From Planctomyces sp. (GTDB taxonomy: Bacteria > Planctomycetota > Planctomycetia > Planctomycetales > Planctomycetaceae): a stretch of 64,000 bases of DNA. The translations under genes were made by a program, and so were the position numbers. Positions 1 through 64,000 of the stretch are shown here, in pieces. The notes under the pieces were generated by a model. That model did no database searches. It saw nothing but the letters and a program-made list of their open reading frames with translations, and had not been told where the DNA came from. Within the stretch, counting starts at the first letter, position 1; each line of letters starts with the position of its first letter. The stretch lies in assembly GCA_016795105.1 (NCBI GenBank), contig JAEUIH010000009.1, positions 124,001 to 188,000 of the forward strand, read 5' to 3'.

Positions 1-655
1 CATAGTTTGCAAGCATTCTTGCGGTCTCACGAGCCCAGTTGGTTCCGTGAGGCCAGAACTGTTCGCTGCCGCCGGCATCGACCATCAGTTCAACGCTGTC
101 ACCGACCGTTTGACGAGCGGTTTTGACGAGTAATTCATCGAACTTACGACTTCGTCTGCCGAAGGGACGCCAACCCATTTTGATGGCCTTAAATCCGGCA
201 GCGACAGTTGTCTCAAGTGTCTGAGCGAGTGCGTCAGGTTCATCAAAGAGAATTGAACCGTATGGCTTAATGCGCTGTCGATAGTTTCCACCCAGCAGAC
301 GCGAGACTGGCTGTCGGCAGGCTTTCCCCATGATGTCCCAGAGGGCGATGTCGATTCCGCTGATTGCATGTTCGACGGCTCCACCGCGTCCCTGCCAGAA
401 ACTGGATTGCCGGAGCATTTCCGAAACGCGTTCCGGTTCAACGGCAGACTGTCCGCGGAGCAGTGGCCAGAGCAAAGCGACAGCGCCCTGAACCAGAGTA
501 CCAGACGTGAAACAGCTCCCCCAGCCGTAGATCCCTTCGTCTGTGCGAACCTGAACTAAGGTATGAAGATTTTCCTGCGGTTCGTGCCCCTGAGGCCACC
601 CGCCATCGACGGTTGCACCTGTCAGAGGAAAGACTTCAACTTCGACAATCTTCAT
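1..655 (-). CDS. Enolase-superfamily (mandelate racemase/muconate-lactonizing type) protein, 3' part missing
   Basis: The first 218 residues are present; the C-terminal barrel lies beyond the left edge. The N-terminal capping domain (MKIVEVEVFPLTG at the start, GIYGWGS near residue 45) is followed by the barrel start, with a KMGW segment around residue 160 where the superfamily carries its catalytic KxK region. LMVDAGGSEQFW near residue 190 matches the first metal-ligand strand. These enzymes abstract a proton alpha to a carboxylate, commonly in sugar-acid dehydration or racemisation. The ATG overlaps the TGA of the upstream SMP-30-like gene (ATGA), so the two are probably co-translated. A lactonase-like protein beside a dehydratase-type enzyme suggests sugar-acid breakdown. 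The exact substrate cannot be told from this fragment. Confidence 0.85.
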   Translation of the reverse strand, partial: MKIVEVEVFPLTGATVDGGWPQGHEPQENLHTLVQVRTDEGIYGWGSCFTSGTLVQGAVALLWPLLRGQSAVEPERVSEMLRQSSFWQGRGGAVEHAISGIDIALWDIMGKACRQPVSRLLGGNYRQRIKPYGSILFDEPDALAQTLETTVAAGFKAIKMGWRPFGRRSRKFDELLVKTARQTVGDSVELMVDAGGSEQFWPHGTNWARETARMLANY

Positions 656-2223
656 TTTGTGGCTCCGGTTTCCAGTTTCAGGCGATACAGGCCTTTGCCG
701 GCGGTGATGTAAAGTGTGTTTGAGTTTTCTCCGACGCCGAAGCAACAGTTGGTTGGCAATTCGGGTGTTGGGACGAACGCGAGTTCATCGCCATCCGGAC
801 TATAAACAGCGATGCCAAATCGACCTGGTGTTCGCACGGCCGCATAGATTCGACCGCTCGAGTGTACACACATGCCATCGATTCCCGCTTCCTTTCCAAA
901 GTCGACGAGCACGCGTTTGTTTCGGAGTCGTCCGGATGGGTCAATGTCAAACCTGTTCAGCGTCATCTTGCCGACAGGGCCAGGCTTCTCACCGGGCAAT
1001 CCAAGTGATCCGGTATTGGTGTCTGCTACATAGAGAAACTTACCATCCGGAGACGCATCAACTCCATTGGGCTTTTCGATCTCTCGCGTTGCGATTGACA
1101 GGATATTGCTGGTGACATTCAACACATACACATTCATTGCATCCATCTCCAGGGGTTCACTGCCCACATACCGCGGGTCGCTGAAGTAGATGTTGCCGTT
1201 CGAGAGAATCACCAGATCGTTGGGGGAATTGAAGCGATGTCCGTTGAAACGGTCTGAGATCACGACAATTTTTCCGTCAGCTGTAACTTCACAGAGCGCA
1301 CGAGCACCCTGGTCGGCACCACAGCAGGCAAACAGTCGGTCGTTGGCGTCAAAGTACAGCCCATTGCTCTTCTGACTGTCGGAGCAGAACGTCTTTGTCA
1401 ATCCGCTTGTTGGGTCGTATACCAGAATTCTGCCAGGCTGGCCGGGTGCACTGTGGATGTCACTGAAATAGACAAGTCCATCCGATCGAACGGCCACGCC
1501 TTCCGTGAATGCACCTTCATTCCAGACAAGTTCTGGTGCAGCATCTGCCCCAATGACAACATCTTTCGGTTTACGCAGATAGGTGATTTCGACTACTTTT
1601 GTGTTCACGTCGCCGATTCCCAGATCATGCACTTCAAATGTCATCCGATCAAAGGACTGAAATTTCCAGACATACTTGACCGGCCTGGCAAGCTCTCCGG
1701 TCAAATATTCGTCGGTTGTCCCGTAGAGTGTCAGTTGAGTCAGGTCTGCGTTGAGGTCGCCTTCGGCACGGTTCATAGCGGTGTCGAGATTTGAAATCGT
1801 GCTGGCGACAAAGCTCTGTTTGAAGTTGTCGTAACCGAGCGACGTTTCACTCAGCATTGGGCGTCCCGTCAGTGTTCCTGCATTCCGGATCAAGAGCCAT
1901 CGCCCCTCGATCTGCCATAGGCACTCTGCTGTTCCTCGTTCAGCCGGAGATGCAGCTTCACCCTGAAAAACACGAGTCTCAATGGTCCATGTTCCCAGAA
2001 ATCGCTGCAGGAAGTCATGGAATGGGCCCGGTGATACAATTGCGGCAAGTCGTTGTTCAGCAGCTTCTTTCTGCGTAAGGTTTTCCTGCTGTGCGAGTGT
2101 TGTTGAAGGAAAACAAATCAGTGTTGCCATCACTGCCAGAACATGAACGGATCGGATCAATTGAATGGATGCTGCTGTCGAATTGCGAACCACGTTGGAT
2201 GTCTCCCCGTCTTTCTCTGGCAT
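652..2223 (-). CDS. Secreted DUF1579-like + SMP-30/gluconolactonase-like fusion protein
   Basis: This is a 523-residue protein. A hydrophobic signal segment (VHVLAVMATLICFPSTTLAQ) ends near residue 45, so export is likely. Residues about 50-215 resemble the DUF1579 lipocalin-like family (FLGTWTIETRVFQG, WQIEGRWLL, LGYDNFKQSFVAS). Residues about 225-523 form an SMP-30/gluconolactonase/LRE-like six-bladed propeller, with FTEGVAVRSDGLVYFSDI, NGLYFDANDRLF, FNSPNDLVILSNGNIYFSDP and KPNGVDASPDGKFLYV. The SPND and KPNG segments carry the Asn/Asp positions that bind the divalent metal in this family. The stop overlaps the ATG of the enolase-superfamily gene by 4 bp. It is divergent from the sulfatase at 2296. 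Lactone hydrolysis in the periplasm is inferred; the role of the N-terminal domain is unknown. Confidence 0.8.
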   Translation of the reverse strand: MPEKDGETSNVVRNSTAASIQLIRSVHVLAVMATLICFPSTTLAQQENLTQKEAAEQRLAAIVSPGPFHDFLQRFLGTWTIETRVFQGEAASPAERGTAECLWQIEGRWLLIRNAGTLTGRPMLSETSLGYDNFKQSFVASTISNLDTAMNRAEGDLNADLTQLTLYGTTDEYLTGELARPVKYVWKFQSFDRMTFEVHDLGIGDVNTKVVEITYLRKPKDVVIGADAAPELVWNEGAFTEGVAVRSDGLVYFSDIHSAPGQPGRILVYDPTSGLTKTFCSDSQKSNGLYFDANDRLFACCGADQGARALCEVTADGKIVVISDRFNGHRFNSPNDLVILSNGNIYFSDPRYVGSEPLEMDAMNVYVLNVTSNILSIATREIEKPNGVDASPDGKFLYVADTNTGSLGLPGEKPGPVGKMTLNRFDIDPSGRLRNKRVLVDFGKEAGIDGMCVHSSGRIYAAVRTPGRFGIAVYSPDGDELAFVPTPELPTNCCFGVGENSNTLYITAGKGLYRLKLETGATK

Positions 2224-2295
2224 TTCGAAAACGGAATTCTACGATTCCGGCAGGATACGGCAAACCCCTCCCGACGTCCATGAACAGGCAATATC

Positions 2296-4323
2296 ATGCG
2301 AACGCTGCATTTGGTTTCTGTTGCAAGGCTGCTCAACGAAGTTGTATTGCTGATCTGTATCCTCGTAAGCCACGGCTCACTGAGGGCGCATGAGCGTACT
2401 CCGGAGGACAAGACGCGGCGTCCGAATATCGTTTGGGTCAGCTGTGAAGATATTAGTCCACTGCTCGGCTGCTATGGAGACTCAATCGCCCGCACGCCCA
2501 ATATCGATCGACTTGCCTCGGAGGGAATTCGTTTTACATATGCGTTTTCCTGCCATGGTGTTTGTGCGCCCAGTCGAACAGGCATCATCACAGGTATGTC
2601 ACCGCTGAGCCTTGGAGCAAATCACATGCGCTCCAAAGCTCTATTGCCGGACCATGTGCAACTCTTTCCTGCATACCTGCGGGGAGCTGGATACTATTGC
2701 ACAAACAACAGCAAGACGGATTACAACCTTCACTGGGATCAGTCACTTGTTTGGGATGAATCATCTGCGAGAGCTCACTGGAAGAATCGTTCGGACCCGG
2801 CTCAGCCCTTTTTTGCCGTCTTCAATCTGACGATGACTCATGAGTCAAAAGTATGGAAGGACGGCTGGAGTGATGTTGTCAAAGGAAGGCCCGTTGACAG
2901 ACTGACTCGACCTGCTGATGTTGTAGTCCCGCCACTCTATCCGGATACCCCGGAAGTGCGAGCCGATCTTGCAAGGCTCTATGACATTGTCAGCGTCATG
3001 GATGATCGGGTGGGGGAACTTCTTTCCGAACTGGAATCCTCCGGCGAGCTGGAGAATACGTTTATCTTCTTTTGGTCAGACCACGGCAATGGACTTCCTC
3101 GAGCCAAACGCTGGTTATACGATTCCGGAACCCGAGTACCGCTGATTGTTCGAGTACCAGCGACGTTCAATGCGGGGGCTGATCAGGCCGGTGCTGATCA
3201 GATGGAGTATGGTCGTGCCGGAAGTTCGGACCATCGGCTGGTGAGTCTTGTGGATTTGGGTCCCACCGTTCTGAGGCTGGCTGGTTTGTCGATACCGCGT
3301 CACATGCAGGGAGTGGTTCTGTTCGATGTTGACCGTGGGGCAGGCCGCGATTTTATCTATGGTGCGCGCGATCGGATTGATGAACGATTTGATATGGTTC
3401 GCTCTGTCAGGTCACAGCGGTATCGCTATGTGCGGAATTTCATGCCCTGGCGACCGGCACTCCAGCATAAGAGCTATGCTGAGCGAAACCGGACTCGCCA
3501 GGAAATGCGACGACTCCTGGCTGCGGGCGAGCTGGCTCCGGAGATCGCTCAGTACTTTCAGACTCCACGGCCTGCCGAAGAATTTTATGACCTCGAACAG
3601 GATCCCTGGGAGCTCAGGAATCTCTCTGCGGACCCATCTGTTGCTGATCAGTTGATGGAATTGAGAAATGAGTGTGATCGCTGGCAGCTGGCGGTGCGGG
3701 ATGCTCATCTGATTCCTGAAGCGATTCTGAATGCTGAAGAGACGCAAATTGGAAACCGCTGGGGAATTCTGCATCAGGAGAATGGAAAACAGCGGACCGA
3801 AATTCTGTTGACTCTGGCCAAATCCGTCTCAACCGTTTCCGCTGATTGCGAGCCAAAGTGCCGGTCTGCAATGAGCAGCAACGACCCGGCGGCCCGATGG
3901 TGGGCAGTCATGGGATTCCGCCAACTCATCGACAGGCAACTGCAGAATGACGGGCAACTGCAGTATGACGGGCAACTGCAGTATGACAGGCAACAGTCGG
4001 GCGTTATTGAACACGGCGGAGTCGAGCAATACAGAGAAGTACTCAAGGGGGCACTCAGTGATGCTTCTTCGGTTGTCCGAATCGCGGCCGGAGCGGGGCT
4101 CCGTCCTCGGGCCGCAGGGGAGCCAGGCTATGACGTCCTGTTGAAATCGCTCCAGAGCTCGAATGTCTTCGATCGTCATGCTGCGATGGTTGAGATCGAT
4201 GAAATGGATCCGGACTTGATCCAGAGTCTGCGAGTCGCAATCAGTGCGATGCCGAAAGACGAGTACACGGATCGTCTGGCCGACCATGCGCTGGGCCGGC
4301 TCAACGCTGAAGACCGGCGATGA
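2296..4323 (+). CDS. Secreted sulfatase (type I, Cys-type) with C-terminal HEAT-like extension
   Basis: This 675-residue protein begins with a signal peptide (LLNEVVLLICILVSHGSLRA, to about residue 31). The sulfatase core opens with RRPNIVWVSCEDISPLLGCYGD, and the CAPSR motif (Cys at residue 91) is the CxPxR signature whose Cys is converted to formylglycine. FFWSDHGNGLPRAKRWLYDSGTRVP supplies the late metal-site and substrate-side motifs. Residues from about 500 onward are an extension with alpha-helical, HEAT-like repeats (SSVVRIAAGAGL, VFDRHAAMVEI). It contains a short tandem repeat of DGQLQY near residue 550 that looks like a recent local expansion. It lies 73 bp from the divergent SMP-30-like gene. 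The substrate is probably a sulfated polysaccharide or related sulfate ester. Activity needs a formylglycine-generating enzyme, which is not in this window. Confidence 0.88.
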   Translation: MRTLHLVSVARLLNEVVLLICILVSHGSLRAHERTPEDKTRRPNIVWVSCEDISPLLGCYGDSIARTPNIDRLASEGIRFTYAFSCHGVCAPSRTGIITGMSPLSLGANHMRSKALLPDHVQLFPAYLRGAGYYCTNNSKTDYNLHWDQSLVWDESSARAHWKNRSDPAQPFFAVFNLTMTHESKVWKDGWSDVVKGRPVDRLTRPADVVVPPLYPDTPEVRADLARLYDIVSVMDDRVGELLSELESSGELENTFIFFWSDHGNGLPRAKRWLYDSGTRVPLIVRVPATFNAGADQAGADQMEYGRAGSSDHRLVSLVDLGPTVLRLAGLSIPRHMQGVVLFDVDRGAGRDFIYGARDRIDERFDMVRSVRSQRYRYVRNFMPWRPALQHKSYAERNRTRQEMRRLLAAGELAPEIAQYFQTPRPAEEFYDLEQDPWELRNLSADPSVADQLMELRNECDRWQLAVRDAHLIPEAILNAEETQIGNRWGILHQENGKQRTEILLTLAKSVSTVSADCEPKCRSAMSSNDPAARWWAVMGFRQLIDRQLQNDGQLQYDGQLQYDRQQSGVIEHGGVEQYREVLKGALSDASSVVRIAAGAGLRPRAAGEPGYDVLLKSLQSSNVFDRHAAMVEIDEMDPDLIQSLRVAISAMPKDEYTDRLADHALGRLNAEDRR

Positions 4324-4453
4324 GAGCAGATTTGTAGCTTCATTCAGGAAGATAGGTCTGGTGGTGATTGAATTGTTGGTCTTACAATTACCTGCAATTC
4401 AATGGGCTGTTTTGGTGATATGTCCTTAAACGTTATTGGAGAAAGGCTACCTC

Positions 4454-5920
4454 GTGAAGAGAAATGTTCTCGGAGTAATTGCATTCATTGGAATTGTGTT
4501 CGGCATCGCTGTCACCAGTGACGTAAGAGCCGCTTCGAAGGCCGCTTTGGAGGCGAAGCCGCATATCATCCATATTCTTGCTGACGATCTGGGTTGGAAG
4601 GATGTGGGCTTCAATGGATGCACTGACATCAAGACACCAAACATTGATGGGCTTGCAGCCGGTGGGGCAAAGCTGACTCAGTTTTATGTTCAGCCCATGT
4701 GCACACCGACTCGAGCTGCATTGATGACCGGCCGATATCCGTACCGATATGGGCTTCAGACCGCGGTGATCCCATCTGTTTCCGCTTATGGACTGGACAC
4801 CAGTGAGTTTTTGATGCCGCAATGTCTCAAGGAAGCCGGGTACAAGACGGCAATCATTGGCAAGTGGCATCTCGGTCACGCCAGCCGGGAATACTGGCCG
4901 CAGCAGCGAGGATTCGACTATCACTATGGGGCGATGATTGGGGAACTGGATTACTTTTCACACGAGGAACACGGCGTACTCGACTGGTATCGGGATGACA
5001 AGCCGGTCAGGGAAACCGGATATACGACGGAGCTGCTTGGTAAGGATGCCGTCAAGTTGATTGAGAATCACGATACCTCGAAGCCACTGTACCTCTACCT
5101 TGCCTTCAATGCACCTCACACACCATACATGGCGCCTGAAGAATATGTAGCTCGATACAAGAACATCGCTGACCCAACGCGGAGAACATATGCCGGAATG
5201 GTGACATGTCTTGACGACCAGGTCGGTCGTGTTGTGGCTGCTTTGGAAAAGAGGGGGATGCGTAAAAATACTCTGATCCTGTTTCACAGCGACAATGGGG
5301 GGACAAAGAATGCAATGTTTGCAGGTGTGATGGCGGATGTGTCGAAGATTACGATTCCCTGCGACAACGGGCCGTACCGTGATGGTAAAGCATCGCTGCT
5401 GGAGGGTGGGACTCATGTGTGCGCTCTGGCGAACTGGCCCGGTCGAATCGCTCCGCAGGAGGTGAACGGAATGATTCATGCCGTTGATCTCTACACAACG
5501 ATCGCAGCTCTTGCAGGGGCTTCCACAGAAAAGTGCAAACCGCTCGACGGCCTCAATGTGTGGAGCACCATTGCAGAAGGAAAGCCGTCCCCAAGGACAG
5601 AGTTCTTTTACAACATCGAGCCATTCCGAGCTGCAATCCGGCAGGGGGACTGGAAACTCATCTGGAAGACGACGCTTCCGAGTTCTGTGCAGTTGTACGA
5701 TCTTTCGAAAGATCCTTATGAGGCAAACAATGTAGCAGCTGCAAACCCTGAAAAGGTTGTGGAGCTTCAGCACAAAATCGATGCAGCAGCAGCCGAATCA
5801 GCCAAACCGCTGTTTCTCACGGATCAGTTCAAAGTGATCACCGTAAATATGAATGGTGAGCCCATTCTCCCGACTGACGAAGGGTTCGGAGATCCCGACC
5901 ATACGACTCATAAGAAGTAA
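4454..5920 (+). CDS. Secreted arylsulfatase (type I, Cys-type)
   Basis: This is a 488-residue sulfatase. The start chosen is GTG at 4454, because GGAGAAAGG lies 8 bp upstream; an in-frame TTG at 4436 overlaps that Shine-Dalgarno and is less likely. A signal peptide (VLGVIAFIGIVFGIAVTSDVRA) precedes the core KPHIIHILADDLGWKDVGFNG with its two metal-binding Asp. The CTPTR motif (Cys at residue 83) followed by AALMTGRYPYRYGL is the formylglycine signature. KWHLGH and the later HSDNGG segment complete the active site. Overall it is closest to the arylsulfatase A/B type and is compact compared with the preceding sulfatase. It lies 130 bp downstream of the first sulfatase on the same strand and converges on ftsH. 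The two may act on successive sulfate esters of one glycan, but that is inference. Confidence 0.9.
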   Translation: MKRNVLGVIAFIGIVFGIAVTSDVRAASKAALEAKPHIIHILADDLGWKDVGFNGCTDIKTPNIDGLAAGGAKLTQFYVQPMCTPTRAALMTGRYPYRYGLQTAVIPSVSAYGLDTSEFLMPQCLKEAGYKTAIIGKWHLGHASREYWPQQRGFDYHYGAMIGELDYFSHEEHGVLDWYRDDKPVRETGYTTELLGKDAVKLIENHDTSKPLYLYLAFNAPHTPYMAPEEYVARYKNIADPTRRTYAGMVTCLDDQVGRVVAALEKRGMRKNTLILFHSDNGGTKNAMFAGVMADVSKITIPCDNGPYRDGKASLLEGGTHVCALANWPGRIAPQEVNGMIHAVDLYTTIAALAGASTEKCKPLDGLNVWSTIAEGKPSPRTEFFYNIEPFRAAIRQGDWKLIWKTTLPSSVQLYDLSKDPYEANNVAAANPEKVVELQHKIDAAAAESAKPLFLTDQFKVITVNMNGEPILPTDEGFGDPDHTTHKK

Positions 5921-5986
5921 CAAAGGCAGTGAATTCATCTGCCTGTTGTGATGCTCAGGCTGCCGGGTTACGGGAAGAAAACTCTG

Positions 5987-7924
5987 CTACTCGGCGGCCT
6001 TATTCACACCAATCCTCGGTCCAAGGATTTTTTCGACTTCAGCTTGCTCCATGGTTTCATCCTTGAGCAGAGCGTTTGCCAGTGCGTCCAGTTCTGTTCG
6101 GTATTGCGTCAGGATTTCGATCGCTTTGACGTTGGCATCGTTCATCAGCTTTTGAACTTCGATATCAATCAGCCGTGCAGTTTCTTCGCTGAATTCACGG
6201 TAGGAATGCATTTCTTTGCCAAGGAACGGATGTTCTTCCGTCTGGCTGAAAGAGACCGGTCCAATCTTTTCGGACATGCCCCAGTTTGCGACCATTCTGC
6301 GAGCCATTCTTGTGCCGCGGTCAATGTCATCCTGAGCGCCGGCGGAATATTCATTGAATACAATTTTCTCCGCAGCTCGGCCGCCCATCATCATGACAAG
6401 TCTGGCCTTGAGCATCTTTTCGCCGACATTGAGCAGTTCTTTTTCGGGCATCAGTTGAGTAACGCCAAGCGCTCGTCCGCGAGGGACAATGGACACTTTG
6501 TGGACAGCGTCCATACCTTCCTGGAACCAGGCGAGCACAGCGTGACCGGCTTCGTGCCACGCGGTGAGTCTTTTTTCCTGTTCGTCGAGTTGTTCATCGC
6601 GTGTTGCGCCCATGAGCACCAGGTCCTGGGCAAACAGAAAGTCTTCCATTTCAACACTGCGTTTGTCTTCTCGAGCAGCCTTCAGAGCCGCTTCATTGAC
6701 AAGTTTCTCCAGTTCGGCACCGCTGTAGCCCATTGTTGTCTTTGCAATTGCATCGAGGTCCACGTCGTCTGCCAGCGGAACTTTTCGAGTATGAACTTTC
6801 AGGATTTGAAGTCGACCGTCTCGAGCAGGGCGATCTACTGTAACATGTCGATCAAACCGTCCTGGACGGAGTAATGCCGGGTCGAGTACATCGTTTCGAT
6901 TGGTCGCAGCAAGGACGATGATCGTGTCTGTCTGCTGGAAGCCGTCCATTTCACTGAGAATCTGGTTCAGAGTCTGTTCACGTTCGTCGTGACCACCACC
7001 GACGCCAGCACCGCGGACACGTCCGACAGCGTCGATTTCATCAATAAAGATAATGCAGGGCGCACTTTCGCGAGCGGTCTTAAACAGGTCTCGGACTCGG
7101 GTTGCTCCAACCCCCACAAACATCTGAATGAATTCGGAGCCGTTAATCGAAAAGAACGGCACGCCCGCTTCTCCCGCGGTCGCACGTGCGAGCAAAGTCT
7201 TTCCTGTTCCCGGCGGGCCGACAAGCAGTACGCCTTTTGGAATCTTTGCGCCGAGTCTTGTAAAGCGTTTCGGGGTTTTGAGGAATTCTACAACTTCCTG
7301 AAGATCCTGTTTGGCGGATCGAAGTCCGGCGACGTCATCAAACGTGATTGCCTTATCCGACTTTTCGAAACGTTTGGCTGGACTACGAATGAAGCTTCCC
7401 ATCATTCCGCCGGAGAACGGGTCTGCCGTTCGTCTCATCATGAACCAGATGAACAGCAGGAAAACGGCTGGGATTGCAAGCCAGACCAGGAACTGAATCC
7501 CAGGTGCGACACTCATGGACTCTGATGTGACATCGACACCCTTTGCGAGGAGTTCCTGTTCGTGTTGTTCAGAGGCCGTGTTTGGCAACAGGCTGGTATT
7601 GAAGTGCTTTTGAAGCGGGCCCTTTAGGTCTGCCGGCGGAACTGCAGGAATTTCCTTCCATTCTCCGGTGACTCGATCGCCGTAAAACCTGGCTGACACG
7701 ACGTTTCCGGCATTGAGCTGCTGACGATAATACGTATAGCTGACGGTTGTCCCGTGATTCGATGGATCATCAAAGACATAGTAGGCGGTGATCAGGAGCA
7801 GCAAAATCAGGAGAAAGGTCATCGGACCAAAGCCACGCCGTCGGTTTTCATCACCAGGCCCTGATGGGTTTTTAGTCGGCCGGTTTTCCTGATTTTGACT
7901 TCCGTCCCCTGACGAATTGTCCAT
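5987..7924 (-). CDS. ftsH: ATP-dependent zinc metalloprotease FtsH
   Basis: This membrane AAA protease degrades misfolded membrane proteins and regulatory substrates. From the N terminus it shows a Gly/Asn/Pro-rich cytosolic head, a first membrane segment ([17 protein letters not shown]), a periplasmic loop of about 100 residues, and a second segment ([19 protein letters not shown]). The AAA domain follows with Walker A GPPGTGKT near residue 236, Walker [11 protein letters not shown], and the second region of homology [20 protein letters not shown]. The peptidase domain has HEAGH near residue 455 and the third zinc ligand in [11 protein letters not shown] at 7924 gives 645 residues. A TTG at 7930 is also possible because AGGA lies 5 bp upstream of it and 11 bp upstream of the ATG. 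The gene is monocistronic here and convergent with the sulfatase. Confidence 0.97.
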
Positions 7925-7930
7925 AACCAA

Positions 7931-8283
7931 ACGTTTCCTGTTTCGACCCTGTCAACAATCCACGCAACAACGATTGACTTTGGCTGCCATGCAGCCTGAT
8001 TTTTCGGCCGCGACGACTGCCTCAGTAATGGCGAGTCGCAGAGGTTAGCGGACAGTCTGTCCACAAGCAATTCGCCCGAAGAGGGGATTCTGCTGTTCCC
8101 TGAACTGACATACAAATGTTGCTGTAGATGCTGGTGACCTTGACATGAGATAATTCCGGAACCATGCTCTGGAGTTCCGCAGAACGTCCACCTGGTACTA
8201 TTCTTGCAGTCAAATCAACTCTTCAAACATTTACCCCCAGACCTACAGCATGGAATTCAGCAACAAAAGTCGGGTGCCCCCCT
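7931..8283. other. Intergenic region between divergent ftsH and the DUF1549/DUF1553 gene
   Basis: This stretch of about 350 bp must hold the promoters of both flanking genes. I see no convincing paired -35/-10 hexamers, RNA gene or long dyad. An ATG at 8164 is in frame with the downstream giant gene, but the residues it would add are not signal-like, and the signal peptide begins only at the ATG at 8284. Confidence 0.5.
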
Positions 8284-11200
8284 ATGAACTTACGAAAATC
8301 CAGTGCAACGCTGGCTGTTCCGGTATTGGTTCTGCTTTTTCAGACGGCTACGGTTGTTCGTGCTGACGAGCAACTGGAGTTTGTTCGAACAAAGGTTCGA
8401 CCGCTTCTGGAATCCCGTTGTTTTGAATGTCACGGTCCCGGCGTGGAAGCCAAAGGGGGCCTGTCGATGGGCTCCCGTGCCGGGATGCTGGAGGGCGGGG
8501 ACAGCGGACCATTGTTTAAGGCTGGAAAGCCGGAAGACAGTCTGCTGATTTCGGCGGTCAAGTACGAATCTTTCGAAATGCCGCCTCGAAGTCGAATCCC
8601 GGATGAGGAAATCGCGATTCTGGAGAAGTGGATCTCTCTGGGGGCGCCATGGGAAGATGACACTTCCCATCCATCAGCGGTCGCCGAGAAGGCTGCTTTC
8701 CCCCTGCTGGAACGAAAGGCTGCACACTGGGCATGGCATCCAATTCAGGATTCTCCCATTCCGGACGCTGGCGGCTCAAACTGGCCAATCAGTGAATCTG
8801 ACCGGTTTATCCTCAAATCTCTCAGTGACGCAGGCCTGACACCAGCACCCGATGCAGACCGAAGAGTCATACTTCGTCGACTGTGTTTCGATCTTGTCGG
8901 ACTTCCTCCGTCAAAAGAGCTTACCGACCGTTTTCTGAACGACCCGCAGGAGACCGGTGCGGCGATGACGACGGTGGTGGATGAATTGCTGGCATCACCT
9001 CAGTTCGGAGAACGCTGGGGGCGTCACTGGCTGGACCTTGTTCGTTATGCAGAGACTCTCGGTCACGAATTCGATTACCCGCTTCCGTATGCATGGCGAT
9101 ATCGAGACTATGTCATCAGAGCCTTCAATGAAGATGTCCCATACAATCAATTTGTGCGAGAGCATGTGGCTGGAGACCTTCTGGTAACCCCACGCCGTCA
9201 TCGGGGAGATCTCTACAATGAATCCATCATTGCAACGGGATTCTGGTATTTGTCGGAAGACAAGCATGCTCCGGTTGATGTCCGCGGTGAAGAAGCGGCT
9301 CGTATGGATAATCAGATCGACGTGTTTGGTAAGTCGTTTCTTGGGCTCACGATTGGATGTGCGCGATGTCACGATCACAAATTTGATGCGATCACATCTG
9401 CCGACTACTATGCACTGGCTGGCTATCTGCAGAGTTCGCGTCGCAGGGTTGAGTGGCTGGATCCGGTCCGGCGGACTGAGTCGATGGCTCGACTTCTCGC
9501 CTTTCTTCGCAAAGAAACGCGAGAACCTATTGCACATGGCATCATTGCGATGCCGCCTCAGCGAGTGATTGATCGCATGAAGGAGCTTCTGTATTCGAAG
9601 CTCCCGGTCACGGATCCTGAGCTGCCATCAAAGGTGCTGTTAGCAGAAAAAACCAGGGAATTCGATCATCCGTTGTCTCTTGTTGCGAAAATGAAAGCAG
9701 CTCGGGATTCTGCCAGAGCAACAGCTGCTGCCGAAGGCGATCCATCTCAGAGCAAATACGACTGGAAGGCCACTGTCAGCGAATGGTGTCAGGGGATCCA
9801 CGAAGCACAAAATGCGCCTGGTCTTGTCAGCACGGAACGGTTTGCGCGAGTGGAAGGAGAAGTTCCGGCAGACTGGAACTTCTACGGACTCGCATTTCAC
9901 TGGATTGAAAATTCTGCGTATGCCAACGAGCCCGCTCAGCGTCCCGGTGTGATTTCACCTGCGTACTCGTTTGATGTGAGCTGGACGCCTGAAGGTCCAC
10001 GTGCTTTGCCACGAGATCGCGTTTCGTCCCTGACAATGGGGCCCCAGTTCAAGGGGGTTCTTGCGACACCGACGTTTGAGTTGAAGGACCCGGAGATTGT
10101 CGTGCTGGTTGCCGGTGAAAAGGCACGAATGCGACTGGTGATCGATGGATACGTTATGAACGAATTCAGCGAGCTGCTGTTCAGCGGAGCTCGGCAGCCG
10201 ATCGATACTCTCGGTGAATATCGCTGGATTCGACTTGGCGGAGATGTGCATCGTTATATCGGTCATCGGTGTCATCTTGAGTTTATCGACGATGGAGAAG
10301 GCTGGTTTTCCGTAAAAGAAATACGGTTTGTGAAACATGCCGGTGGAGCAGATCCGCCTTTTCATGCTCCGTCAGACATGAATCTGAAGCTGGCGAAGAC
10401 TCTGATGACAATGCCTCCTGCCACAGAGGAAGACGTCCTGGCGCAAGTGTCGATCGCAGCGATGCAGGATGTGCGATACATCACGACACTTACGGAACTT
10501 GGCGTTGAATACTCCGGCTATACTCATGCACTGGAGAAAGCGGCTCAACAGTGGCCGGAAATCATTGCAAATCCGCCGGAGACGTTTCCAGTCCTTGTTA
10601 TGTGCGATGGATCCGGGGAAGACGAACATTTATTGATTCGAGGCAATCACAAGAACCCTGGTGCACCTGTCAAACGGCGTTTACTCGAAGCAATTGACGG
10701 CCCGGAAGGCATGATGATCGAACGAGGCAGCGGTCGCCTGCAGCTTGCAGATCGACTCATCGCTGAAGACAACCCGCTCGTTGCGCGAGTGATGGTCAAT
10801 CGGATTTGGCAGCATCTGTTTGGAAAAGGGATCGTTGCATCTCCGGATAACTTTGGTGTACTTGGACAAAAGCCAAGCCATCCGGAGTTATTGGACTATC
10901 TGGCAACGAAATTTCGCCGTGACGGCTGGTCTGTGAAGTCGATGATTCGAGGATTGGTTTTGTCTCGAGCGTATCGCATGTCGAGTGTTCCAGATCCTCG
11001 GGCAGAGGCCAGCGACCCTTCGAATCGCCTGTTACATCATGCAAACGTTCGAAGACTTGAAGGAGAGGCAATTCGAGACAGTATCCTGAGTCTCTCCGGG
11101 AGGATCAATTTGACGATGTACGGGCCTTCGGTGCCGGTCTATCTGTCTCCCTTCATGCAGGGACGCGGACGTCCGGGATCCAGTGGACCTCTGGACGGTG

Positions 11201-11613
11201 AAGGGCGAAGAAGCATCTATCAGTCGGTCAACAGAAACTTTCTTTCTCCGTTCATGATAACTTTTGATACACCAGTACCGGCTGCAGCCGTTGGGCTTCG
11301 AAGCCAGTCAAACGTGCCGGCACAGGCACTGATACTTCTTAACAGTGAGTTCGTTCAGCAGCAGGCAACAGTCTGGGCCGAAAAGCTTGTCGATGATCAG
11401 CCGGAATCACTGGATATAGTACTTGATCGAATTTACTTCGCGGCATTCAGTCGACTTCCGACTGATGAGGAACGGAAGTTGTTGGCTGCTTACGTCCAGA
11501 GTGAATCTGGTTCTGTTGCAGATGCCTCAGTGCCACCATGGTGCAATCCCGTTCTGGTGGCAGATCTCTGCCATGTTGTATTCAATCAAAAGGAATTTCT
11601 TTTCCTGGAGTAA
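8284..11613 (+). CDS. Secreted PSCyt1-DUF1549-DUF1553 (PSD1) protein with haem-type CxxCH motif
   Basis: This 1109-residue protein belongs to the giant family typical of planctomycetes and relatives. The start at 8284 places a signal peptide ([18 protein letters not shown]) at the N terminus. A cytochrome-c-like domain follows, with CFECHG at residues 46-51, [13 protein letters not shown] and FEMPPRS. DUF1549 occupies roughly residues 175-385 and contains [40 protein letters not shown] and a second haem-like [10 protein letters not shown] at 359. DUF1553 lies from about 820 to the end ([53 protein letters not shown]). The middle carries a probable carbohydrate-binding-like region. The family is widely proposed to act in periplasmic electron transfer or polysaccharide use, but its biochemical role is not settled. 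Two bases separate it from the next gene, so they are probably one operon. Confidence 0.9.
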   Translation: [1109 protein letters not shown]

Positions 11614-11615
11614 TC

Positions 11616-13013
11616 GTGGCTCGGACTCGCCGATTTACCGTCAGTTCACTTCTCGAAGACAGCCACACTCCATTTCTGGTGCTTGACTCTCAGGCTCGAG
11701 TGCGTCAGTCCGGTGCGGGATTGATGGGTTTGCTGGGGTGGTCTGAAAGTGAATTGGAGGGGCTGGTCTGCGACCGACGATCACCAGCACCGGGCTCCTC
11801 GCTCGAACTGCTTGGAAACGCATTAGCGCCTCTCCCGGAACTGGCTGCAGGGCAAATCACCCGAACGGATATCGTCGTTCCTCATCGAAACGGATCCGCA
11901 GTTCGTTGTGAGCTTACTGCCATACCGGTCATTGATGCCAGTTCAGATGTCTCCGGATATCTGTTGTTTTTCAGTCCGGTATCCTCGTCGAATGATGGTC
12001 AACGGGGCGGTGGTCCGTCGCGGACATTTTACGCGGAAATCAATGCGCTTCGGCTGGATATGCGAAAGCGTTTTCGGACCGAACAGCTGATTGGCTCTTC
12101 GCCTCCGATCCGAAAGGCGCTTCAACAGTCGGATATCGCTGCTCGAAGCCGCTGTGGTTTCCTGATCCACGGTCCGGAAGGCAGTGGTCGACAATTTCTG
12201 GCTCGGTTAATTCATCAACGCAGTGAAATGTCCGAAGCACCCTTCATGGCAGTGGATTGCAGATTGCTGACCAACGAACAGCTCATCATTCTGCTTCGGC
12301 AAATCACAGCTGAGAGTTCTGGTCAGGTGAAATCCGAAAAGGCTCAGAATTTAGGCCCACTTCAGCCAGCCTCACTTCGTGGCTTGCTGGTGTTGCTTGA
12401 TGCTCACCTGCTCTCAACTGAAGTACAACGCTGGTTGATTACAAATGTGTTCTCCAAAGAAACCCTTTGGGTCGGCGCGACATCATTGGGGCCCCTTTCG
12501 CGCGGGCCTCTCAGTCAATTTCTGTCAGAAGAGATCAGCAGTCGCCTGACATCGATTGAGATTGAAGTGCCTCCGCTTCATCATCGCGGGGATGATGTCC
12601 TGCTCATTGCTCAGAAACTTATCGAAGATTCAAAACGTGATCTGGGGACGAAGGCCGAAGTTCTTTCAGATCAGACGAGAGCAGAGTTTCAGAAGTATCG
12701 CTGGCCGGGCAATGTGCGTGAACTGTGTACCGTGATGCAGGCTGCCTGCCGGCAGTGTCAGACAAAGGTTATCGAAGCGGCCGATCTGCCTCTCGGATTT
12801 CGAGTTGGGAGGGATGCTCAAAGATATCCAGTTCTTCCCGATCTTCCCTCCGTTTCGATTGATGCCATCTTGCAGGACTTTGAAAGAGACGTCATTACAT
12901 CAACTCTTGAACAATGTGACGGCAACAAGGCCGAGGCCGCACGTCGGCTTGGGCTGACTCGCCCAAAGTTCTATCGAAGAATGGCGGCTTTAGGACTTGA
13001 TCCTGACGAATGA
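11616..13013 (+). CDS. Degenerate sigma-54 activator-like regulator (PAS-like + inactive AAA+ + Fis HTH)
   Basis: GTG at 11616 with GGAG 5 bp upstream gives 465 residues. Residues 10-130 look PAS-like (HTPFLVLDSQARVRQSGAGLMGLLGWSE). Residues 165-400 align by eye with the AAA+ core of enhancer-binding proteins, including RWPGNVRELCTVM near 365. However, Walker A reads GPEGSGRQ at residues 186-193, with Arg in place of the essential Lys. The Walker B position reads LLVLLDAHLL instead of LFLDE, and the GAFTGA loop that contacts sigma-54 is absent. The C terminus (DGNKAEAARRLGLTRPKFYRRMAALG) is a good Fis-type DNA-binding helix-turn-helix. It probably binds DNA without ATP-driven activation, perhaps as a repressor or accessory factor. 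It starts 2 bp after a PSCyt/PSD1 gene, so co-expression is likely. Confidence 0.8.
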   Translation: MARTRRFTVSSLLEDSHTPFLVLDSQARVRQSGAGLMGLLGWSESELEGLVCDRRSPAPGSSLELLGNALAPLPELAAGQITRTDIVVPHRNGSAVRCELTAIPVIDASSDVSGYLLFFSPVSSSNDGQRGGGPSRTFYAEINALRLDMRKRFRTEQLIGSSPPIRKALQQSDIAARSRCGFLIHGPEGSGRQFLARLIHQRSEMSEAPFMAVDCRLLTNEQLIILLRQITAESSGQVKSEKAQNLGPLQPASLRGLLVLLDAHLLSTEVQRWLITNVFSKETLWVGATSLGPLSRGPLSQFLSEEISSRLTSIEIEVPPLHHRGDDVLLIAQKLIEDSKRDLGTKAEVLSDQTRAEFQKYRWPGNVRELCTVMQAACRQCQTKVIEAADLPLGFRVGRDAQRYPVLPDLPSVSIDAILQDFERDVITSTLEQCDGNKAEAARRLGLTRPKFYRRMAALGLDPDE

Positions 13014-13066
13014 TACTCCTCAGGTAAAACGGTCCATGACTTTCAGACGTCCAGGAGGATCAATCT

Positions 13067-14338
13067 ATGTCCAACAGGTTGTTTTCAGCAATTGTCTCTG
13101 TTGCCACAGTCTGTTGCTCGGCCACCGTTCGTTGCTCGGCCACTGTCGACTCGGGTACTGTCGTCGATTCTGCCCCTGAGAATGTTGAGGGCGCTACGGA
13201 AGTCAGGAGTCAGGAACCCAGAGCATCATGGAGAATTGGGTATACCGAAGGCAGAAATGACGTGCCTGGTGGACAGTTCGTCAATTGGATCACTCAGCGA
13301 GCCTGCATGGTACGAGGTGATGGGAGTGATCGGCGAGTCCTTGCGGAAGAGTTGATCGCATCACCGTGGTCATGGACTCAGTTTGCGGGCTGGTCTCCCG
13401 ACGGAAGTCAGGCAATTATTGGCAGCCTTTATGAGACGCCGGAGAATGCTGCGTGGGAGCGAGAGCACAAGACATTTCGAATGACCGAAGGTTGGCTGGC
13501 CGACACTTGTCTGCTTGATCTCTCCAGCGGGAAGATTGTGAATCTGTCTGCGGTTGAGCGAGTCAGTATCTACAATACGGGGTTGTTTTTCTTACCGAAT
13601 GGCAACGGTTTCGGGTTTACTCCACTGATCAATGGTGTTTCGAAGCCCTTCCAGATGAATGCTGACGGAACCGATAAACGCGATGTTTCGACTGCTGAGA
13701 GTGGTTTCACGTACGGTTACAGTGCTTCGCCGGATGGGCGTCGCATCAGTTACCATGAAAACTATCAGGTCTACGTTGCCAACATCGACGGAACGGGCAA
13801 GCAGCGAATCGATACGGGCAACTCCTTTAATTTTGCACCGACATGGTCGCCCGATGGACAGTGGTTGTTGTTTGTTTCCGGAGAACACTACAGCTGCCAT
13901 CCATCGATTGTTCGCAGTGATGGAACAGGATTCAGGAGACTGGCCGATCGAGGCGGTTATCGGGGAGTTGTGGAGCGATTGCGGGAGCCAGACTTCCACA
14001 GCGAAAGCAGTGATGTTCCGGTGTGATCCCGCGACAGTCGATGGGTGTACTTCACGGCTCTCGTCGAAGGCAGTGTGGAATTGATGCGGGTCTCAGTCGA
14101 GGGAGAAGTCCACCAGTTAACTCGATCAGTGTCCGGCACGCTGCACTACCATCCATCTGTCTCACCTGATGGGGCGTATGTGCTGTTTGGATCGGACAGA
14201 GACGGTTCGATGCAGTTGTATGTTGCCAATGCCGATGGCACAGATGCTCGAAGTGTGACGTGCGTTCCCAAAGATTCGTGTGCGATGCATGGTCACTGGT
14301 CACCAGTTCCTGTGGAGGCTGTTGGTGATCAACGGTGA
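13067..14338 (+). pseudogene. TolB-like (PD40) beta-propeller protein gene interrupted by one in-frame TGA
   Basis: The reading frame runs 13067-14338, 423 codons, broken only by TGA at 14024-14026. A signal peptide (LFSAIVSVATVCCSA) is followed by PD40/WD40-like blades: FAGWSPDGSQAI, YSASPDGRRISY, FAPTWSPDGQWLLF, then PV-stop-SRDSRWVYF, and HPSVSPDGAYVLFGSDRDG. The stop sits exactly where the repeat expects Trp (PVWSRD), so a single TGG to TGA change is the simplest reading. The first part would make 319 residues. A GTG at 14045 could restart the last blade, but without a signal peptide. Relatives act as periplasmic propellers, some linked to oligogalacturonide handling or Tol systems. An AGGAGG sequence precedes the ATG. 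The end overlaps the convergent response-regulator gene by 10 bp. Sequencing error and stop readthrough are alternatives. Confidence 0.8.
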
Positions 14339-15747
14339 ATGTCGTATTCTTTGATTTTGCGATACAAAGTACGTTCACCGATTTCCAGCATCCTGGCGGC
14401 TTCTTCACGGTTACCGTCGGCAAGTTCCAGTGCACGTTCAATGTAGAACTTTTCGACTTCCGTCAGTGGCTTACCGATGAGGGAGTCTGCCCCGGCCGTG
14501 ACTTCGGGATCACCTTCAGCCACACCGTCTTTGACGAGTGCTGCAATTTCCGGAGGGAGTCCGTCAACGTCAAGGAGTCCATCGGAATCGAGGACCAGCA
14601 TGCGTTCAATGGTGTTACGGAGTTGTCGAATGTTGCCTGGCCAATGATACGCGAGAATTGCTTTGCGGGCTGCTCGGGAAAATCCCTGCACTTCGCGTCC
14701 GGTTTTGCGGGAGAGTTCTTTAAGAAAGTGTTCCATCAGCAGTGGGATGTCGCCGGGGCGTTCCCGCAGTGGCGGCAGATGGATGTTGACAACATTGATT
14801 CGATAGTACAGGTCTTCCCGGAACGCGCCTTCGTCGACCATCTTCTTCAGGTCAGCGTTCGTCGCAGCGACAAGACGAACGTTGATGTTCAGTTCATCAT
14901 TTGCGCCGAGCCTGGTAATTTTGCGTTCTTCGAGGACTCGCAGAAGTTTGACCTGAGTATCCATCGGCATTTCGCCGACTTCATCGAGGAACAGTGTTCC
15001 GCCGTTCGCGTATTCGAACTTGCCAATTCGTCGTCCGGCAGCTCCTGTGAATGCTCCCTGTTCATGTCCGAACAGTTCGCTTTCAAGGATGCTGTCGGGC
15101 AGCGCGGAGATATTCAGGGGTACGAACGGTTTATTCTTGCGGGCGCTGTTTTGATGTAAAGCTCGTGCAACAAGTTCTTTCCCGGTTCCGTTTTCACCTT
15201 CGATCAGAACCGTACTGTCTGAGGGGGCCACGTTCTTGAGGATTTCCACAATGGCGTGCATCTGCGGGCTGTTCCCGATGACACCCTCGAACCCGAAGCG
15301 TTCGTCGAGTGATCGTCTGAGTTCCGCATTTTTGCGAATGAGTCGAAGTCGAGCAGATGCCTTTTCTACAGCTGAACGGAGTTCGTTGATATCCAGCGGC
15401 TTCGTCAGATATGTGTAGGCCCCGTGCTGCATGGCGGTGACGGCGGAGGTGATCGAGCCGTGTCCGGTAAGCACAATCACTTCGGCATCCGGAAGTTCTT
15501 CTTTTGCCTGGCGGAGGATTTCGAGGCCATCGATTTCGCCCATGCGGAGATCGGTGACGATCACATCCCATGTTTCTGCTGCAATCAGTTGCGCGCCCTG
15601 TTCACCGGACGTGGCGACTCTGCATTCGCAGTTAATTCTGATCAGGCTGTCGGCAACGGCCTGCGCATGACCTTCATCGTCGTCCACGATCAGAACGCGA
15701 ACGGGAATAGTTGACAAATCGGAGACGTCGTTCTTTGTACCAGTCAT
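14329..15747 (-). CDS. NtrC-family sigma-54-dependent response regulator
   Basis: This 472-residue protein has three domains. The receiver (residues about 13-125) has the acidic VDDDEGHA, phospho-acceptor Asp in [10 protein letters not shown], and the Lys of YLTKPLD. The AAA+ domain (about 150-390) has intact Walker A GENGTGKE, the sigma-54 loop GAFTGA, Walker [12 protein letters not shown] and [13 protein letters not shown]. The C-terminal Fis-type helix-turn-helix is [25 protein letters not shown]. It should activate sigma-54 promoters when phosphorylated. Its ATG overlaps the stop of the histidine kinase gene by 4 bp (ATGA), which pairs the two as one two-component system. Target genes cannot be read from the window. 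In contrast to the regulator at 11616, every catalytic motif is intact. Confidence 0.95.
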
Positions 15748-16484
15748 TTCAATGAAGTTGCAGCCACATCAGCGGAGGCCGGCATCTGGATTGTAAACCG
15801 CGTACCTTTACCGAGTTCGCTTTCGCAGGACACGAGTCCCTGATGCGCTTCAACGATACGTCGAACGGTTGGCAATCCAAGTCCGCTTCCGCCACTTCGA
15901 GTGGAAAAAAAGGCCTGAAACATCCGGCTCCGAGTTTTCTCGTCCATACCACGGCCGGTATCGATCACTTCAAGATACACATTGTTTCCGCGTGCATAAG
16001 TGAGGAAGTCAATGGAGCCACCCTGGGGCATGGCTTCAAATGCATTCCTGCACAGATTGACGAGCACCTGCCGAATCAATGCACGATCCATTCTGGCAGA
16101 CGGGAGATTGGAATCCAAATGAGGTCTCAATTCAATTCCGAGGCTATTTGCCTGAGGTTCAAGAACAGAGATGTACTCCGAAACCATTTCATTCAGACTG
16201 ATCACTTCGAGGTCAAGTTCTCCGGCGCGAGCGAACTGGAGGAATGCATTCAGAATATCTTCCAGATTGCGACATTCTGTCTGAAGATTCGTGATTCGTT
16301 TCTTCATTCGTCGTCCGCGAGCGGATTCGTCGTCTTCGAGTTCTTCTCCGAGGAGTTCGAGGTTCATTCCAATCGTTGACAGTGGATTTCTGATCTCGTG
16401 AGCAAGTCCTCCGGCAAGAGTCGCCAGCTCAGTATTCTGAGCCTGCAGCCGTACTCTTTCGTCATTTTGAATCGGTGATTCCAT
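15744..16484 (-). CDS. Soluble sensor histidine kinase (HisKA + HATPase only)
   Basis: The start at 16484 ([11 protein letters not shown]) has AGGA 8 bp upstream, and the longer reading upstream of it would run through a terminator-like hairpin. The product is 246 residues. HisKA comes first, with the phospho-accepting His at residue 29 in [12 protein letters not shown]. The ATP-binding domain follows with the N box [14 protein letters not shown]1 [11 protein letters not shown] box [12 protein letters not shown] and G2 [12 protein letters not shown]. There is no membrane segment and no input domain except a short N-terminal helix, so it probably senses through a partner or a cytosolic signal, like small NtrB-type kinases. 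It overlaps its cognate regulator by 4 bp and follows pnp on the same strand. Confidence 0.93.
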
Positions 16485-16510
16485 CTGACTTATCCTGGGG
16501 AAACTGCCAG

Positions 16511-16549
16511 AAAAGAGAGGCAGCGGTTCGCGAAGGAACTCGCTGCCTC
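16511..16549 (-). terminator. Terminator/attenuator hairpin between pnp and the histidine kinase
   Basis: On the minus strand, GAGGCAGCG pairs with CGCTGCCTC (16541-16549 with 16517-16525). The stem is extended inward by GAAC/GTTC with one bulged base, and is followed by TCTCTTTTC. It lies 29 bp after the pnp stop and just before the Shine-Dalgarno of the kinase. It could end pnp transcripts or reduce read-through into the two-component genes. Confidence 0.6.
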
Positions 16550-16577
16550 CAGCATTCAATGCTACGAGTTCAGAGAA

Positions 16578-18698
16578 CTAATCTTCATCGCCTTCTTCAT
16601 CGTCTTTTGCGGCTGCGAGTACAGCACGGCGAGACAATTTGACGCGATTCTGATCGTCAACGGCAATGACTTTCACTTCAAACTTATCGCCGATTTTGCA
16701 GACATCGGTGACATTCTTCACAAATCCATCCGACAGTTCGCTGATATGGCACAGCCCGTCCTTGCCAGGAGCAATTTCGATAAAGGCCCCGAAGTCCTTA
16801 ATCGAAGTGACTGTGCCCATATAGATGCGACCGACCTGGATGTCCTCGCACAACGCTTCAATGCGTGCCAGAGCTGCGTCTGCTGAAGCTGCGTTTGCAG
16901 CGGAAATTGTCACGGTACCGTCTTCTGCAATATCGATTGTGGCTCCGGAATCTTCCTGGATTGCTCGAATCGTCTTTCCTCCAGGACCGATCAGAAGTCC
17001 AATTTTCTCCGGATTAATTGAAGTCTGAACGAGCTTTGGAGCATGGGTTGAAATGTCAGTTCGAGGACGTCGAATGATTTCAAGCATTCTGCGAAGCAGT
17101 TCTTTGCGGGCTTTCAATGCCTGTTCAAGAGTATTGCGAATGATCTCTTCGCTGATGCCCTCGGTCTTCAGGTCCAGCTGAATACCTGTTACGCCACGAC
17201 CAGTTCCTGCGACTTTAAAATCCATATCGCCGAAGTGGTCTTCATCGCCCATGATGTCGGTCAGCAGAGTATATTTGCTGCCTTCATCAACAAGTCCGAT
17301 CGAGATTCCGGCTACTGGCTGAACGATTGGGACACCAGCATCCATCAGAGCGAGTGTAGCGCTGCACACTGAGGCCATCGAACTGCTTCCATTGGATTCA
17401 AGAATGTCGGAGATGACTCGAATCGTATAAGGAAACTTCTCAGTTGCCGGGATCACTGGAGCAACGCTGCGTTCCGCCAGGCATCCGTGGCCGATTTCGC
17501 GACGTCCTGGTCCTCGAATCGGGCGGCACTCGCCGACGGAGAACGACGGGAAGTAGTAGTGCAGCATGAATCTCTGAGATTCTTCACCGAACAGACCGTC
17601 GCTTTTCTGTTGATCTCGAGTTGTTCCGAGAGTAACCGTTGCGAGGGACTGTGTTTCACCACGAGTAAACAGAGCTGATCCGTGAACTCGGGGAAGAGGT
17701 GAAACTGTACAGTTGACGGCACGCAGTTCTCCTGGGGTGCGACCATCGAGGCGTACACCGCTCAGAATCATGTCTCGAACAACACGTGCTTCGAGTGCAT
17801 AGAAGGCTTCGCTGAACTGAGCTTTGGACAGGCCATCAGCTGTTGCTTCTGCATCATTGGGAAAGTACTTCGCGATCAGTTCAGCTTTCAGTTCGCTGAC
17901 CTTATCTGAGCGATCATGCTTTCCACTCGTTGACTTCGCTGAACGCATACGATCGTATGCATCTGCCTTAAGGACAGCATTGAAAGGATTCTCGGGAGGT
18001 GCAGCCCATGCAACAGGCTGAGCACCAACCTGGCGAACGAGGTCTTCCTGAAGAGCACAGAGGGTCTGGATGTGACGATGGGCGAACATGATCGCGTCGC
18101 CCATTTCCTTTTCAGGAAGCTGTTGAGCAAAGCCTTCGATCATCAGTACGGCTGACTTTGAGCCGGCAACGACGAGGTCGAGCCTGCTTTCTTTCATCTG
18201 AGCGACGGTTGGCATCAGGATCAGCTCATCGCCGATAAGGCCAATTCGAACTGCTGCAATCGGGCCCTTAAATGGCATACCTGACACCATCAGAGCGGCA
18301 CTGCTGCCAGTGATGTTCAATACATCCGGATCGTTCTCACCATCAGACGACATAACGTTCGCCTGAATCTGCACTTCGTCGCGGAACCCTTTGGGAAACA
18401 GCGGACGAATGGGGCGATCGGTGAGACGGCAAGTCAGGATTTCGCGAGTCGTTGGTCGACCTTCACGTTTGAGATAACCGCCAGCGAATCGTCCCGCTGC
18501 GGCGAGTCTTTCACGGTAATCGACAGTGAGTGGGAAGAAATCGGTACCTGGTCGAGAAGGACCGGTCTGAGACGCAACGAAAACGCTGGTTTCGCCGAAC
18601 TGAATCATGACTGCTCCGCTGCACTGTTTTGCCAGCTCGCCAGTCGTCAACGAAAACTTCCTGCCACCAAACTCACATTCAACAGTGACTTTCTTCAC
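16578..18698 (-). CDS. pnp: Polyribonucleotide nucleotidyltransferase (PNPase)
   Basis: This 706-residue phosphorolytic 3'-5' exoribonuclease acts in the cytoplasm on mRNA, often within a degradosome. The start is GTG at 18698 with AAGGA 7 bp upstream. Two RNase PH-like cores are visible: the first spans residues about 5-230 (FFPLTVDYRERLAAAGRFAGGYLKREGRPT as a landmark). The second spans about 310-545, with the catalytic-core segment GRREIGHGCLAERSV and the MDFKVAGTGRGVTGIQLDLK block. A KH domain follows (KIGLLIGPGGKTIRAIQEDSG), then an S1 RNA-binding domain (GRIYMGTVTSIKDFGAFIEIAPGKDGLCHISEL). The C terminus is acidic (DDEEGDED). Length and domain order are standard. It lies downstream of rpsO, the usual partner, with a terminator between them. 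Confidence 0.98.
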   Translation of the reverse strand: MKKVTVECEFGGRKFSLTTGELAKQCSGAVMIQFGETSVFVASQTGPSRPGTDFFPLTVDYRERLAAAGRFAGGYLKREGRPTTREILTCRLTDRPIRPLFPKGFRDEVQIQANVMSSDGENDPDVLNITGSSAALMVSGMPFKGPIAAVRIGLIGDELILMPTVAQMKESRLDLVVAGSKSAVLMIEGFAQQLPEKEMGDAIMFAHRHIQTLCALQEDLVRQVGAQPVAWAAPPENPFNAVLKADAYDRMRSAKSTSGKHDRSDKVSELKAELIAKYFPNDAEATADGLSKAQFSEAFYALEARVVRDMILSGVRLDGRTPGELRAVNCTVSPLPRVHGSALFTRGETQSLATVTLGTTRDQQKSDGLFGEESQRFMLHYYFPSFSVGECRPIRGPGRREIGHGCLAERSVAPVIPATEKFPYTIRVISDILESNGSSSMASVCSATLALMDAGVPIVQPVAGISIGLVDEGSKYTLLTDIMGDEDHFGDMDFKVAGTGRGVTGIQLDLKTEGISEEIIRNTLEQALKARKELLRRMLEIIRRPRTDISTHAPKLVQTSINPEKIGLLIGPGGKTIRAIQEDSGATIDIAEDGTVTISAANAASADAALARIEALCEDIQVGRIYMGTVTSIKDFGAFIEIAPGKDGLCHISELSDGFVKNVTDVCKIGDKFEVKVIAVDDQNRVKLSRRAVLAAAKDDEEGDED

Positions 18699-19076
18699 AA
18701 TGTCATCCTTACCCGGACCAGCCGGTCTAATGACTGCGGAGGCCGATGGGACCGAAAGTCAGATTAGCGCTTATGCAGCAACTTCACGGCATCAGAAACA
18801 AGGCGATCTGTCACAGCATTCCCAGACAATTCAGCGGATCTGAATCATCACAGATCCGGGGGACATTTCGCCGATCAGGAGCCATTCATGCGGGGGTTAA
18901 TCTGTTCCCACTCAAACAACGAGCCTGCAACTTCCGACAACTCAAAGTCGCCACAGGATGCGGCAATCCGCTACGAACCTGCGGCAGCAGTCAAACCTAC
19001 TACTTCAAACCTTAACGACAATGAATAACGCCATCAACAACACCAAACCAACAAACCTGCACACTTGAGACCAATG
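18699..19076. other. rpsO-pnp intergenic region
   Basis: About 380 bp without a credible gene. It lies downstream of the rpsO terminator and upstream of pnp on the minus strand, so a pnp promoter and perhaps the autoregulatory leader RNA known for pnp in other bacteria are expected here. I see no strong dyad or paired hexamers beyond the pnp Shine-Dalgarno. Confidence 0.5.
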
Positions 19077-19112
19077 AAAAAACGTCGCTCGATCCTGAGG
19101 GTCGAGCGACGT
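19077..19112 (-). terminator. Intrinsic terminator of rpsO
   Basis: The stem is a perfect 11-bp inverted repeat (ACGTCGCTCGA at 19082-19092 with TCGAGCGACGT at 19102-19112) around a 9-base loop. On the minus strand it runs straight into a six-T tract. It begins 7 bp after the rpsO stop codon. Confidence 0.93.
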
Positions 19113-19119
19113 AAATGTT

Positions 19120-19386
19120 TTACTTTCGGATATTGAGCCGAGCAATCATATCGGCGTAGATTGCGGGTGTCTTTCGCTTCAGATAATCCAGAAGCTGTCG
19201 ACGCTGACTAACCATTGCCAGCAAACCGCGTCGCCCTGCGTAGTCCTTCGGATGTCCCTTCAGGTGTTCTGTCACAGCCTGAATTCGAGCAGTCAGAACA
19301 GCAATCTGAACCTGAGGAGACCCAGTGTCTCCTTCTGAAGTACCGAATTGTTTCAGAATCTGCTGCTTCTCTTCGTCTGAAATCAT
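19120..19386 (-). CDS. rpsO: 30S ribosomal protein S15
   Basis: The 88-residue product is standard length for S15, which binds 16S rRNA early in 30S assembly. The start at 19386 (MISDEEKQQILKQFG) has AGGA 7 bp upstream. An ATG seven codons earlier would have its GGAG only one base away and is unlikely. Family signatures are GDTGSPQVQIAVLTARI, LKGHPKDYAGRRGLLAMVSQRRQLLDYL, and the basic C terminus. S15 commonly represses its own translation through a leader structure; such a structure was not identified here. It is followed by its own terminator and then pnp. Confidence 0.98.
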   Translation of the reverse strand: MISDEEKQQILKQFGTSEGDTGSPQVQIAVLTARIQAVTEHLKGHPKDYAGRRGLLAMVSQRRQLLDYLKRKTPAIYADMIARLNIRK

Positions 19387-19819
19387 CAAGTTTTCCTGTG
19401 CAATCATCTCCGACTGGTTCTCAGCCGGAACTTATCCGCGGGGTCAACCATCGCCGGAATCCATCAGAAGTGATGAACGTCTGATTTCATCTCCCAGCGC
19501 TTTAGTGCCCTGAATCGCCAGATAAAGGGGTTTTGAAGTATTGGCTACCACGACGGTTGGCCAATTCACGGGCAGGATTGTATCGCGATTCCTTGGCTAA
19601 TCAATCCTGATCCGGGTCGGGCCAATATTCGGTTTTCACATTTTGCGGCTCGAGTAATTCCGCAGTTATTTTCTGAGTTCTATAAAAATCGCCCGAATTT
19701 CCGGAATCCTGCCATTTTCAGAGTCCCCGTGTTATTGGACGATCCGGCTGGTTTTGCCGGTTACTCACAAATTTTTCGCATTTCCTGAAGTGCTCGTCTC
19801 TCGAGGAGGTGGCTGTCTC
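19387..19819. other. Intergenic region between divergent rpsO and the exported hypothetical gene
   Basis: About 430 bp with no gene that I can support. A strong AGGAGG at 19804-19809 belongs to the downstream GTG start. The AT-rich part around 19630-19720 is the likeliest promoter-bearing section, but no hexamer pair is convincing. Confidence 0.5.
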
Positions 19820-21379
19820 GTGGCCACTCGCCTTCCCGACAACTCGCTGCCAGTCTCAAGGGGCATCTCGAAAGATGCTCCCGGAGTTTTGCTGCGCCGA
19901 TTGGTTCGGGCGATTCAGGAGGTCTATCGGGGATGCGGAGTCCACTCCAGGGCTCTCAAACAAGAACGACGCAGCAGAATTCGAAAGAGCGGTTCAAAGG
20001 ATCTCACCACCCACGTTTCCGGCTCCGTCGAAACTCCGGAATCACGAATTGTTCTAAGTGTCAACGCAATTGCGTTCGAGTCAGGACCGGAATCGCTGGA
20101 GGTTGAGACTCAGGTTGAATTCGTCGCCGAAACTACAGGCGAAGCCGATTGTGGAATCACCGGTGAGGTTGATGGTGGAATCACCGGCGAGGCTGCAGGC
20201 AATGACGTTCCGGAGCAACCAGAAGTTATAGATGACCTTGAACAAACGAAGGTCATCGTCAAGAGACGTCCTCCGACGGCTTCATCTCAGGATGGTCAAA
20301 GCGGAGGCGACTTAAGCGGAGTCGGTCTGAGTGGAGACGACTTTACTTCGGGAATTGGTGGAATCGACGGTTTGCCGATCAGTCAGCCGTACCCAAACGA
20401 ATCGGGATCATCCAGTTTTGAACAACAAGCGGATTCGGGTTCAACGAACGGCGAGGTGGTTGACGACGAAGAAGTCTCCAATGAGTTGACTGACGACCTG
20501 TTTTCGTCTGGTGCAGCTCTTGACTCTGTTCTGTCATCTGCAATTCAGCCGGAGCAAATCAACTCGAGGGCCGGCACATCATGGGTGGCTCTTCCGTCCG
20601 ATGGTCCGCATGCTGAATCTCCAGGAACCCGTTCAGCAGAATTCAGGACGGATCTGAATTTGAATTTGACGGCGGACTCAGCGGCCGGAGTCCAGTTCAG
20701 AGAGCGCGGCACATGGGACTCAATCGAAAGAACAGCATCGCAAATACCGGTTGATCGGCTGACCTTCGAGCTGAACTTCGGCGATTCGATCAGCGACCAG
20801 CCCGGCGTGACGAAAAATAGTCTGCATCAGCTGGCGGCCGAGTTGATGTTGACGATGTCTCAGACAATTCAACTGCTTCCGACCATGGGTTCGGACGTTA
20901 CGTTGACCGATGTTCTGTTCGATGTGGAATCCGAAGTGGCGATTCGCAGCGACTCCGCAATCTCGGATTTGTTTGCCAGCTGGATTGACAAGTTAGGCGA
21001 GTTGCCGGCCGCCGGGAATCTGTGGTCATCGACGTCGAGCAATACACGTGCGGGTGCGAATGCGACAGGTGTCGATTCGCGGTTGACCACAGAGTCAGAA
21101 TCCGGAACCGAAGTGAATCGGATTCGGTTGATTGTTGTCAGCCGCCAGAAGTCATGGAATATTGAATCATCCCGAACGGCTCTGCCCGGCGAACCGTCGG
21201 CAGAGGCTTCGGAGTTCGGTGCGCTTGGCCAGTTGACGTTTCATATGGATCCTCGAGGTCCACCTGAGTCGCAAAGGTCCGATCCGTTAAAGCAGACGAT
21301 TGAGAGCAATGCCGACGCTGAACAGCTGAGGCGCCTGAGATACAGCATCGCCCCGCGAGGTCCTTCGCTTGTGGCCTGA
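19820..21379 (+). CDS. Acidic, probably exported hypothetical protein with an LEPR-like N-terminal motif
   Basis: GTG at 19820 with AGGAGG 10 bp upstream gives 519 residues. I do not recognise a catalytic family. The N terminus is basic (LLRRLVRAIQEVYRG, KQERRSRIRKSG) and then reads ETPESRIVLSVNAIAFESGPE. This resembles the Arg-rich, LExRxLLS-type leader found on many large planctomycete surface proteins. The rest is acidic and low in complexity: GITGEVDGGITGE repeats near 100, Gly/Ser/Asp-rich stretches at 150-240, and a more structured helix-rich segment near 330-400 (SLHQLAAELMLTMSQTIQLLP). It lies 100 bp before an ECF sigma factor gene, whose regulon might include it. Export is an inference from the motif alone. 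Confidence 0.6.
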   Translation: MATRLPDNSLPVSRGISKDAPGVLLRRLVRAIQEVYRGCGVHSRALKQERRSRIRKSGSKDLTTHVSGSVETPESRIVLSVNAIAFESGPESLEVETQVEFVAETTGEADCGITGEVDGGITGEAAGNDVPEQPEVIDDLEQTKVIVKRRPPTASSQDGQSGGDLSGVGLSGDDFTSGIGGIDGLPISQPYPNESGSSSFEQQADSGSTNGEVVDDEEVSNELTDDLFSSGAALDSVLSSAIQPEQINSRAGTSWVALPSDGPHAESPGTRSAEFRTDLNLNLTADSAAGVQFRERGTWDSIERTASQIPVDRLTFELNFGDSISDQPGVTKNSLHQLAAELMLTMSQTIQLLPTMGSDVTLTDVLFDVESEVAIRSDSAISDLFASWIDKLGELPAAGNLWSSTSSNTRAGANATGVDSRLTTESESGTEVNRIRLIVVSRQKSWNIESSRTALPGEPSAEASEFGALGQLTFHMDPRGPPESQRSDPLKQTIESNADAEQLRRLRYSIAPRGPSLVA

Positions 21380-21479
21380 GAATTCAGAGCACAGCGGCAG
21401 TGACAACGTCGGGGCCACGGTGAAATATGCAGGGTTGGCATGAACACCGGGCTCCATTCCCTAATTCTGGAGCCAGCGT

Positions 21480-21974
21480 ATGTCCCAGGGAGCTCATGAC
21501 TCTGCGATGCGGAATCTGAGTCACTATCAATATCAGCGAAACAGACATCTGACGGCCGTACATGATGCGGAAGATCTGTTTCAGGACGCGTGGATACATC
21601 TGAACGAACCCACAACGGAACCCGCTTCGAAGTCGGATTTGCTGCCGGAAGAACAACGTGTTCGGATGGCTGTGACTCGGGCTTCGGAACGGATCTTCGG
21701 CAAGCTGCGAAAACGCTGCTCACGAGGAACTGCGGCGGAAGTTCAGATGGAGTATGAACCGGCGGATTGTCTTCCTGATCCGGCGATTGTTCTCGACCTT
21801 CGTATTCAGATTGAACAACTTCCGGCCGAAGAACGGCTGGTGATTGAAATGATCCGATGCGGATATGAGGGAACAGAAATCGCTCGTCAGCTGAAGGTCT
21901 CTCCTCAATCAGTGACTCGTCGAAAGCAAAAGGCCATAAAACGCCTTCGTCAGACTTTAGGTGAAGAACGATGA
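21480..21974 (+). CDS. ECF-type RNA polymerase sigma factor
   Basis: This 164-residue protein has sigma region 2 (residues about 10-45, with AVHDAEDLFQDAWIHL for core binding and -10 recognition). Region 4 spans about 105-160 (QIEQLPAEERLVIEMIRCGYEGTEIARQLKVSPQSVTRR, a helix-turn-helix for -35 recognition). The linker is short, as in ECF factors. Its TGA overlaps the ATG of the next gene (ATGA), a tiny protein with an anti-sigma-like zinc motif, so the pair is probably a coupled sigma/anti-sigma unit. I could not identify target promoters. Region 2 is shorter than usual at its N terminus. Confidence 0.85.
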   Translation: MSQGAHDSAMRNLSHYQYQRNRHLTAVHDAEDLFQDAWIHLNEPTTEPASKSDLLPEEQRVRMAVTRASERIFGKLRKRCSRGTAAEVQMEYEPADCLPDPAIVLDLRIQIEQLPAEERLVIEMIRCGYEGTEIARQLKVSPQSVTRRKQKAIKRLRQTLGEER

Positions 21975-22201
21975 CAGGAAATGCTCGAAGACAAACAACC
22001 GTTGAAGGACCTTGCCGAGACCGGATTTCTCAGCTGGTCGGAAGTTTGCTGGAAGGGTCGCAGAAGCCGTATTCTGCGACTCTTGCCAGACACCTTGTCA
22101 ATTGTCGAAGCTGCCTCCAAACGCTTGTCGCTCTGGAGGCAGCTTTTGAACTCAACCGCACCGTCTCTGTGGTGGGACCGCCTGCGGACATTTTACAATA
22201 G
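21971..22201 (+). CDS. Small anti-sigma-like protein with HX3CX2C zinc motif
   Basis: The product is 76 residues and overlaps the preceding sigma gene by 4 bp. The motif HLVNCRSC at residues about 41-48 is the HX3CX2C signature of zinc-binding anti-sigma domains, flanked by helical segments (ISQLVGSLLEGS, LQTLVALEAAF). There is no membrane segment, so if it holds the sigma factor it does so as a soluble cytosolic protein, possibly redox-sensitive through the Cys pair. The classical upstream His/Lys residues of the ZAS domain are not obvious. The reading frame contains a strong hairpin over the zinc motif. It converges on the epimerase gene with 4 bp between stops. Confidence 0.65.
   Translation: MTGNARRQTTVEGPCRDRISQLVGSLLEGSQKPYSATLARHLVNCRSCLQTLVALEAAFELNRTVSVVGPPADILQ
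22108..22145 (+). promoter_or_regulatory. Perfect 12-bp inverted repeat with T-run inside the anti-sigma-like gene
   Basis: AAGCTGCCTCCA (22108-22119) and TGGAGGCAGCTT (22134-22145) are exact reverse complements around a 14-base loop, followed by two further T residues that extend the terminal TT. It has the shape of an intrinsic terminator or attenuator, yet it lies inside codons for the HX3CX2C region. Coding constraint alone would not require this symmetry. Confidence 0.5.
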
Positions 22202-22205
22202 GTCG

Positions 22206-23177
22206 TCAGTCGCGAAGCCTGCCTGCATCACTCAGCAGCTGTCGAATCACATCTCTGCTGGAGTAGCGGAATTCGAAGTTCATTTCCGATTGAAGCCGTT
22301 CCGGATGAATCACCCACGGGAAGCGGATGAAGTACCAGAGTCCGGACGGAAAACGAAACTTCGGAAGTCGCAGAGCCCACCAGATCGTTGTAAACGTGAG
22401 GCACGCATTCAGAGGCACTTTTGCAGTTCGTCGACCACTCATGTTTGCGAGTTCGCGCAGAGTGAACCAGTCGGGCGGCGCAACATTGAAAGGCCCGGCT
22501 CCATTATTTCTCAGAATGGTCCAGGTCGCATCTGCAACATCGTCGACGTGAACAAACTGGAACTCCGTATTATTCCCGCCGGGGAGGACAATCAAAGGGC
22601 CTTCCAGTATAAACTGAGTCAGGTAATTGGAGATGCCAGGGCCATAGATCATACACGGACGAGTCCAGCTGACGGTGATTCCCGGCTGTTGATCGCGAAA
22701 CTCTGCGAGCATTCGTTCCACCTCAACCTTGTCAGCCGCGTAACGATATTCATCTCTGGACTTAAGCCGGAAGGATTCCGTCATTGGAACAGCGTTATCT
22801 TCCCAGGCCCCATAGGCGGTCGCACTTGATCCAATCAGGAGGCGTTTGGGTTTCACAATGCGAGCTGCTTTCAGAACCTGTTTGGTCCCATCGACATTGA
22901 TTTGCCTCATTCTGCGTTCGTTGCGCATGGGATTTACGACAAACGCGAGGTGTACGATCGTGTCTGGCTGGAAATCCGCAATTGATGTCGAAGCATGCTC
23001 GCTGGTGATGTCACATTCTGCAAATTGGTGGGCAGCTTCCAGCGGATGGGTGCCGGTTCGAGGCGGAATCAAATCACATCCAAGAATCTGAACGGACGGG
23101 TCTTCCTGACGAATTTTTCTGATCAGGGCTCTGCCGTAGAAGCCGGAACTTCCTGTAATTGCAATGCGTTGGATCAT
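22206..23177 (-). CDS. NAD-dependent epimerase/dehydratase (extended SDR)
   Basis: The product is 323 residues. The Rossmann nucleotide-binding motif GSSGFYG lies at residues 9-15, an acidic residue (CDLIPP) follows the second strand, and VHLAFVVNP gives the fourth-strand landmark. The catalytic pair YRYAADK (YxxxK) sits near residue 146, with SSATAYG supplying the Ser/Thr near 118. The C-terminal half is variable and helix-rich. It probably acts on a nucleotide-sugar or a related hydroxy/keto substrate. Neighbours do not define a pathway. ATG at 23177 is the first sensible start. The gene is convergent with the anti-sigma-like gene and divergent from the Gly-rich protein. Confidence 0.88.
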   Translation of the reverse strand: MIQRIAITGSSGFYGRALIRKIRQEDPSVQILGCDLIPPRTGTHPLEAAHQFAECDITSEHASTSIADFQPDTIVHLAFVVNPMRNERRMRQINVDGTKQVLKAARIVKPKRLLIGSSATAYGAWEDNAVPMTESFRLKSRDEYRYAADKVEVERMLAEFRDQQPGITVSWTRPCMIYGPGISNYLTQFILEGPLIVLPGGNNTEFQFVHVDDVADATWTILRNNGAGPFNVAPPDWFTLRELANMSGRRTAKVPLNACLTFTTIWWALRLPKFRFPSGLWYFIRFPWVIHPERLQSEMNFEFRYSSRDVIRQLLSDAGRLRD

Positions 23178-23383
23178 GAAACCGAACCTCGGGGAGATTC
23201 ACAGTGAACTTCGACTTTGAGGGCAGGACGTGGAGTTTTGGGATACTGTTCCGTTTTTTTCTGACAGATTCATCGTTTTTCACGGCACTTCTATGACGTT
23301 CGGTGGTTTTTCTAGGATCGGACAGGAAAATTCCGACATCTCCCCTCTCTCGAGGTCTTCGAATTTCTTCAGGAGCACACGAC

Positions 23384-24418
23384 ATGCAGTTCTCACGCAC
23401 ATTTCGTCAGGCGGCAGTTTTCTGCACAGCCTCGGTGTTTTTTTCCAGTGTTTTGCCAGCTCAGCCTCCGGAGCGGGGCGGGCAGGAGAATCAGGAACGC
23501 GGTAATCGCGGTCCGGGCGGTCAGGAAGGCGGCCGAGGTCAGCGAGGAGGATTCGGTGGTGGTGGTTTCGGAGGAGGAGCCTTCGGTGGCGGGATGATGG
23601 GCCGTGGCGGCGCTTCGATTACTCGAGCAACCCTGCTTGGTATGGAGCAAATTCGCAAAGAGCTCATGATCGAAGAAGCTCAGGCAACCACGATCGACGC
23701 TGCGATTGAAGCTTACCGCGAAGAACGCAGAAACGCGGCTCGACCCGATTTTCAGGCAATTCAGGGCATGTCCGAAGAAGAGCGAACTGCCTTCTTTGAG
23801 AAAATGCAGAAGGATCGCGAAGAAGCGACCAAGAAGTCCGATGCCGATATGAACGCTCTGCTCGAAGCAGATCAGGTCAAACGACTGGACGAAATTGTGC
23901 TCCAGGCAAAGTTGAAGTTGGCTCTGATTCCAACCCTGAAGGGCGAAGAACTCGCCAAAAAACTCAGCCTTACCGAAGATCAGACTGCAAAACTGACTTC
24001 TGTTGAAGAGGCCGCTAACGCAAAACGCGACGAAGCGATGGCTGCAATGCGGGAAAACTTCACACCAGGTGGTGACCGCGAACAGATGCGTGAGATGATG
24101 GAGAAGATGCAGGCCGAAGGCGAAAAACGCCAGAAGGAAACTGAAACAGAAGCCATGGCCGTGTTGACAGACGAGCAAAAATCGACGCTCGAAGGTCTTA
24201 AGGGCAAAACCGTTGAATTGGATGCTCGAATGCTTCGAGGCGGTGGATTTGGTGGCGGTGGATTTGGCGGTCCAGGTGGACCAGGCGGTGGATTTGGCGG
24301 TCCTGGTGGCGGTCCTGGTGGACCAGGCGGCGGCCCCGGTGGCGGTCGCGGAGGACGAGGTGGCCGAGGCGGTCAGGGTGGTGGCGGACAGCGACCACCA
24401 GCGGACGACGCAATCTAG
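23384..24418 (+). CDS. Exported Gly-rich, helix-rich protein of unknown function
   Basis: Start 23384 has AGGAG 8 bp upstream and gives 344 residues. A signal peptide (AAVFCTASVFFSSVLPAQ) is followed by a Gly/Arg-rich segment (GGFGGGGFGG type) and then a charged alpha-helical region, residues about 75-275. Its LTDEQ-like turns (LSLTEDQTAKL, VLTDEQKSTLEGLKG) recall periplasmic Spy/CpxP-type LTxxQ proteins. The C terminus is another Gly-Pro-rich tail of about 60 residues. The LTxxQ-like resemblance suggests a periplasmic chaperone or metal/stress-related role, but that is weak. The Gly repeats probably expand by slippage. It ends just ahead of a strong terminator and the 9-bp array. Confidence 0.75.
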   Translation: MQFSRTFRQAAVFCTASVFFSSVLPAQPPERGGQENQERGNRGPGGQEGGRGQRGGFGGGGFGGGAFGGGMMGRGGASITRATLLGMEQIRKELMIEEAQATTIDAAIEAYREERRNAARPDFQAIQGMSEEERTAFFEKMQKDREEATKKSDADMNALLEADQVKRLDEIVLQAKLKLALIPTLKGEELAKKLSLTEDQTAKLTSVEEAANAKRDEAMAAMRENFTPGGDREQMREMMEKMQAEGEKRQKETETEAMAVLTDEQKSTLEGLKGKTVELDARMLRGGGFGGGGFGGPGGPGGGFGGPGGGPGGPGGGPGGGRGGRGGRGGQGGGGQRPPADDAI

Positions 24419-24443
24419 GCTGGCAGTCTGATCAGCATAATGA

Positions 24444-24479
24444 GCCCGGCATCGTTTCACGATGCCGGGCTTTTTTTTT
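24444..24479 (+). terminator. Strong intrinsic terminator after the Gly-rich gene
   Basis: GCCCGGCATCG (24444-24454) and CGATGCCGGGC (24460-24470) form a perfect 11-bp stem with a TTTCA loop, followed by nine T residues. It begins 25 bp after the stop codon at 24418. Confidence 0.95.
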
Positions 24480-24480
24480 G

Positions 24481-24651
24481 GATCGGTCGGATCGGTCGGA
24501 TCGGTCGGATCGGTCGGATCGGTCGGATCAGTCGGATCAGTCGGATCAGTCGGATCAGTCGGATCAGTCGGATCAGTCGGATCAGTCGGATCAGTCGGAT
24601 CAGTCGGATCAGTCAGATCAGTCAGATCAGTCAGATCAGTCAGATCAGTCA
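24481..24651. repeat. 9-bp tandem array, 19 units in three sequence blocks
   Basis: The array is 171 bp with no indels. Five units of GATCGGTCG (24481-24525) are followed by nine units of GATCAGTCG (24526-24606) and five of GATCAGTCA (24607-24651). The blocks differ by single substitutions, which implies stepwise expansion. It starts one base after the T-run of the terminator and ends 3 bp before the stop codon of the convergent ECF sigma gene. Because the unit is 9 bp without a stop, most frames through it are open, but none looks like a real gene. Confidence 0.97.
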
Positions 24652-24654
24652 GAC

Positions 24655-25239
24655 TCAAGCTGGCTGGAGAGAGCCCATGACGTCTCGCAGGCGACCACGA
24701 GCTGTGTGCAGTCTTCGCTTGATCGTTCCGATCGGGCTTTCGAACTGATCACTCATTTCCTTGAGAGATGAGCCTTCGAAGTAAAATGCCCACAGTGTTT
24801 CACGATCGAGCTGACCGAGCTGGCTCAGTCCATATCGAAGTTGTTCGATGTTTTCCTGTCGAATCAGGCTTTCGAATGGATTGTCCGGATCGCTCTGCAG
24901 TCCATCGAACGAATCCGGTTCACAGCTGGTTTCTGCCGGTCTTCGGACGGCTCGGTTAATGGACAATCGAACTGCGATTTGGCACAGCCACCCGCCGAAT
25001 CGCTCAGGCTCATTGAGCTGAGGCAATTTTCGGAATGCTCGCAGGAAGACTTCCTGAACGACTTCATCAGCCTCTGCGGTGTTGCGAAGCCTCTGCATAA
25101 CGATCCCGAAGATCCGAGATTCGAACTGCAGCACGAGATCATCGAAGGCTTCTCGATCGCCTTCCTGAGCTCGGATTACGGTTTCGTACAGGGTTTCAGT
25201 AATTTTATCCAAAGTATTCAAAGACATTCGTGTCATCAT
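24655..25239 (-). CDS. ECF-type RNA polymerase sigma factor
   Basis: The likely start is the ATG at 25239 (MMTRMSLNTLDKITE), giving 194 residues; ATG at 25227 is an alternative. Region 2 is clear (DREAFDDLVLQFESRIFGIVMQRL, then TAEADEVVQEVFLRAFRKLPQL), followed by FGGWLCQIAVRLSINRAVRR. Region 4 is LGQLDRETLWAFYFEGSSLKEMSDQFESPIGTIKRRLHTARGRLRD. The domain spacing is typical of the ECF class. No anti-sigma gene lies next to it; downstream are only the 9-bp array and the convergent Gly-rich gene. The stop codon sits 3 bp from the array, so changes in array length could alter the transcript's 3' end. Confidence 0.9.
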   Translation of the reverse strand: MMTRMSLNTLDKITETLYETVIRAQEGDREAFDDLVLQFESRIFGIVMQRLRNTAEADEVVQEVFLRAFRKLPQLNEPERFGGWLCQIAVRLSINRAVRRPAETSCEPDSFDGLQSDPDNPFESLIRQENIEQLRYGLSQLGQLDRETLWAFYFEGSSLKEMSDQFESPIGTIKRRLHTARGRLRDVMGSLQPA

Positions 25240-25524
25240 CCTTGCCTGAGCACGCACAGTGAGTTCTGTTGTTCCCGAAGACCGGGGTGCAACGACATCG
25301 AACGCATGCGTGGGGACCAAAAAGTGCAGTAACGGTGAGATCAGTGCAAACGACGAACTGTGAGGAACAAGTTCGAGCGACTGGCACATGCGGAAATGAA
25401 CGTAACCGTCCGGAAGTTCCGGGCGGTTCATTCTGCGTGTTTAGCAGGAGAGTCTGACTTCTTTGTGGCGATCAGGGACGCGATGAAATCGAGCCCAGGA
25501 GCCTCAAAGGGAATTCAGATCGTT

Positions 25525-25821
25525 TTATCCCTGACTGAAACAACTACAGAATTGAAACGAACATCCCGAGAACGCGCCAAAGGAGATTCCTCGCTGGTGT
25601 CCCGACATCGAGTCGGACCTTTGTTTGGAATCGTTTTGGTCGAGTCCGCAGAATGAACGGGACATTGCATGCCAGCGATGGCGTTTTGATCGCAATGCCT
25701 CCATCGGTTCCGCCGCGTACTGCGCGAGGAGGCCGAACACGACGCACTGCGTGCCAATCACATTGCTCAGAATGACCTGAGTATTGGTGACGACTGCATT
25801 GATTGTGTTTGTCAGCAGCAT
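25525..25821 (-). CDS. Possible small protein with a strong ribosome-binding site
   Basis: The candidate is 98 residues from ATG at 25821, with GAGGAGG 7 bp upstream, one of the best Shine-Dalgarno sequences in the window. The N-terminal 35 residues (INAVVTNTQVILSNVIGTQCVVFGLLAQY) are mildly hydrophobic and could form an amphipathic or membrane-associated helix. The remainder is polar, basic and Cys/Ser-rich. I recognise no family. It lies alone between an ECF sigma gene and tRNA-Lys. The C-terminal half does not look conserved-protein-like, so the true product may be shorter or absent. Confidence 0.35.
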   Translation of the reverse strand: MLLTNTINAVVTNTQVILSNVIGTQCVVFGLLAQYAAEPMEALRSKRHRWHAMSRSFCGLDQNDSKQRSDSMSGHQRGISFGAFSGCSFQFCSCFSQG

Positions 25822-26268
25822 TGTTCTGCCTCCTCAACTGGTCCGTGATCCCATCCGGGTATCATCAGCCATGGTTTATCTACTTCCTGGTAACTCACAA
25901 GCGATTACCAGATTGACCTCTAAGACACTCTGTCTGCCAGAAAGGTTCTCGAAGTTTACTCTCTTTTTTCCTGTTTTCGAGGAATTCTTGTCGCGAATCG
26001 TTGTAAGTGTTTTCCTGTAAATGGCTTATGGTGATCCAGTGATTTTTGCGAAGTTTGCTGGCACCTTGGTTTCTCGCGAAAATGTGGAGTGGATTTCTAT
26101 TTCATTCCGAAATTCCGCAGAACCGCGCGAACCTGAACAGGTGCCTTCGAATCTGGATGTCTGAACCGAACAAGGCCGAATGGAGCCGGAAATTTCCTGT
26201 GAACTGTTTTTGTTGACGTGCACCATGGAAAACTGGTCGACCAATCGCTAACATCCGCCTCCCGCAAC
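25822..26268. other. Non-coding stretch upstream of tRNA-Lys
   Basis: About 450 bp with no gene I can support. A TTGACG hexamer at 26213-26218 could be the -35 of the tRNA promoter, but no matching -10 is obvious at the usual spacing. Confidence 0.45.
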
Positions 26269-26341
26269 GCTCCTATAGCTCAGTTGGTAGAGCAACTGAC
26301 TCTTAATCAGTAGGTCCAAGGTTCGAATCCTTGTGGGAGCA
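26269..26341 (+). tRNA. tRNA-Lys (anticodon CTT)
   Basis: The 73-base cloverleaf is complete. The acceptor stem GCTCCTA pairs with TGGGAGC with one G-T pair. The D arm contains AGCTCAGTTGGTAGAGC. The anticodon stem ACTGA/TCAGT closes the loop CTCTTAA, giving anticodon CTT, which reads AAG. The T arm is GTTCGAATC with its flanking stem, and the discriminator base is A. CCA is not encoded. A terminator-like hairpin follows 33 bp downstream. No neighbouring tRNA is present. Confidence 0.97.
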
Positions 26342-26373
26342 CTGTCGTTCTTAAGCGAACGCACATCCAAAAG

Positions 26374-26409
26374 CAAAAACACCTCCAGCGAAAGCTGGAG
26401 GTGTTTTTG
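26374..26409. terminator. Bidirectional terminator between tRNA-Lys and purQ
   Basis: The stem CAAAAACACCTCCAGC pairs with GCTGGAGGTGTTTTTG around a GAAA tetraloop. T-runs appear on both strands, so it can end the tRNA transcript on the plus strand and the purQ transcript (stop at 26423) on the minus strand. Confidence 0.92.
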
Positions 26410-26422
26410 TTTGCGAAGTGGC

Positions 26423-27253
26423 CTAATGAAAGTAGTGGATGGCATTCCGGAAGATTTTGATTCCATCGCCTTCGCCGCGGAGATTTCGGCGAGTCCATTG
26501 AGGGTGTTGAGTGGCGAAGAGGAAACGTTCCGGGTGCGGCATCAGTCCCAGGACTCGTCCGGTGGAATCACACAACCCGGCGATGTTGTTTAATGATCCA
26601 TTGGGATTTTCAGGTTCGGGGAGAAGCGGGATTCGAGTTGGATCGCCAGTTGCTGCAAGCTGCTTCACGGCGGTTTCCGACCAATAGCAGAGCGCCAAAG
26701 ACCCCTGGGCTCTCAATTCATTCAAAAGTTCAGGCTGCTTTACCGCGATCCGACCTTCTGCATGTGCCATTGGAACATCGAATTCATCCATGTCTCGGAG
26801 GAAAACGCTCTTCGATGAACTGACTTTGAGGCGAACCCAGCGATCTGTGTAGCGGCCGTTTGCATTCCATGCGAGCGTGACCTGACTTTCCAGCGGGCTT
26901 TCGCTGGCCTGTTCGATGCCGCGACGCATAATCAAACCGGCCTTAAGGATCGTCTGAAAGCCGTTGCAGATTCCGAGGACGAGTTTGTCGGCCAGCAGAA
27001 ATTCTCGCATGACATCATTCAGCTGCCCTCGAAGCTGTCGGGAAAAAATGACACCGGCACCGAGGTCATCCCCGTAGCTGAAACCGCCTGGGACACACAA
27101 AATCTGGTACTCGGAAAGCCTGGCAGGATTTTCCAGCAGCCGAAACAGGTGGACTCGATCCGCTTGTCCACCCGCGAGTTCAAACGCATGAGCCGTTTCG
27201 ATGTCGCAGTTTGTTCCTGGGGCACGAAGTACACAAACTCGAGGAGTTGCCAT
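26423..27253 (-). CDS. purQ: Phosphoribosylformylglycinamidine synthase glutaminase subunit PurQ
   Basis: PurQ releases ammonia from glutamine for PurL in the fourth step of purine synthesis. The start at 27253 (MATPRVCVLRAPGTNCDIE) gives 276 residues; upstream codons in frame do not resemble the family. The class I amidotransferase features are present: CVPGGFSYGDDLGAG, the nucleophile Cys 96 in LGICNGFQ, and the His/Glu of LMPHPERFLF near the C terminus. The length is on the long side, as in enzymes that carry an insertion before the His-Glu pair. No purS or purL lies nearby. It is transcribed away from the small zinc-ribbon gene and ends at the bidirectional terminator. Confidence 0.95.
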   Translation of the reverse strand: MATPRVCVLRAPGTNCDIETAHAFELAGGQADRVHLFRLLENPARLSEYQILCVPGGFSYGDDLGAGVIFSRQLRGQLNDVMREFLLADKLVLGICNGFQTILKAGLIMRRGIEQASESPLESQVTLAWNANGRYTDRWVRLKVSSSKSVFLRDMDEFDVPMAHAEGRIAVKQPELLNELRAQGSLALCYWSETAVKQLAATGDPTRIPLLPEPENPNGSLNNIAGLCDSTGRVLGLMPHPERFLFATQHPQWTRRNLRGEGDGIKIFRNAIHYFH

Positions 27254-27533
27254 GATTAGAGTCGATTGTATACAGGTCAAAACAAGTTGAGTGAGGTTCA
27301 CATCGAAATGCTGTCCGGCAGTCCGAAATGTCACGGGATTGTGTTTTTTAGCAGCGGAGGCTCCGGGTTTCATCCGGTCAAGCGTTTTTCCGCAAAGTTC
27401 AGAACATCGGGAAATTGCGAGCAGCCAGTCAAAAAGCTCGAAACCCGGGATTTGGTGAAAGCATCTATGTGATAAACTCCCCTCCCTGCGGTTCGCCTGC
27501 TTCAGGCATTCCTCTTAAGGTCGTGCACCGTCT

Positions 27534-27848
27534 ATGAACATAATGATTTACATCCTGGTTGGTTGCTTCGCACTTGCGTTCATGGTGATTTTTGCGGCTA
27601 TGTTCTTTACATCAGCGTCCGTATTCCGGATCTTCAACCGAGTACTCGATGAGTCTGAAAAGCAAAGCCGCCAGCCTGGTGTGGGAACGGGACGGGTACT
27701 GGATGTTGTGGCACGTGAACCCCACAAAGCGGCATCTTATAAATGCCGCAGTTGTGGGGCTTTAGCTGACAGCACAGCCGAATTATCTGCCAAAGGCGAA
27801 TTTCGCTGCAACTACTGCAATGCCTGGACCAGCATCTACGAACCCTAA
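27534..27848 (+). CDS. Small membrane-anchored zinc-ribbon protein
   Basis: The 104-residue protein has one N-terminal membrane segment (IMIYILVGCFALAFMVIFAAMFFTSASVF, about residues 3-31). A linker of about 35 residues and a C-terminal zinc ribbon follow, with CRSC near residue 71 and CNYC near 94 (CxxC-x20-CxxC). The ribbon looks similar to those of small nucleic-acid or protein-binding domains, facing the cytoplasm if the N terminus is outside. I do not recognise a named family. Its stop codon abuts the 37-bp hairpin repeats, whose first unit begins inside the TAA. Confidence 0.75.
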   Translation: MNIMIYILVGCFALAFMVIFAAMFFTSASVFRIFNRVLDESEKQSRQPGVGTGRVLDVVAREPHKAASYKCRSCGALADSTAELSAKGEFRCNYCNAWTSIYEP

Positions 27849-27987
27849 TGTAGCTTGGGCATTCTTGCCCGAGCCCTCCACCTAATGTAGCTTGGGCATT
27901 CTTGCCCGAGCCCTCCACCCAATGTAGCTTGGGCATTCCTGCCCGAGCCCTCCCCCCAATGTAGCTTGGGCATTCCTGCCCGAGCCC
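27847..27987. repeat. Four tandem copies of a 37-bp hairpin (REP-like) element
   Basis: Units begin at 27847, 27884, 27921 and 27958, exactly 37 bp apart; the last is cut to about 30 bp. Each contains CTTGGGCA-TTCT/TTCC-TGCCCGAG, an 8-bp stem (one G-T pair) with a 4-base loop. The units vary at the loop (ATTCTTG versus ATTCCTG) and in the spacer (CCACCT, CCACCC, CCCCCC). They lie between the stop of the zinc-ribbon gene and the convergent NIPSNAP gene. There are no unique spacers, so it is not a CRISPR. Confidence 0.95.
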
Positions 27988-28046
27988 GCTGCCATTGGAG
28001 TCGCGAAATCGCAGCCAGGTACCGTAGACGGGCTGGAATGACCATC

Positions 28047-28526
28047 CTACTTGTGGGGTGAGTAATCCGTGGGCGTCAGATAGACGCGTTCCAGCTTTTC
28101 AACGAGCTTACCATCGCGCTGAGTTTCTTCGGCCACCTTCTTCCATTCCGGGTCATTGACGAATCCATCCCAGGATGCTTTTGCGGAATCCATGTCTTTG
28201 TGAGCCAACACATAGATGAGAGTGTTTGGCTGATCGACCGGTGTCCAGTAGATGATGTTCTTCATCCCGTGTTTTTCGAACAGAGCCATTGTGTGATTGC
28301 GGAAGCGAGCGTTCAGAGCGTCGATTTTTCCTTCCGGAGCCACGTAAGTTCTGAGTTCGTAGAGCATTGGAGCGTGTTCTTCATGCTTTTCTTCAGCTGT
28401 CGATTCTTTGGCAGCAGGCTTTTCCTTTTCATCAGCATCAGCGGAAGGGAGCGATCGGATTTGGGATGCAATGACTGCGACTGCGAGTCCACAGGCGAGT
28501 CCGAGCCAGAACGATGATTTCTTCAC
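28047..28526 (-). CDS. Exported NIPSNAP-family protein
   Basis: GTG at 28526 with GGAGGA 7 bp upstream gives 159 residues. A signal or anchor segment (FWLGLACGLAVAVIASQI, residues 6-23) is followed by a charged linker rich in Lys and Glu. The NIPSNAP fold then opens with MLYELRTYVAPEGKIDALNARFRNHTMALFEKHGM. The remaining landmarks IIYWTPVDQPNTLIYVLAHKDMDSAKASWDGF and DPEWKKVAEE are the usual ferredoxin-like dimeric barrel blocks. NIPSNAP proteins have no agreed biochemical function. The membrane or periplasmic location is predicted from the leader. It is a single gene, convergent with the zinc-ribbon gene across the hairpin repeats. Confidence 0.9.
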   Translation of the reverse strand: MKKSSFWLGLACGLAVAVIASQIRSLPSADADEKEKPAAKESTAEEKHEEHAPMLYELRTYVAPEGKIDALNARFRNHTMALFEKHGMKNIIYWTPVDQPNTLIYVLAHKDMDSAKASWDGFVNDPEWKKVAEETQRDGKLVEKLERVYLTPTDYSPHK

Positions 28527-28863
28527 TGAAGATTCCTCCGAAACAAAGTGCCTGAAGTTTGAGAATGACTGACGTCAAACAGTACCGATTTCTGGCGACA
28601 AGAGAAAGCAACCGCGATTTTCTGAATTCGGCCATGGCTCGGCAATATTTCCCGCCATCTGTCGAACACCACTGAGCGCTCGCTTCAGTTCTGACTGCGA
28701 AACTGGCAAAATTTCACCGCTCATTTGAGTACCGGCTGCTGAAATGTGTTCGTAGTGGAGAACGATCCTCGACTGCGGGCCACCAATAACAAGATGAGAT
28801 CCTCTGAAAAGCGGTTTCGAAGAATCGCAGATTACAGATTGCCTACAGACCGTTCCTTCATCA
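28527..28863. other. Intergenic region between divergent NIPSNAP and secreted-protein genes
   Basis: About 340 bp. A minus-strand open frame crosses it (28575-28934), but its only ATG lies inside the opposing gene; see the rejected list. No RNA gene or strong dyad is seen. Confidence 0.45.
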
Positions 28864-30666
28864 ATGCGGGTGTTTCTTATGCGGCGGACTCTCGTCTGTT
28901 TTGCTGTCATGTCTGTCCTGTCGATGGACTTCATAGCATCTCCCGTACTCGGGGCACCTCAGGATGCAGGGGCGCTTTCCTCTGATGACAGAACTGGAGC
29001 GGACGTGTTTCCGGCGAGTTCCGTATTCTACGCGGAGATGACTCGAGTCTCGGGCGACATCACAACGGTCCTGAATCATCCGGTGGCGGAGCGAGTTGTT
29101 CAGCATGCAGGCTGGGCAAAAGTGGAAGAATCTCAGCCGTGGAAGAACTTCATCGCGGGCCGAACGTTCTTTGAACTGCAGATGGGTGGACCTTGGGACA
29201 AGGTTGTTGACGGGCTGACCGCCGGCGGCGTTTACATCGCCTACGATCGCCAGACAGATGGATTGGTGATTCTGGTGAAGGCTGCCAGTCCGGAGGCGAT
29301 GGAGGTATTTCGGTCGAAGGTTCTGGAGCTTGGGCGACTTGGAAAGAAAGTTGATCCGGAAAAGGACTCGTACCGCGATCTGGCGATTTATCGGCTGGAC
29401 AATGCGGCAGCTGTTGTTTCCGGACCGTGGCTGTTGATTTCCAACAAGCCGGAGCTCGGACGCTTTGTCGTGGATCGATTATTGAAAGTGGAAACCGAAC
29501 AGTCGGAAGTACTTGCCTCAAATGAGACCTTCCGGGCGGCAGCCACTGGTAAGCCGAAGGAACTGAGTGCGTGGGCGTGGGCGGGTCTGGCATCACTGCG
29601 CGAAGACGAGAAGTTTCTGGAGGGGTTAAACAACAAATCAGAGAATCCCCTGGCAGAGTTGCTTGTGGGTGGGCTTCAGAGCAATGTGCTGCATGCTCCG
29701 TATGTCACCGCAGAAATTCGCCTTCCGGAAACGGGACCGGAGTTCTCGGTTGCGATGCCCGCCTCGTCAGACTGGATTCCGGAAGAACGTCAGTGGTACT
29801 TTGGGCCGGAGTTGTCCGGGGCGGCTCCGGGTTTGCCGGAAGCCCCCGAGACTCTGTTGGCGATTGGAACGTGGAGAGATGTTTCTGAAATGTGGCTGCG
29901 TGCGGGAGATTTGTTTGACGAGCAGATGAACGATCAGCTCGCCAACGCTGACAGCACATTAACGACATTGTTTGCCGGTAAAGATTTTGGCGAAGACATC
30001 CTTGGTTCATTTGAACCGCAGATGGGCATCATTGTGACTCGGCAGAGTTTCGAAGACGTCCTGCCTGCCCCTGCAATACGATTGCCGGCATTTGCATTTG
30101 TGATGGAACTGCGTGACCCGGAGACTATGACGCGTGAACTCCGGCGGACGTTTCAGAATATGATTGGCTTCTTCAATGTGGTTGGAGCGATGGAAGGTCG
30201 TCCTCAGCTGGAAATGGACATTGATAAGTTTGAAAACGGTGAGATGCTGACATCGGCATACGTGCCTGAAGATGATGTCGCAAAATCCACTTCTGCAGAT
30301 TTGATTTTCAACTTCTCACCGTCGATCGGGTTTTCCGGAAAGCGTTGTGTCATTGCGAGCACCAGGAGCCTTGCTTCTGCTCTGACGCAAAGTCGCACAA
30401 CGACACCGGCGATTGATCAGGTCAACAGTTACGTGTCATTTCAGGTTCCAGTACTTCGTGATGTGCTGAACGACAATCGCGAACAGTTGATTTCTCAGAA
30501 CATGCTCGAACAGGGGAATTCTCGTAGTACCGCGGAGGATCAGATCAGCCTGCTGCTGGAAGTTGTCTCATGTTTTCGCGATGTGGCTCTTAAGATGGGA
30601 CACAGCGATGGGATGATTCGAATTGATGGTGAGATCCACATCGAACAGGACTTTGAGTCAAAGTAA
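28864..30666 (+). CDS. Large secreted hypothetical protein (DUF3352-like by general pattern)
   Basis: This 600-residue protein has a signal peptide (LVCFAVMSVLSMDFIASPVLGAP); a second ATG at 28879 would also fit. The body repeats a pattern seen in large planctomycete periplasmic proteins. A FPASSVFYAEMTRVSG opening is followed by AYDRQTDGLVILVKAASPEAMEVF, then LDNAAAVVSGPWLLISNKPELGRFVVDRLL, and a second comparable half (ETLLAIGTWRD, GRPQLEMDIDKFENGEMLTSAY, GKRCVIASTRSLASALTQ). The pattern suggests two similar alpha/beta halves. I do not recognise any catalytic motif. It lies 35 bp upstream of the DUF1800-DUF1501 pair in the same direction, so an operon is possible. Confidence 0.7.
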   Translation: MRVFLMRRTLVCFAVMSVLSMDFIASPVLGAPQDAGALSSDDRTGADVFPASSVFYAEMTRVSGDITTVLNHPVAERVVQHAGWAKVEESQPWKNFIAGRTFFELQMGGPWDKVVDGLTAGGVYIAYDRQTDGLVILVKAASPEAMEVFRSKVLELGRLGKKVDPEKDSYRDLAIYRLDNAAAVVSGPWLLISNKPELGRFVVDRLLKVETEQSEVLASNETFRAAATGKPKELSAWAWAGLASLREDEKFLEGLNNKSENPLAELLVGGLQSNVLHAPYVTAEIRLPETGPEFSVAMPASSDWIPEERQWYFGPELSGAAPGLPEAPETLLAIGTWRDVSEMWLRAGDLFDEQMNDQLANADSTLTTLFAGKDFGEDILGSFEPQMGIIVTRQSFEDVLPAPAIRLPAFAFVMELRDPETMTRELRRTFQNMIGFFNVVGAMEGRPQLEMDIDKFENGEMLTSAYVPEDDVAKSTSADLIFNFSPSIGFSGKRCVIASTRSLASALTQSRTTTPAIDQVNSYVSFQVPVLRDVLNDNREQLISQNMLEQGNSRSTAEDQISLLLEVVSCFRDVALKMGHSDGMIRIDGEIHIEQDFESK

Positions 30667-30701
30667 CTGGACGAGTCGTTGAGATAGAGGATTGAGATAC
30701 G

Positions 30702-32060
30702 ATGTCTGGACAGGCGATTGACCCGGAACTGGCCTGGCGCCCGTGGGAACCGTCAACGGAGACTCCCTGGGATCGAAGGTCGGCTGCTCATTTATTTCGT
30801 CGAGCCGGATTTGGAGCAACATCGAAGGAACTCGATGAAGCACTTGAGAAGCATCCTCAGGAAGTCGTGGAGTCGCTGCTGAACGCGACTGAGTCTGACG
30901 AGTATCAGGAACAGTCAGATCGCCTGGCGGCCGCTGCTGTAGCCACAGGCAATCTGAAACAATTGCCGGCCTGGTGGTCTTACAGGATGTTGACGACACC
31001 GGCACAGTTGCTGGAGAAAACGACACTGTTCTGGCATGGGCATTTTGCGACGAGTGCTGCAAAAGTCGAAGATGCCCGACTTGTCCTGACACAGAATCGA
31101 TTGTTGCGGTCACATGCATTTGGTTCGTTTGGCAAACTGGTCCTTGAGATCAGCCGCGATCCGGCCATGTTGATTTACCTGGACTCTGCAACAAATCGGA
31201 AACTCCATCCGAACGAAAACTATGCCAGGGAGATTATGGAGTTGTTCTGTCTGGGTGAAGGACGGTACACAGAACAGGACATTCGAGAACTGGCTCGCTG
31301 TTTTACTGGTTGGGAGATTCGTCGAGAGAAATTCCGATTCAATTCTTACCAGCATGACAGCGGCGCCAAGTCGTTTCTGGGACATGAAGGAAGGTTTGGG
31401 GGAGAGGAAGCGGTTGCAATCGTCGTCTCCAACGAAGCAGTTCCTGAGTTCATTGCCGGGAAACTCTATCGGTTCTTCGTTGCTGACGAACCTGCACCGT
31501 CAAAAGAAATCATAGCACCACTTGCGAAGGCCCTTCGTGAGTCGGAGCTGCGAATTCAGCCGGTTCTGAAAACAATTCTTGGCAGTCAACTGTTCTTTTC
31601 TGCTCAAGCCAGAGGACGCAAGGTCCGATCGCCTGTCGAATTGGGTATTGGCCTGCTGAGATGTCTCAACGGATCCGCAAACACATTTGAATTGACCACA
31701 GACCTTGAAGAGGTTGGGCAGGGCTTGTTCTTTCCGCCGAGTGTAAAGGGATGGGATGGAGGTCGAACCTGGATTAACTCATCGACACTCCTTGGTCGTT
31801 CAAACATGGTGCGCCGGTTGTTAACAAGCGAGCAGACACGATTTGCTGAGAAGTCGATCGTGGAATATGTCGAAGAACATCGGATCAGGGATGCAGGTGG
31901 GGCGCTGGACTTCTTTGAGACATTGTTGTTCGCAGTTCCGATACGAAGTTCTGTGCGCAGCGATATGCAGCAGCTGTTTGAAGGAAGTCTCAGTAACCGT
32001 GACAAGCTGATTAACGCATTGCACGCATTGTGTACTCTTCCTGAGTTTCAGCTGGCCTGA
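30702..32060 (+). CDS. DUF1800 family protein
   Basis: The product is 452 residues. The N-terminal family signature AAHLFRRAGFGATSKELDEAL is at residues about 28-48. Further blocks include WWSYRMLTTPAQLLEKTTLFWHGHFA, LIYLDSATNRKLHPNENYAREIMELFCLGEGRYTEQDIRELARCFTGW, and a late VKGWDGGRTWINSSTLLGRSN. No signal peptide is obvious; export may occur with its Tat-exported partner. DUF1800 proteins are almost always encoded next to a DUF1501 protein, as here, and are common in bacteria that assemble or degrade surface polysaccharide. The molecular function is unknown. Confidence 0.93.
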   Translation: MSGQAIDPELAWRPWEPSTETPWDRRSAAHLFRRAGFGATSKELDEALEKHPQEVVESLLNATESDEYQEQSDRLAAAAVATGNLKQLPAWWSYRMLTTPAQLLEKTTLFWHGHFATSAAKVEDARLVLTQNRLLRSHAFGSFGKLVLEISRDPAMLIYLDSATNRKLHPNENYAREIMELFCLGEGRYTEQDIRELARCFTGWEIRREKFRFNSYQHDSGAKSFLGHEGRFGGEEAVAIVVSNEAVPEFIAGKLYRFFVADEPAPSKEIIAPLAKALRESELRIQPVLKTILGSQLFFSAQARGRKVRSPVELGIGLLRCLNGSANTFELTTDLEEVGQGLFFPPSVKGWDGGRTWINSSTLLGRSNMVRRLLTSEQTRFAEKSIVEYVEEHRIRDAGGALDFFETLLFAVPIRSSVRSDMQQLFEGSLSNRDKLINALHALCTLPEFQLA

Positions 32061-32111
32061 CTTCATGAATTGAATGGCCTGATTAGACGAATAGCACTGA
32101 GAGAGTGAGTC

Positions 32112-33344
32112 ATGATGAACAGCATGAATCGACGAGGATTTCTGGCACGTGCGGGACTCAGTTCTGCCGTCGTGACATTGAGCCACATGACACCCTCGTT
32201 TCTGCAGGCCGCCGCAGCTGAGCGTCGCTCAGAGAGAATTCTGGTTGTGCTCGAAATGGCTGGTGGTAATGATGGTTTGAATACAGTGATTCCCTGGAAA
32301 CACGATGTGTATCGCAGTAGTCGCCCGAAGCTCGCGATTCCGGATTCGAAGGTTCTTCCAGTCGACAGGGAGCTTGGCTTTCACCCTGCACTCCAGGGTT
32401 TTGCAGATTTGCTGGAGGCCGGAAAACTGGCCGTTGTTCAGGGTGTGGGATATGACAATCCCAACCGATCTCATTTTGAATCCATGGATATCTGGCACAC
32501 GTGCCAGCGGAAAGAGGAATCCAGAACCGATGGCTGGCTCGGTCGGGCGATGGAGAGCACGGGAGGTGGGCAGGGTGGCGATCCGGCAGGCCTGCATCTT
32601 GGAGGTGACAAACAGCCGTTCGCTCTGATGTCACGGACGCTTCGAGTTCCCTCAATTCGATCGTTGGATCAATTCAAACTAAAGGGTGGAACTGACGAAG
32701 ATTTTGTTCGGCGAGTGCGAGTTCTGGCGGGAGAGGTCCGCGATGGAGGTGATGATCTACTGGGATTTGTACAACAGAGTACATCCGCTGCGATTGATGC
32801 CAGCCAGAGACTTGAAGCAACCGGAAAAACTTATCAGCCTTCGCTTCCTTACCCGGATACGGACCTTGGACAGAAGCTGAAATCCGTGGCTCAGTTGATT
32901 ACGTCTGGTCTGTCAACGGGAGTCTACTATGTGCAGATCGACGGATTTGATACTCACGCTCAGCAGTCGGAAGCACATGCGGGACTCCTTCGCCAAACCG
33001 GCGATGCGGTGTATGCGTTTACAACTGACCTTGCCAGCCACGGCCTTGGAGATCGTGTGCTGACGATGTGTTTCAGTGAGTTCGGGCGGCGTGTCGCCGA
33101 GAACGCCAGTGAAGGCACCGATCACGGAACAGCAGGGCCGATGTTTCTTGCGGGGGGGCAGGTGAAGCCGGGGTTTGTCGGTCGTCATCCTGATTTGACT
33201 CGACTTCAGGACGGTGACCTGCCGCACCATACCGATTTTCGACAGGTCTATGCGACAGTCCTTGAGCGATGGCTGGAATGTCCCAGTGAAAGTGTTCTGA
33301 AAGGAAAGTTCCAGCCGGTTGATGCCATCGTTCAGGCCGGCTAA
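32112..33344 (+). CDS. DUF1501 family Tat-exported protein
   Basis: The product is 410 residues. A twin-arginine leader (NRRGFLARAGLSSAVVTLSHM) ends near residue 37. The family core begins ILVVLEMAGGNDGLNTVIPW, and continues with LGFHPALQGFADLLEAGKLAVVQGVGYDNPNRSHFESMDIW. Conserved metal-site-like blocks follow: YYVQIDGFDTHAQQSEAHAGLL, VLTMCFSEFGRRVAENASEGTDHGTAGPMFLAGG. The pattern is related to alkaline-phosphatase/sulfatase-like folds, but the reaction is unknown. It lies 51 bp after the DUF1800 gene. The start at 32112 is the first of three nearby ATGs. Confidence 0.93.
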   Translation: MMNSMNRRGFLARAGLSSAVVTLSHMTPSFLQAAAAERRSERILVVLEMAGGNDGLNTVIPWKHDVYRSSRPKLAIPDSKVLPVDRELGFHPALQGFADLLEAGKLAVVQGVGYDNPNRSHFESMDIWHTCQRKEESRTDGWLGRAMESTGGGQGGDPAGLHLGGDKQPFALMSRTLRVPSIRSLDQFKLKGGTDEDFVRRVRVLAGEVRDGGDDLLGFVQQSTSAAIDASQRLEATGKTYQPSLPYPDTDLGQKLKSVAQLITSGLSTGVYYVQIDGFDTHAQQSEAHAGLLRQTGDAVYAFTTDLASHGLGDRVLTMCFSEFGRRVAENASEGTDHGTAGPMFLAGGQVKPGFVGRHPDLTRLQDGDLPHHTDFRQVYATVLERWLECPSESVLKGKFQPVDAIVQAG

Positions 33345-33591
33345 GACTACATCGGCGCCGGCAGGTGTGGGGAAATAAACGGTTCAGGGGAACTCTTCCG
33401 CTCAGGAAGACTTCGACGCATTCTCTCGATGTGGGGTTGTTCAGTACTGGACGGGATCTTCCTGCGGTACCTGCAAAGATGACGGAAGTGATGGCGAAAG
33501 TTGCCGAACGACCGTTCCGTTTCACGCGGAAGAACGAGTCGTTTCGATAGGTAAAGCGGGTCCTGTCACACGCTTCCTTCTGGCGACCACT

Positions 33592-35730
33592 ATGATTTCG
33601 AATTTCTACCGCCGGTATTCATTCGTGATTCTCTTGACTTGTCTGATTTCGCTTCCCGGCCTGACATGGTATGGAGAGGGGTTAAAAGACAACAACGAAA
33701 TCGAAACGTGGTTGCCTGGCGAGTCGGCAGTTCGAAAAGATTATGAAGAGTTCTGCAGAACGTTTGGTGCGGATGAATCCATTCTGATTGGATTTCGGAC
33801 CCCGTTTCCCGCAACGGAACAACTCAATGCCCTCTCCGGGCGACTTCGCGGACTAAAGGGGGTGTCCAGTTGCTGGACTCGATCTCAGGTGGTTCAGCTG
33901 ATGACGGACAATGAAGTGGACGTCACTACCGCCAATGAGCGAATCGTGCATTTGCTGACATCACCAAACGGAGACTTTGAAACTCTGCTTGTCATTCTTG
34001 ATAAGGGGGAGTCGGCAACCCGCAAGCAGCTGCTTGCTGATCTGCGAGGGCAGCTGGAGTACTGTCAGATCCAGAATGCAATCATTGCCGGAGCACCTGT
34101 TGTCGCATCTCAGCTGGATGAGCTTGGAAGCCGCGAGAACACAAAGGGGTTGTTTATACTCACTCTGGCGGTTTGTGGTTTATTGCTGCATTTCAATATT
34201 GGCTGCTGGCGTGCATCACTTGGGCTGATGGGGACCAATGTACTGAGTATTCAGGTGACGTTGACGTTGATGCGGCTGCTGGGCATGGAGATGAATTTCA
34301 TTCTTGCCTCACTGCCCGTCATGGTCATGGTGTTTACCACCGGTGCCTCGATTCACTTTATTGGCCAGTATAACTCAAACCATCTGCATGCGAATGGATT
34401 GGCACGAGCAATGTCGGCCGTGCTCTGGCCAAGCCTGTTTGCTGCGATCACCACGATCATTGGGTTATTGAGTCTCGCCGTATCGGAGATCGGACCCATC
34501 AGGGCGTTCGGGAAAGCCGGTGCACTTGGTACTGTGGTCTCATTCTTCGTTGGAGTGGGGCTGACCCCGGCTGTGATCGTTGTGGCTGGATTTGTACCTG
34601 CAAAAAATTTTAGGGCTCTTGCGTGGCTCGAGAGATTTGCAGTGTCGATCCTGAATCACCCGTATCGAGCAGTCGTTCCGATTCTGATGTGTACCACTTT
34701 CTGTGCGGTTGGGATGACTCGGATTCGGACACTCATTGACCCGCTGGAGTTTCTTCCTGCGAACGATCAGGTGCTGAAGGACACGACAATCATCAAGGAT
34801 AACATCACAAGTCCGACGAGTATTGAAGCGATGATCGACTTCTCCGGTACTGATGGATCGTTCGTGACTCGTCTGAAGACCGTCAAGAAGATCGAACACT
34901 CATTCATGCAGCATTCCAATGTCTGTCACACGCTCTCATTGGCCGACTTCTTTCCTGTTGAGTTGAATGAGCAGAATCTGACAGTTTCGAAATTGCTCGC
35001 ATCTTCGGGTAGTGAAGCGTCCTCGAGCCTGATTGCCGATGGGACTCGGCTCTGGAGAATCTCAATTCGGCTGCATGAGGATTCGCCTGGAAGTCTGAAA
35101 GAGACTCTTGTTCAGCTTCAGGGCGATCAATACGACGCGAAGGTCAGATTTACCGGACTCGGACCACTGTTGGAACAGGCTCAAAGTGACATCTTTGAAG
35201 GATTCTGGCAGAGCTTTGCATCTGCGTTCCTGCTGATCACCGTGGTGATGATGATGGCCCTGCGATCATTCGGAGCCGGGCTGGTGGCGATGTTGCCGAA
35301 CATCCAGCCCCTGATCCTTGTATTTGGTATTATTGGATGGATGGATTATCCGATTGACATTGGCATCATGATGACTGCCAGTATTGCACTTGGGCTCGCT
35401 GTGGACGGAACATTTCACTTTTTGTTCCATTACCAGTCCTGCTTCCGGGCAACTCGGTGCAGGTATCGAGCAGTTCGCAGAGCGTTTATGCATACAGGTC
35501 TGCCGATTCTGTCCTCCGGGTTGATTTCCGGGGTAGGGTTACTTGCTCTGGGTTTGTCCCCATTTCGGCCAACGATGCGGTTTGGTGTATTGATGTTCTT
35601 TTTGCTGATGGCGGCAATGATCGGAGACCTGATTCTCATGCCTGCGTTCCTTGCGATTCGGACGCGCAGGAAGCGAATCGTCGCTGGCAAGCTCAGAGTT
35701 GTATACTCGAAGAAGTCGGCGGCAGCGTAA
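33592..35730 (+). CDS. MMPL/RND-family transporter
   Basis: The product is 712 residues. It opens with a membrane segment (FVILLTCLISLPGLTWY), then a periplasmic domain of about 170 residues (DNNEIETWLPGESAVRKDYEEFCRTFG). Five or six membrane spans follow (NTKGLFILTLAVCGLLLHF, TLMRLLGMEMNFILASLPVMVMVFTTGASIHF). A second periplasmic domain (LIDPLEFLPANDQVLKDTTII) and a second helical bundle ending LLMAAMIGDLILMPAFLAI complete the duplicated RND plan. The GASIHF and GLAVDGTFHFLFH segments match the RND helix-4 and helix-10 positions. Likely cargo is a lipid or hopanoid-like molecule, as for other MMPL proteins in these bacteria, but no neighbour supports a specific choice. A terminator follows at 35777. 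Confidence 0.88.
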   Translation: MISNFYRRYSFVILLTCLISLPGLTWYGEGLKDNNEIETWLPGESAVRKDYEEFCRTFGADESILIGFRTPFPATEQLNALSGRLRGLKGVSSCWTRSQVVQLMTDNEVDVTTANERIVHLLTSPNGDFETLLVILDKGESATRKQLLADLRGQLEYCQIQNAIIAGAPVVASQLDELGSRENTKGLFILTLAVCGLLLHFNIGCWRASLGLMGTNVLSIQVTLTLMRLLGMEMNFILASLPVMVMVFTTGASIHFIGQYNSNHLHANGLARAMSAVLWPSLFAAITTIIGLLSLAVSEIGPIRAFGKAGALGTVVSFFVGVGLTPAVIVVAGFVPAKNFRALAWLERFAVSILNHPYRAVVPILMCTTFCAVGMTRIRTLIDPLEFLPANDQVLKDTTIIKDNITSPTSIEAMIDFSGTDGSFVTRLKTVKKIEHSFMQHSNVCHTLSLADFFPVELNEQNLTVSKLLASSGSEASSSLIADGTRLWRISIRLHEDSPGSLKETLVQLQGDQYDAKVRFTGLGPLLEQAQSDIFEGFWQSFASAFLLITVVMMMALRSFGAGLVAMLPNIQPLILVFGIIGWMDYPIDIGIMMTASIALGLAVDGTFHFLFHYQSCFRATRCRYRAVRRAFMHTGLPILSSGLISGVGLLALGLSPFRPTMRFGVLMFFLLMAAMIGDLILMPAFLAIRTRRKRIVAGKLRVVYSKKSAAA

Positions 35731-35776
35731 CGGGATTCGGGACCGACGCAGCTTATCGATTCGCACATATCCAGAT

Positions 35777-35807
35777 GAACGACGGAGGACTCCTCCGTCG
35801 TTCTTTT
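35777..35807 (+). terminator. Intrinsic terminator after the MMPL/RND transporter
   Basis: GAACGACGGAGG (35777-35788) pairs perfectly with CCTCCGTCGTTC (35792-35803) around a 3-base loop, followed by TTTT. The remaining 230 bp to the chemoreceptor gene contain nothing further that I can support. Confidence 0.88.
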
Positions 35808-36037
35808 CATTTCGGATGTCCTGATTCGGTATTCACCATTCTGCGATCATCGCGCCTCACGACCGTCCTATGAAGTCGCAGGTATGGTAATTGAGCGTGG
35901 GGAGATACCCGCGAGCCCGGGGGTAATGCCTTTGCAATGTTGCGAAACTGGAACTAGGCATAAGGGAATTGTGGGTGATCAGAAACATTTGTTGTTTCTC
36001 CTGCACATGAATCCCTGAACATGAACGCGAAGACTCT

Positions 36038-37690
36038 ATGAAGCTGGAACACTTACCGCTGTGGAAGCGAATTGCAGTAGGCTATGCAACTGTTGCGGCA
36101 CTGGTCGTTGTCTGCGGATTTGCGGGAGTTGCGGGCATCTGTGTTCTGGACCATTCGCTTGCTCAGGTTACTGGTCCGGCATGGCAGACGGCAAACGGTA
36201 TCATGGACGGGTCGATCGAAATCCAGTCCCAGATGATCGCCGCAGAAAACATTCTGGACGGGATTGAAGTCAGTAAGAACGAAGGGCAGCTCAGCGAATC
36301 ACGAAAAAACGCCGAAGACGCATTTAAGCGAGTCAAGGCTGCCGGAATCGTTCCGGACGAAGGATTGAATGAGCTGAACCGCTTATTGGCTGACTATGAG
36401 CATTCGCTGGATGAATCTATCTTGCGGCAACAGCAGTTTGTTGAGGCCGGGGCGGAGTTCAAGTCGAAGGCAGAAGAGTTCATTGTGATTGGCGAGTATC
36501 TTGAGACGATTGGTGATTCACAGGTAGAGGAACTGGAGAACAATCCGGATCTGTCAACCAGTTGGTCGCAGGGGCTCAGCACAAAATGGGCCGCGGCCGA
36601 TGGCGGTATGGAGTCCAGCATTGGTTTTCTGACACAGCTTTACTTCTTGGAACGGCTGATCGCAGGAGCGGATTTCCAGGAGTGCTCGAAAGAACTGACA
36701 GATGCTCAGGCTTTTCAGCAGGAAGCCCTCGAAGAGATGATAGCGACTGGTGTGTTTGATGTAGCAATGCCTGAAGAACTGCTGAATGGTAAGTATGCTG
36801 GTCAGAAGGCATCAGAGGTGTTCACGACCAAACTGGCAACAGTCCGACAACTGATGAGCAGGTACATCGATGCGTATCAAAAAGTTCACGCCGCCCGTGA
36901 TCGATATATTGGTGTGTCCGGAGATTTTCTGAAACTCCTGGAGCAGCTTGAAGCGGAAGGTGATACTCAGGTGGATTCTCTCGTCGAGTCCATCCAACTT
37001 CGCGAAATCATTGCATACCTTGCGATTGGTATTCCGGTATTGGCAAGCCTGGTTGTCGCGTGGTGGGCAGGGCGCCGTTGTACTCGATCAGTTACCGAGC
37101 CGATCGATCATGCCATGGGATTGCTCAAAGAGACAACGGGAACAGCTGCCGCGGCTGTGTCGGAAATGTCGGCCACGATTTCTACCATTGCTCAGAACAC
37201 TGAACGAGCGGCCGGTGCATCTCGCGGAGCCGCTGAAGTGGCGGACCGGGGACGTGCCAGCGTTGCCGGACTTGGACAGGCGGCCGAGCAGATCAATGGA
37301 GTTGTGAAGCTTATTGAAAGCGTCGCTGCAAAGACGAATCTGCTTGCATTGAATGCGACGATCGAAGCTGCACGTGCCGGAGATACAGGGAAAGGGTTCG
37401 CTGTCGTTGCTAACGAAGTCAAAGCGCTCGCTCGACAGACCGCTGATGCGACGGCCGAGATTCGGCTGAGGCTTGCGGAAATGCAGTCTGCAACAGAATG
37501 CACCGTGGGAGAGATATCGCAGATCTTTGACGTCATTCGGCAGGTTGATGATATCAATCAGGATATCGCCCGTGCTCTCGAAGAGCAGAATACAACAACT
37601 GCGGAAATTTCACGATGTGTCAGAAGTTCGACAGATGCCGCAGATCATGTGAGTGCGGTGATCGCTGGAACCGCTGCGTCACTGTCCTGA
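36038..37690 (+). CDS. Methyl-accepting chemotaxis protein with little or no HAMP domain
   Basis: The product is 550 residues. Membrane segment 1 is at about 11-35 ([25 protein letters not shown]), followed by a helical periplasmic sensor of about 285 residues, and segment 2 at about 322-345 ([19 protein letters not shown]). The signalling hairpin is unmistakable ([40 protein letters not shown], near residue 425-465). Only a HAMP-like beginning ([18 protein letters not shown]) separates segment 2 from the signalling helices; the second HAMP helix is not seen. No C-terminal CheR-binding pentapeptide is present. No che genes are in the window, so it is an orphan receptor. Confidence 0.93.
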
Positions 37691-37869
37691 TCTGATACTT
37701 CGAGTCTTACGAACGCAATCCCGCCACACTTCAATTTCGGAGAACCTCAAACCAACAGAAATCCTGTAGACTGCTGATTCCCCGACCATGCCCCTGATTG
37801 GTACGATTTTCACGGAAGTTCGAAATGACCTTCCGAAAACAGGTATGCCTTTCAGGTTGAGGTTCTTCG

Positions 37870-39324
37870 ATGGATCAACGTAGTCTTTGTAAGCGCGAGT
37901 ACCACTTTAGTCGACGAGCCAGCCTTCGAAACGCCGCGATTGGCTTTGGCGCCCTTGCTTTCGCTGCTCTGGAGCAGATTCCGATTCAGGCGTCCGCCGG
38001 ACTTCCGCCGGATGCGGCATTGCGTCGTCATCATCATACCCCACACGCGAAGTCAGTGATTTTCTGTTATATGTCTGGTGGCGTATCGCACGTTGATACA
38101 TTTGACCCGAAGCCCAGGCTTAGGGCCGATCATGGTAAACCAATGCCGGTTGCTGTTGAAAGAACTCAGTTCAACAACAACGGCAACCTGATGGGAAGTC
38201 CGTTCGAATTTACCAGTTCGGGACAGAGCGGCATTCCTGTCAGCAGCATCTTTCCCCACATTGCGGGCGTCGTGGATGAACTGACCGTGATTCGCTCCAT
38301 GACGAGTCCTGTCAACGAGCACGCTCAGGGCAATTTCATGATGCACACTGGATTTCCATTCATGGGACATCCCGCTGCCGGCGCATGGGCAGCTTATGGA
38401 CTGGGAACCGAAAATCAGAACCTGCCTGGTTACGTTGTTCTGCAAAGTGGCAATGCAGTACCGCCTCACGGAGGCGTTAGTCTCTACAGCAATGGTTTTC
38501 TCTCCGCCAGAAATCAGGGGTCCATCCTGCAGGCTGACAAGCCGGAAGCCATTCCTCATATCCGCCCGCAGGAACACAGCCTGCTCCAGCAGCGAAGGCT
38601 GAAGTTTATTCGGCAGGCGGACGATGCGTTTCTTGCGTCTGCTGCCAATGATCTTCAAATTGACGCTGCTATTCGGAACTATGAGACTGCCTTCCGTATG
38701 CAGACCGCTGTTCCGGAACTCTGTGATCTCTCAGGTGAATCACCAACCACGTTGACGAACTATGCCGTGGATTCGCCTGACCTGGAAAAGTCTGCATACG
38801 GTCGGCAGTGCCTCCTTGCCAGACGACTCGTCGAACGAGGTGTCCGATTTGTTGAATTGAGCTGCCTCACTCGAGGAATTGGCGCCGGGAATGGACCCAA
38901 TCCATGGGACCAGCACGGTGACCTCGAACGTGGGCATGGTGCGATGGCCAGTCAGGTGGATCAACCGATTGCGGCGTTGATTTCTGACCTGAAGGAGAGA
39001 GGTCTGCTGGACGAAACTTTGATCGTATGGGCCGGTGAATTCGGAAGAACCCCGTTTTCTCAGGGAAGCAATGGACGCGACCACAACCCGTGGGGATTCA
39101 GCGTATGGATGGCTGGCGGCGGCGTGAAAGGTGGCTCAATCTATGGTGCCACCGACGAATTCGGATATCACGTGATCGACGGCAAGTGCACCATTTACGA
39201 CATGTGGGCCACCGTCCTGCATCAGCTTGGTGTGGACCATGAGCGACTCACATATCGCTATGGGGGACGCGACTTCAGGTTGACAGATGTATATGGAAAT
39301 GTACTGCGGGATGTGCTTCGCTGA
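37870..39324 (+). CDS. DUF1501 family Tat-exported protein (stand-alone type)
   Basis: The product is 484 residues. The leader contains a twin-arginine-like [21 protein letters not shown]. The core begins [25 protein letters not shown], and continues with [26 protein letters not shown]. Later blocks are [55 protein letters not shown], and [52 protein letters not shown]. This is the longer DUF1501 subtype usually found beside PSCyt/DUF1549/DUF1553 giants, but no such gene adjoins it here. The function is unknown; the fold is related to alkaline phosphatases. Confidence 0.92.
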
Positions 39325-39532
39325 GGGTGTTCCTGAGGGAAAGGTTGAATTTGGGGGATCAACAGAGCTGTTGGAGTGAAAAATTGGGTGGAAATTGCCC
39401 AAATTTTGAAGGAAAACTCAAACAAAACAGGGTTGGTAGCGGATCTGTTTGTCAGAAGAAAGCGGCGAGCGTAGACTATTTCAACTTGAATTCTCCAGCA
39501 TGCGTGATTTCCGGGATATTGCGGAGCTTGAC

Positions 39533-41239
39533 ATGAGTGAAGTGAAGAAGACGGATGTCGACGGCCTGAATAAGGCGGTTTCATTGTTAAATCGCGTGCA
39601 TGGTCGAATGAAGACAGTGGCCCTGGGGCGATCGTTTTATTCGTGGGGCATGGTTTCTGTGGGTGTTGGACTTTCGGCGATCGCCGTTGTGCGGTTGTTT
39701 GGATTGTTGACACCGGCTCAGCAGCGGCTGGAGTGGCTTGCGGCAATTCCTCTCCTGACAGTTGTTCTGGCACTCGTGTTTCATCGTCGAGTTGAAAAGA
39801 CATCGGCAGCTCGAGCACTGGATTCGTATGGTCAGACTCGGGATCTATTCCTGACGTTTGCAACACTTGGTAATTCAGCGGGTGATTATCAGCCGTTGGT
39901 TGAGCAGGCGGCTGAACACGCAGCGTCGAAGATAAAGCCTACCGAAGTTGTACCGTTCCAGTTTGGTCGTCCATTAAGTCTGGCGCTGGTTTCAGTTTCT
40001 GCGTTGATTCTGGCGACTGCATTTCTTCCTCAATTCGATCCGTTTGGAAAAGTCGAAGCAGCAGTGAAGGAGCAGGAGAAGAAAGACGAGATTGTCGCGA
40101 TTCGCAAGGCGGCACGTACTCGAAAAGAGCAGCTGAAGAAAGATGCAAAGATCGCTGAAGAATCCTCAGGTGAAATTGATAAGCAGATTGAATCACTCAA
40201 AACTTCATTTCGCGAAATGAAGCCTCAGGAGAAGCAGGCAAATTCGAAGGTCCTTCAGAATCATGCGAAGGCACTGAATGAGCAATGGAAGATGGTCTCG
40301 AATGAAGACCTCAGAAAGATGCTGAGTGAGCAGGTTGATAATCAGAATTTTGGCGGAGAGCGGGGTAAGAAACTGAACGATTGGCTGAAGGATCTTCAGG
40401 ACGGAAAGTCTGAGGCCTTGAAGAACGAGATTGAGCAGGCGAAAGAGACAATGGAAGCGATGATGGAGGCAAAGACTCCGGAGGATCGTGAAAAACTTGC
40501 AACGCAGCTCAAGCGACAGCTTCAGGACATCAAGAAGTTCTCTTCTGACAAAGCGAAATCGAAAGACCTTGCCAACGCACTCGAGAAGGCACTCAAGTCA
40601 CTTGAGGCAGCTCAGAAATCCGGTGAAAAGGGTGAGAGCAGCGAAATGTCCGAAGAGGCAAAAGAGGCCCTGCAGGAGTCGCTGGAGCTGGCCAAGGCTG
40701 AACTTGAAGAGATGGCTCGTGATGCTTCTGACATGAAGAAACTGGAAGAAGCCCTGAAGACTCTCCAGGAAGCCGAAAAACTCAATCAGCAGGGGCAAAT
40801 GGATGGAGAGCAGTGTGAAGGTTGCAAGACGCTGGCTGAGTATTCTCAGATGTTGAAGGAAATGCGGGCCAACGGTCAGATGGATGATGGCGAAGGAATG
40901 GGGCAAAAGGGATTTGGAAAGGGTGGCGAAGCTCAGGAGGACGATACCGATCCTGAAGGCTACAAGGATGAAAAGTCGAAGTCGCAGATTAAAGCTGGCA
41001 AGCTTTTGATGTCCATTAAGTCTCGCGAATATGCATCAGAGAAGGACTTTGATCCAAACGAACTTCGACAATACGAAAGCAGCGTTCAGGAAATTAAATC
41101 AGGAGTGCAGGCGGCAATCGAAGGCGAGCAGGTGCCTCCCGGATATGTTGACGGGATCAAGGCCTATTTTGACAAGCTGGACAGTGCTCCTAAAACTACA
41201 GACGGAGCCGGAGCTCCCTCGGGTGAAGAGAATCGATAA
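39533..41239 (+). CDS. Membrane protein with long coiled-coil tail, unknown function
   Basis: ATG at 39533 with GGAG 6 bp upstream gives 568 residues. Three hydrophobic segments lie at about residues 35-56 (GMVSVGVGLSAIAVVRLFGLL), 65-80 and 143-160 (LALVSVSALILATAFL). Beyond residue 175 the protein is highly charged and heptad-like (KEQEKKDEIVAIRKAARTRKEQLKKDAKI, LAKAELEEMARDASDMKKLEEALKTLQEAE), ending in a Gly/Asp-rich linker and a small helical cap. A CEGC pair occurs near 426. The layout resembles very large planctomycete DUF4175-like envelope proteins, but I do not assign it. It is probably anchored in the inner membrane with the coiled coil projecting. A terminator follows. Confidence 0.75.
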   Translation: MSEVKKTDVDGLNKAVSLLNRVHGRMKTVALGRSFYSWGMVSVGVGLSAIAVVRLFGLLTPAQQRLEWLAAIPLLTVVLALVFHRRVEKTSAARALDSYGQTRDLFLTFATLGNSAGDYQPLVEQAAEHAASKIKPTEVVPFQFGRPLSLALVSVSALILATAFLPQFDPFGKVEAAVKEQEKKDEIVAIRKAARTRKEQLKKDAKIAEESSGEIDKQIESLKTSFREMKPQEKQANSKVLQNHAKALNEQWKMVSNEDLRKMLSEQVDNQNFGGERGKKLNDWLKDLQDGKSEALKNEIEQAKETMEAMMEAKTPEDREKLATQLKRQLQDIKKFSSDKAKSKDLANALEKALKSLEAAQKSGEKGESSEMSEEAKEALQESLELAKAELEEMARDASDMKKLEEALKTLQEAEKLNQQGQMDGEQCEGCKTLAEYSQMLKEMRANGQMDDGEGMGQKGFGKGGEAQEDDTDPEGYKDEKSKSQIKAGKLLMSIKSREYASEKDFDPNELRQYESSVQEIKSGVQAAIEGEQVPPGYVDGIKAYFDKLDSAPKTTDGAGAPSGEENR

Positions 41240-41280
41240 GCTCCGGAACCAGGTTCTGTGAATCCGATGTTTACTCCAGT

Positions 41281-41318
41281 CATCCGTGCGATCCATAGTC
41301 GTGCGGATGATTTTTTTT
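41281..41318 (+). terminator. Intrinsic terminator after the coiled-coil membrane protein
   Basis: CATCCGTGCGA (41281-41291) pairs with TCGTGCGGATG (41299-41309) with two G-T pairs, followed by A and eight T residues. Confidence 0.88.
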
Positions 41319-41350
41319 GCACCGACATCATCCTGACTTGAGAGGTTTCC

Positions 41351-42391
41351 ATGGCATCTAGAACCGGCATTCGGTGGACAATTGCGTCAATCGTTGCGGT
41401 GATCCTCGCAGTCATGATACCGATTCTGAGGCAGTCCAGTCGATCGGCCAATCGAGTTGTGCTGTATTGTGCTCATGACTCCATCTTTGCCGATGCGGTG
41501 ATCCGGAAGTTTGAGTCAGCGACCGGCATTGATGTGGAAGTGCGTTATGACGAAGAAGCCAGCAAATCGCTGGGGTTGACGAATCTGCTGATTGCTGAAA
41601 AGGACCAGGCACGTTGTGATGTTTTCTGGAACAATCAGACGATGGGGACAATTCGTTTGAAGGCCGCCGGAGTCCTCGAGCCCTGGAAATCTGAGAACTA
41701 CGGGAGAATCCCGGCTCAGTTTCGTGACGCGGATGGCTACTGGACGGGCTTTGGCGCGAGGATGCGTGTATTTGTTATCAATACAAACCGCATGGCCGGA
41801 ACGGTACAGGCGGTGAACGACTATTTGCAGGGCCCAACATTGAGTGAGGCTGCCATCGCCATTCCGCTCTACGGGACGACGCTGACGCAGTACACAGTGA
41901 TGTGTGCCGAACTCGGGTTCGAGAGCCTGCAGCAGTGGCATGCAGATTTGAGATCTCGAGGGATTCACGAAGCGCGAGGAAATGGGGCCGTGAAGGATCT
42001 TGTTGCAGACGGGGTTTGTCGATTGGGTTACACAGATACCGATGACGTGTTTGTTGCACTTCGGCAGGGAAAACCAGTTACCATGCAACCGGTACGCCTG
42101 CAATCCGGGAAGACCATTGTGATTCCCAACAGTGTTGCCCTGATTCGTGGATGCCCGAATCCGGGAAATGCTCGCACGCTGATCGACTTCCTGTTGTCAG
42201 AGGAGGTCGAGTTGATGCTGGCAGCATCGGATGCACGTCAGATACCATTGGGGGAAGTAGATGAATCGCGGGTGCCCGCTGAGGTGAGAGAACTCCGTCA
42301 ATGGGCCAATGACGGAGTCGATCAAACGCTGGCACTTGAGTACGACGAAAAGGTGCTGAACTGGTTGTCACAGGAGTACACTCCGCAGTGA
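41351..42391 (+). CDS. Iron-type ABC transporter substrate-binding protein
   Basis: The product is 346 residues. An uncleaved or cleaved leader (TIASIVAVILAVMIPIL, residues 11-27) is followed by the type II periplasmic-binding fold: NRVVLYCAHDSIFADAVIRKFESATGIDVEVRYDEEASKSLGL. Further blocks are RCDVFWNNQTMGTIRLKAAGVLEPW, ARMRVFVINTN, and IPNSVALIRGCPNPGNARTLIDFLLSEEVE. The pattern matches FbpA/AfuA-type ferric-iron or thiamine-class binding proteins. The Tyr pair typical of FbpA iron binding is not obvious, so the substrate is uncertain. No lipobox is present. Its stop overlaps the GTG of the permease (GTGA). Confidence 0.88.
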   Translation: MASRTGIRWTIASIVAVILAVMIPILRQSSRSANRVVLYCAHDSIFADAVIRKFESATGIDVEVRYDEEASKSLGLTNLLIAEKDQARCDVFWNNQTMGTIRLKAAGVLEPWKSENYGRIPAQFRDADGYWTGFGARMRVFVINTNRMAGTVQAVNDYLQGPTLSEAAIAIPLYGTTLTQYTVMCAELGFESLQQWHADLRSRGIHEARGNGAVKDLVADGVCRLGYTDTDDVFVALRQGKPVTMQPVRLQSGKTIVIPNSVALIRGCPNPGNARTLIDFLLSEEVELMLAASDARQIPLGEVDESRVPAEVRELRQWANDGVDQTLALEYDEKVLNWLSQEYTPQ

Positions 42392-43887
42392 CAATTCAGT
42401 GGGTATTTTTTTGGTCACTTGTTCGCAGCATGACTGTAGCATGTGCCGGAGTTGTACTTTCAGGTCACATCCATGCTCGAACGACGGATCACCGATTCGG
42501 AAATGTGCGACAATTCTGGATCATCGCTGGTCTGCTGCCTCTGTTTGTTCCGGATTTGTTGACCGGTTTCATCTGGAGACCGGTTTCAGCGGAGCTCATG
42601 AACTGGTCTGAGTCGATTTTGTCATCACATTCAGGCAACAGCCGAGGAATGTATGGCGGGTTCCTCACGGAATTGCTCTACATCCTGTTGCTGACAATAC
42701 GTGCGACCAGCTATGGCGTCGCAGTACGGATGATGATGCCGGTTTCAAACCAGGAATCAACATCACTGTTTCTATGGTCTACGCTGAGACATCGGCAGAA
42801 AGTGACCAGCTGGGTTGTTCACTTCCTGCGGATGCGGTTGTCTGGCATGTGGCGTCCGGCTGTAGTTGCCTGGTGTTTGATGACACTTGTCTCACTTCAG
42901 GAGTTTGAAACCGCAGCGTTGATGCAACTGGACCGATCTCCGATTGTCTGGACGGTGACATTGTTTGATGCTCACGCAGCTCATCAGCCGCTTCTCGATT
43001 CGCTCAGCATGCTGAAGTGGCCGTTAATGATAGAGGGGGGCCTGTTCATTCCCGTGTTTGTTCTGATGCGAGGAAGTTCAACGAGCTCGATGGGTGTGCC
43101 GGACGATGTTCTGGAATCGCAGAGAGCCGTTCGAGGGACCTTCATCAACAGGTTCGTTGCGGCGTGTTGGGTGCTGCTTGTTTGCGGGCTGGTTATTTTA
43201 TGGCCACTCCTGTCCGCAGTTCCTCAACTGATTGCATCCTTTGGACTCATCCTCGCGAATCCCGGATTTGTCGTTCAGTCGATGAGTCAGATTGGAGTGT
43301 CGCTGCTGTTTTCGGCAGTGGCCGCAATGGTCGGACTTCAGTCGGCGAAGCTGATTCTTGGACAACGAAGCCGATTGTTGTTGTGGATCATGTTGCTGCC
43401 TGGTTTGAGCGGTTCACTGATTGTGAGTCTCGTGCTGTTGAGTGTGTTTCAGACATCGGTTGGACGAGTGTTTTACGACACATGGCTGCCTCTTCTTGCA
43501 GGGCAGGTTCTTGTAGTTCTGCCACGTGCAGTGTTCATGGTCATCGTTTTGAATCGACTCATTGACCCTGCGGCCCTGTATCTTTCGACATTGACAGCGA
43601 AGGCAGACGCGACGCATGTTGCCAGAGCCGGATTCCAAATCCGGTGGCGACTTCAGACAGCCGCGTGGGTCGTGGCAGCCATGGCACTGAGCCACTGGTG
43701 TTTCTGGGATGTTACGACGGTCTCAATCCTGAGGCCGGTTGACCTCGAGCCAGTCGTTACTCGGCTCTACAACGAAATGCACTATGGCCGGACTGAAATC
43801 CTGATGCTCATGTCGTTTCTGTCGGCCGCGTCGATCCCGGCAACAGCCTGGCTGTGCATGATTGTGCTTCGAGTTGCACGCAGATAG
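42388..43887 (+). CDS. ABC transporter permease, iron-type (FbpB-like)
   Basis: GTG at 42388 overlaps the stop of the binding-protein gene and gives 499 residues with about 11 hydrophobic segments (for example FWIIAGLLPLFVPDLLTGFIW, LLYILLLTIRATSYGVAVRM, LVCGLVILWPLLSAVPQL, WIMLLPGLSGSLIVSLVLL, AGQVLVVLPRAVFMVIVL). A two-domain permease of about 500 residues is the FbpB layout. The EAA-type coupling loop is degenerate (TAKADATHVARAGFQI). No ATPase gene follows; the next gene is lptE on the other strand. The ATPase must be encoded elsewhere or be shared. Confidence 0.75.
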   Translation: MTIQWVFFWSLVRSMTVACAGVVLSGHIHARTTDHRFGNVRQFWIIAGLLPLFVPDLLTGFIWRPVSAELMNWSESILSSHSGNSRGMYGGFLTELLYILLLTIRATSYGVAVRMMMPVSNQESTSLFLWSTLRHRQKVTSWVVHFLRMRLSGMWRPAVVAWCLMTLVSLQEFETAALMQLDRSPIVWTVTLFDAHAAHQPLLDSLSMLKWPLMIEGGLFIPVFVLMRGSSTSSMGVPDDVLESQRAVRGTFINRFVAACWVLLVCGLVILWPLLSAVPQLIASFGLILANPGFVVQSMSQIGVSLLFSAVAAMVGLQSAKLILGQRSRLLLWIMLLPGLSGSLIVSLVLLSVFQTSVGRVFYDTWLPLLAGQVLVVLPRAVFMVIVLNRLIDPAALYLSTLTAKADATHVARAGFQIRWRLQTAAWVVAAMALSHWCFWDVTTVSILRPVDLEPVVTRLYNEMHYGRTEILMLMSFLSAASIPATAWLCMIVLRVARR

Positions 43888-43912
43888 CAGGACTGACTGC
43901 CGAAGTCATGCC

Positions 43913-44434
43913 TCACCATGGAGCTTCCAGCAGATCAACAATTTGAGCAGCGAGTTGCTGAGCGGATTCCTGCTGTGCAGTCGCCAGCGAATGTCCAACT
44001 TCGGGGGCAAAGCTGACTTGTGACGCCTGTTGAGCGAGTTCTGGTCCGATTGGAAACACGTGTTGCAGCAGTATGGTACCGGTACGGCGATCCACCCATG
44101 TCACCTCGGCCCCGATCAGGAGCTGGAGTTCACGGGAATCGTCAAAACTAGTTTCACTGAGCGGTGTCTTTCTGAATTCGACGATTCGACCTTTGAGGAT
44201 TGTGTCAGCAGTCTCAGGGCCGTCGAGTCGATAGGCAGTTCGATTCTTAATCTCGCTCTGGACAGCTTCTGTCAGCAGATAGTCCAGATTGCGGCGAAAT
44301 GACTCCGACTTAAAGATCGGGACATGGACAGTGCGGACACCCTGCACCTGTGGTGAGCCCAGCATATAACCACAACCGCTGCAGCAGGGCAGAGTCATGG
44401 CCAGCATCAGGCACAACAAAGGAGTTTTCATCAT
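43913..44434 (-). CDS. lptE: LptE-like LPS-assembly lipoprotein
   Basis: The product is 173 residues. The N terminus is a lipoprotein signal (LLCLMLAMTLPCCSGCGYML) with the usual CGY after the lipidated Cys region. The mature part has the LptE pattern: VQGVRTVHVPIFKSESFRRNLDYLLTEAVQSEIKNRTAYRL, then DTILKGRIVEFRKTPLSE and LLIGAEVTWVDRRTG. LptE plugs the LptD barrel and delivers lipopolysaccharide to the outer leaflet. ATG at 44434 is paired with a second ATG. The gene lies 32 bp downstream of the bamD-like gene, giving an outer-membrane biogenesis cluster. It converges on the ABC permease gene with 25 bp between stops. Confidence 0.85.
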   Translation of the reverse strand: MMKTPLLCLMLAMTLPCCSGCGYMLGSPQVQGVRTVHVPIFKSESFRRNLDYLLTEAVQSEIKNRTAYRLDGPETADTILKGRIVEFRKTPLSETSFDDSRELQLLIGAEVTWVDRRTGTILLQHVFPIGPELAQQASQVSFAPEVGHSLATAQQESAQQLAAQIVDLLEAPW

Positions 44435-44466
44435 TATAGGGACCTGTGGCCGTCGAGATCTGAGCT

Positions 44467-45921
44467 CTAGAGCCGAACTCTTCCGGACTCTGAGTTTTCA
44501 CCCCGACTGTCCTGAACCGGAGTGTCTTCGGAGCTTTGACTACTGACTGACTTCACACGGGGGCGAGTTTCCGGTTCCGATGGTTTTTGTATGGGTTCCG
44601 ATGCAGGCAAAGAACGTATGAATTCCGGAACTTCAGGAAGTCCTTGAAGCTTTGCGGGATCGAGAGTTTTGATAAGTTTTCGAGCATCAGCGGCTTGTGG
44701 TGTGTCCGGATACTCCGTGATCAGGCGAATGCAGGCCAACGCTACCGCCCGAGTTTCGCCCTGTCGATTCCAGTAGTCCACATATGCCCATGCTTTCTCA
44801 GCCTCAAGCAGGTAGACTCGCTGAAGATCCTTGCGAATCTGCTGACGGGCAGACGAAGCCGGGAACAGGTGCAGAGACTGTTCTTTAAGTTTCCGAGCAC
44901 CTTCAAGGTTTGTTCCTTCGTAGTACGGGCCCTGATAAGACATGAGCTTTACATGAGATCCGAGCACGTAGGCTTCTTCGATGTGAGGACTGTTCGGATA
45001 CTCTTCACGCAGGATCTTGAAGTACCTGTCAGACTCAAGATAGTTCTTGCGGCGCTGATAGTAGGTAGCCGTCAGCATGAGTGAGTCGTCAGCGAGCGGT
45101 CCAACCGGATCGTTTAGCCAGATAGACTTCAATGCCTGAAGTGCTCGACCCTGCGTGTCAAACATGGGTCTTGAGCCATCATGGAAATTGGGGATGATTC
45201 GGTAGCGAATGGTTGGGTCTTTTGAAGCTGCGGGCGGGCTGGATTCCTCCTCAACAACCCGTTCGCCACTGACCTGACGGATTTCGTTTCGAGCGACCGG
45301 ATCACTGACTTCAAGCCACTGACGAGCAATAGCGAACAGTCGACGAGTCGTAGGTTCAACATATCTTGTAGAAGGATAGTCTTCGAAGAGCTGGTCGAAA
45401 GATTCCTGAGCTTCGGGCAGATCGCCCATCGCATAGTAACATTCGCCGAGGCGATATTGAGCTTCTTCGCCGTAAGAGGATTCTTCGAACTCCTTAGCGA
45501 TCTTCTTGTACATTTTCGCCGCCGCCTTGTAGTTCTTCTGATCGTACAGGGCGAGTGCATCTTTGAGTTTCTTCTCGGCTTCGGGCGAGTACTTTCGGCC
45601 GAGTTCCAATGGAGTCAATTCAGAATTAAGTCCGCGTTCCAGCGGACCTCGAATTCGATCGATGTTCAGGTACTCCGTCATGTCAAACATCCCGGTTTCA
45701 CTGTCTCGGGACAACGTCTGACAACCGGAAAGTGATAACAGGCCGGACAGGAAGGTGAGTGTCAGCGGCCGGAAGAGATGTACACAGTATGTGCGGATCC
45801 ACGATGCGCGAACAGATTGGACACTTGCAGCCGTCCACGGTCCCGCGCATGTCAGAACAGACCGCCTGCGGGCGGACCGTTCATCATGAACTGTTGGTGA
45901 ATCGACATCCATGTCTGTCAC
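44467..45921 (-). CDS. bamD: BamD-like outer-membrane assembly lipoprotein (TPR repeats)
   Basis: The product is 484 residues from GTG at 45921. A lipobox LSLSGC lies at residues about 62-67, with an unusually long stretch of about 66 residues before it and no in-frame ATG/GTG/TTG closer than residue 4. TPR-like helices follow: AEKKLKDALALYDQKNYKAAAKMYKKIAKEFEESSYGEEAQYRLGECYYAMGDLPEAQESFDQLFEDYP. A second set is LTATYYQRRKNYLESDRYFKILREEYPNSPHIEEAYVLG. These are the BamD solenoid. BamD joins BamA to insert barrel proteins. The C terminus is a Pro/Ser-rich tail. It is about 200 residues longer than the Proteobacterial type. It sits between recO and lptE, all on the minus strand. Confidence 0.85.
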   Translation of the reverse strand: MTDMDVDSPTVHDERSARRRSVLTCAGPWTAASVQSVRASWIRTYCVHLFRPLTLTFLSGLLSLSGCQTLSRDSETGMFDMTEYLNIDRIRGPLERGLNSELTPLELGRKYSPEAEKKLKDALALYDQKNYKAAAKMYKKIAKEFEESSYGEEAQYRLGECYYAMGDLPEAQESFDQLFEDYPSTRYVEPTTRRLFAIARQWLEVSDPVARNEIRQVSGERVVEEESSPPAASKDPTIRYRIIPNFHDGSRPMFDTQGRALQALKSIWLNDPVGPLADDSLMLTATYYQRRKNYLESDRYFKILREEYPNSPHIEEAYVLGSHVKLMSYQGPYYEGTNLEGARKLKEQSLHLFPASSARQQIRKDLQRVYLLEAEKAWAYVDYWNRQGETRAVALACIRLITEYPDTPQAADARKLIKTLDPAKLQGLPEVPEFIRSLPASEPIQKPSEPETRPRVKSVSSQSSEDTPVQDSRGENSESGRVRL

Positions 45922-45959
45922 AGTTAGTAGATCCAGGTCTCTGGTTCAGTCTTCGAAAT

Positions 45960-46712
45960 TCACTGTATTTGAAGATATCTCAATGTTGATGGCTTTCTCC
46001 CCATCGCCTGAACGATTGAGGAAACAGCCAGTCGATGACACTCAATAAGTTGCGAACCGGAGATTTGTCCATCGACAAACACCCCAGTGTCACATTCAGA
46101 AATCTCTCTCAGGGTTTGAATCGTTCCTGCCTGCACTGAGTTGCCTGAATACTCTTCGTGACGACATCGACTGCACAACAAGCCACCCTGGGTTACCCAG
46201 TGAGCATACTTGTGGTCAAGATGGATATCGTCGCCGCAGACAGAACAGGCGGACAGATTGGGGAGAAGGCCGATTTCTCTGAGAAATTGAACTTCAAACT
46301 GAATCAGAATCGAAGGAAGGTGGGTTTTGGGATCGGACAGGAAATTCAAAGTGCTTAAAGCCAGATCATATAGGGAGGGAGCGACGTCAAAATCTTCGGT
46401 CAGTCCATCCAGAAGTTCTGCCACATAATATCCGCCGTAAACTCTCAGCAGTTCCCCAGACGCGGGACGAAACCGGGAGTTAAGACGAGCCTCTGTAAGC
46501 AGGTTCAAAGTCCCTGCACTTTTCCGAATGAAGACTACGCGACAGCAGGAAAGCAGGTCAAGAGCAGCATCGAACGGTCCCCGCAATCGTTTTGCGCCTT
46601 TTGCAAGCGCGGCAAACTTTCCGAAATCTCTGCTGAAGAAGGTTACGACTCGGCTGGATTCGCTGAAGTCCACTTGCCTGATGACGATGGCATCGGTCTT
46701 TTCGGATGTCAA
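45960..46712 (-). CDS. recO: DNA repair protein RecO
   Basis: The product is 250 residues. RecO anneals single strands and helps load RecA in the RecFOR pathway. The OB-fold start is TDAIVIRQVDFSESSRVVTFFSRDFGKFAALAKGAKRLRG. The helical middle is RVYGGYYVAELLDGLTEDFDVAPSLYDLALSTLNFL. The zinc-binding cluster is CSVCG and CSRC in LLPNLSACSVCGDDIHLDHKYAHWV. The start is a TTG at 46712 with AGGGA about 8 bp upstream; no ATG or GTG is available nearby. It is the first gene of the recO-bamD-lptE run, with 38 bp to bamD. Upstream lies the porin gene, divergent. Confidence 0.92.
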   Translation of the reverse strand: MTSEKTDAIVIRQVDFSESSRVVTFFSRDFGKFAALAKGAKRLRGPFDAALDLLSCCRVVFIRKSAGTLNLLTEARLNSRFRPASGELLRVYGGYYVAELLDGLTEDFDVAPSLYDLALSTLNFLSDPKTHLPSILIQFEVQFLREIGLLPNLSACSVCGDDIHLDHKYAHWVTQGGLLCSRCRHEEYSGNSVQAGTIQTLREISECDTGVFVDGQISGSQLIECHRLAVSSIVQAMGRKPSTLRYLQIQ

Positions 46713-47074
46713 AACGGGTTCCCTGTGTTGAATTTGTAGCGGCAGTTTTTGCCGAAGTTCCTTTGGCGGTAATACCTTACGGCGTAAAGTCTGTGAATCT
46801 GGGGAATTTGAGCGCGATCGTGTAACTGACCTGGATGATTACTTCTGGCTGGAAATCTAATGAATTGAGTCCGGCAATTCAGTGTTCGATATTGATTCGG
46901 GCTGAAAAGAAAGGCGTCGGTAGAGTGCCGGCCCGGAGATTCTAACAACGGATTCTTGTTATGCAGTGACTCCATCCGTTGGGAAAGCCTATAGGGACTA
47001 AATCGTTGGTCAGCCTGATTTCGGGGGGAGTTGGGACAGGCCGGGGATTTCAAGGAAGAACACAGGAAGTTGCG
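46713..47074. other. Intergenic region between divergent recO and porin genes
   Basis: About 360 bp. It contains GAATTG (46862-46867) and CAATTC (46875-46880), a 6-bp dyad with a 7-bp spacer, which could be an operator. The porin Shine-Dalgarno (AGGA) lies at its right end. No other structure was found. Confidence 0.4.
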
Positions 47075-48349
47075 ATGGTAAAACGATCATGGAAGTCACT
47101 GTTTGCGGGCGTTGCCGTCCTGGGTGGGACGGTGATGTTCAACAGCGCGATGGCAGGCGATGGCTGCTGCGCCCCCTGCGGAGGGAATGACTGTCAGCAG
47201 TGCGAGCAAATCTTTGCGGATGCAGGACAGAAGCTGACAGATCAGCTGGCATCAATGAGCTGCTGCAATGATGCTTCATGCTGTGCGCCTGAGAGCGTAT
47301 GCGAAGAGACCGCCGCGGACGCCTGTGGCGAAGGCTGCGGGGATGGATGTGGTGAACTGTTCGGTGAAAGCGGGAGTGGCATCAATATTGGTGGATTTGT
47401 TCAGCTTGGATATCACAACAATATTGAGCCTCTGTCAGTGACCCGGAATCAGGGTCTTGCGTTCAATGATCACCCCGATCGTCTGAACATGCATGCTGCA
47501 TGGTTGTACGCAGAGAAGATTGCAGACGGGTCAAATGGACCAGACTGGGGTTTTCGTGCCGACTTCATGTACGGTGTTGACGCCGCTCAGACTCAGGCAT
47601 TCGGTAACAACCCCGGCAACTGGGACTTCCAGAATGGCTGGGACCGTGGTGCTGGCTACGGCTTTGCACTTCCGCAGCTGTACGCGGAAATGGCGACTGG
47701 TGACCTGAGCGTTAAGGCCGGTCACTTCTACACACCAGTTGGTTATGAAGTTGTTCCGGCGACCGGTAACTTCTTCTACAGCCACGCATTCACAATGTTC
47801 AACAGCGAGCCGTTTACTCATACCGGCCTCCTGTCGACATACACAGTTTCCGAAGAAGTAAAGGTCTACGGCGGATGGTCGGCTGGCTGGGACACTGGAT
47901 TCGACCGGCGCAATGGCGGCAGTAACTTCATCGGTGGTTTCAGTTCGAGCCTGACGGAAGACATCACGCTGACCTACATCAACACCATTGGGAACTTTGG
48001 ATGGCGTGGTGAAGGTTATTCACACAGTATCGTCGTCGATACTGCTTTGACTGACAAGCTGCAGTATGTACTCCAGAGTGACGTGCTTCGCGCAGATGAG
48101 TTCGACACTGTTGGTATCAACCAGTACCTCTTCTACACTCTGACTGATAACCTGAAGGCCGGGTCACGAGTTGAGTGGTGGAAGGCTGACGGCACATCAG
48201 CATACGCTGCAACCTGGGGTGTTAACGTAACTCCAATGGAGAGCCTGGTTGTTCGACCGGAAGTTCGATACAACTGGGGTGCGGACCCAAATACGGGACT
48301 CGATCTTGATACGACTTCGTTTGGCATCGATGCAATCTATTCATTCTGA
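47075..48349 (+). CDS. Outer-membrane porin-like beta-barrel with Cys-rich N terminus
   Basis: ATG at 47075 with AGGA 7 bp upstream gives 424 residues. A signal peptide (SLFAGVAVLGGTVMFNSAMA) is followed by about 65 residues with 13 Cys in pairs and triplets (CCAPC, CQQC, SCC, CGEGCGDGC). The rest alternates short aromatic beta strands: INIGGFVQLGYHNN, HAAWLYAEKIAD, LYAEMATGDLSVKAGHFYTPVGY, VYGGWSAGWDTGFD, ITLTYINTIGNFGW, and ends DTTSFGIDAIYSF with the C-terminal Phe of outer-membrane barrels. It matches the putative porin family common in planctomycetes. The Cys domain may form disulfide cross-links at the cell surface. A strong terminator follows. Confidence 0.88.
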   Translation: MVKRSWKSLFAGVAVLGGTVMFNSAMAGDGCCAPCGGNDCQQCEQIFADAGQKLTDQLASMSCCNDASCCAPESVCEETAADACGEGCGDGCGELFGESGSGINIGGFVQLGYHNNIEPLSVTRNQGLAFNDHPDRLNMHAAWLYAEKIADGSNGPDWGFRADFMYGVDAAQTQAFGNNPGNWDFQNGWDRGAGYGFALPQLYAEMATGDLSVKAGHFYTPVGYEVVPATGNFFYSHAFTMFNSEPFTHTGLLSTYTVSEEVKVYGGWSAGWDTGFDRRNGGSNFIGGFSSSLTEDITLTYINTIGNFGWRGEGYSHSIVVDTALTDKLQYVLQSDVLRADEFDTVGINQYLFYTLTDNLKAGSRVEWWKADGTSAYAATWGVNVTPMESLVVRPEVRYNWGADPNTGLDLDTTSFGIDAIYSF

Positions 48350-48434
48350 GAATCGCAGCGTTCTTCCAAAGAGCTTTGTCCCGTTCTGCTGAGAAGTCCG
48401 GATTCTGCGATCCAGACACTGAATGAATCGACCG

Positions 48435-48467
48435 ACCCCGTCAGACTTATGTCTGGCGGGGTTTTTT
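48435..48467 (+). terminator. Intrinsic terminator of the porin gene
   Basis: ACCCCGTCAGAC (48435-48446) and GTCTGGCGGGGT (48451-48462) form a 12-bp stem with one G-T pair and a TTAT loop. Six T residues follow. Confidence 0.93.
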
Positions 48468-48594
48468 GTTGGGGTTTCGGTCGCACCAGGTTTTGATTTC
48501 AGCTCGTGTTCACTCCCCAAAGACGGTAGCATGTTGATTCAGCCGTGTTGGTCAGAATCGCTGTTTGAGCTATTGTCGAGGGAAATTCGTTCGA

Positions 48595-51500
48595 ATGACA
48601 ACCAGTGCCTTTGATCGATCTTGGCAAAGAGTTCTTGCGACGTGTGGATGTCTGGCCCTGATCGTATTTGCGCCAGGTCGCAGCGATGGTCGTGAGGAGG
48701 ACGTTGTTTTTTCCCGCGATGTTCTGCCGTTGCTGTCGGACAACTGTTTCGTCTGCCACGGGCCGGACGAAAAGAAACGGCAGGGTGATTTACGACTGGA
48801 TCTCTACGAAGGAGCCGCCGCAGCGATTGACATTTCTGCACCAGAGAAAAGTCTTCTGATCAAACGCATTTATTCGACAGATCCTGATCTTGTGATGCCA
48901 CCGCACGAGTCTGGAAAACAGCTCACTCCACAACAAAAGCAGACACTGCAAAAATGGATTGAGCAGGGGGCCAAATGGGGACGGCACTGGGCTTTCGAAC
49001 CACTGGTGAGTCCAAATCCACCGAATCTGCAGAGCATCGAGTCGATCGACGTTCCGATCCATAATGCCGTCGATGTGTTCGTCCGGCAGGTACTGAAATT
49101 GCGTGGCCTGGCTCCATCTGCGGAAGCAGATCGAAGGACCCTGATTCGCAGAGTTTCCCTGGACCTGACGGGCTTGCCGCCTTCGCCTGCAGAAGTCCAG
49201 GCATTCCTTGCAGATCAGTCTCCGGATGCCTGGGAGAAAGTTGTTGATCGTCTTTTGCAGTCTCCTCACTTCGGTGAACGATTCGCATGGGACTGGCTCG
49301 ATGCTGCACGCTACGCTGACAGCAACGGCTACCAGGGTGATGGCGAGCGTACCATGTGGCCCTGGAGGGACTGGGTCGTTCAGGCTTTCAACAGCAATCT
49401 GCGGTTTGATGACTTTACTGTATGGCAGCTCGCTGGAGACCTTCTCCCGGACGCAACCGATGATCAGCGTCTGGCAACAGCATTTTGCCGAAATCATATG
49501 ATCAATGGCGAGGGTGGAAGAATTCCGGAGGAGAACCGAGTTGACTACGTGATGGACATGACTGAGACCATGGGCACTGTCTGGCTTGGTTTGACTCTGA
49601 ACTGTTGCCGCTGTCACGATCACAAGTTCGATCCGTTGACGCAAAAGAACTATTTTCAGTTCTTTGCTTATTTTAATCAGACGCCGATTGATGGGAGTGG
49701 GGGAAATCCTCAGACACCTCCGGTCCTGCAGGCAATATCCACGATTGACCGCCGGCGTCTGAATGAAAGGACGCAGGAACTTGCACAGGTGGTTGACCAG
49801 CGGAAGACACTGGAGTCTGAACTGCTCTCGGGTTTGACGTCATGGGAAGATCGTCAGCGAGCAGGAAATGAGGGACAGTCCTGGAAGCCCGCTTCGATCA
49901 TCAGTGCATCAGCAGAGAAACAGAAACTCACTGTGACCCCTGACGGACGAGTTCTGGCTTCCGGTGAAAATCCAGCTCAGGACAACTATTCCGTTGTATT
50001 GACGCTGCCTTCTGTGGAAGGTCGTCCGTATCGATTGACGGCACTTCGATTCGACGCGTTGACTCATCCAACTATGACCGCGGGCGGATTGTCAAGATCC
50101 GATAGCGGAAACTTTGTGCTCACGGAGATTCGAGCAGAACTGCAGATTTCCGATGGATCGTCTGCCGAACTCCGGTTTCAAAGCGCTCGGGCAACGTTTG
50201 AGCAAGGTGCCTTGACGGCTGCGAGCGCAATTGATGGGCGATCGGAAACTGGCTGGGCCGTCTACGAAGGTCGACCAATAGATCGTGATCACTCTGCGAT
50301 CTTCCTTCCTGATCAACCTGTCACCGTGCCGGCAGATGCGAAATTGAACATTCGACTGGAATTTCAATCGCCACATGCCCAGCACAACGCAGGTTATTTT
50401 CAGTTTGCAGTGACCGAAGATCCTGAACCCGCATTACCTGAAGTCTCCCCGGGGTTGATGAGTGACCTTGAGACAAAACGCGAAGATCGAACTGCTGAGC
50501 AATTGGATAGAATTCGCAACGCATATCTGAATGAGAGTACAGCATGGAAGGCGCTTAAGCAGCGTGAATCTGAATTGAAGAATGAGGTCAGGGCTATACG
50601 AGAATCCGGTCCGAAAGTGATGGTGATGGAGGACCGTAATGAACTTCGTCCCACGTTTATTCTCAATCGGGGACTCTATAACGAACCCACTGCTGTAGAA
50701 GTTCAACGTGAGTTACCAGAGTCCATATCACCCGTTCCGAAGACGACTGCAGTTCCGGACACAACATCTGCAAACCGTCTGCAGCTTGCCAGATGGCTTG
50801 TCTCCGAGACTCAGCCACTTACGGCTCGTGTGATCGTGAATCGTTACTGGCAGCAGTTGTTTGGAATTGGGTTAGTGAAAACGTCTGAGGATTTCGGGGT
50901 TCAGAGTGAATATCCGCCTCACAAAGATCTGCTGGACTGGCTCGCTGCGGATTTTCGTGATTCCGGATGGGACCTGAGACGGTTGTTGAAGACGATTGTT
51001 ATGAGCCATACTTATCGACAGTCTTCGGTGAACCGTCTGTCCGGAATGAAGGATGGAACGAATCCAAACGAGCTCCTTCTGTCTGAAATCGACCCCGAAA
51101 ACCGATTGCTTGCTCGAGGATCGCGTTTTCGTTTGCCATCGTGGATGCTGCGTGATCAGGCACTGGCGGTGAGCGGACTTTTGAATCGCGAAGTTGGCGG
51201 TCCTCCAGTGAATACGTATCAGCCGGAAGGAGTCTGGGAAGAAGCGACGTTTGGCAACAAGAAATACGTGCAGGACAAAGCGCCTGCGATCTATCGAAGA
51301 AGTCTTTATGTCTTTTGGCGACGAATTATTGCTCCCACCATGTTCTTCGACAACGCATCACGTCAAACATGTACTGTCAAGATTTTTCGTACGAATACGC
51401 CTCTGCATTCGTTGCTGACGATGAATGAAACGACATACATAGAGTCCTCTCGAGTCCTTGCGGAACAGATACTTGTTGATTCAGCCTTGACGTCCGATGA

Positions 51501-51747
51501 AGCGAGGATTGACGCTTTATTCGAACGAATCCTGAGTCGCCCGGCAACGATCGAAGAAAAGCAGATCCTTTTGGCCGGCATCTCGGGATCACGTCGGGAC
51601 TATCTTCAGCACCCGGACCTTTCGGCTCAGTTGCTTCAGACTGGCGAATCACCACGAAACGAAACCATTCCGGCTGAGGATCATGCCGCGTGGACGAATG
51701 CATGTCTTGCTGTGCTCAATCTCGATGAAGCATTGAGTCATGAGTGA
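48595..51747 (+). CDS. Secreted PSCyt1-DUF1549-DUF1553 (PSD1) protein with haem-type CxxCH motif
   Basis: ATG at 48595 gives 1050 residues; an in-frame TTG at 48565 is less likely. A signal peptide (LATCGCLALIVFAPGRSDG) precedes the cytochrome-like domain with CFVCHG at residues 51-56 and LVMPPHESGKQLTPQQ. DUF1549 follows with LIRRVSLDLTGLPPSPAEVQAFLAD, FGERFAWDWLDAARYADSNGYQGDGERTMWPWRDWV and a second CCRCHDHKFDP at 337. DUF1553 is at the C-terminal third (QPLTARVIVNRYWQQLFGIGLVKTSEDFGVQ, SMLRDQALAVSG-like block near 850). It is the second such giant in the window, of similar length and layout to the one at 8284, but the adjacent gene here is CHAD. The role is unproven; redox or polysaccharide use is proposed for the family. 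Confidence 0.9.
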   Translation: MTTSAFDRSWQRVLATCGCLALIVFAPGRSDGREEDVVFSRDVLPLLSDNCFVCHGPDEKKRQGDLRLDLYEGAAAAIDISAPEKSLLIKRIYSTDPDLVMPPHESGKQLTPQQKQTLQKWIEQGAKWGRHWAFEPLVSPNPPNLQSIESIDVPIHNAVDVFVRQVLKLRGLAPSAEADRRTLIRRVSLDLTGLPPSPAEVQAFLADQSPDAWEKVVDRLLQSPHFGERFAWDWLDAARYADSNGYQGDGERTMWPWRDWVVQAFNSNLRFDDFTVWQLAGDLLPDATDDQRLATAFCRNHMINGEGGRIPEENRVDYVMDMTETMGTVWLGLTLNCCRCHDHKFDPLTQKNYFQFFAYFNQTPIDGSGGNPQTPPVLQAISTIDRRRLNERTQELAQVVDQRKTLESELLSGLTSWEDRQRAGNEGQSWKPASIISASAEKQKLTVTPDGRVLASGENPAQDNYSVVLTLPSVEGRPYRLTALRFDALTHPTMTAGGLSRSDSGNFVLTEIRAELQISDGSSAELRFQSARATFEQGALTAASAIDGRSETGWAVYEGRPIDRDHSAIFLPDQPVTVPADAKLNIRLEFQSPHAQHNAGYFQFAVTEDPEPALPEVSPGLMSDLETKREDRTAEQLDRIRNAYLNESTAWKALKQRESELKNEVRAIRESGPKVMVMEDRNELRPTFILNRGLYNEPTAVEVQRELPESISPVPKTTAVPDTTSANRLQLARWLVSETQPLTARVIVNRYWQQLFGIGLVKTSEDFGVQSEYPPHKDLLDWLAADFRDSGWDLRRLLKTIVMSHTYRQSSVNRLSGMKDGTNPNELLLSEIDPENRLLARGSRFRLPSWMLRDQALAVSGLLNREVGGPPVNTYQPEGVWEEATFGNKKYVQDKAPAIYRRSLYVFWRRIIAPTMFFDNASRQTCTVKIFRTNTPLHSLLTMNETTYIESSRVLAEQILVDSALTSDEARIDALFERILSRPATIEEKQILLAGISGSRRDYLQHPDLSAQLLQTGESPRNETIPAEDHAAWTNACLAVLNLDEALSHE

Positions 51748-52682
51748 GAGTTCGAACTATGGGAAATGACCTGCAATTTCACGACTTTCGATTGTCCTTC
51801 AAGTCACAGCTGAAGCAGTTTCGCAAGAACCTGAAGCGTGCGGTTCACAGAAGCTGGGAAGACATAGAACATGTCCATCAGTTGAGAGTTTCGGGGCGCA
51901 GACTTCTTGCTGCTTTATCAGTTCTGGCTCCCCTCGGAAAGCCGAAGGCTGTTTCACTGCTGCAGCGCCGAATTCGCAAAGTGGTCAGCTCCGCGGGCAA
52001 AGCCCGGGACCTCGACCTGTTAATTCATGGGGAATTGAAACGAGGTCCGCACTGTGACCGGAAACTTTTAAAGGTCTGGAAACATGAACGAAAATCTGCT
52101 CAGAAGACTCTCAACGAATTGCATCGCAGATTCCGAAAGAGTTCGAAGTTAAAAAACAGAACTCGGGAGCTGTGCAGATTGTTTCGAAGTACGACCGATC
52201 CTAACGGAGCGTCGAGTGAACTTGGATTTCGGCTGTGGTGCAAACAGCGGATTGCTGAGTCGGCAAAGCCGTTTCTTGAGGGAATTGTTTCTGCCGGTGA
52301 GCTTAATGCCATCCATCAGTTGCGTATAGACGGGAAACGCTTCCGATACACTCTGGAGCTGTTGGGGCCTTTTCTGGACGAACTGCTGACAAGTCGAGTC
52401 TGCGATGGAATGAAGCAGATTCAGGAGACACTTGGAGATCTGCAGGACTGTGTCGTGGCGCGAGATCACCTTTCCCGGACGGCAACAATACTCAGAGATG
52501 ATCGAAAGATTCGTGAAAGCGAACTGGCGGGTGTTCGGGTCGGGCGGATTGCTGCGCTGGATCAGCAGATAGCGTGTCAGTTGAATTCATTTCTCACGTG
52601 GCAATCATCAGCCGCTGCCGGACAACTGGTACAGGATGTCAGCGATCTCTGCAGGTCGAACTCTGAAAACAGAACGACATAG
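51744..52682 (+). CDS. CHAD domain protein
   Basis: GTG at 51744 overlaps the stop of the DUF1549/DUF1553 giant (GTGA) and gives 312 residues; ATG at 51759 is an alternative. CHAD domains are helical bundles with conserved His that bind inorganic polyphosphate. Both internal repeats show the motif: IEHVHQLRVSGRRLLAALSVLAPLG near residue 45 and LNAIHQLRIDGKRFRYTLELLGPFL near residue 190. Arg and Lys are frequent throughout (RRIRKVVSSAGKARDLDLL). No signal peptide is seen, so the product is cytoplasmic, unlike its secreted neighbour. Planctomycetes encode several CHAD proteins of unsettled function. The coupling to a PSD1 gene is unusual. Confidence 0.93.
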   Translation: MRVRTMGNDLQFHDFRLSFKSQLKQFRKNLKRAVHRSWEDIEHVHQLRVSGRRLLAALSVLAPLGKPKAVSLLQRRIRKVVSSAGKARDLDLLIHGELKRGPHCDRKLLKVWKHERKSAQKTLNELHRRFRKSSKLKNRTRELCRLFRSTTDPNGASSELGFRLWCKQRIAESAKPFLEGIVSAGELNAIHQLRIDGKRFRYTLELLGPFLDELLTSRVCDGMKQIQETLGDLQDCVVARDHLSRTATILRDDRKIRESELAGVRVGRIAALDQQIACQLNSFLTWQSSAAAGQLVQDVSDLCRSNSENRTT

Positions 52683-52828
52683 AAAACAGGACTGAATCCA
52701 GGACCGGATGACTCCACAGACGGCAATACAGGTGTACAAAGGAAGTTGAAAGAGCCCCGAAAGAGATCGATGAACTCGATTTCGCAGATGCGGTCACTCC
52801 TGAATCTTTTTGAATCTGCTACTCTGCG

Positions 52829-53899
52829 ATGATGCAACACGATTCTCTTGAACGATATCGCAAACAGATGCTGTACTCCGGAATTGGCCGCGAAGGGCAG
52901 CAGCGTCTAACTGCGCGTCGAGTAACCCTGATTGGTTGCGGAGCGCTTGGATGTGTGATCGCAGATGCATTAGTGAGAGCCGGAGTTGGATTCATTCGTA
53001 TTGTAGACCGAGACTTTGTTGAACTCTCAAATCTCCAGCGGCAGTCGTTGTTTACTGAGTTGGACGTCCACCAGCATCTTCCGAAGTCTGTCGCCGCCGC
53101 AAACCGACTCAGACTTGTGAACTCTTTGGTTGAAATCGAACCTGTCGTTGCAGATGTCGACTATGCGAACATTGTTTCGTTGACTCAGGATTCAGATTTG
53201 CTGCTGGATGGGACGGATAACTTTGAGATTCGCTATTTGATAAATGATGTATCGCTTGAACTTGGCATTCCGTGGATCTTCACGGGATGTACAGGCAGTC
53301 ATGGTCAGATGATGCCCGTGATTCCTGAATTTTCAGCATGCTTGAGATGTCTGATGCCGGATCCGCCTCCGCCGGGAAGTTCAGAGACATGTGATACCGC
53401 TGGGGTGCTGGGACCGGCGATTGGGGTGATTGCATCCCTTCAGGCGGCGATGGCCATTCGGCTTCTGGTGTCAGAACGTCCGGAAGCAGCTGGAATACCC
53501 GGCATATTGACTCTGGTTGATGTTTGGGATCTCTCGTTTCGGCAGATGGACATCAGTCGTCTTCGGGACCAGACACAATGCCCTGCATGTCGCAAGGGTG
53601 AACGATTGTGGCTCCGTGGAGAGCAACGAGCAGGGACTGCCGTTTTATGTGGGCGTAACGCTGTTCAGGTTTCGCCGCCGGACAGGATGAACGTCTCTTT
53701 GCCGGAATTATCCCGGAAGCTCAGTGTTTCGGGGGAGGTCACGCAAAACGGGTTCCTGATACGTCTTTCCCTTCCCGAAGAGGAGAACGGCGGAAAGAAG
53801 TTCGAAATCACGGTATTTCCTGATGGTCGCGCGATCATTCGCGGCACCGAGGACCCAATGGTCGCCCGGAGCCTTTATTCCCGTTATATTGGGACATAA
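52829..53899 (+). CDS. ThiF/MoeB/HesA-type E1-like adenylyltransferase
   Basis: The product is 356 residues. The N-terminal fold begins RYRKQMLYSGIGREGQQRL with the usual RQ. The nucleotide site is GCGALGCVIADALVRAGVG, with DRDFVELSNLQRQSLFTELD supplying the conserved acidic residue and Arg. LDGTDNFEIRYLINDV is the next block. Two CxxC pairs bind zinc (CLRC near 173; CPAC near 252), and the candidate catalytic Cys is in CDTAGVLGPAIGVIAS. The rhodanese domain of MoeZ types is absent. Instead a beta-rich C-terminal domain (GRNAVQVSPP, residues about 275-356) is present. It probably adenylates the C terminus of a ubiquitin-like sulfur carrier such as ThiS or MoaD. No carrier gene is near. Confidence 0.88.
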   Translation: MMQHDSLERYRKQMLYSGIGREGQQRLTARRVTLIGCGALGCVIADALVRAGVGFIRIVDRDFVELSNLQRQSLFTELDVHQHLPKSVAAANRLRLVNSLVEIEPVVADVDYANIVSLTQDSDLLLDGTDNFEIRYLINDVSLELGIPWIFTGCTGSHGQMMPVIPEFSACLRCLMPDPPPPGSSETCDTAGVLGPAIGVIASLQAAMAIRLLVSERPEAAGIPGILTLVDVWDLSFRQMDISRLRDQTQCPACRKGERLWLRGEQRAGTAVLCGRNAVQVSPPDRMNVSLPELSRKLSVSGEVTQNGFLIRLSLPEEENGGKKFEITVFPDGRAIIRGTEDPMVARSLYSRYIGT

Positions 53900-53906
53900 C
53901 TTGCGG

Positions 53907-54863
53907 ATGAAAGCCTGTGTGCTTTCTGACTTCATTCTCGGAAATCACGGATCGTTCAATTCAACGGTCGCGAAAACAAACGACAGCCCAGCAGTGTCCC
54001 GAATACGCCATTTTCTCGAATTGATTCGCTTCAGCCACACGATCTTCGCGTTGCCGTTCGCGTTGTTGAGTGCAGTGATGGCATGGCGTCTGCCGAGCAC
54101 GACATTTCGTTGGACGGATTTCCTCGGGATTCTGCTGTGCATGGTCTTTGCAAGATCGGCTGCAATGGCTTTCAATCGGTTGGTTGATCGACGAATCGAT
54201 GCCGCGAATCCAAGGACATCCACACGTCATATTCCGGCAGGATTGCTCTCCGTAACATCTGTTGCAGTGTTTACGGTCGCGATGAGCCTGGCATTTATTG
54301 CATCAACACTAATATTCCTGCCGAGGACACTGCCACTGGTACTTTCGATTCCTGTGCTCCTGTTTCTTCTGGGGTATTCGTTTGCAAAACGATGGACAAG
54401 CCTCTGTCATTATTGGCTTTCGGCGGCGTTGATGTTGTCGCCAATCGCGGTGTGGATTGCGATCCGTGATGAATTCGCTGTGACACCAACTTTGATCGCG
54501 GCAATCATCTTCTTCTGGGTTGGGGGATTCGACATTTTGTACGCGTGTCAGGATCTTGAATTCGATTCTGCCAATCGACTACACAGCATACCGGCAAAAC
54601 TTGGAATTGATCGTGCGCTTCGTCTGGCCATGTTCAGCCATGTGCTGACGATTCTGATGCTGTTTATATTCTGGTGGTGGGCCGGGATGGGAATCATTTT
54701 TCTGCTCGGTTGTGTTCTGATTGCCGGGTTGTTGCTGTATGAGCATAGTCTGGTAAGGCCCGGTGATCTGAGCCGAGTAAACCTTGCGTTTTTTCATGTG
54801 AATGCTGTGATCAGCTTTGGCATCCTCGTGCTGGGATGTCTGGATTTGTGGTTTGGAAGGTAG
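53907..54863 (+). CDS. mqnP: UbiA-family polyprenyltransferase, probably MqnP of menaquinone synthesis
   Basis: ATG at 53907, 7 bp after the ThiF-like stop, gives 318 residues. Eight or nine hydrophobic segments are visible. Motif 1 is NRLVDRRIDAANPRT (NxxxDxxxD near residue 90), which binds the diphosphate through magnesium. Motif 2 is GGFDILYACQDLEFD near residue 212. The enzyme transfers a polyprenyl chain from diphosphate to an aromatic acceptor. Next comes mqnE, which strongly suggests the futalosine-pathway prenyltransferase rather than UbiA of ubiquinone synthesis. The N terminus before residue 30 is poorly conserved, so an internal start is possible. Confidence 0.85.
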   Translation: MKACVLSDFILGNHGSFNSTVAKTNDSPAVSRIRHFLELIRFSHTIFALPFALLSAVMAWRLPSTTFRWTDFLGILLCMVFARSAAMAFNRLVDRRIDAANPRTSTRHIPAGLLSVTSVAVFTVAMSLAFIASTLIFLPRTLPLVLSIPVLLFLLGYSFAKRWTSLCHYWLSAALMLSPIAVWIAIRDEFAVTPTLIAAIIFFWVGGFDILYACQDLEFDSANRLHSIPAKLGIDRALRLAMFSHVLTILMLFIFWWWAGMGIIFLLGCVLIAGLLLYEHSLVRPGDLSRVNLAFFHVNAVISFGILVLGCLDLWFGR

Positions 54864-54868
54864 TACTC

Positions 54869-56008
54869 ATGTTCCGCATATCTGACCCTGTATTGCGAAA
54901 TGTTGCTGACAAAGTGCTGGCCGGAGAACGGCTTTCGGCTGAGGATGGTTTGTATCTGGACGAGAAGGCAGATTTGCAGACTCTGGGACAGCTTGCAAAT
55001 GTGGTCCGAGAGCGGCGCAACGGCAACTGGGCGTACTACAACACCAACATTCATCTGAATCCAACGAACGTGTGCGTATATAGGTGTCGTTTCTGCGCGT
55101 TTCGAGCTGATTTGAAAGACGCAAAGGCATACACCTTCACAGATGAGATGCTCAGAGAACGTGTGCTTGAAGGACGAGCTTCGGGAGCGACCGAGATTCA
55201 TGTCGTGGGTGGGTTACACCACCAGAAGAAATTCGAATGGTACGTGAATGTCGTTCGCGTGATTCATGAGACGTGTCCAGAGATCCATATTAAAGCGTGG
55301 ACGCCAGTTGAGATCAGCTGGTTTTCATTTATCTCAAAGCTCAGCATTCGGGACGTTCTCGAAAAGATGGTTGATGCGGGTCTTGGTTCTATGCCAGGGG
55401 GTGGTGCGGAGATCTTCGATCCGGAAGTGCGAAAGCAGATCTGTGAACACAAGGCAGATTCTGATGTTTGGTTTGATGTTCATCGGACAGCTCACCAGCT
55501 CGGGCTGCGATCCAATGCGACGATGTTGTATGGTCATATCGAAAAGGCTGAACACCGTATTGACCATCTGTTGAAGTTGCGGGAACTTCAGGATGAAACA
55601 GGTGGGTTTCAGACATTCATTCCTCTGGCATTCCATCCGGAGAACACGGAGCTATCACATATTGAAAAGCCTGATGGTCTTTTCGACCTCAGGATGATCG
55701 CGCTTTCCCGGCTGATGCTCGACAATTTTGACCATATCAAGGCATACTGGATCATGCTGGGACAACAGACCGCCCAGCTGGCTCTCAGTTATGGCGCAGA
55801 CGACATTGATGGAACGGTGGTTCACGAATTGATCTATCATGATGCAGGTGCCAAAACTCCGGAGGGAATGAAGGTGGATCAGATTCATCACCTGATTCGA
55901 GAAGCCGGTCGTGAACCAATGGAGCGAGATACTTTGTATCGTCGAGTGGTACGAAATGGGCGTGACTGGACCGTAGCCGGTCCGGTGTGTGCTACATCAG
56001 TGCGCTGA
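54869..56008 (+). CDS. mqnE: Aminofutalosine synthase MqnE (radical SAM)
   Basis: ATG at 54869 with GGAAGG 8 bp upstream gives 379 residues. The radical-SAM cluster is CVYRCRFC (Cys 69, 73 and 76), preceded by NGNWAYYNTNIHLNPTN. Diagnostic blocks are DEMLRERVLEGRASGATEIHVVGGLHH, IHIKAWTPVEISWF, DAGLGSMPGGGAEIFDPEVR, and HPENTELSHIEKPDGLFDLRMIALSRLMLDN. The enzyme joins 3-[(1-carboxyvinyl)oxy]benzoate and S-adenosylmethionine carbon to form aminofutalosine, an early step of menaquinone synthesis. It follows mqnP directly. Its last 17 bp overlap the end of a small membrane-protein gene on the opposite strand. Confidence 0.94.
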   Translation: MFRISDPVLRNVADKVLAGERLSAEDGLYLDEKADLQTLGQLANVVRERRNGNWAYYNTNIHLNPTNVCVYRCRFCAFRADLKDAKAYTFTDEMLRERVLEGRASGATEIHVVGGLHHQKKFEWYVNVVRVIHETCPEIHIKAWTPVEISWFSFISKLSIRDVLEKMVDAGLGSMPGGGAEIFDPEVRKQICEHKADSDVWFDVHRTAHQLGLRSNATMLYGHIEKAEHRIDHLLKLRELQDETGGFQTFIPLAFHPENTELSHIEKPDGLFDLRMIALSRLMLDNFDHIKAYWIMLGQQTAQLALSYGADDIDGTVVHELIYHDAGAKTPEGMKVDQIHHLIREAGREPMERDTLYRRVVRNGRDWTVAGPVCATSVR

Positions 56009-56384
56009 GCAAAATGACGGATGCAACACCCAGCAGCAGGATCGCGGAGATCATTACGACAATCCATGCCAGCATCGTGCTGCGGCCCGGAAGCATCAGA
56101 GCAAGTATTGCGATTGAAAGTGATACAATGTTCATCAGGACGGCGCTGCTGCCAACGAGAGTCAGTCTCAGCAGTACCGGTGTGTTGTCCTGTAGGAGCG
56201 AAAGTTCCGGCTGCTGGGTTGGAAGCCCGGAGACCATATAAAGCAGAGATGCATAGAGCACGACAGAGATCCCGCTGATCACAGCGCCCGTAATCGCCGC
56301 CACATTCGTTGCCTGCGATTGCTGATCGGTACCGCCTTGCGGAAGTGAATTGTTTGAATTTGTCACTGGACCTGAAGTGGCCAT
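55992..56384 (-). CDS. Small membrane protein of unknown function
   Basis: The likely start at 56384 (MATSGPVTNSNNSLPQGG) has GGTGG just upstream and gives 130 residues. Three membrane segments are visible: AAITGAVISGISVVLYASLLYMVSG, LVGSSAVLMNIVSLSIAILALMLPG and MLAWIVVMISAILLLGVASVILLSAL. I recognise no family. Upstream in-frame codons continue to an ATG at 56684, which would add about 100 residues with a CASC pair; that extension lacks a Shine-Dalgarno and is probably non-coding. The stop overlaps the end of mqnE on the other strand by 17 bp. Confidence 0.6.
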   Translation of the reverse strand: MATSGPVTNSNNSLPQGGTDQQSQATNVAAITGAVISGISVVLYASLLYMVSGLPTQQPELSLLQDNTPVLLRLTLVGSSAVLMNIVSLSIAILALMLPGRSTMLAWIVVMISAILLLGVASVILLSALM

Positions 56385-56686
56385 GGAACCACCGTTGAGC
56401 AAACAAAGCAGAATGGACGTCGACGTTCCCTGGCTATACGCCCAAAGAATTCTAACAGAGTGAATCGGAAATTCCCTGTCTGCGTTGCAAACATCGAGCA
56501 GGGCAGCCTTTTTAGCAGGAAAAACTGCTGTTGACGCATTTGTCGACTGCATGGAGAATCCAGCTGGTGATTCCTGAGAATTTTGGATCAGGACTGCTGA
56601 GCAGGATGCGCACGCAGTGAGAGTATCAGGTACGACGAGCCGTTTGGCCGAATCAGAAAGTTCGACGGGCCTTGAATTCAACATCC
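56385..56686. other. Intergenic region between divergent membrane-protein and murE genes
   Basis: About 300 bp, probably with promoters for both sides. No RNA gene, strong dyad or hexamer pair is convincing. Confidence 0.4.
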
Positions 56687-58210
56687 ATGGATGGAATGCG
56701 GCTAAGTCTTCGAGAATCGCTTGGAGCGGTCAGCTTTGTCGACTGTGGCGATTTAGTTGTTTCACGCTGTGTTTGCGACAGTCGTGAGATTCAACCCGGA
56801 GATTTATTTGTCGCTCTGAGAGGTCCTCAACACGACGGACATCATTTTCTCCATCATGCGATTCGTGCTGGTGCTGCCGGGGTTCTTGTGGAACAGCCTC
56901 AATCCCGAATTCGCATCCCTCAGTGTGTTGTTAGAAACACTCGCATCGCGTGGGCACAGTTGTGTATGGCGTTCGAACGCCGCCCATCGCAGAAGCTGGT
57001 TGCGGCCGGTGTTACCGGAACCAATGGCAAGACGACCACGACCTGGCTTTTGAGATCGATCCTGCAGCATGCCGGATTTCAGTCGGGACTGTTGGGAACA
57101 ATCGAATACCATGATGGTCGTGAATCCTGGGAAGCTGGACTTACGACCCCGGATGCATTTGATCTGGCTCGTATGATGTCGCGAATGGTACATGCAGGAT
57201 CCAGCCACTGTGTGATGGAGATCAGCAGTCATGCGCTTGATCAGTATCGTTGTCATGGTGTAAAGCTGCAGACGGGGGCCATCACAAATATTACGCAGGA
57301 TCATTTTGACTACCACGGTACCGCTGGCGCATATCGAACGGCAAAGGCCAGGATTGCAGAGCTTATAGAGGACAGCCGCCCGCTGCTTGTGGGGATAGAT
57401 GATCCAGGCTGTCGACTCGCATTGGAAGAGATACCAGCTTCGCAGTCAATCGTCACGTTTGGTATGTCCGATGACGCGGTTCTCAGAGCGACGGTCCGTG
57501 AACGAATGCTCGATGAAACCACTGTTCGAGTCCGTCTGATGGGAGAAGAGATTCAGTTCACCACTCGGCTGTCCGGCGACCATAACGTGCTGAATTGTCT
57601 CGCAGCAGCGGGGATGGCAGAACAATTGGGCATCGACCCTGCGGCAATTGCAGGCGGCCTGGAAGCAGTGCAGTCAGTCCCAGGGCGAATGGAGCGGGTC
57701 GATATTGGACAGGGGTTTCGGTTAATTGTGGATTATGCTCATACTCCGGATGGTCTAAGTCATTGTCTTCGAAGTGTCAAATCGATGACGGCAGGTCGGC
57801 TGATTTGTGTTTTTGGTGCTGGTGGAGACCGTGACCGATCAAAGCGACCGGAAATGGCACGAGCATCTCAGATCGCTGACATTGTGATTGTGACTTCCGA
57901 CAATCCTCGATCGGAGGACCCTCAACGTATCATTTCGGATATCCTCGCAGGTTTCGAAAATCCGGATCAGGTGTTTCGTACGACGGATCGATTTGCAGCA
58001 ATCCGCAGGGCCGTCACTATGGCCGAACCAGGTGATTCTGTCGTAATCGCTGGCCGTGGACATGAGTCAATTCAGCAGGTTGGCCAGCGGCAGATTTCGT
58101 TCGACGACCGGAAAGTTGCTCGACGAGCACTTCTGGATCTCTCGACTTCAAAACCTAATGTGCTCCGACAAAATCTTTCGGCAGGGGTTGCTCAGCCGAT
58201 TCCGGCTTAA
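56687..58210 (+). CDS. murE: UDP-N-acetylmuramoyl-tripeptide synthetase MurE
   Basis: The product is 507 residues from ATG at 56687. It adds the third amino acid to UDP-MurNAc-dipeptide in the cytoplasm. The N-terminal domain contains VCDSREIQPGDLFVALRGPQHDGHHFL. The ATP loop is GVTGTNGKTTTT near residue 108. The carbamylated Lys is in GAYRTAKAR. Other blocks are TTPDAFDLARMMSRMVHAG and CVMEISSHALDQYRCHGV. SDNPRSEDP near residue 400 is the DNPR motif that binds meso-diaminopimelate, so mDAP is the predicted third residue. It sits just before murF. Planctomycetes were long thought to lack peptidoglycan; these genes fit the later evidence that many make it. Confidence 0.96.
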   Translation: MDGMRLSLRESLGAVSFVDCGDLVVSRCVCDSREIQPGDLFVALRGPQHDGHHFLHHAIRAGAAGVLVEQPQSRIRIPQCVVRNTRIAWAQLCMAFERRPSQKLVAAGVTGTNGKTTTTWLLRSILQHAGFQSGLLGTIEYHDGRESWEAGLTTPDAFDLARMMSRMVHAGSSHCVMEISSHALDQYRCHGVKLQTGAITNITQDHFDYHGTAGAYRTAKARIAELIEDSRPLLVGIDDPGCRLALEEIPASQSIVTFGMSDDAVLRATVRERMLDETTVRVRLMGEEIQFTTRLSGDHNVLNCLAAAGMAEQLGIDPAAIAGGLEAVQSVPGRMERVDIGQGFRLIVDYAHTPDGLSHCLRSVKSMTAGRLICVFGAGGDRDRSKRPEMARASQIADIVIVTSDNPRSEDPQRIISDILAGFENPDQVFRTTDRFAAIRRAVTMAEPGDSVVIAGRGHESIQQVGQRQISFDDRKVARRALLDLSTSKPNVLRQNLSAGVAQPIPA

Positions 58211-58243
58211 AGTCTGTCGTTCCACTGCGATTTGAGAAGGCCC

Positions 58244-59707
58244 ATGTTTCCGCTGAGTCCAGAACAACTGTTGTCGGTGATCGGAGGTGTCGCCAAAACG
58301 ACTCTTCCCCCTGACTTGCAATTGTTGACAGGCGTGACAATCGATTCGAGGTCAGTTCGGCAGGGCGACATCTTCTTCGCGCTTCCCGGCTCTCGTCAAC
58401 ATGGTGTGGAATACGCGGCACAGGCAGTGCAGTCGGGAGCAGCCTGCGTGGTGGTTGATTCATCGGCTGTGATGACAAGCGACCAACTGAACCTGAACGG
58501 ATTGATCGAGGTTCCGGATTGTCGGGCTGCGCTTTGGAAACTGGCGGAATGGAATCGTCAGCAGACGGATGCCGTTCTGATTGCTGTTACGGGAAGTGTT
58601 GGTAAAACAACGACTCGGCAAATGATTGCCGCAGTTCTGAGTGAGGAGTTTCGAGGGATTCAGAGTCCGGCAAGCTTCAACAACGAGCTTGGAGTACCGC
58701 TTTCGCTGCTGTTGTTGTCGCCGGAACATGAATTCGGCGTTCTTGAGATTGGAGCCTCAGCAGCCGGGGAAATCGCGAGACTGGCTGGTCTGGTTCAACC
58801 TGAGCTCTCGGTGGTGACTCGTGTTGCCGAAGCCCATCTGGAAGGGTTCGGAACCATAGAAGGGGTTCAACGCGGAAAACAGGAACTCGTTGAAGCGACT
58901 TCGTCTGCCGGAGTCGTATTCCTCAATGCTGACGACGAACGAGTCCTCAGCATGCGCAATGCAACTTCTGCTCGTGTTGTTCTGTTTGGAAATCGGATTC
59001 AGGGGCAGTTTTCTGCGGAGCAAGTGCGTGTTGATGCTGATGGTCTTCGTCTGAACATTTCTGGTGAGGAGTATCTGCTTCCTGAGGTTCAGCGTCATCT
59101 CGTGACCTCAGTGCTTGCGACAGTGGCCGTCGCGACAACGCTTGGCTTGTCCGCAGATCGAATTCGTTCGGGACTCGCGAAATTCAAAGTCCCATCAGGG
59201 CGTGGAAACACCGTGATGATGTCGCCATGGTTCGTAGTTGATGATGCTTATAATGCAAGTCCGGCAAGTGTTGTTGCAGCCGCCACATCATTGGCTGAGT
59301 TGAAGACGGGTGGAAAGAGAATACTTGTACTTGGTGACATGCTGGAGTTGGGAAATACCGCAGAGACGCTGCACTTTCAGACAGGAAAAGCAATCGCGTC
59401 GCTGAACATTGATCACGTTATGGTGATGGGGGAATTCAGAGACGCATTCCTCACCGGCTTTTGTGTGGGTGGGACGGCTGGGCGTGAGACAAACTTAAAC
59501 CGCGATTCCGAACGAAATCTCATGAACAAAATCTCAGTCTGTCGTGACCTCCAACTCCTGACATTCGTCCTCGACTGCTTCTTGTCGCCGGGCGATGTTG
59601 TGTGGGTCAAGGGATCCCGGGGTGTTTCAATGGAGCGAGTTGTCCGCTTTTTGATTTCGTTGGCAGATGCCAATCGCGAGTCATCCCAACTGAGACGGGT
59701 CGCTTGA
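58244..59707 (+). CDS. murF: UDP-N-acetylmuramoyl-tripeptide-D-Ala-D-Ala ligase MurF
   Basis: ATG at 58244 with AGAAGG upstream gives 487 residues. Landmarks are GVTIDSRSVRQGDIFFALPG, the ATP loop GSVGKTTTRQM near residue 116, the ASFNNELGVPLSLL block and VLEIGASAAGEIARLA, followed by DDAYNASPASVVAA near 330. The C-terminal domain carries VLGDMLELG and WVKGSRGVSMERVV. MurF finishes the UDP-MurNAc-pentapeptide. It lies 33 bp after murE and probably shares a transcript. The usual next gene, mraY, is not here; instead a secreted Cys/Gly-rich protein follows after 234 bp. Confidence 0.96.
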   Translation: MFPLSPEQLLSVIGGVAKTTLPPDLQLLTGVTIDSRSVRQGDIFFALPGSRQHGVEYAAQAVQSGAACVVVDSSAVMTSDQLNLNGLIEVPDCRAALWKLAEWNRQQTDAVLIAVTGSVGKTTTRQMIAAVLSEEFRGIQSPASFNNELGVPLSLLLLSPEHEFGVLEIGASAAGEIARLAGLVQPELSVVTRVAEAHLEGFGTIEGVQRGKQELVEATSSAGVVFLNADDERVLSMRNATSARVVLFGNRIQGQFSAEQVRVDADGLRLNISGEEYLLPEVQRHLVTSVLATVAVATTLGLSADRIRSGLAKFKVPSGRGNTVMMSPWFVVDDAYNASPASVVAAATSLAELKTGGKRILVLGDMLELGNTAETLHFQTGKAIASLNIDHVMVMGEFRDAFLTGFCVGGTAGRETNLNRDSERNLMNKISVCRDLQLLTFVLDCFLSPGDVVWVKGSRGVSMERVVRFLISLADANRESSQLRRVA

Positions 59708-59941
59708 CCACTGGGACTCTGTAATTTCTCAATCTGTGTGTGGCTGGCGTAACACTTTTGGTGGTTGGGACTTACAAGTCGGTGGAATGCGGACACGAAG
59801 CATTTCAGAAAACGGCCATTTGACAAACGGTGAACTGCCTGAGCAGAATGTCCGGCCGGGGTAATTTCTGCGGATTGCAGAAACCTGCGCATCTGCCGGA
59901 AGTGAACTGTCACAAAGTCGTCGTCACGAAAGAAGTCAACG

Positions 59942-60946
59942 ATGAACCTCTTATCCAGGGTTGGATTTTCTCTGGCCACAGCGATTCTTGCTGCAGCTCC
60001 TGCGGCTGCACAGGTCTCCAGTTGTTTTTTCCCGTTTTGGGGCGGTTATGGAGCTCCAATGTACGGCGGAGGCTATGCCGGGTATTCACCGACTTGGGGT
60101 GTCCCTGCGCCAATGGCAATGTACTCCGCCTCGTATGCCCCGTCAGCAGGATGTTGCGTTCCATCCTGCTGTGACCCATGTGGCGGCTGCAGCACGGGCG
60201 CCTGTGGTGTTGGAGCGACGGGGACAGGGACGTTGAAGCCAACGACCGATGAAAACTTCATCGAGCAGTCTCGCGAAAAGCAGGAAGATGCTGGTAAAGA
60301 GCGAACATTCGGCAGTGACCCTGATACTGATCCAAATCGTCAGTACCAGAGAGAACGAAATCCAGGTGATGGGTTTGAGCCGGGTACTGGACGCACACGA
60401 CCTGACCCGCGGACACCGGCAGATAGCGGCTGGGAGAATCGTGGTCGTACTGCTCCGGGCTCTGATCCGGCTGGAGCGGGGGGAGCTGGGGCTGGTGGTT
60501 CTGGAGCCGGTGCGGGAGCAGTTGATGGTGCCGATACCGGAACGGATGATGGGGCTTTTCCACCGTTTCCGGACAATCTTGGTGGGGATCGCAGTTCTAA
60601 TAAACCACCGATGTCTGATCCTGCAACCGAAGCAACACCGGCGGGTAATGGGACAGGAGACGATGGGTTTGGCAGTCCCGCTGCGGATCCAGCGAAGGAC
60701 TCGGCTAAGGATCCAGCGGACTTCCTTGGTCCAGGAGCAACGGATGGATCGAAATCGGAGACTGACCCAGCAACCGGAGCAAATCCGACCGCGATGCGAA
60801 GTCAGTTGCGAGAGGTAGTTCCAAGTCAGCGACTGGCTGGCCGACCTGCGAGGAAGTCGAATTCCGGTTTTGCCGGAAGTCAATCCAACGGCAAGGCAAC
60901 CAGATGGATTTCAGTTCCATTGCCCGAGTCGCACGCTCGGCTTTAA
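59942..60946 (+). CDS. Secreted low-complexity protein, Cys/Gly/Pro/Asp-rich
   Basis: The product is 334 residues. A clear signal peptide (VGFSLATAILAAAPAAAQ) is followed by a Gly/Tyr/Pro-rich stretch (GGYGAPMYGGGYAGYSPTWG), a cluster of Cys (CCVPSCCDPCGGCSTGACG, residues about 71-89), and a long acidic region rich in Gly, Asp, Pro and Ala (DPAGAGGAGAGGSGAG). I recognise no enzyme motif. Cys-rich, Pro-rich secreted proteins of this kind are common in planctomycete envelopes, and disulfide cross-linking or a matrix role is plausible. A terminator follows. The gene starts 234 bp after murF on the same strand. Confidence 0.75.
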   Translation: MNLLSRVGFSLATAILAAAPAAAQVSSCFFPFWGGYGAPMYGGGYAGYSPTWGVPAPMAMYSASYAPSAGCCVPSCCDPCGGCSTGACGVGATGTGTLKPTTDENFIEQSREKQEDAGKERTFGSDPDTDPNRQYQRERNPGDGFEPGTGRTRPDPRTPADSGWENRGRTAPGSDPAGAGGAGAGGSGAGAGAVDGADTGTDDGAFPPFPDNLGGDRSSNKPPMSDPATEATPAGNGTGDDGFGSPAADPAKDSAKDPADFLGPGATDGSKSETDPATGANPTAMRSQLREVVPSQRLAGRPARKSNSGFAGSQSNGKATRWISVPLPESHARL

Positions 60947-60994
60947 TCTCTGGATTGATTGCGACCTGTTTCATTGAACGAGAACAAAACAATC

Positions 60995-61028
60995 GACCCG
61001 GCTGTCCAGCAGCCGGGTCTTCTTTTTG
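60995..61028 (+). terminator. Intrinsic terminator after the Cys/Gly-rich gene
   Basis: GACCCGGCTG (60995-61004) and CAGCCGGGTC (61010-61019) form a perfect 10-bp stem with loop TCCAG. A T-rich tail TCTTCTTTTT follows. Confidence 0.9.
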
Positions 61029-61059
61029 AATTCAATGAAGGCGAGATGGTGCCAGCGTT

Positions 61060-62391
61060 TCAGCCGGTTACCTTTGGTTCCCAGCCTGGTTCATAAGAGC
61101 GTGTCCACAGTTTTTCCGCTTCCGGGTTTCCGATGATATGACCATTTGCCGGGTCGCATTGAATCGAGTCACCTGTGCGCAGCGCGATGTTGCCGAGGTG
61201 GCACAGCAGAGTTGATTTGTGGCCTTCCTCGATTTCTGAGTTGAGCAGGGTTGGGTCATTTGCTCGAATTGCGTTGACAAAGTTAGCAATATGATCGCTG
61301 GTACCATCGTGACTGGTTTCACGAGCGACCTCTTTGCCTTTGTCATCATAGATGGCGTATCCCCATCCATCCATTCTCATGCTGCCTGATTCACCATGGA
61401 ACGATGCTCCGTAGCCATCGCCATAGAGCCCATCACTGCTGCAGCTCAGCCCTTCCCAAATGATTTGTTTCTTACCCGGGAATTCGTAAGAGACGATTTG
61501 AGTATCAGCGGTTTCCTGGTCATCGTTGAATCGATATCTGCCGCCTGAAGAGACGACTCGAACAGGGTAATCAACCTGCAGGCCCCAACGAGACAGATCA
61601 ATCGAATGAATTCCGTTATTGCCAAGTTCTCCATTGCCATAATGCCATACCCAGTGCCAGTTGTAATGCAGTCGATTGCTGGTATAGGGGAGTCGTGGAG
61701 CGGGGCCCTGCCAAAGTTCGTAGTTGATGTGCGGAGGAGCTTCTGTGGTAGTTCCGGTTCCAATTGGGCCTCGAGTTGCGGCATACCAGCTGCGACTGTA
61801 GTAGACGCGACCAATTCGACCTTCATGCAGAAGTCGAATTCCCTCAGCGATCTTTACGCCGCTTCTGCGCTGATTTCCCATCTGAACACATCGATGGTGT
61901 TTCCGGGCGGCTTCGATCAGCAGTTCGCCTTCAGCCGGGTTATGGCAGCAGGGTTTTTCAACATAGACATGTTTACCGGCATTGCAGGCCATGATTCCAG
62001 CGGGAGCGTGCCAGTGATTGGGGGCAGCCACAACGAGGGCTGTCACTTCCTTCTCAGAAAGGATTTCGCGAATGTCGGCAGTTGTTCGGACTTCATATGC
62101 GACACTTTTTGAAAACTCATCATGAAAAGACTTCAGACGATTTGAATCGATATCGCAAAGGTATCGGATTTCAACACCTGGGATCGCTGCAAAAATACGA
62201 GCCAGGGCGGAACCTCGATTCAGCCCCATGATTCCGACAGCGACTTTACTGAGATTTGTTTGCAAATCCTGAACTTTGGCAAGGGAGGTTGATGACGCAA
62301 GGGCGGCCGTTGCAGCGGCCGCAGAGCCTGACAGGAATTCTCGACGTGTGGCGTTCAAGTCGTTTGGCTTCGCAGCGGAGCAGATTGACAT
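61060..62391 (-). CDS. Tat-exported Gfo/Idh/MocA-family oxidoreductase
   Basis: The product is 443 residues. A twin-arginine leader (TRREFLSGSAAAATAALAS) ends near residue 36. The Rossmann part begins VAVGIMGLNRGSALARIF, with IRYLCDID for the adenine-ribose acidic residue. The VVAAPNHWHAPAGIMACNAGKHVYVEKPCCHN block includes the EKP active-site Lys near residue 145. The C-terminal domain shows RSWYAATRGPIGTG, YELWQGPAPRLPYTSNRLHYNWHWVWHYGNGELGNNGIHSIDL with conserved His and Asn. Export of a nicotinamide-dependent enzyme is a feature common in planctomycetes; the cofactor is loaded before Tat transport. The substrate is probably a sugar or inositol, but no neighbour fixes it. It is divergent from the AMP-ligase gene. 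Confidence 0.9.
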   Translation of the reverse strand: MSICSAAKPNDLNATRREFLSGSAAAATAALASSTSLAKVQDLQTNLSKVAVGIMGLNRGSALARIFAAIPGVEIRYLCDIDSNRLKSFHDEFSKSVAYEVRTTADIREILSEKEVTALVVAAPNHWHAPAGIMACNAGKHVYVEKPCCHNPAEGELLIEAARKHHRCVQMGNQRRSGVKIAEGIRLLHEGRIGRVYYSRSWYAATRGPIGTGTTTEAPPHINYELWQGPAPRLPYTSNRLHYNWHWVWHYGNGELGNNGIHSIDLSRWGLQVDYPVRVVSSGGRYRFNDDQETADTQIVSYEFPGKKQIIWEGLSCSSDGLYGDGYGASFHGESGSMRMDGWGYAIYDDKGKEVARETSHDGTSDHIANFVNAIRANDPTLLNSEIEEGHKSTLLCHLGNIALRTGDSIQCDPANGHIIGNPEAEKLWTRSYEPGWEPKVTG

Positions 62392-62624
62392 GGCTGGACC
62401 TCCTGAGTTTCAGGCGTGGAGGGAGAATTCCGAAACTTGAGCGAACGAGGTAGGCGTACAGTGCAGTGAGAAGATTTCTCAGATCCAGTAGACTAAAGTG
62501 TTCGGGAACTCTCTGCCAGCGAACACAGTTTTTCATGTGTGTCAGTGGGGTGGAATTCCGCAACGGAGACTCTAGGATACCTCCGTGGTCGATAAATCCA
62601 CGGTCTGTGAATGGGGAAAGAATA

Positions 62625-63719
62625 GTGAGTACACTTGAAGAAAAATGTCGGGCTCAGCGTGAACTTCTGGACGAGCACACGCGGGAAACCGTACGGTGGC
62701 ACTTCAGCGAGGATACAGGTTGCGACTTCTGGCTGGAGAAGAAGAAGACGTTTGACTTTGATCCACTGAAAGACGTGAACTGCTTCAATGACTTGAAGAA
62801 GTTTCCGTTGTTTGAAGATGAATGGCTGCGCGGTGGCCCAATGCGGCGCTGGGTCCCTAAGCAGTGGCAGAACAAGCCGATCTATGTGTTTGAGACTGGT
62901 GGAACGACTGGTATCCCCAAGTCGAGAGTCGTGGTAGAAGATCACTGGATTGACTACGAATTGTTCAGCGCGACTCTTCCTGACGAAAGCTTTCCGAAGG
63001 GAGCAAACTGGTTGATGCTTGGTCCGTCAGGGCCTCGCCGACTCAGGCTTGCGATTGAGCATCTCGCTCAGTTTCGTGGTGGGATCTGTTTCTGCGTGGA
63101 CCTTGATCCGCGATGGGTCGTGAAGCTTCTGAAAAAGGGAAAGGTGGAAGACGCAAAGGAATATAGTGCTCACTGCATCGATCAGGCGATCACAATTCTT
63201 TCTGCGAACAATGACATTCAGTGCATGTTTACGACTCCGAAGCTTCTGGAAGCCCTTGCACTTCGGCTGATGGATCAGGGTAGCAGTATCGAAGAGGCGG
63301 GTATCAAAGGGATTTTTTGTGGAGGAACAGAATTCACTCAGCAATGGTATCGGTTCGCTCGGGAAGAGTTGCTTGGCCCAAATGTGTATATCACTCCGAC
63401 GTACGGTAATACTCTGATGGGCCTTGCCTGTGGCAAGCCTCACGATCCGGCCGACAACTACAAGATCACCTACTTTGCTCCGCAGCCGAGAGCTGTAATT
63501 GAGGTTGTCGATTTTGATGACCACAATAAAGTGGTTGAGTACGGTGCGACTGGACGAGTGAAGCTGTACACGATGACCAAAGAACTGTTTGTTCCAGGAT
63601 TTTTGGAACGCGATGAAGGAGAACGCGAGTTACCGCACGACAAGTATCCCTGGGACGGTGTTTCCAGTGTTCGTCCTTACCATGTGTTCGCCAAAACGAC
63701 AACCGTCGGGGTTTATTAG
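62625..63719 (+). CDS. AMP-forming ligase (PaaK/LuxE-like adenylate-forming enzyme)
   Basis: GTG at 62625 with GGGGA 7 bp upstream gives 364 residues. The signature phosphate loop is ETGGTTGIPKSR near residue 89. Later landmarks are IQCMFTTPKLLEALALRLMDQG, IKGIFCGGTEFTQQWYRFAREELLGPNVYITPTYGNTLMG, and PRAVIEVVDFDDHNKVVEYGATGRVKLYTMTKELFVPGFLERDEGER, which match the phenylacetate-CoA ligase/coenzyme F390 synthetase branch. The length is shorter than PaaK (about 430) and close to LuxE acyl-protein synthetases. The next gene is aldehyde-dehydrogenase-like, so the pair could activate and reduce an acid to an aldehyde. The acid is unknown. Confidence 0.85.
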   Translation: MSTLEEKCRAQRELLDEHTRETVRWHFSEDTGCDFWLEKKKTFDFDPLKDVNCFNDLKKFPLFEDEWLRGGPMRRWVPKQWQNKPIYVFETGGTTGIPKSRVVVEDHWIDYELFSATLPDESFPKGANWLMLGPSGPRRLRLAIEHLAQFRGGICFCVDLDPRWVVKLLKKGKVEDAKEYSAHCIDQAITILSANNDIQCMFTTPKLLEALALRLMDQGSSIEEAGIKGIFCGGTEFTQQWYRFAREELLGPNVYITPTYGNTLMGLACGKPHDPADNYKITYFAPQPRAVIEVVDFDDHNKVVEYGATGRVKLYTMTKELFVPGFLERDEGERELPHDKYPWDGVSSVRPYHVFAKTTTVGVY

Positions 63720-63828
63720 TCTGCTGATACCTGCCTATTGTTGTACGAAGCCGGCTCGATTTGCCTTTCAGGGTGACGAACCGGCCTCGCTTCTTCTGTC
63801 TGCCCACTTCTGACGACTGATACGAAAC

Positions 63829-64000
63829 ATGCTTGAAATTCCTGTGATTCGCTGGGGGGCTCCGTATGAGAGCCTTGAGAAGGCCGATGTGGTTCACTTC
63901 GAGACCGGCGAGGTGATGGCTCGGATGCATCAGGCAAATGCCGGGCTGGTTCAGATGGACATGCGGAAAGCCGGGAAAGCGCGTGAACGGCTTCGGCAAT
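63829..64000 (+). CDS. Aldehyde dehydrogenase-like/acyl reductase protein, 5' part only
   Basis: The first 57 codons are present, cut by the right edge. The start is ATG at 63829. The sequence MLEIPVIRWGAPYESLEKADVVHFETGEVMARMHQ followed by NAGLVQMDMRKAGKARERL looks like the N terminus of a planctomycete aldehyde-dehydrogenase-family protein, where the NAGLV and RKAxxAR parts precede the coenzyme-binding domain. No catalytic residue lies in the visible part. It follows the AMP-ligase gene by 109 bp on the same strand. The family assignment is tentative because the catalytic domain is missing from the window. Confidence 0.55.
   Translation, partial: MLEIPVIRWGAPYESLEKADVVHFETGEVMARMHQANAGLVQMDMRKAGKARERLRQ

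Follow-up and report, generated by a model that had tools for sequence, protein, structure and literature searches.

In the window, i.e. the whole stretch of 64,000 nucleotides that was analysed, an ECF sigma factor gene and an LTXXQ-family gene form a convergent pair, and the gap between them holds a tandem array of 19 contiguous 9-bp units, arranged head-to-tail over 171 bp (positions 24481-24651) in three ordered blocks of five, nine and five units (Table 1). The LTXXQ gene is followed by a terminator-like site, whose hairpin (24442-24472) and T run (to 24479) are separated from the array by a single base (G24480). This terminator is a property of the plus-strand LTXXQ gene, not of the sigma gene, and for the sigma strand the prediction gave no site of this kind within the gap. 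At the other end three bases (24652-24654) lie between the array and the TGA stop codon of the sigma gene (24657-24655). The arrangement described by an earlier, sequence-only reading of this DNA, namely a 19-unit array wedged between a terminator and a sigma stop codon, was thus confirmed by the letters themselves, by TRF, by the terminator prediction and by Pfam.

Table 1. Features of the array and its immediate surroundings (window coordinates)
Feature	Position	Strand	Remarks
LTXXQ-family gene (PF07813)	23303..24418	+	convergent neighbour; start uncertain, hexamer model prefers 23384
Terminator-like site, intrinsic	24442..24479	+	14-pair stem and T run, behind the LTXXQ gene
Array, block 1	24481..24525	+	five GATCGGTCG units
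Array, block 2	24526..24606	+	nine GATCAGTCG units
Array, block 3	24607..24651	+	five GATCAGTCA units
ECF sigma factor gene	24655..25431	-	Sigma70_r2 1.9e-12, region 4 2.4e-6

TRF described the array with a period of 9, 19.0 copies, 98% matches and a score of 279, which was the top one of the eight rows obtained for the window. In the window the sequence GATCRGTCR has 23 occurrences, with 4.5 (sd 2.3) expected from shuffled sequences, and 19 of them fall into the array. Being composed of head-to-tail copies of one unit, the array is built like a minisatellite (variable number tandem repeat). Its units are contiguous, without the unique spacers between repeats that characterize a CRISPR.

The genome of the window (G000) is a draft of 8,907,889 bases in 391 contigs, and it was compared with the genomes of two congeners, G001 and G002. 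The sigma orthologs of G001 and G002 are, in the matched part, 81% and 80% identical to the protein encoded here; in the genome search they align from about residue 78 or 84, and the start of the sigma gene is uncertain. Both orthologs end, as here, with QPA-stop, therefore the sigma stop at 24655, beside which the array lies, is evidently native and conserved. A convergent LTXXQ gene follows the sigma gene also in G001 (55% identical) and in G002 (42%). The array is absent from the orthologous sigma-LTXXQ gaps of both congeners. Terminator prediction behind the sigma stop gave a site in G001 and none in G002.

When the unit was looked for elsewhere in the genome, as the sequence-only reading had proposed, it was found: in the degenerate form GATC-N-G-W-C-N it makes up at least 18 arrays in the draft G000, and it is present also in G001. 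Two consecutive GATCRGTCR units had 124 matches genome-wide in G000, and four consecutive GATCNGWCN units had 209 matches on one strand and 210 on the other; the letter-reversed controls of both searches gave 0. The unit consensus is its own reverse complement, with both GATC and GWC symmetric, thus the counts on the two strands stem largely from the same arrays. A search for four GATCs spaced by nine, with the five intervening letters left open, gave 223 matches per strand. The 1,007,925 G000 bases that were examined contained 216 forward matches of this kind, and 250 of their 252 distinct cores had the form NGWCN, the two others both being at array edges. Since the core was left open in this search, the result means that nearly every nine-spaced GATC array obeys the GWC rule. 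The GATC in every unit, already remarked on in the sequence-only reading, is therefore a defining part of the unit. With one unit present at many loci of one genome, beyond chance, the family can be called a dispersed satellite.

We read 22 arrays, 18 from G000 and four from G001. All 286 units fit GATCNGWCN, with changes only at positions 5, 7 and 9, a conformity that is partly by construction, because conforming units set the extents of the arrays and deviating edge units were left out. Unlike neighbours meet at 87 junctions in these arrays; 37 of the junctions involve a change at position 9 alone, 24 at position 5 alone and 26 at two or three of the positions 5, 7 and 9. Read on one strand, 250 of the 286 units have purines at both position 5 and position 9. 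A tandem repeat search in 665,584 further bases of G000 found three 9-bp arrays, none with more than four copies, and no array of the GATCNGWCN family. The absence of the family is partly by choice, since 400,000 of these bases were stretches of array-holding contigs picked away from the known arrays; the lack of other long nonamer arrays has nothing to do with this choice. Three contigs (C49, C52 and C324) have arrays at their ends, therefore the assembly may under-count or cut arrays.

The position of the arrays relative to genes was determined from gene calls made by a crude hexamer model with the array letters masked. Seven of the 22 arrays lie inside genes, among them genes for a TPR protein and a CAAX protease-like protein. 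In all seven the GATC is in codon phase 0 (chance would be one in three), i.e. the frame is GAT-CNG-WCN, and the arrays encode Asp followed by Gln, Arg, Pro or Leu, then by Ser or Thr. Ten of the 15 arrays located outside genes have a stop codon at most 5 bp away or overlapping with the array. If one considers the intergenic arrays with both neighbours known, eight of 12 are stop-adjacent vs. 3.1 expected from uniform placement (simulated p 8e-5). According to the sequence-only reading, numerous identical arrays placed without regard to gene ends would speak against it; the arrays are indeed many, but they are neither identical nor unrelated to gene ends. For at least seven of the ten stop-adjacent arrays the TGA that serves as stop is made up of array letters, consequently the array may have supplied it. 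Support for a native stop comes from orthologs at the sigma locus only, and from domain coverage at two other loci. At one of these (L158) the DUF1501 profile is covered to its last position at residue 472 of 473, at the other (L150) the DHDPS domain spans residues 6-299 of 306, which suggests that these stops are probably native as well. Homologs of the L150 DHDPS protein were distant only (the best 30-32% identical) and add little on this point. L158 carries two arrays less than 450 bp apart (9497-9739 and 10177-10230 of that locus), one beginning at the DUF1501 stop codon and the other located in frame within the next gene. In L147 a 12-unit array (5851-5958) stands in frame directly after the motif DTSLSMS, which we take to be VWA-like, in a protein of 907 residues for which the Pfam search returned no family.

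The blocks consist of identical units, which points to unit duplication, and the ordered expansion of blocks assumed in the sequence-only reading is borne out by the 5/9/5 structure and by block junctions that recur at other loci. In the 18 arrays of G000 we counted 44 shared ordered block junctions vs. 28.3 with shuffled block order (p 0.0026). One of these successions, AGTCG followed by AGACA, is a two-letter step and occurs in five of the 18 arrays. Because ordered junctions are shared beyond what shuffled order gives, the comparison moderately favours the copying of multi-unit pieces between sites. This is the one test that speaks for dispersal by copying; the direction of the block order, when tested by itself, was not significant (p 0.116).

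Evidence for changes of copy number comes from other planctomycetes. Three loci in three named planctomycete genomes (L043, L045 and L119) have flanks that are 88-96% identical and carry 18, 21 and 9 units, respectively; a further pair (L037 and L124) has flanks 82-94% identical and 13 and 10 conforming units. Since loci with shared flanks differ in this way, copy number evidently does change at these loci. A change of repeat number, which the sequence-only reading had in mind with strand slippage, is thus supported as a mechanism by these loci of other planctomycetes, and it may operate at the sigma locus too.

Three consecutive GATCRGTCR units were found in two of 99 genomes, G000 itself and G001. 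Among 392 genomes of the phylum seven had four consecutive GATCNGWCN units, in three cases as a single match. The same four-unit search with GTAC replacing GATC gave no match in the 392 genomes, and GATCNCWGN gave none in eight array-bearing genomes. Three genomes from other planctomycete families (G407, G346 and G239) contain short arrays, in which neighbouring units differ at positions 5, 7 and 9. Among the 86 inner units of the 31 arrays examined in these genomes there were eight deviations in 516 fixed cells and five more at W7, figures that overstate conformity because the arrays were found with exact seeds and only inner units were counted. When G407 and G346 were searched with relaxed settings, numerous copies came up that deviate from the unit in one or two letters, frequently at array edges, showing that array decay occurs, and arrays outside G000 and G001 sometimes break the GATCNGWCN rule.

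The search of a collection of named genomes for four RGTCR units brought up at least 110 stretches, the measured controls being those of the genome searches above. The taxa among the matches listed include Planctomycetota, Verrucomicrobia, Lentisphaeria, Hydrogenedentota, Myxococcales and others. Some of the matches, at least in gamma-proteobacteria, resemble coding repeats of Asp-Pro-Thr that vary by wobble changes, e.g. GATCCAACT beside GATCCGACT; these we do not count as members of the family, and such cases have been sorted out in part from the at least 110 stretches. A viral collection yielded 29 stretches with the nonamer pattern. One virus-labelled contig (L371, IMGVR_UViG_3300005254_000046, 7481 bases) has ten nonamer matches, at five places listed on the plus strand, and it may be bacterial. 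Six of the loci (L038, L047, L051, L123, L135 and L138) belong to one Verrucomicrobia MAG; they share a flank containing the palindrome GGCAATGGTTGCC (with a one-letter variation in L123), and the nonamer array begins directly at this flank or a few bases behind it, as if array and REP-like element travelled together. In L101, L128, L107 (Oligosphaera ethanolica) and in L080 two different nonamer sub-arrays are joined by a short linker. Some of these composite arrays have a GATAAAAGA-like spacer, and in L101 and L128 the whole is repeated at about 110 bp.

We consider it probable that the array belongs to a dispersed nonamer satellite which grows by slippage, is filtered by selection and is mostly a passenger, with a letter rule that acts at the level of DNA. 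The array beside the sigma gene would then be one copy of a genome-wide family of GATC-N-G-W-C-N satellites. A short array piece would have landed behind the native sigma stop after the lineage had split from its congeners, would have grown by unit duplication into the three ordered blocks, and could have survived because a site just after a stop codon tolerates insertion. Inside genes survival would have been possible only in the frame that reads Asp-x-Ser/Thr. From the shared ordered junctions we infer that the family may have spread by copying of array pieces. The array beside the sigma gene is probably a passenger, most likely a neutral or selfish one. It would affect its surroundings mainly by giving the sigma transcript a 3' end that is long and weakly folded.

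The sequence-only reading had thought of an influence on the 3' end of the sigma transcript, and one can imagine a functional element of this kind: the transcribed array would stabilise or terminate the sigma mRNA, and its length would tune expression. The array does stand 3 bp behind a native stop, G001 has a predicted terminator in the place of the array while the sigma strand here has none, and the array RNA folds somewhat better than its shuffles. Against this, the family occurs inside seven other genes and behind unrelated genes, the sigma loci of both congeners are without the array, G002 is also without a predicted terminator, and the fold signal of the sigma strand is weak when the neighbouring hairpin is left out. 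We regard such an element as the least probable of the explanations considered here, and regulation specific to the sigma gene was set aside, given the dispersed family of at least 18 arrays and the two orthologs without an array. Folding is also central to the idea that the array expands by slippage on a hairpin, in which GATC would pair with GATC and G6 with C8, leaving positions 5, 7 and 9 mismatched. The predicted fold-back of the sigma strand has this pattern over most of the array, with the invariant letters paired and the variable ones unpaired, and the array folded by itself does better than shuffles on the sigma strand (z -2.1, six of 200 shuffles as good) and on the other strand (z -3.7, none of 200 as good). 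The stronger values of z -5.9 and -6.6, however, were obtained when the neighbouring terminator hairpin was included in the fold, and the best fold of the plus strand pairs the variable positions too, through G-U pairs. The calculation of DNA folding covered the full set of 14,560 nonamer classes. Most units (279 of 286) belong to the 12 family classes in which positions 5 and 9 are non-complementary, and these classes ranked at about 3600-5900, many nonamers folding far better; the four family classes with complementary positions 5 and 9 ranked from 145 to 490. The classes that are mostly used are thus mediocre, so it is not stability that selects GATCNGWCN, and we rejected hairpin stability as the cause of the specificity. 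The GTAC unit, moreover, is equally symmetric, yet it did not turn up in the 392 genomes. Expansion driven by hairpins appears very unlikely to us.

Two further candidates for the origin of the letter rule were rejected. Constraint from protein coding does not explain it, because synonymous changes (GAC for GAT) would pass and arrays outside genes obey the rule too. The sequence-only reading had connected the GATC with methylation, and this did not find support: the Dam-type methylase family PF02086 (Pfam D12), which is the family that the test covered, had matches in five of eight array-bearing genomes (in G000 weakly) vs. 12 of 15 others (several weakly), and the three array-bearing genomes with no match included G001 and the array-rich G407. 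The 15 comparison genomes were ones with 0 three-unit RGTCR matches, and only some of them were covered also by the degenerate search. Dam-type methylase genes thus do not track the arrays. It is conceivable that a putative dimeric DNA-binding protein recognises the palindromic unit in tandem, in the way that met boxes and omega heptads are bound in tandem, and that selection for binding keeps GATC, G6 and C8. The three unrelated planctomycetes from other families fit this proposal in that their units vary at positions 5, 7 and 9 and hold the fixed positions, for which duplication alone would be insufficient. Most of the G000 arrays, however, lie behind stops or in genes and not in promoters (the L157 array, between two gene starts, is placed differently), arrays reach up to 34 units, and the conformity is inflated by exact seeds and inner-unit counting, the relaxed search having shown mismatched copies. 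Taken together we think that binding by such a protein is unlikely.

Since stability, coding and Dam-type methylase fail to account for the rule, we think that some sequence-specific step, either copying or binding, keeps GATC, G6 and C8 fixed. A more far-reaching version, which we put forward only tentatively and with considerable doubt, is that a system with sequence specificity, be it an enzyme for copying or a protein that binds in tandem, is distributed sporadically in planctomycetes and perhaps in other phyla; it would spread arrays behind stops or in frame, and let only positions 5, 7 and 9 drift.

Returning to the slippage-grown satellite as the preferred reading, it is useful to compare the family with known repeats. 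Bacterial short tandem repeats are usually explained as local slippage without sequence preference. Here a single nonamer rule holds for numerous unrelated loci, extends over unrelated families of planctomycetes and, as it appears, to other phyla as well, and its invariant and variable positions are explained by neither coding nor hairpin stability; the strict letter rule is the interesting part of the finding. If there is a factor behind the rule, short repeats would be spread, and Asp-x-Ser/Thr linkers inserted into proteins in frame, by a route that is new. The STRR sequences of heterocystous cyanobacteria reportedly consist of a short tandem unit of 7 bp present at many dispersed loci per genome. 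The family resembles them in having a short tandem unit at many dispersed loci of one genome, and differs from this 7-bp, cyanobacterial type by its 9-bp unit, its degenerate palindromic rule GATCNGWCN and its occurrence in planctomycetes and other phyla. Hairpin-forming trinucleotide repeats such as CNG have, when folded back, paired invariant letters and a mismatch at the variable letter; the same is seen here on one strand, but the fold-back stability of GATCNGWCN units is mediocre among nonamers. Prokaryotic satellites were surveyed earlier, and that survey, whose table includes Rhodopirellula baltica, attributes the tandem arrays, many of which code for amino acid repeats, to anomalies of DNA replication (PMC6749651). 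Transposed families of non-coding satellites with long repeats (over 30 nt) are described there for only two species (PMC6749651), whereas the family described here has units of 9 bp. REP elements with GTAG or CGTC tags, which are likewise dispersed and self-complementary, have been described for the PVC group too, and are palindromes of 20-40 bp with a tag (PMC3733652). In contrast, the array consists of 171 bp of tandem nonamers with a long mismatched fold-back in place of a compact stem-loop, and the GTAG/CGTC tag is absent. A literature search with the terms nonamer and planctomycete repeats and with the letters of the unit, which covered a minor part of the subscription journals, found no description of the family among the papers listed.

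The window contains another tandem repeat as well. At 27842-27987 a unit of 37 bp, whose core is GGGCATTCCTGCCC, is present four times in tandem, and the repeat overlaps with the final 7 bases of a small ORF (27534-27848). This core is found again, with other periods, in tandem arrays of L147 (12363-12990, 14364-14424 and 15822-15900), and the repeats with this core are a second dispersed repeat family.
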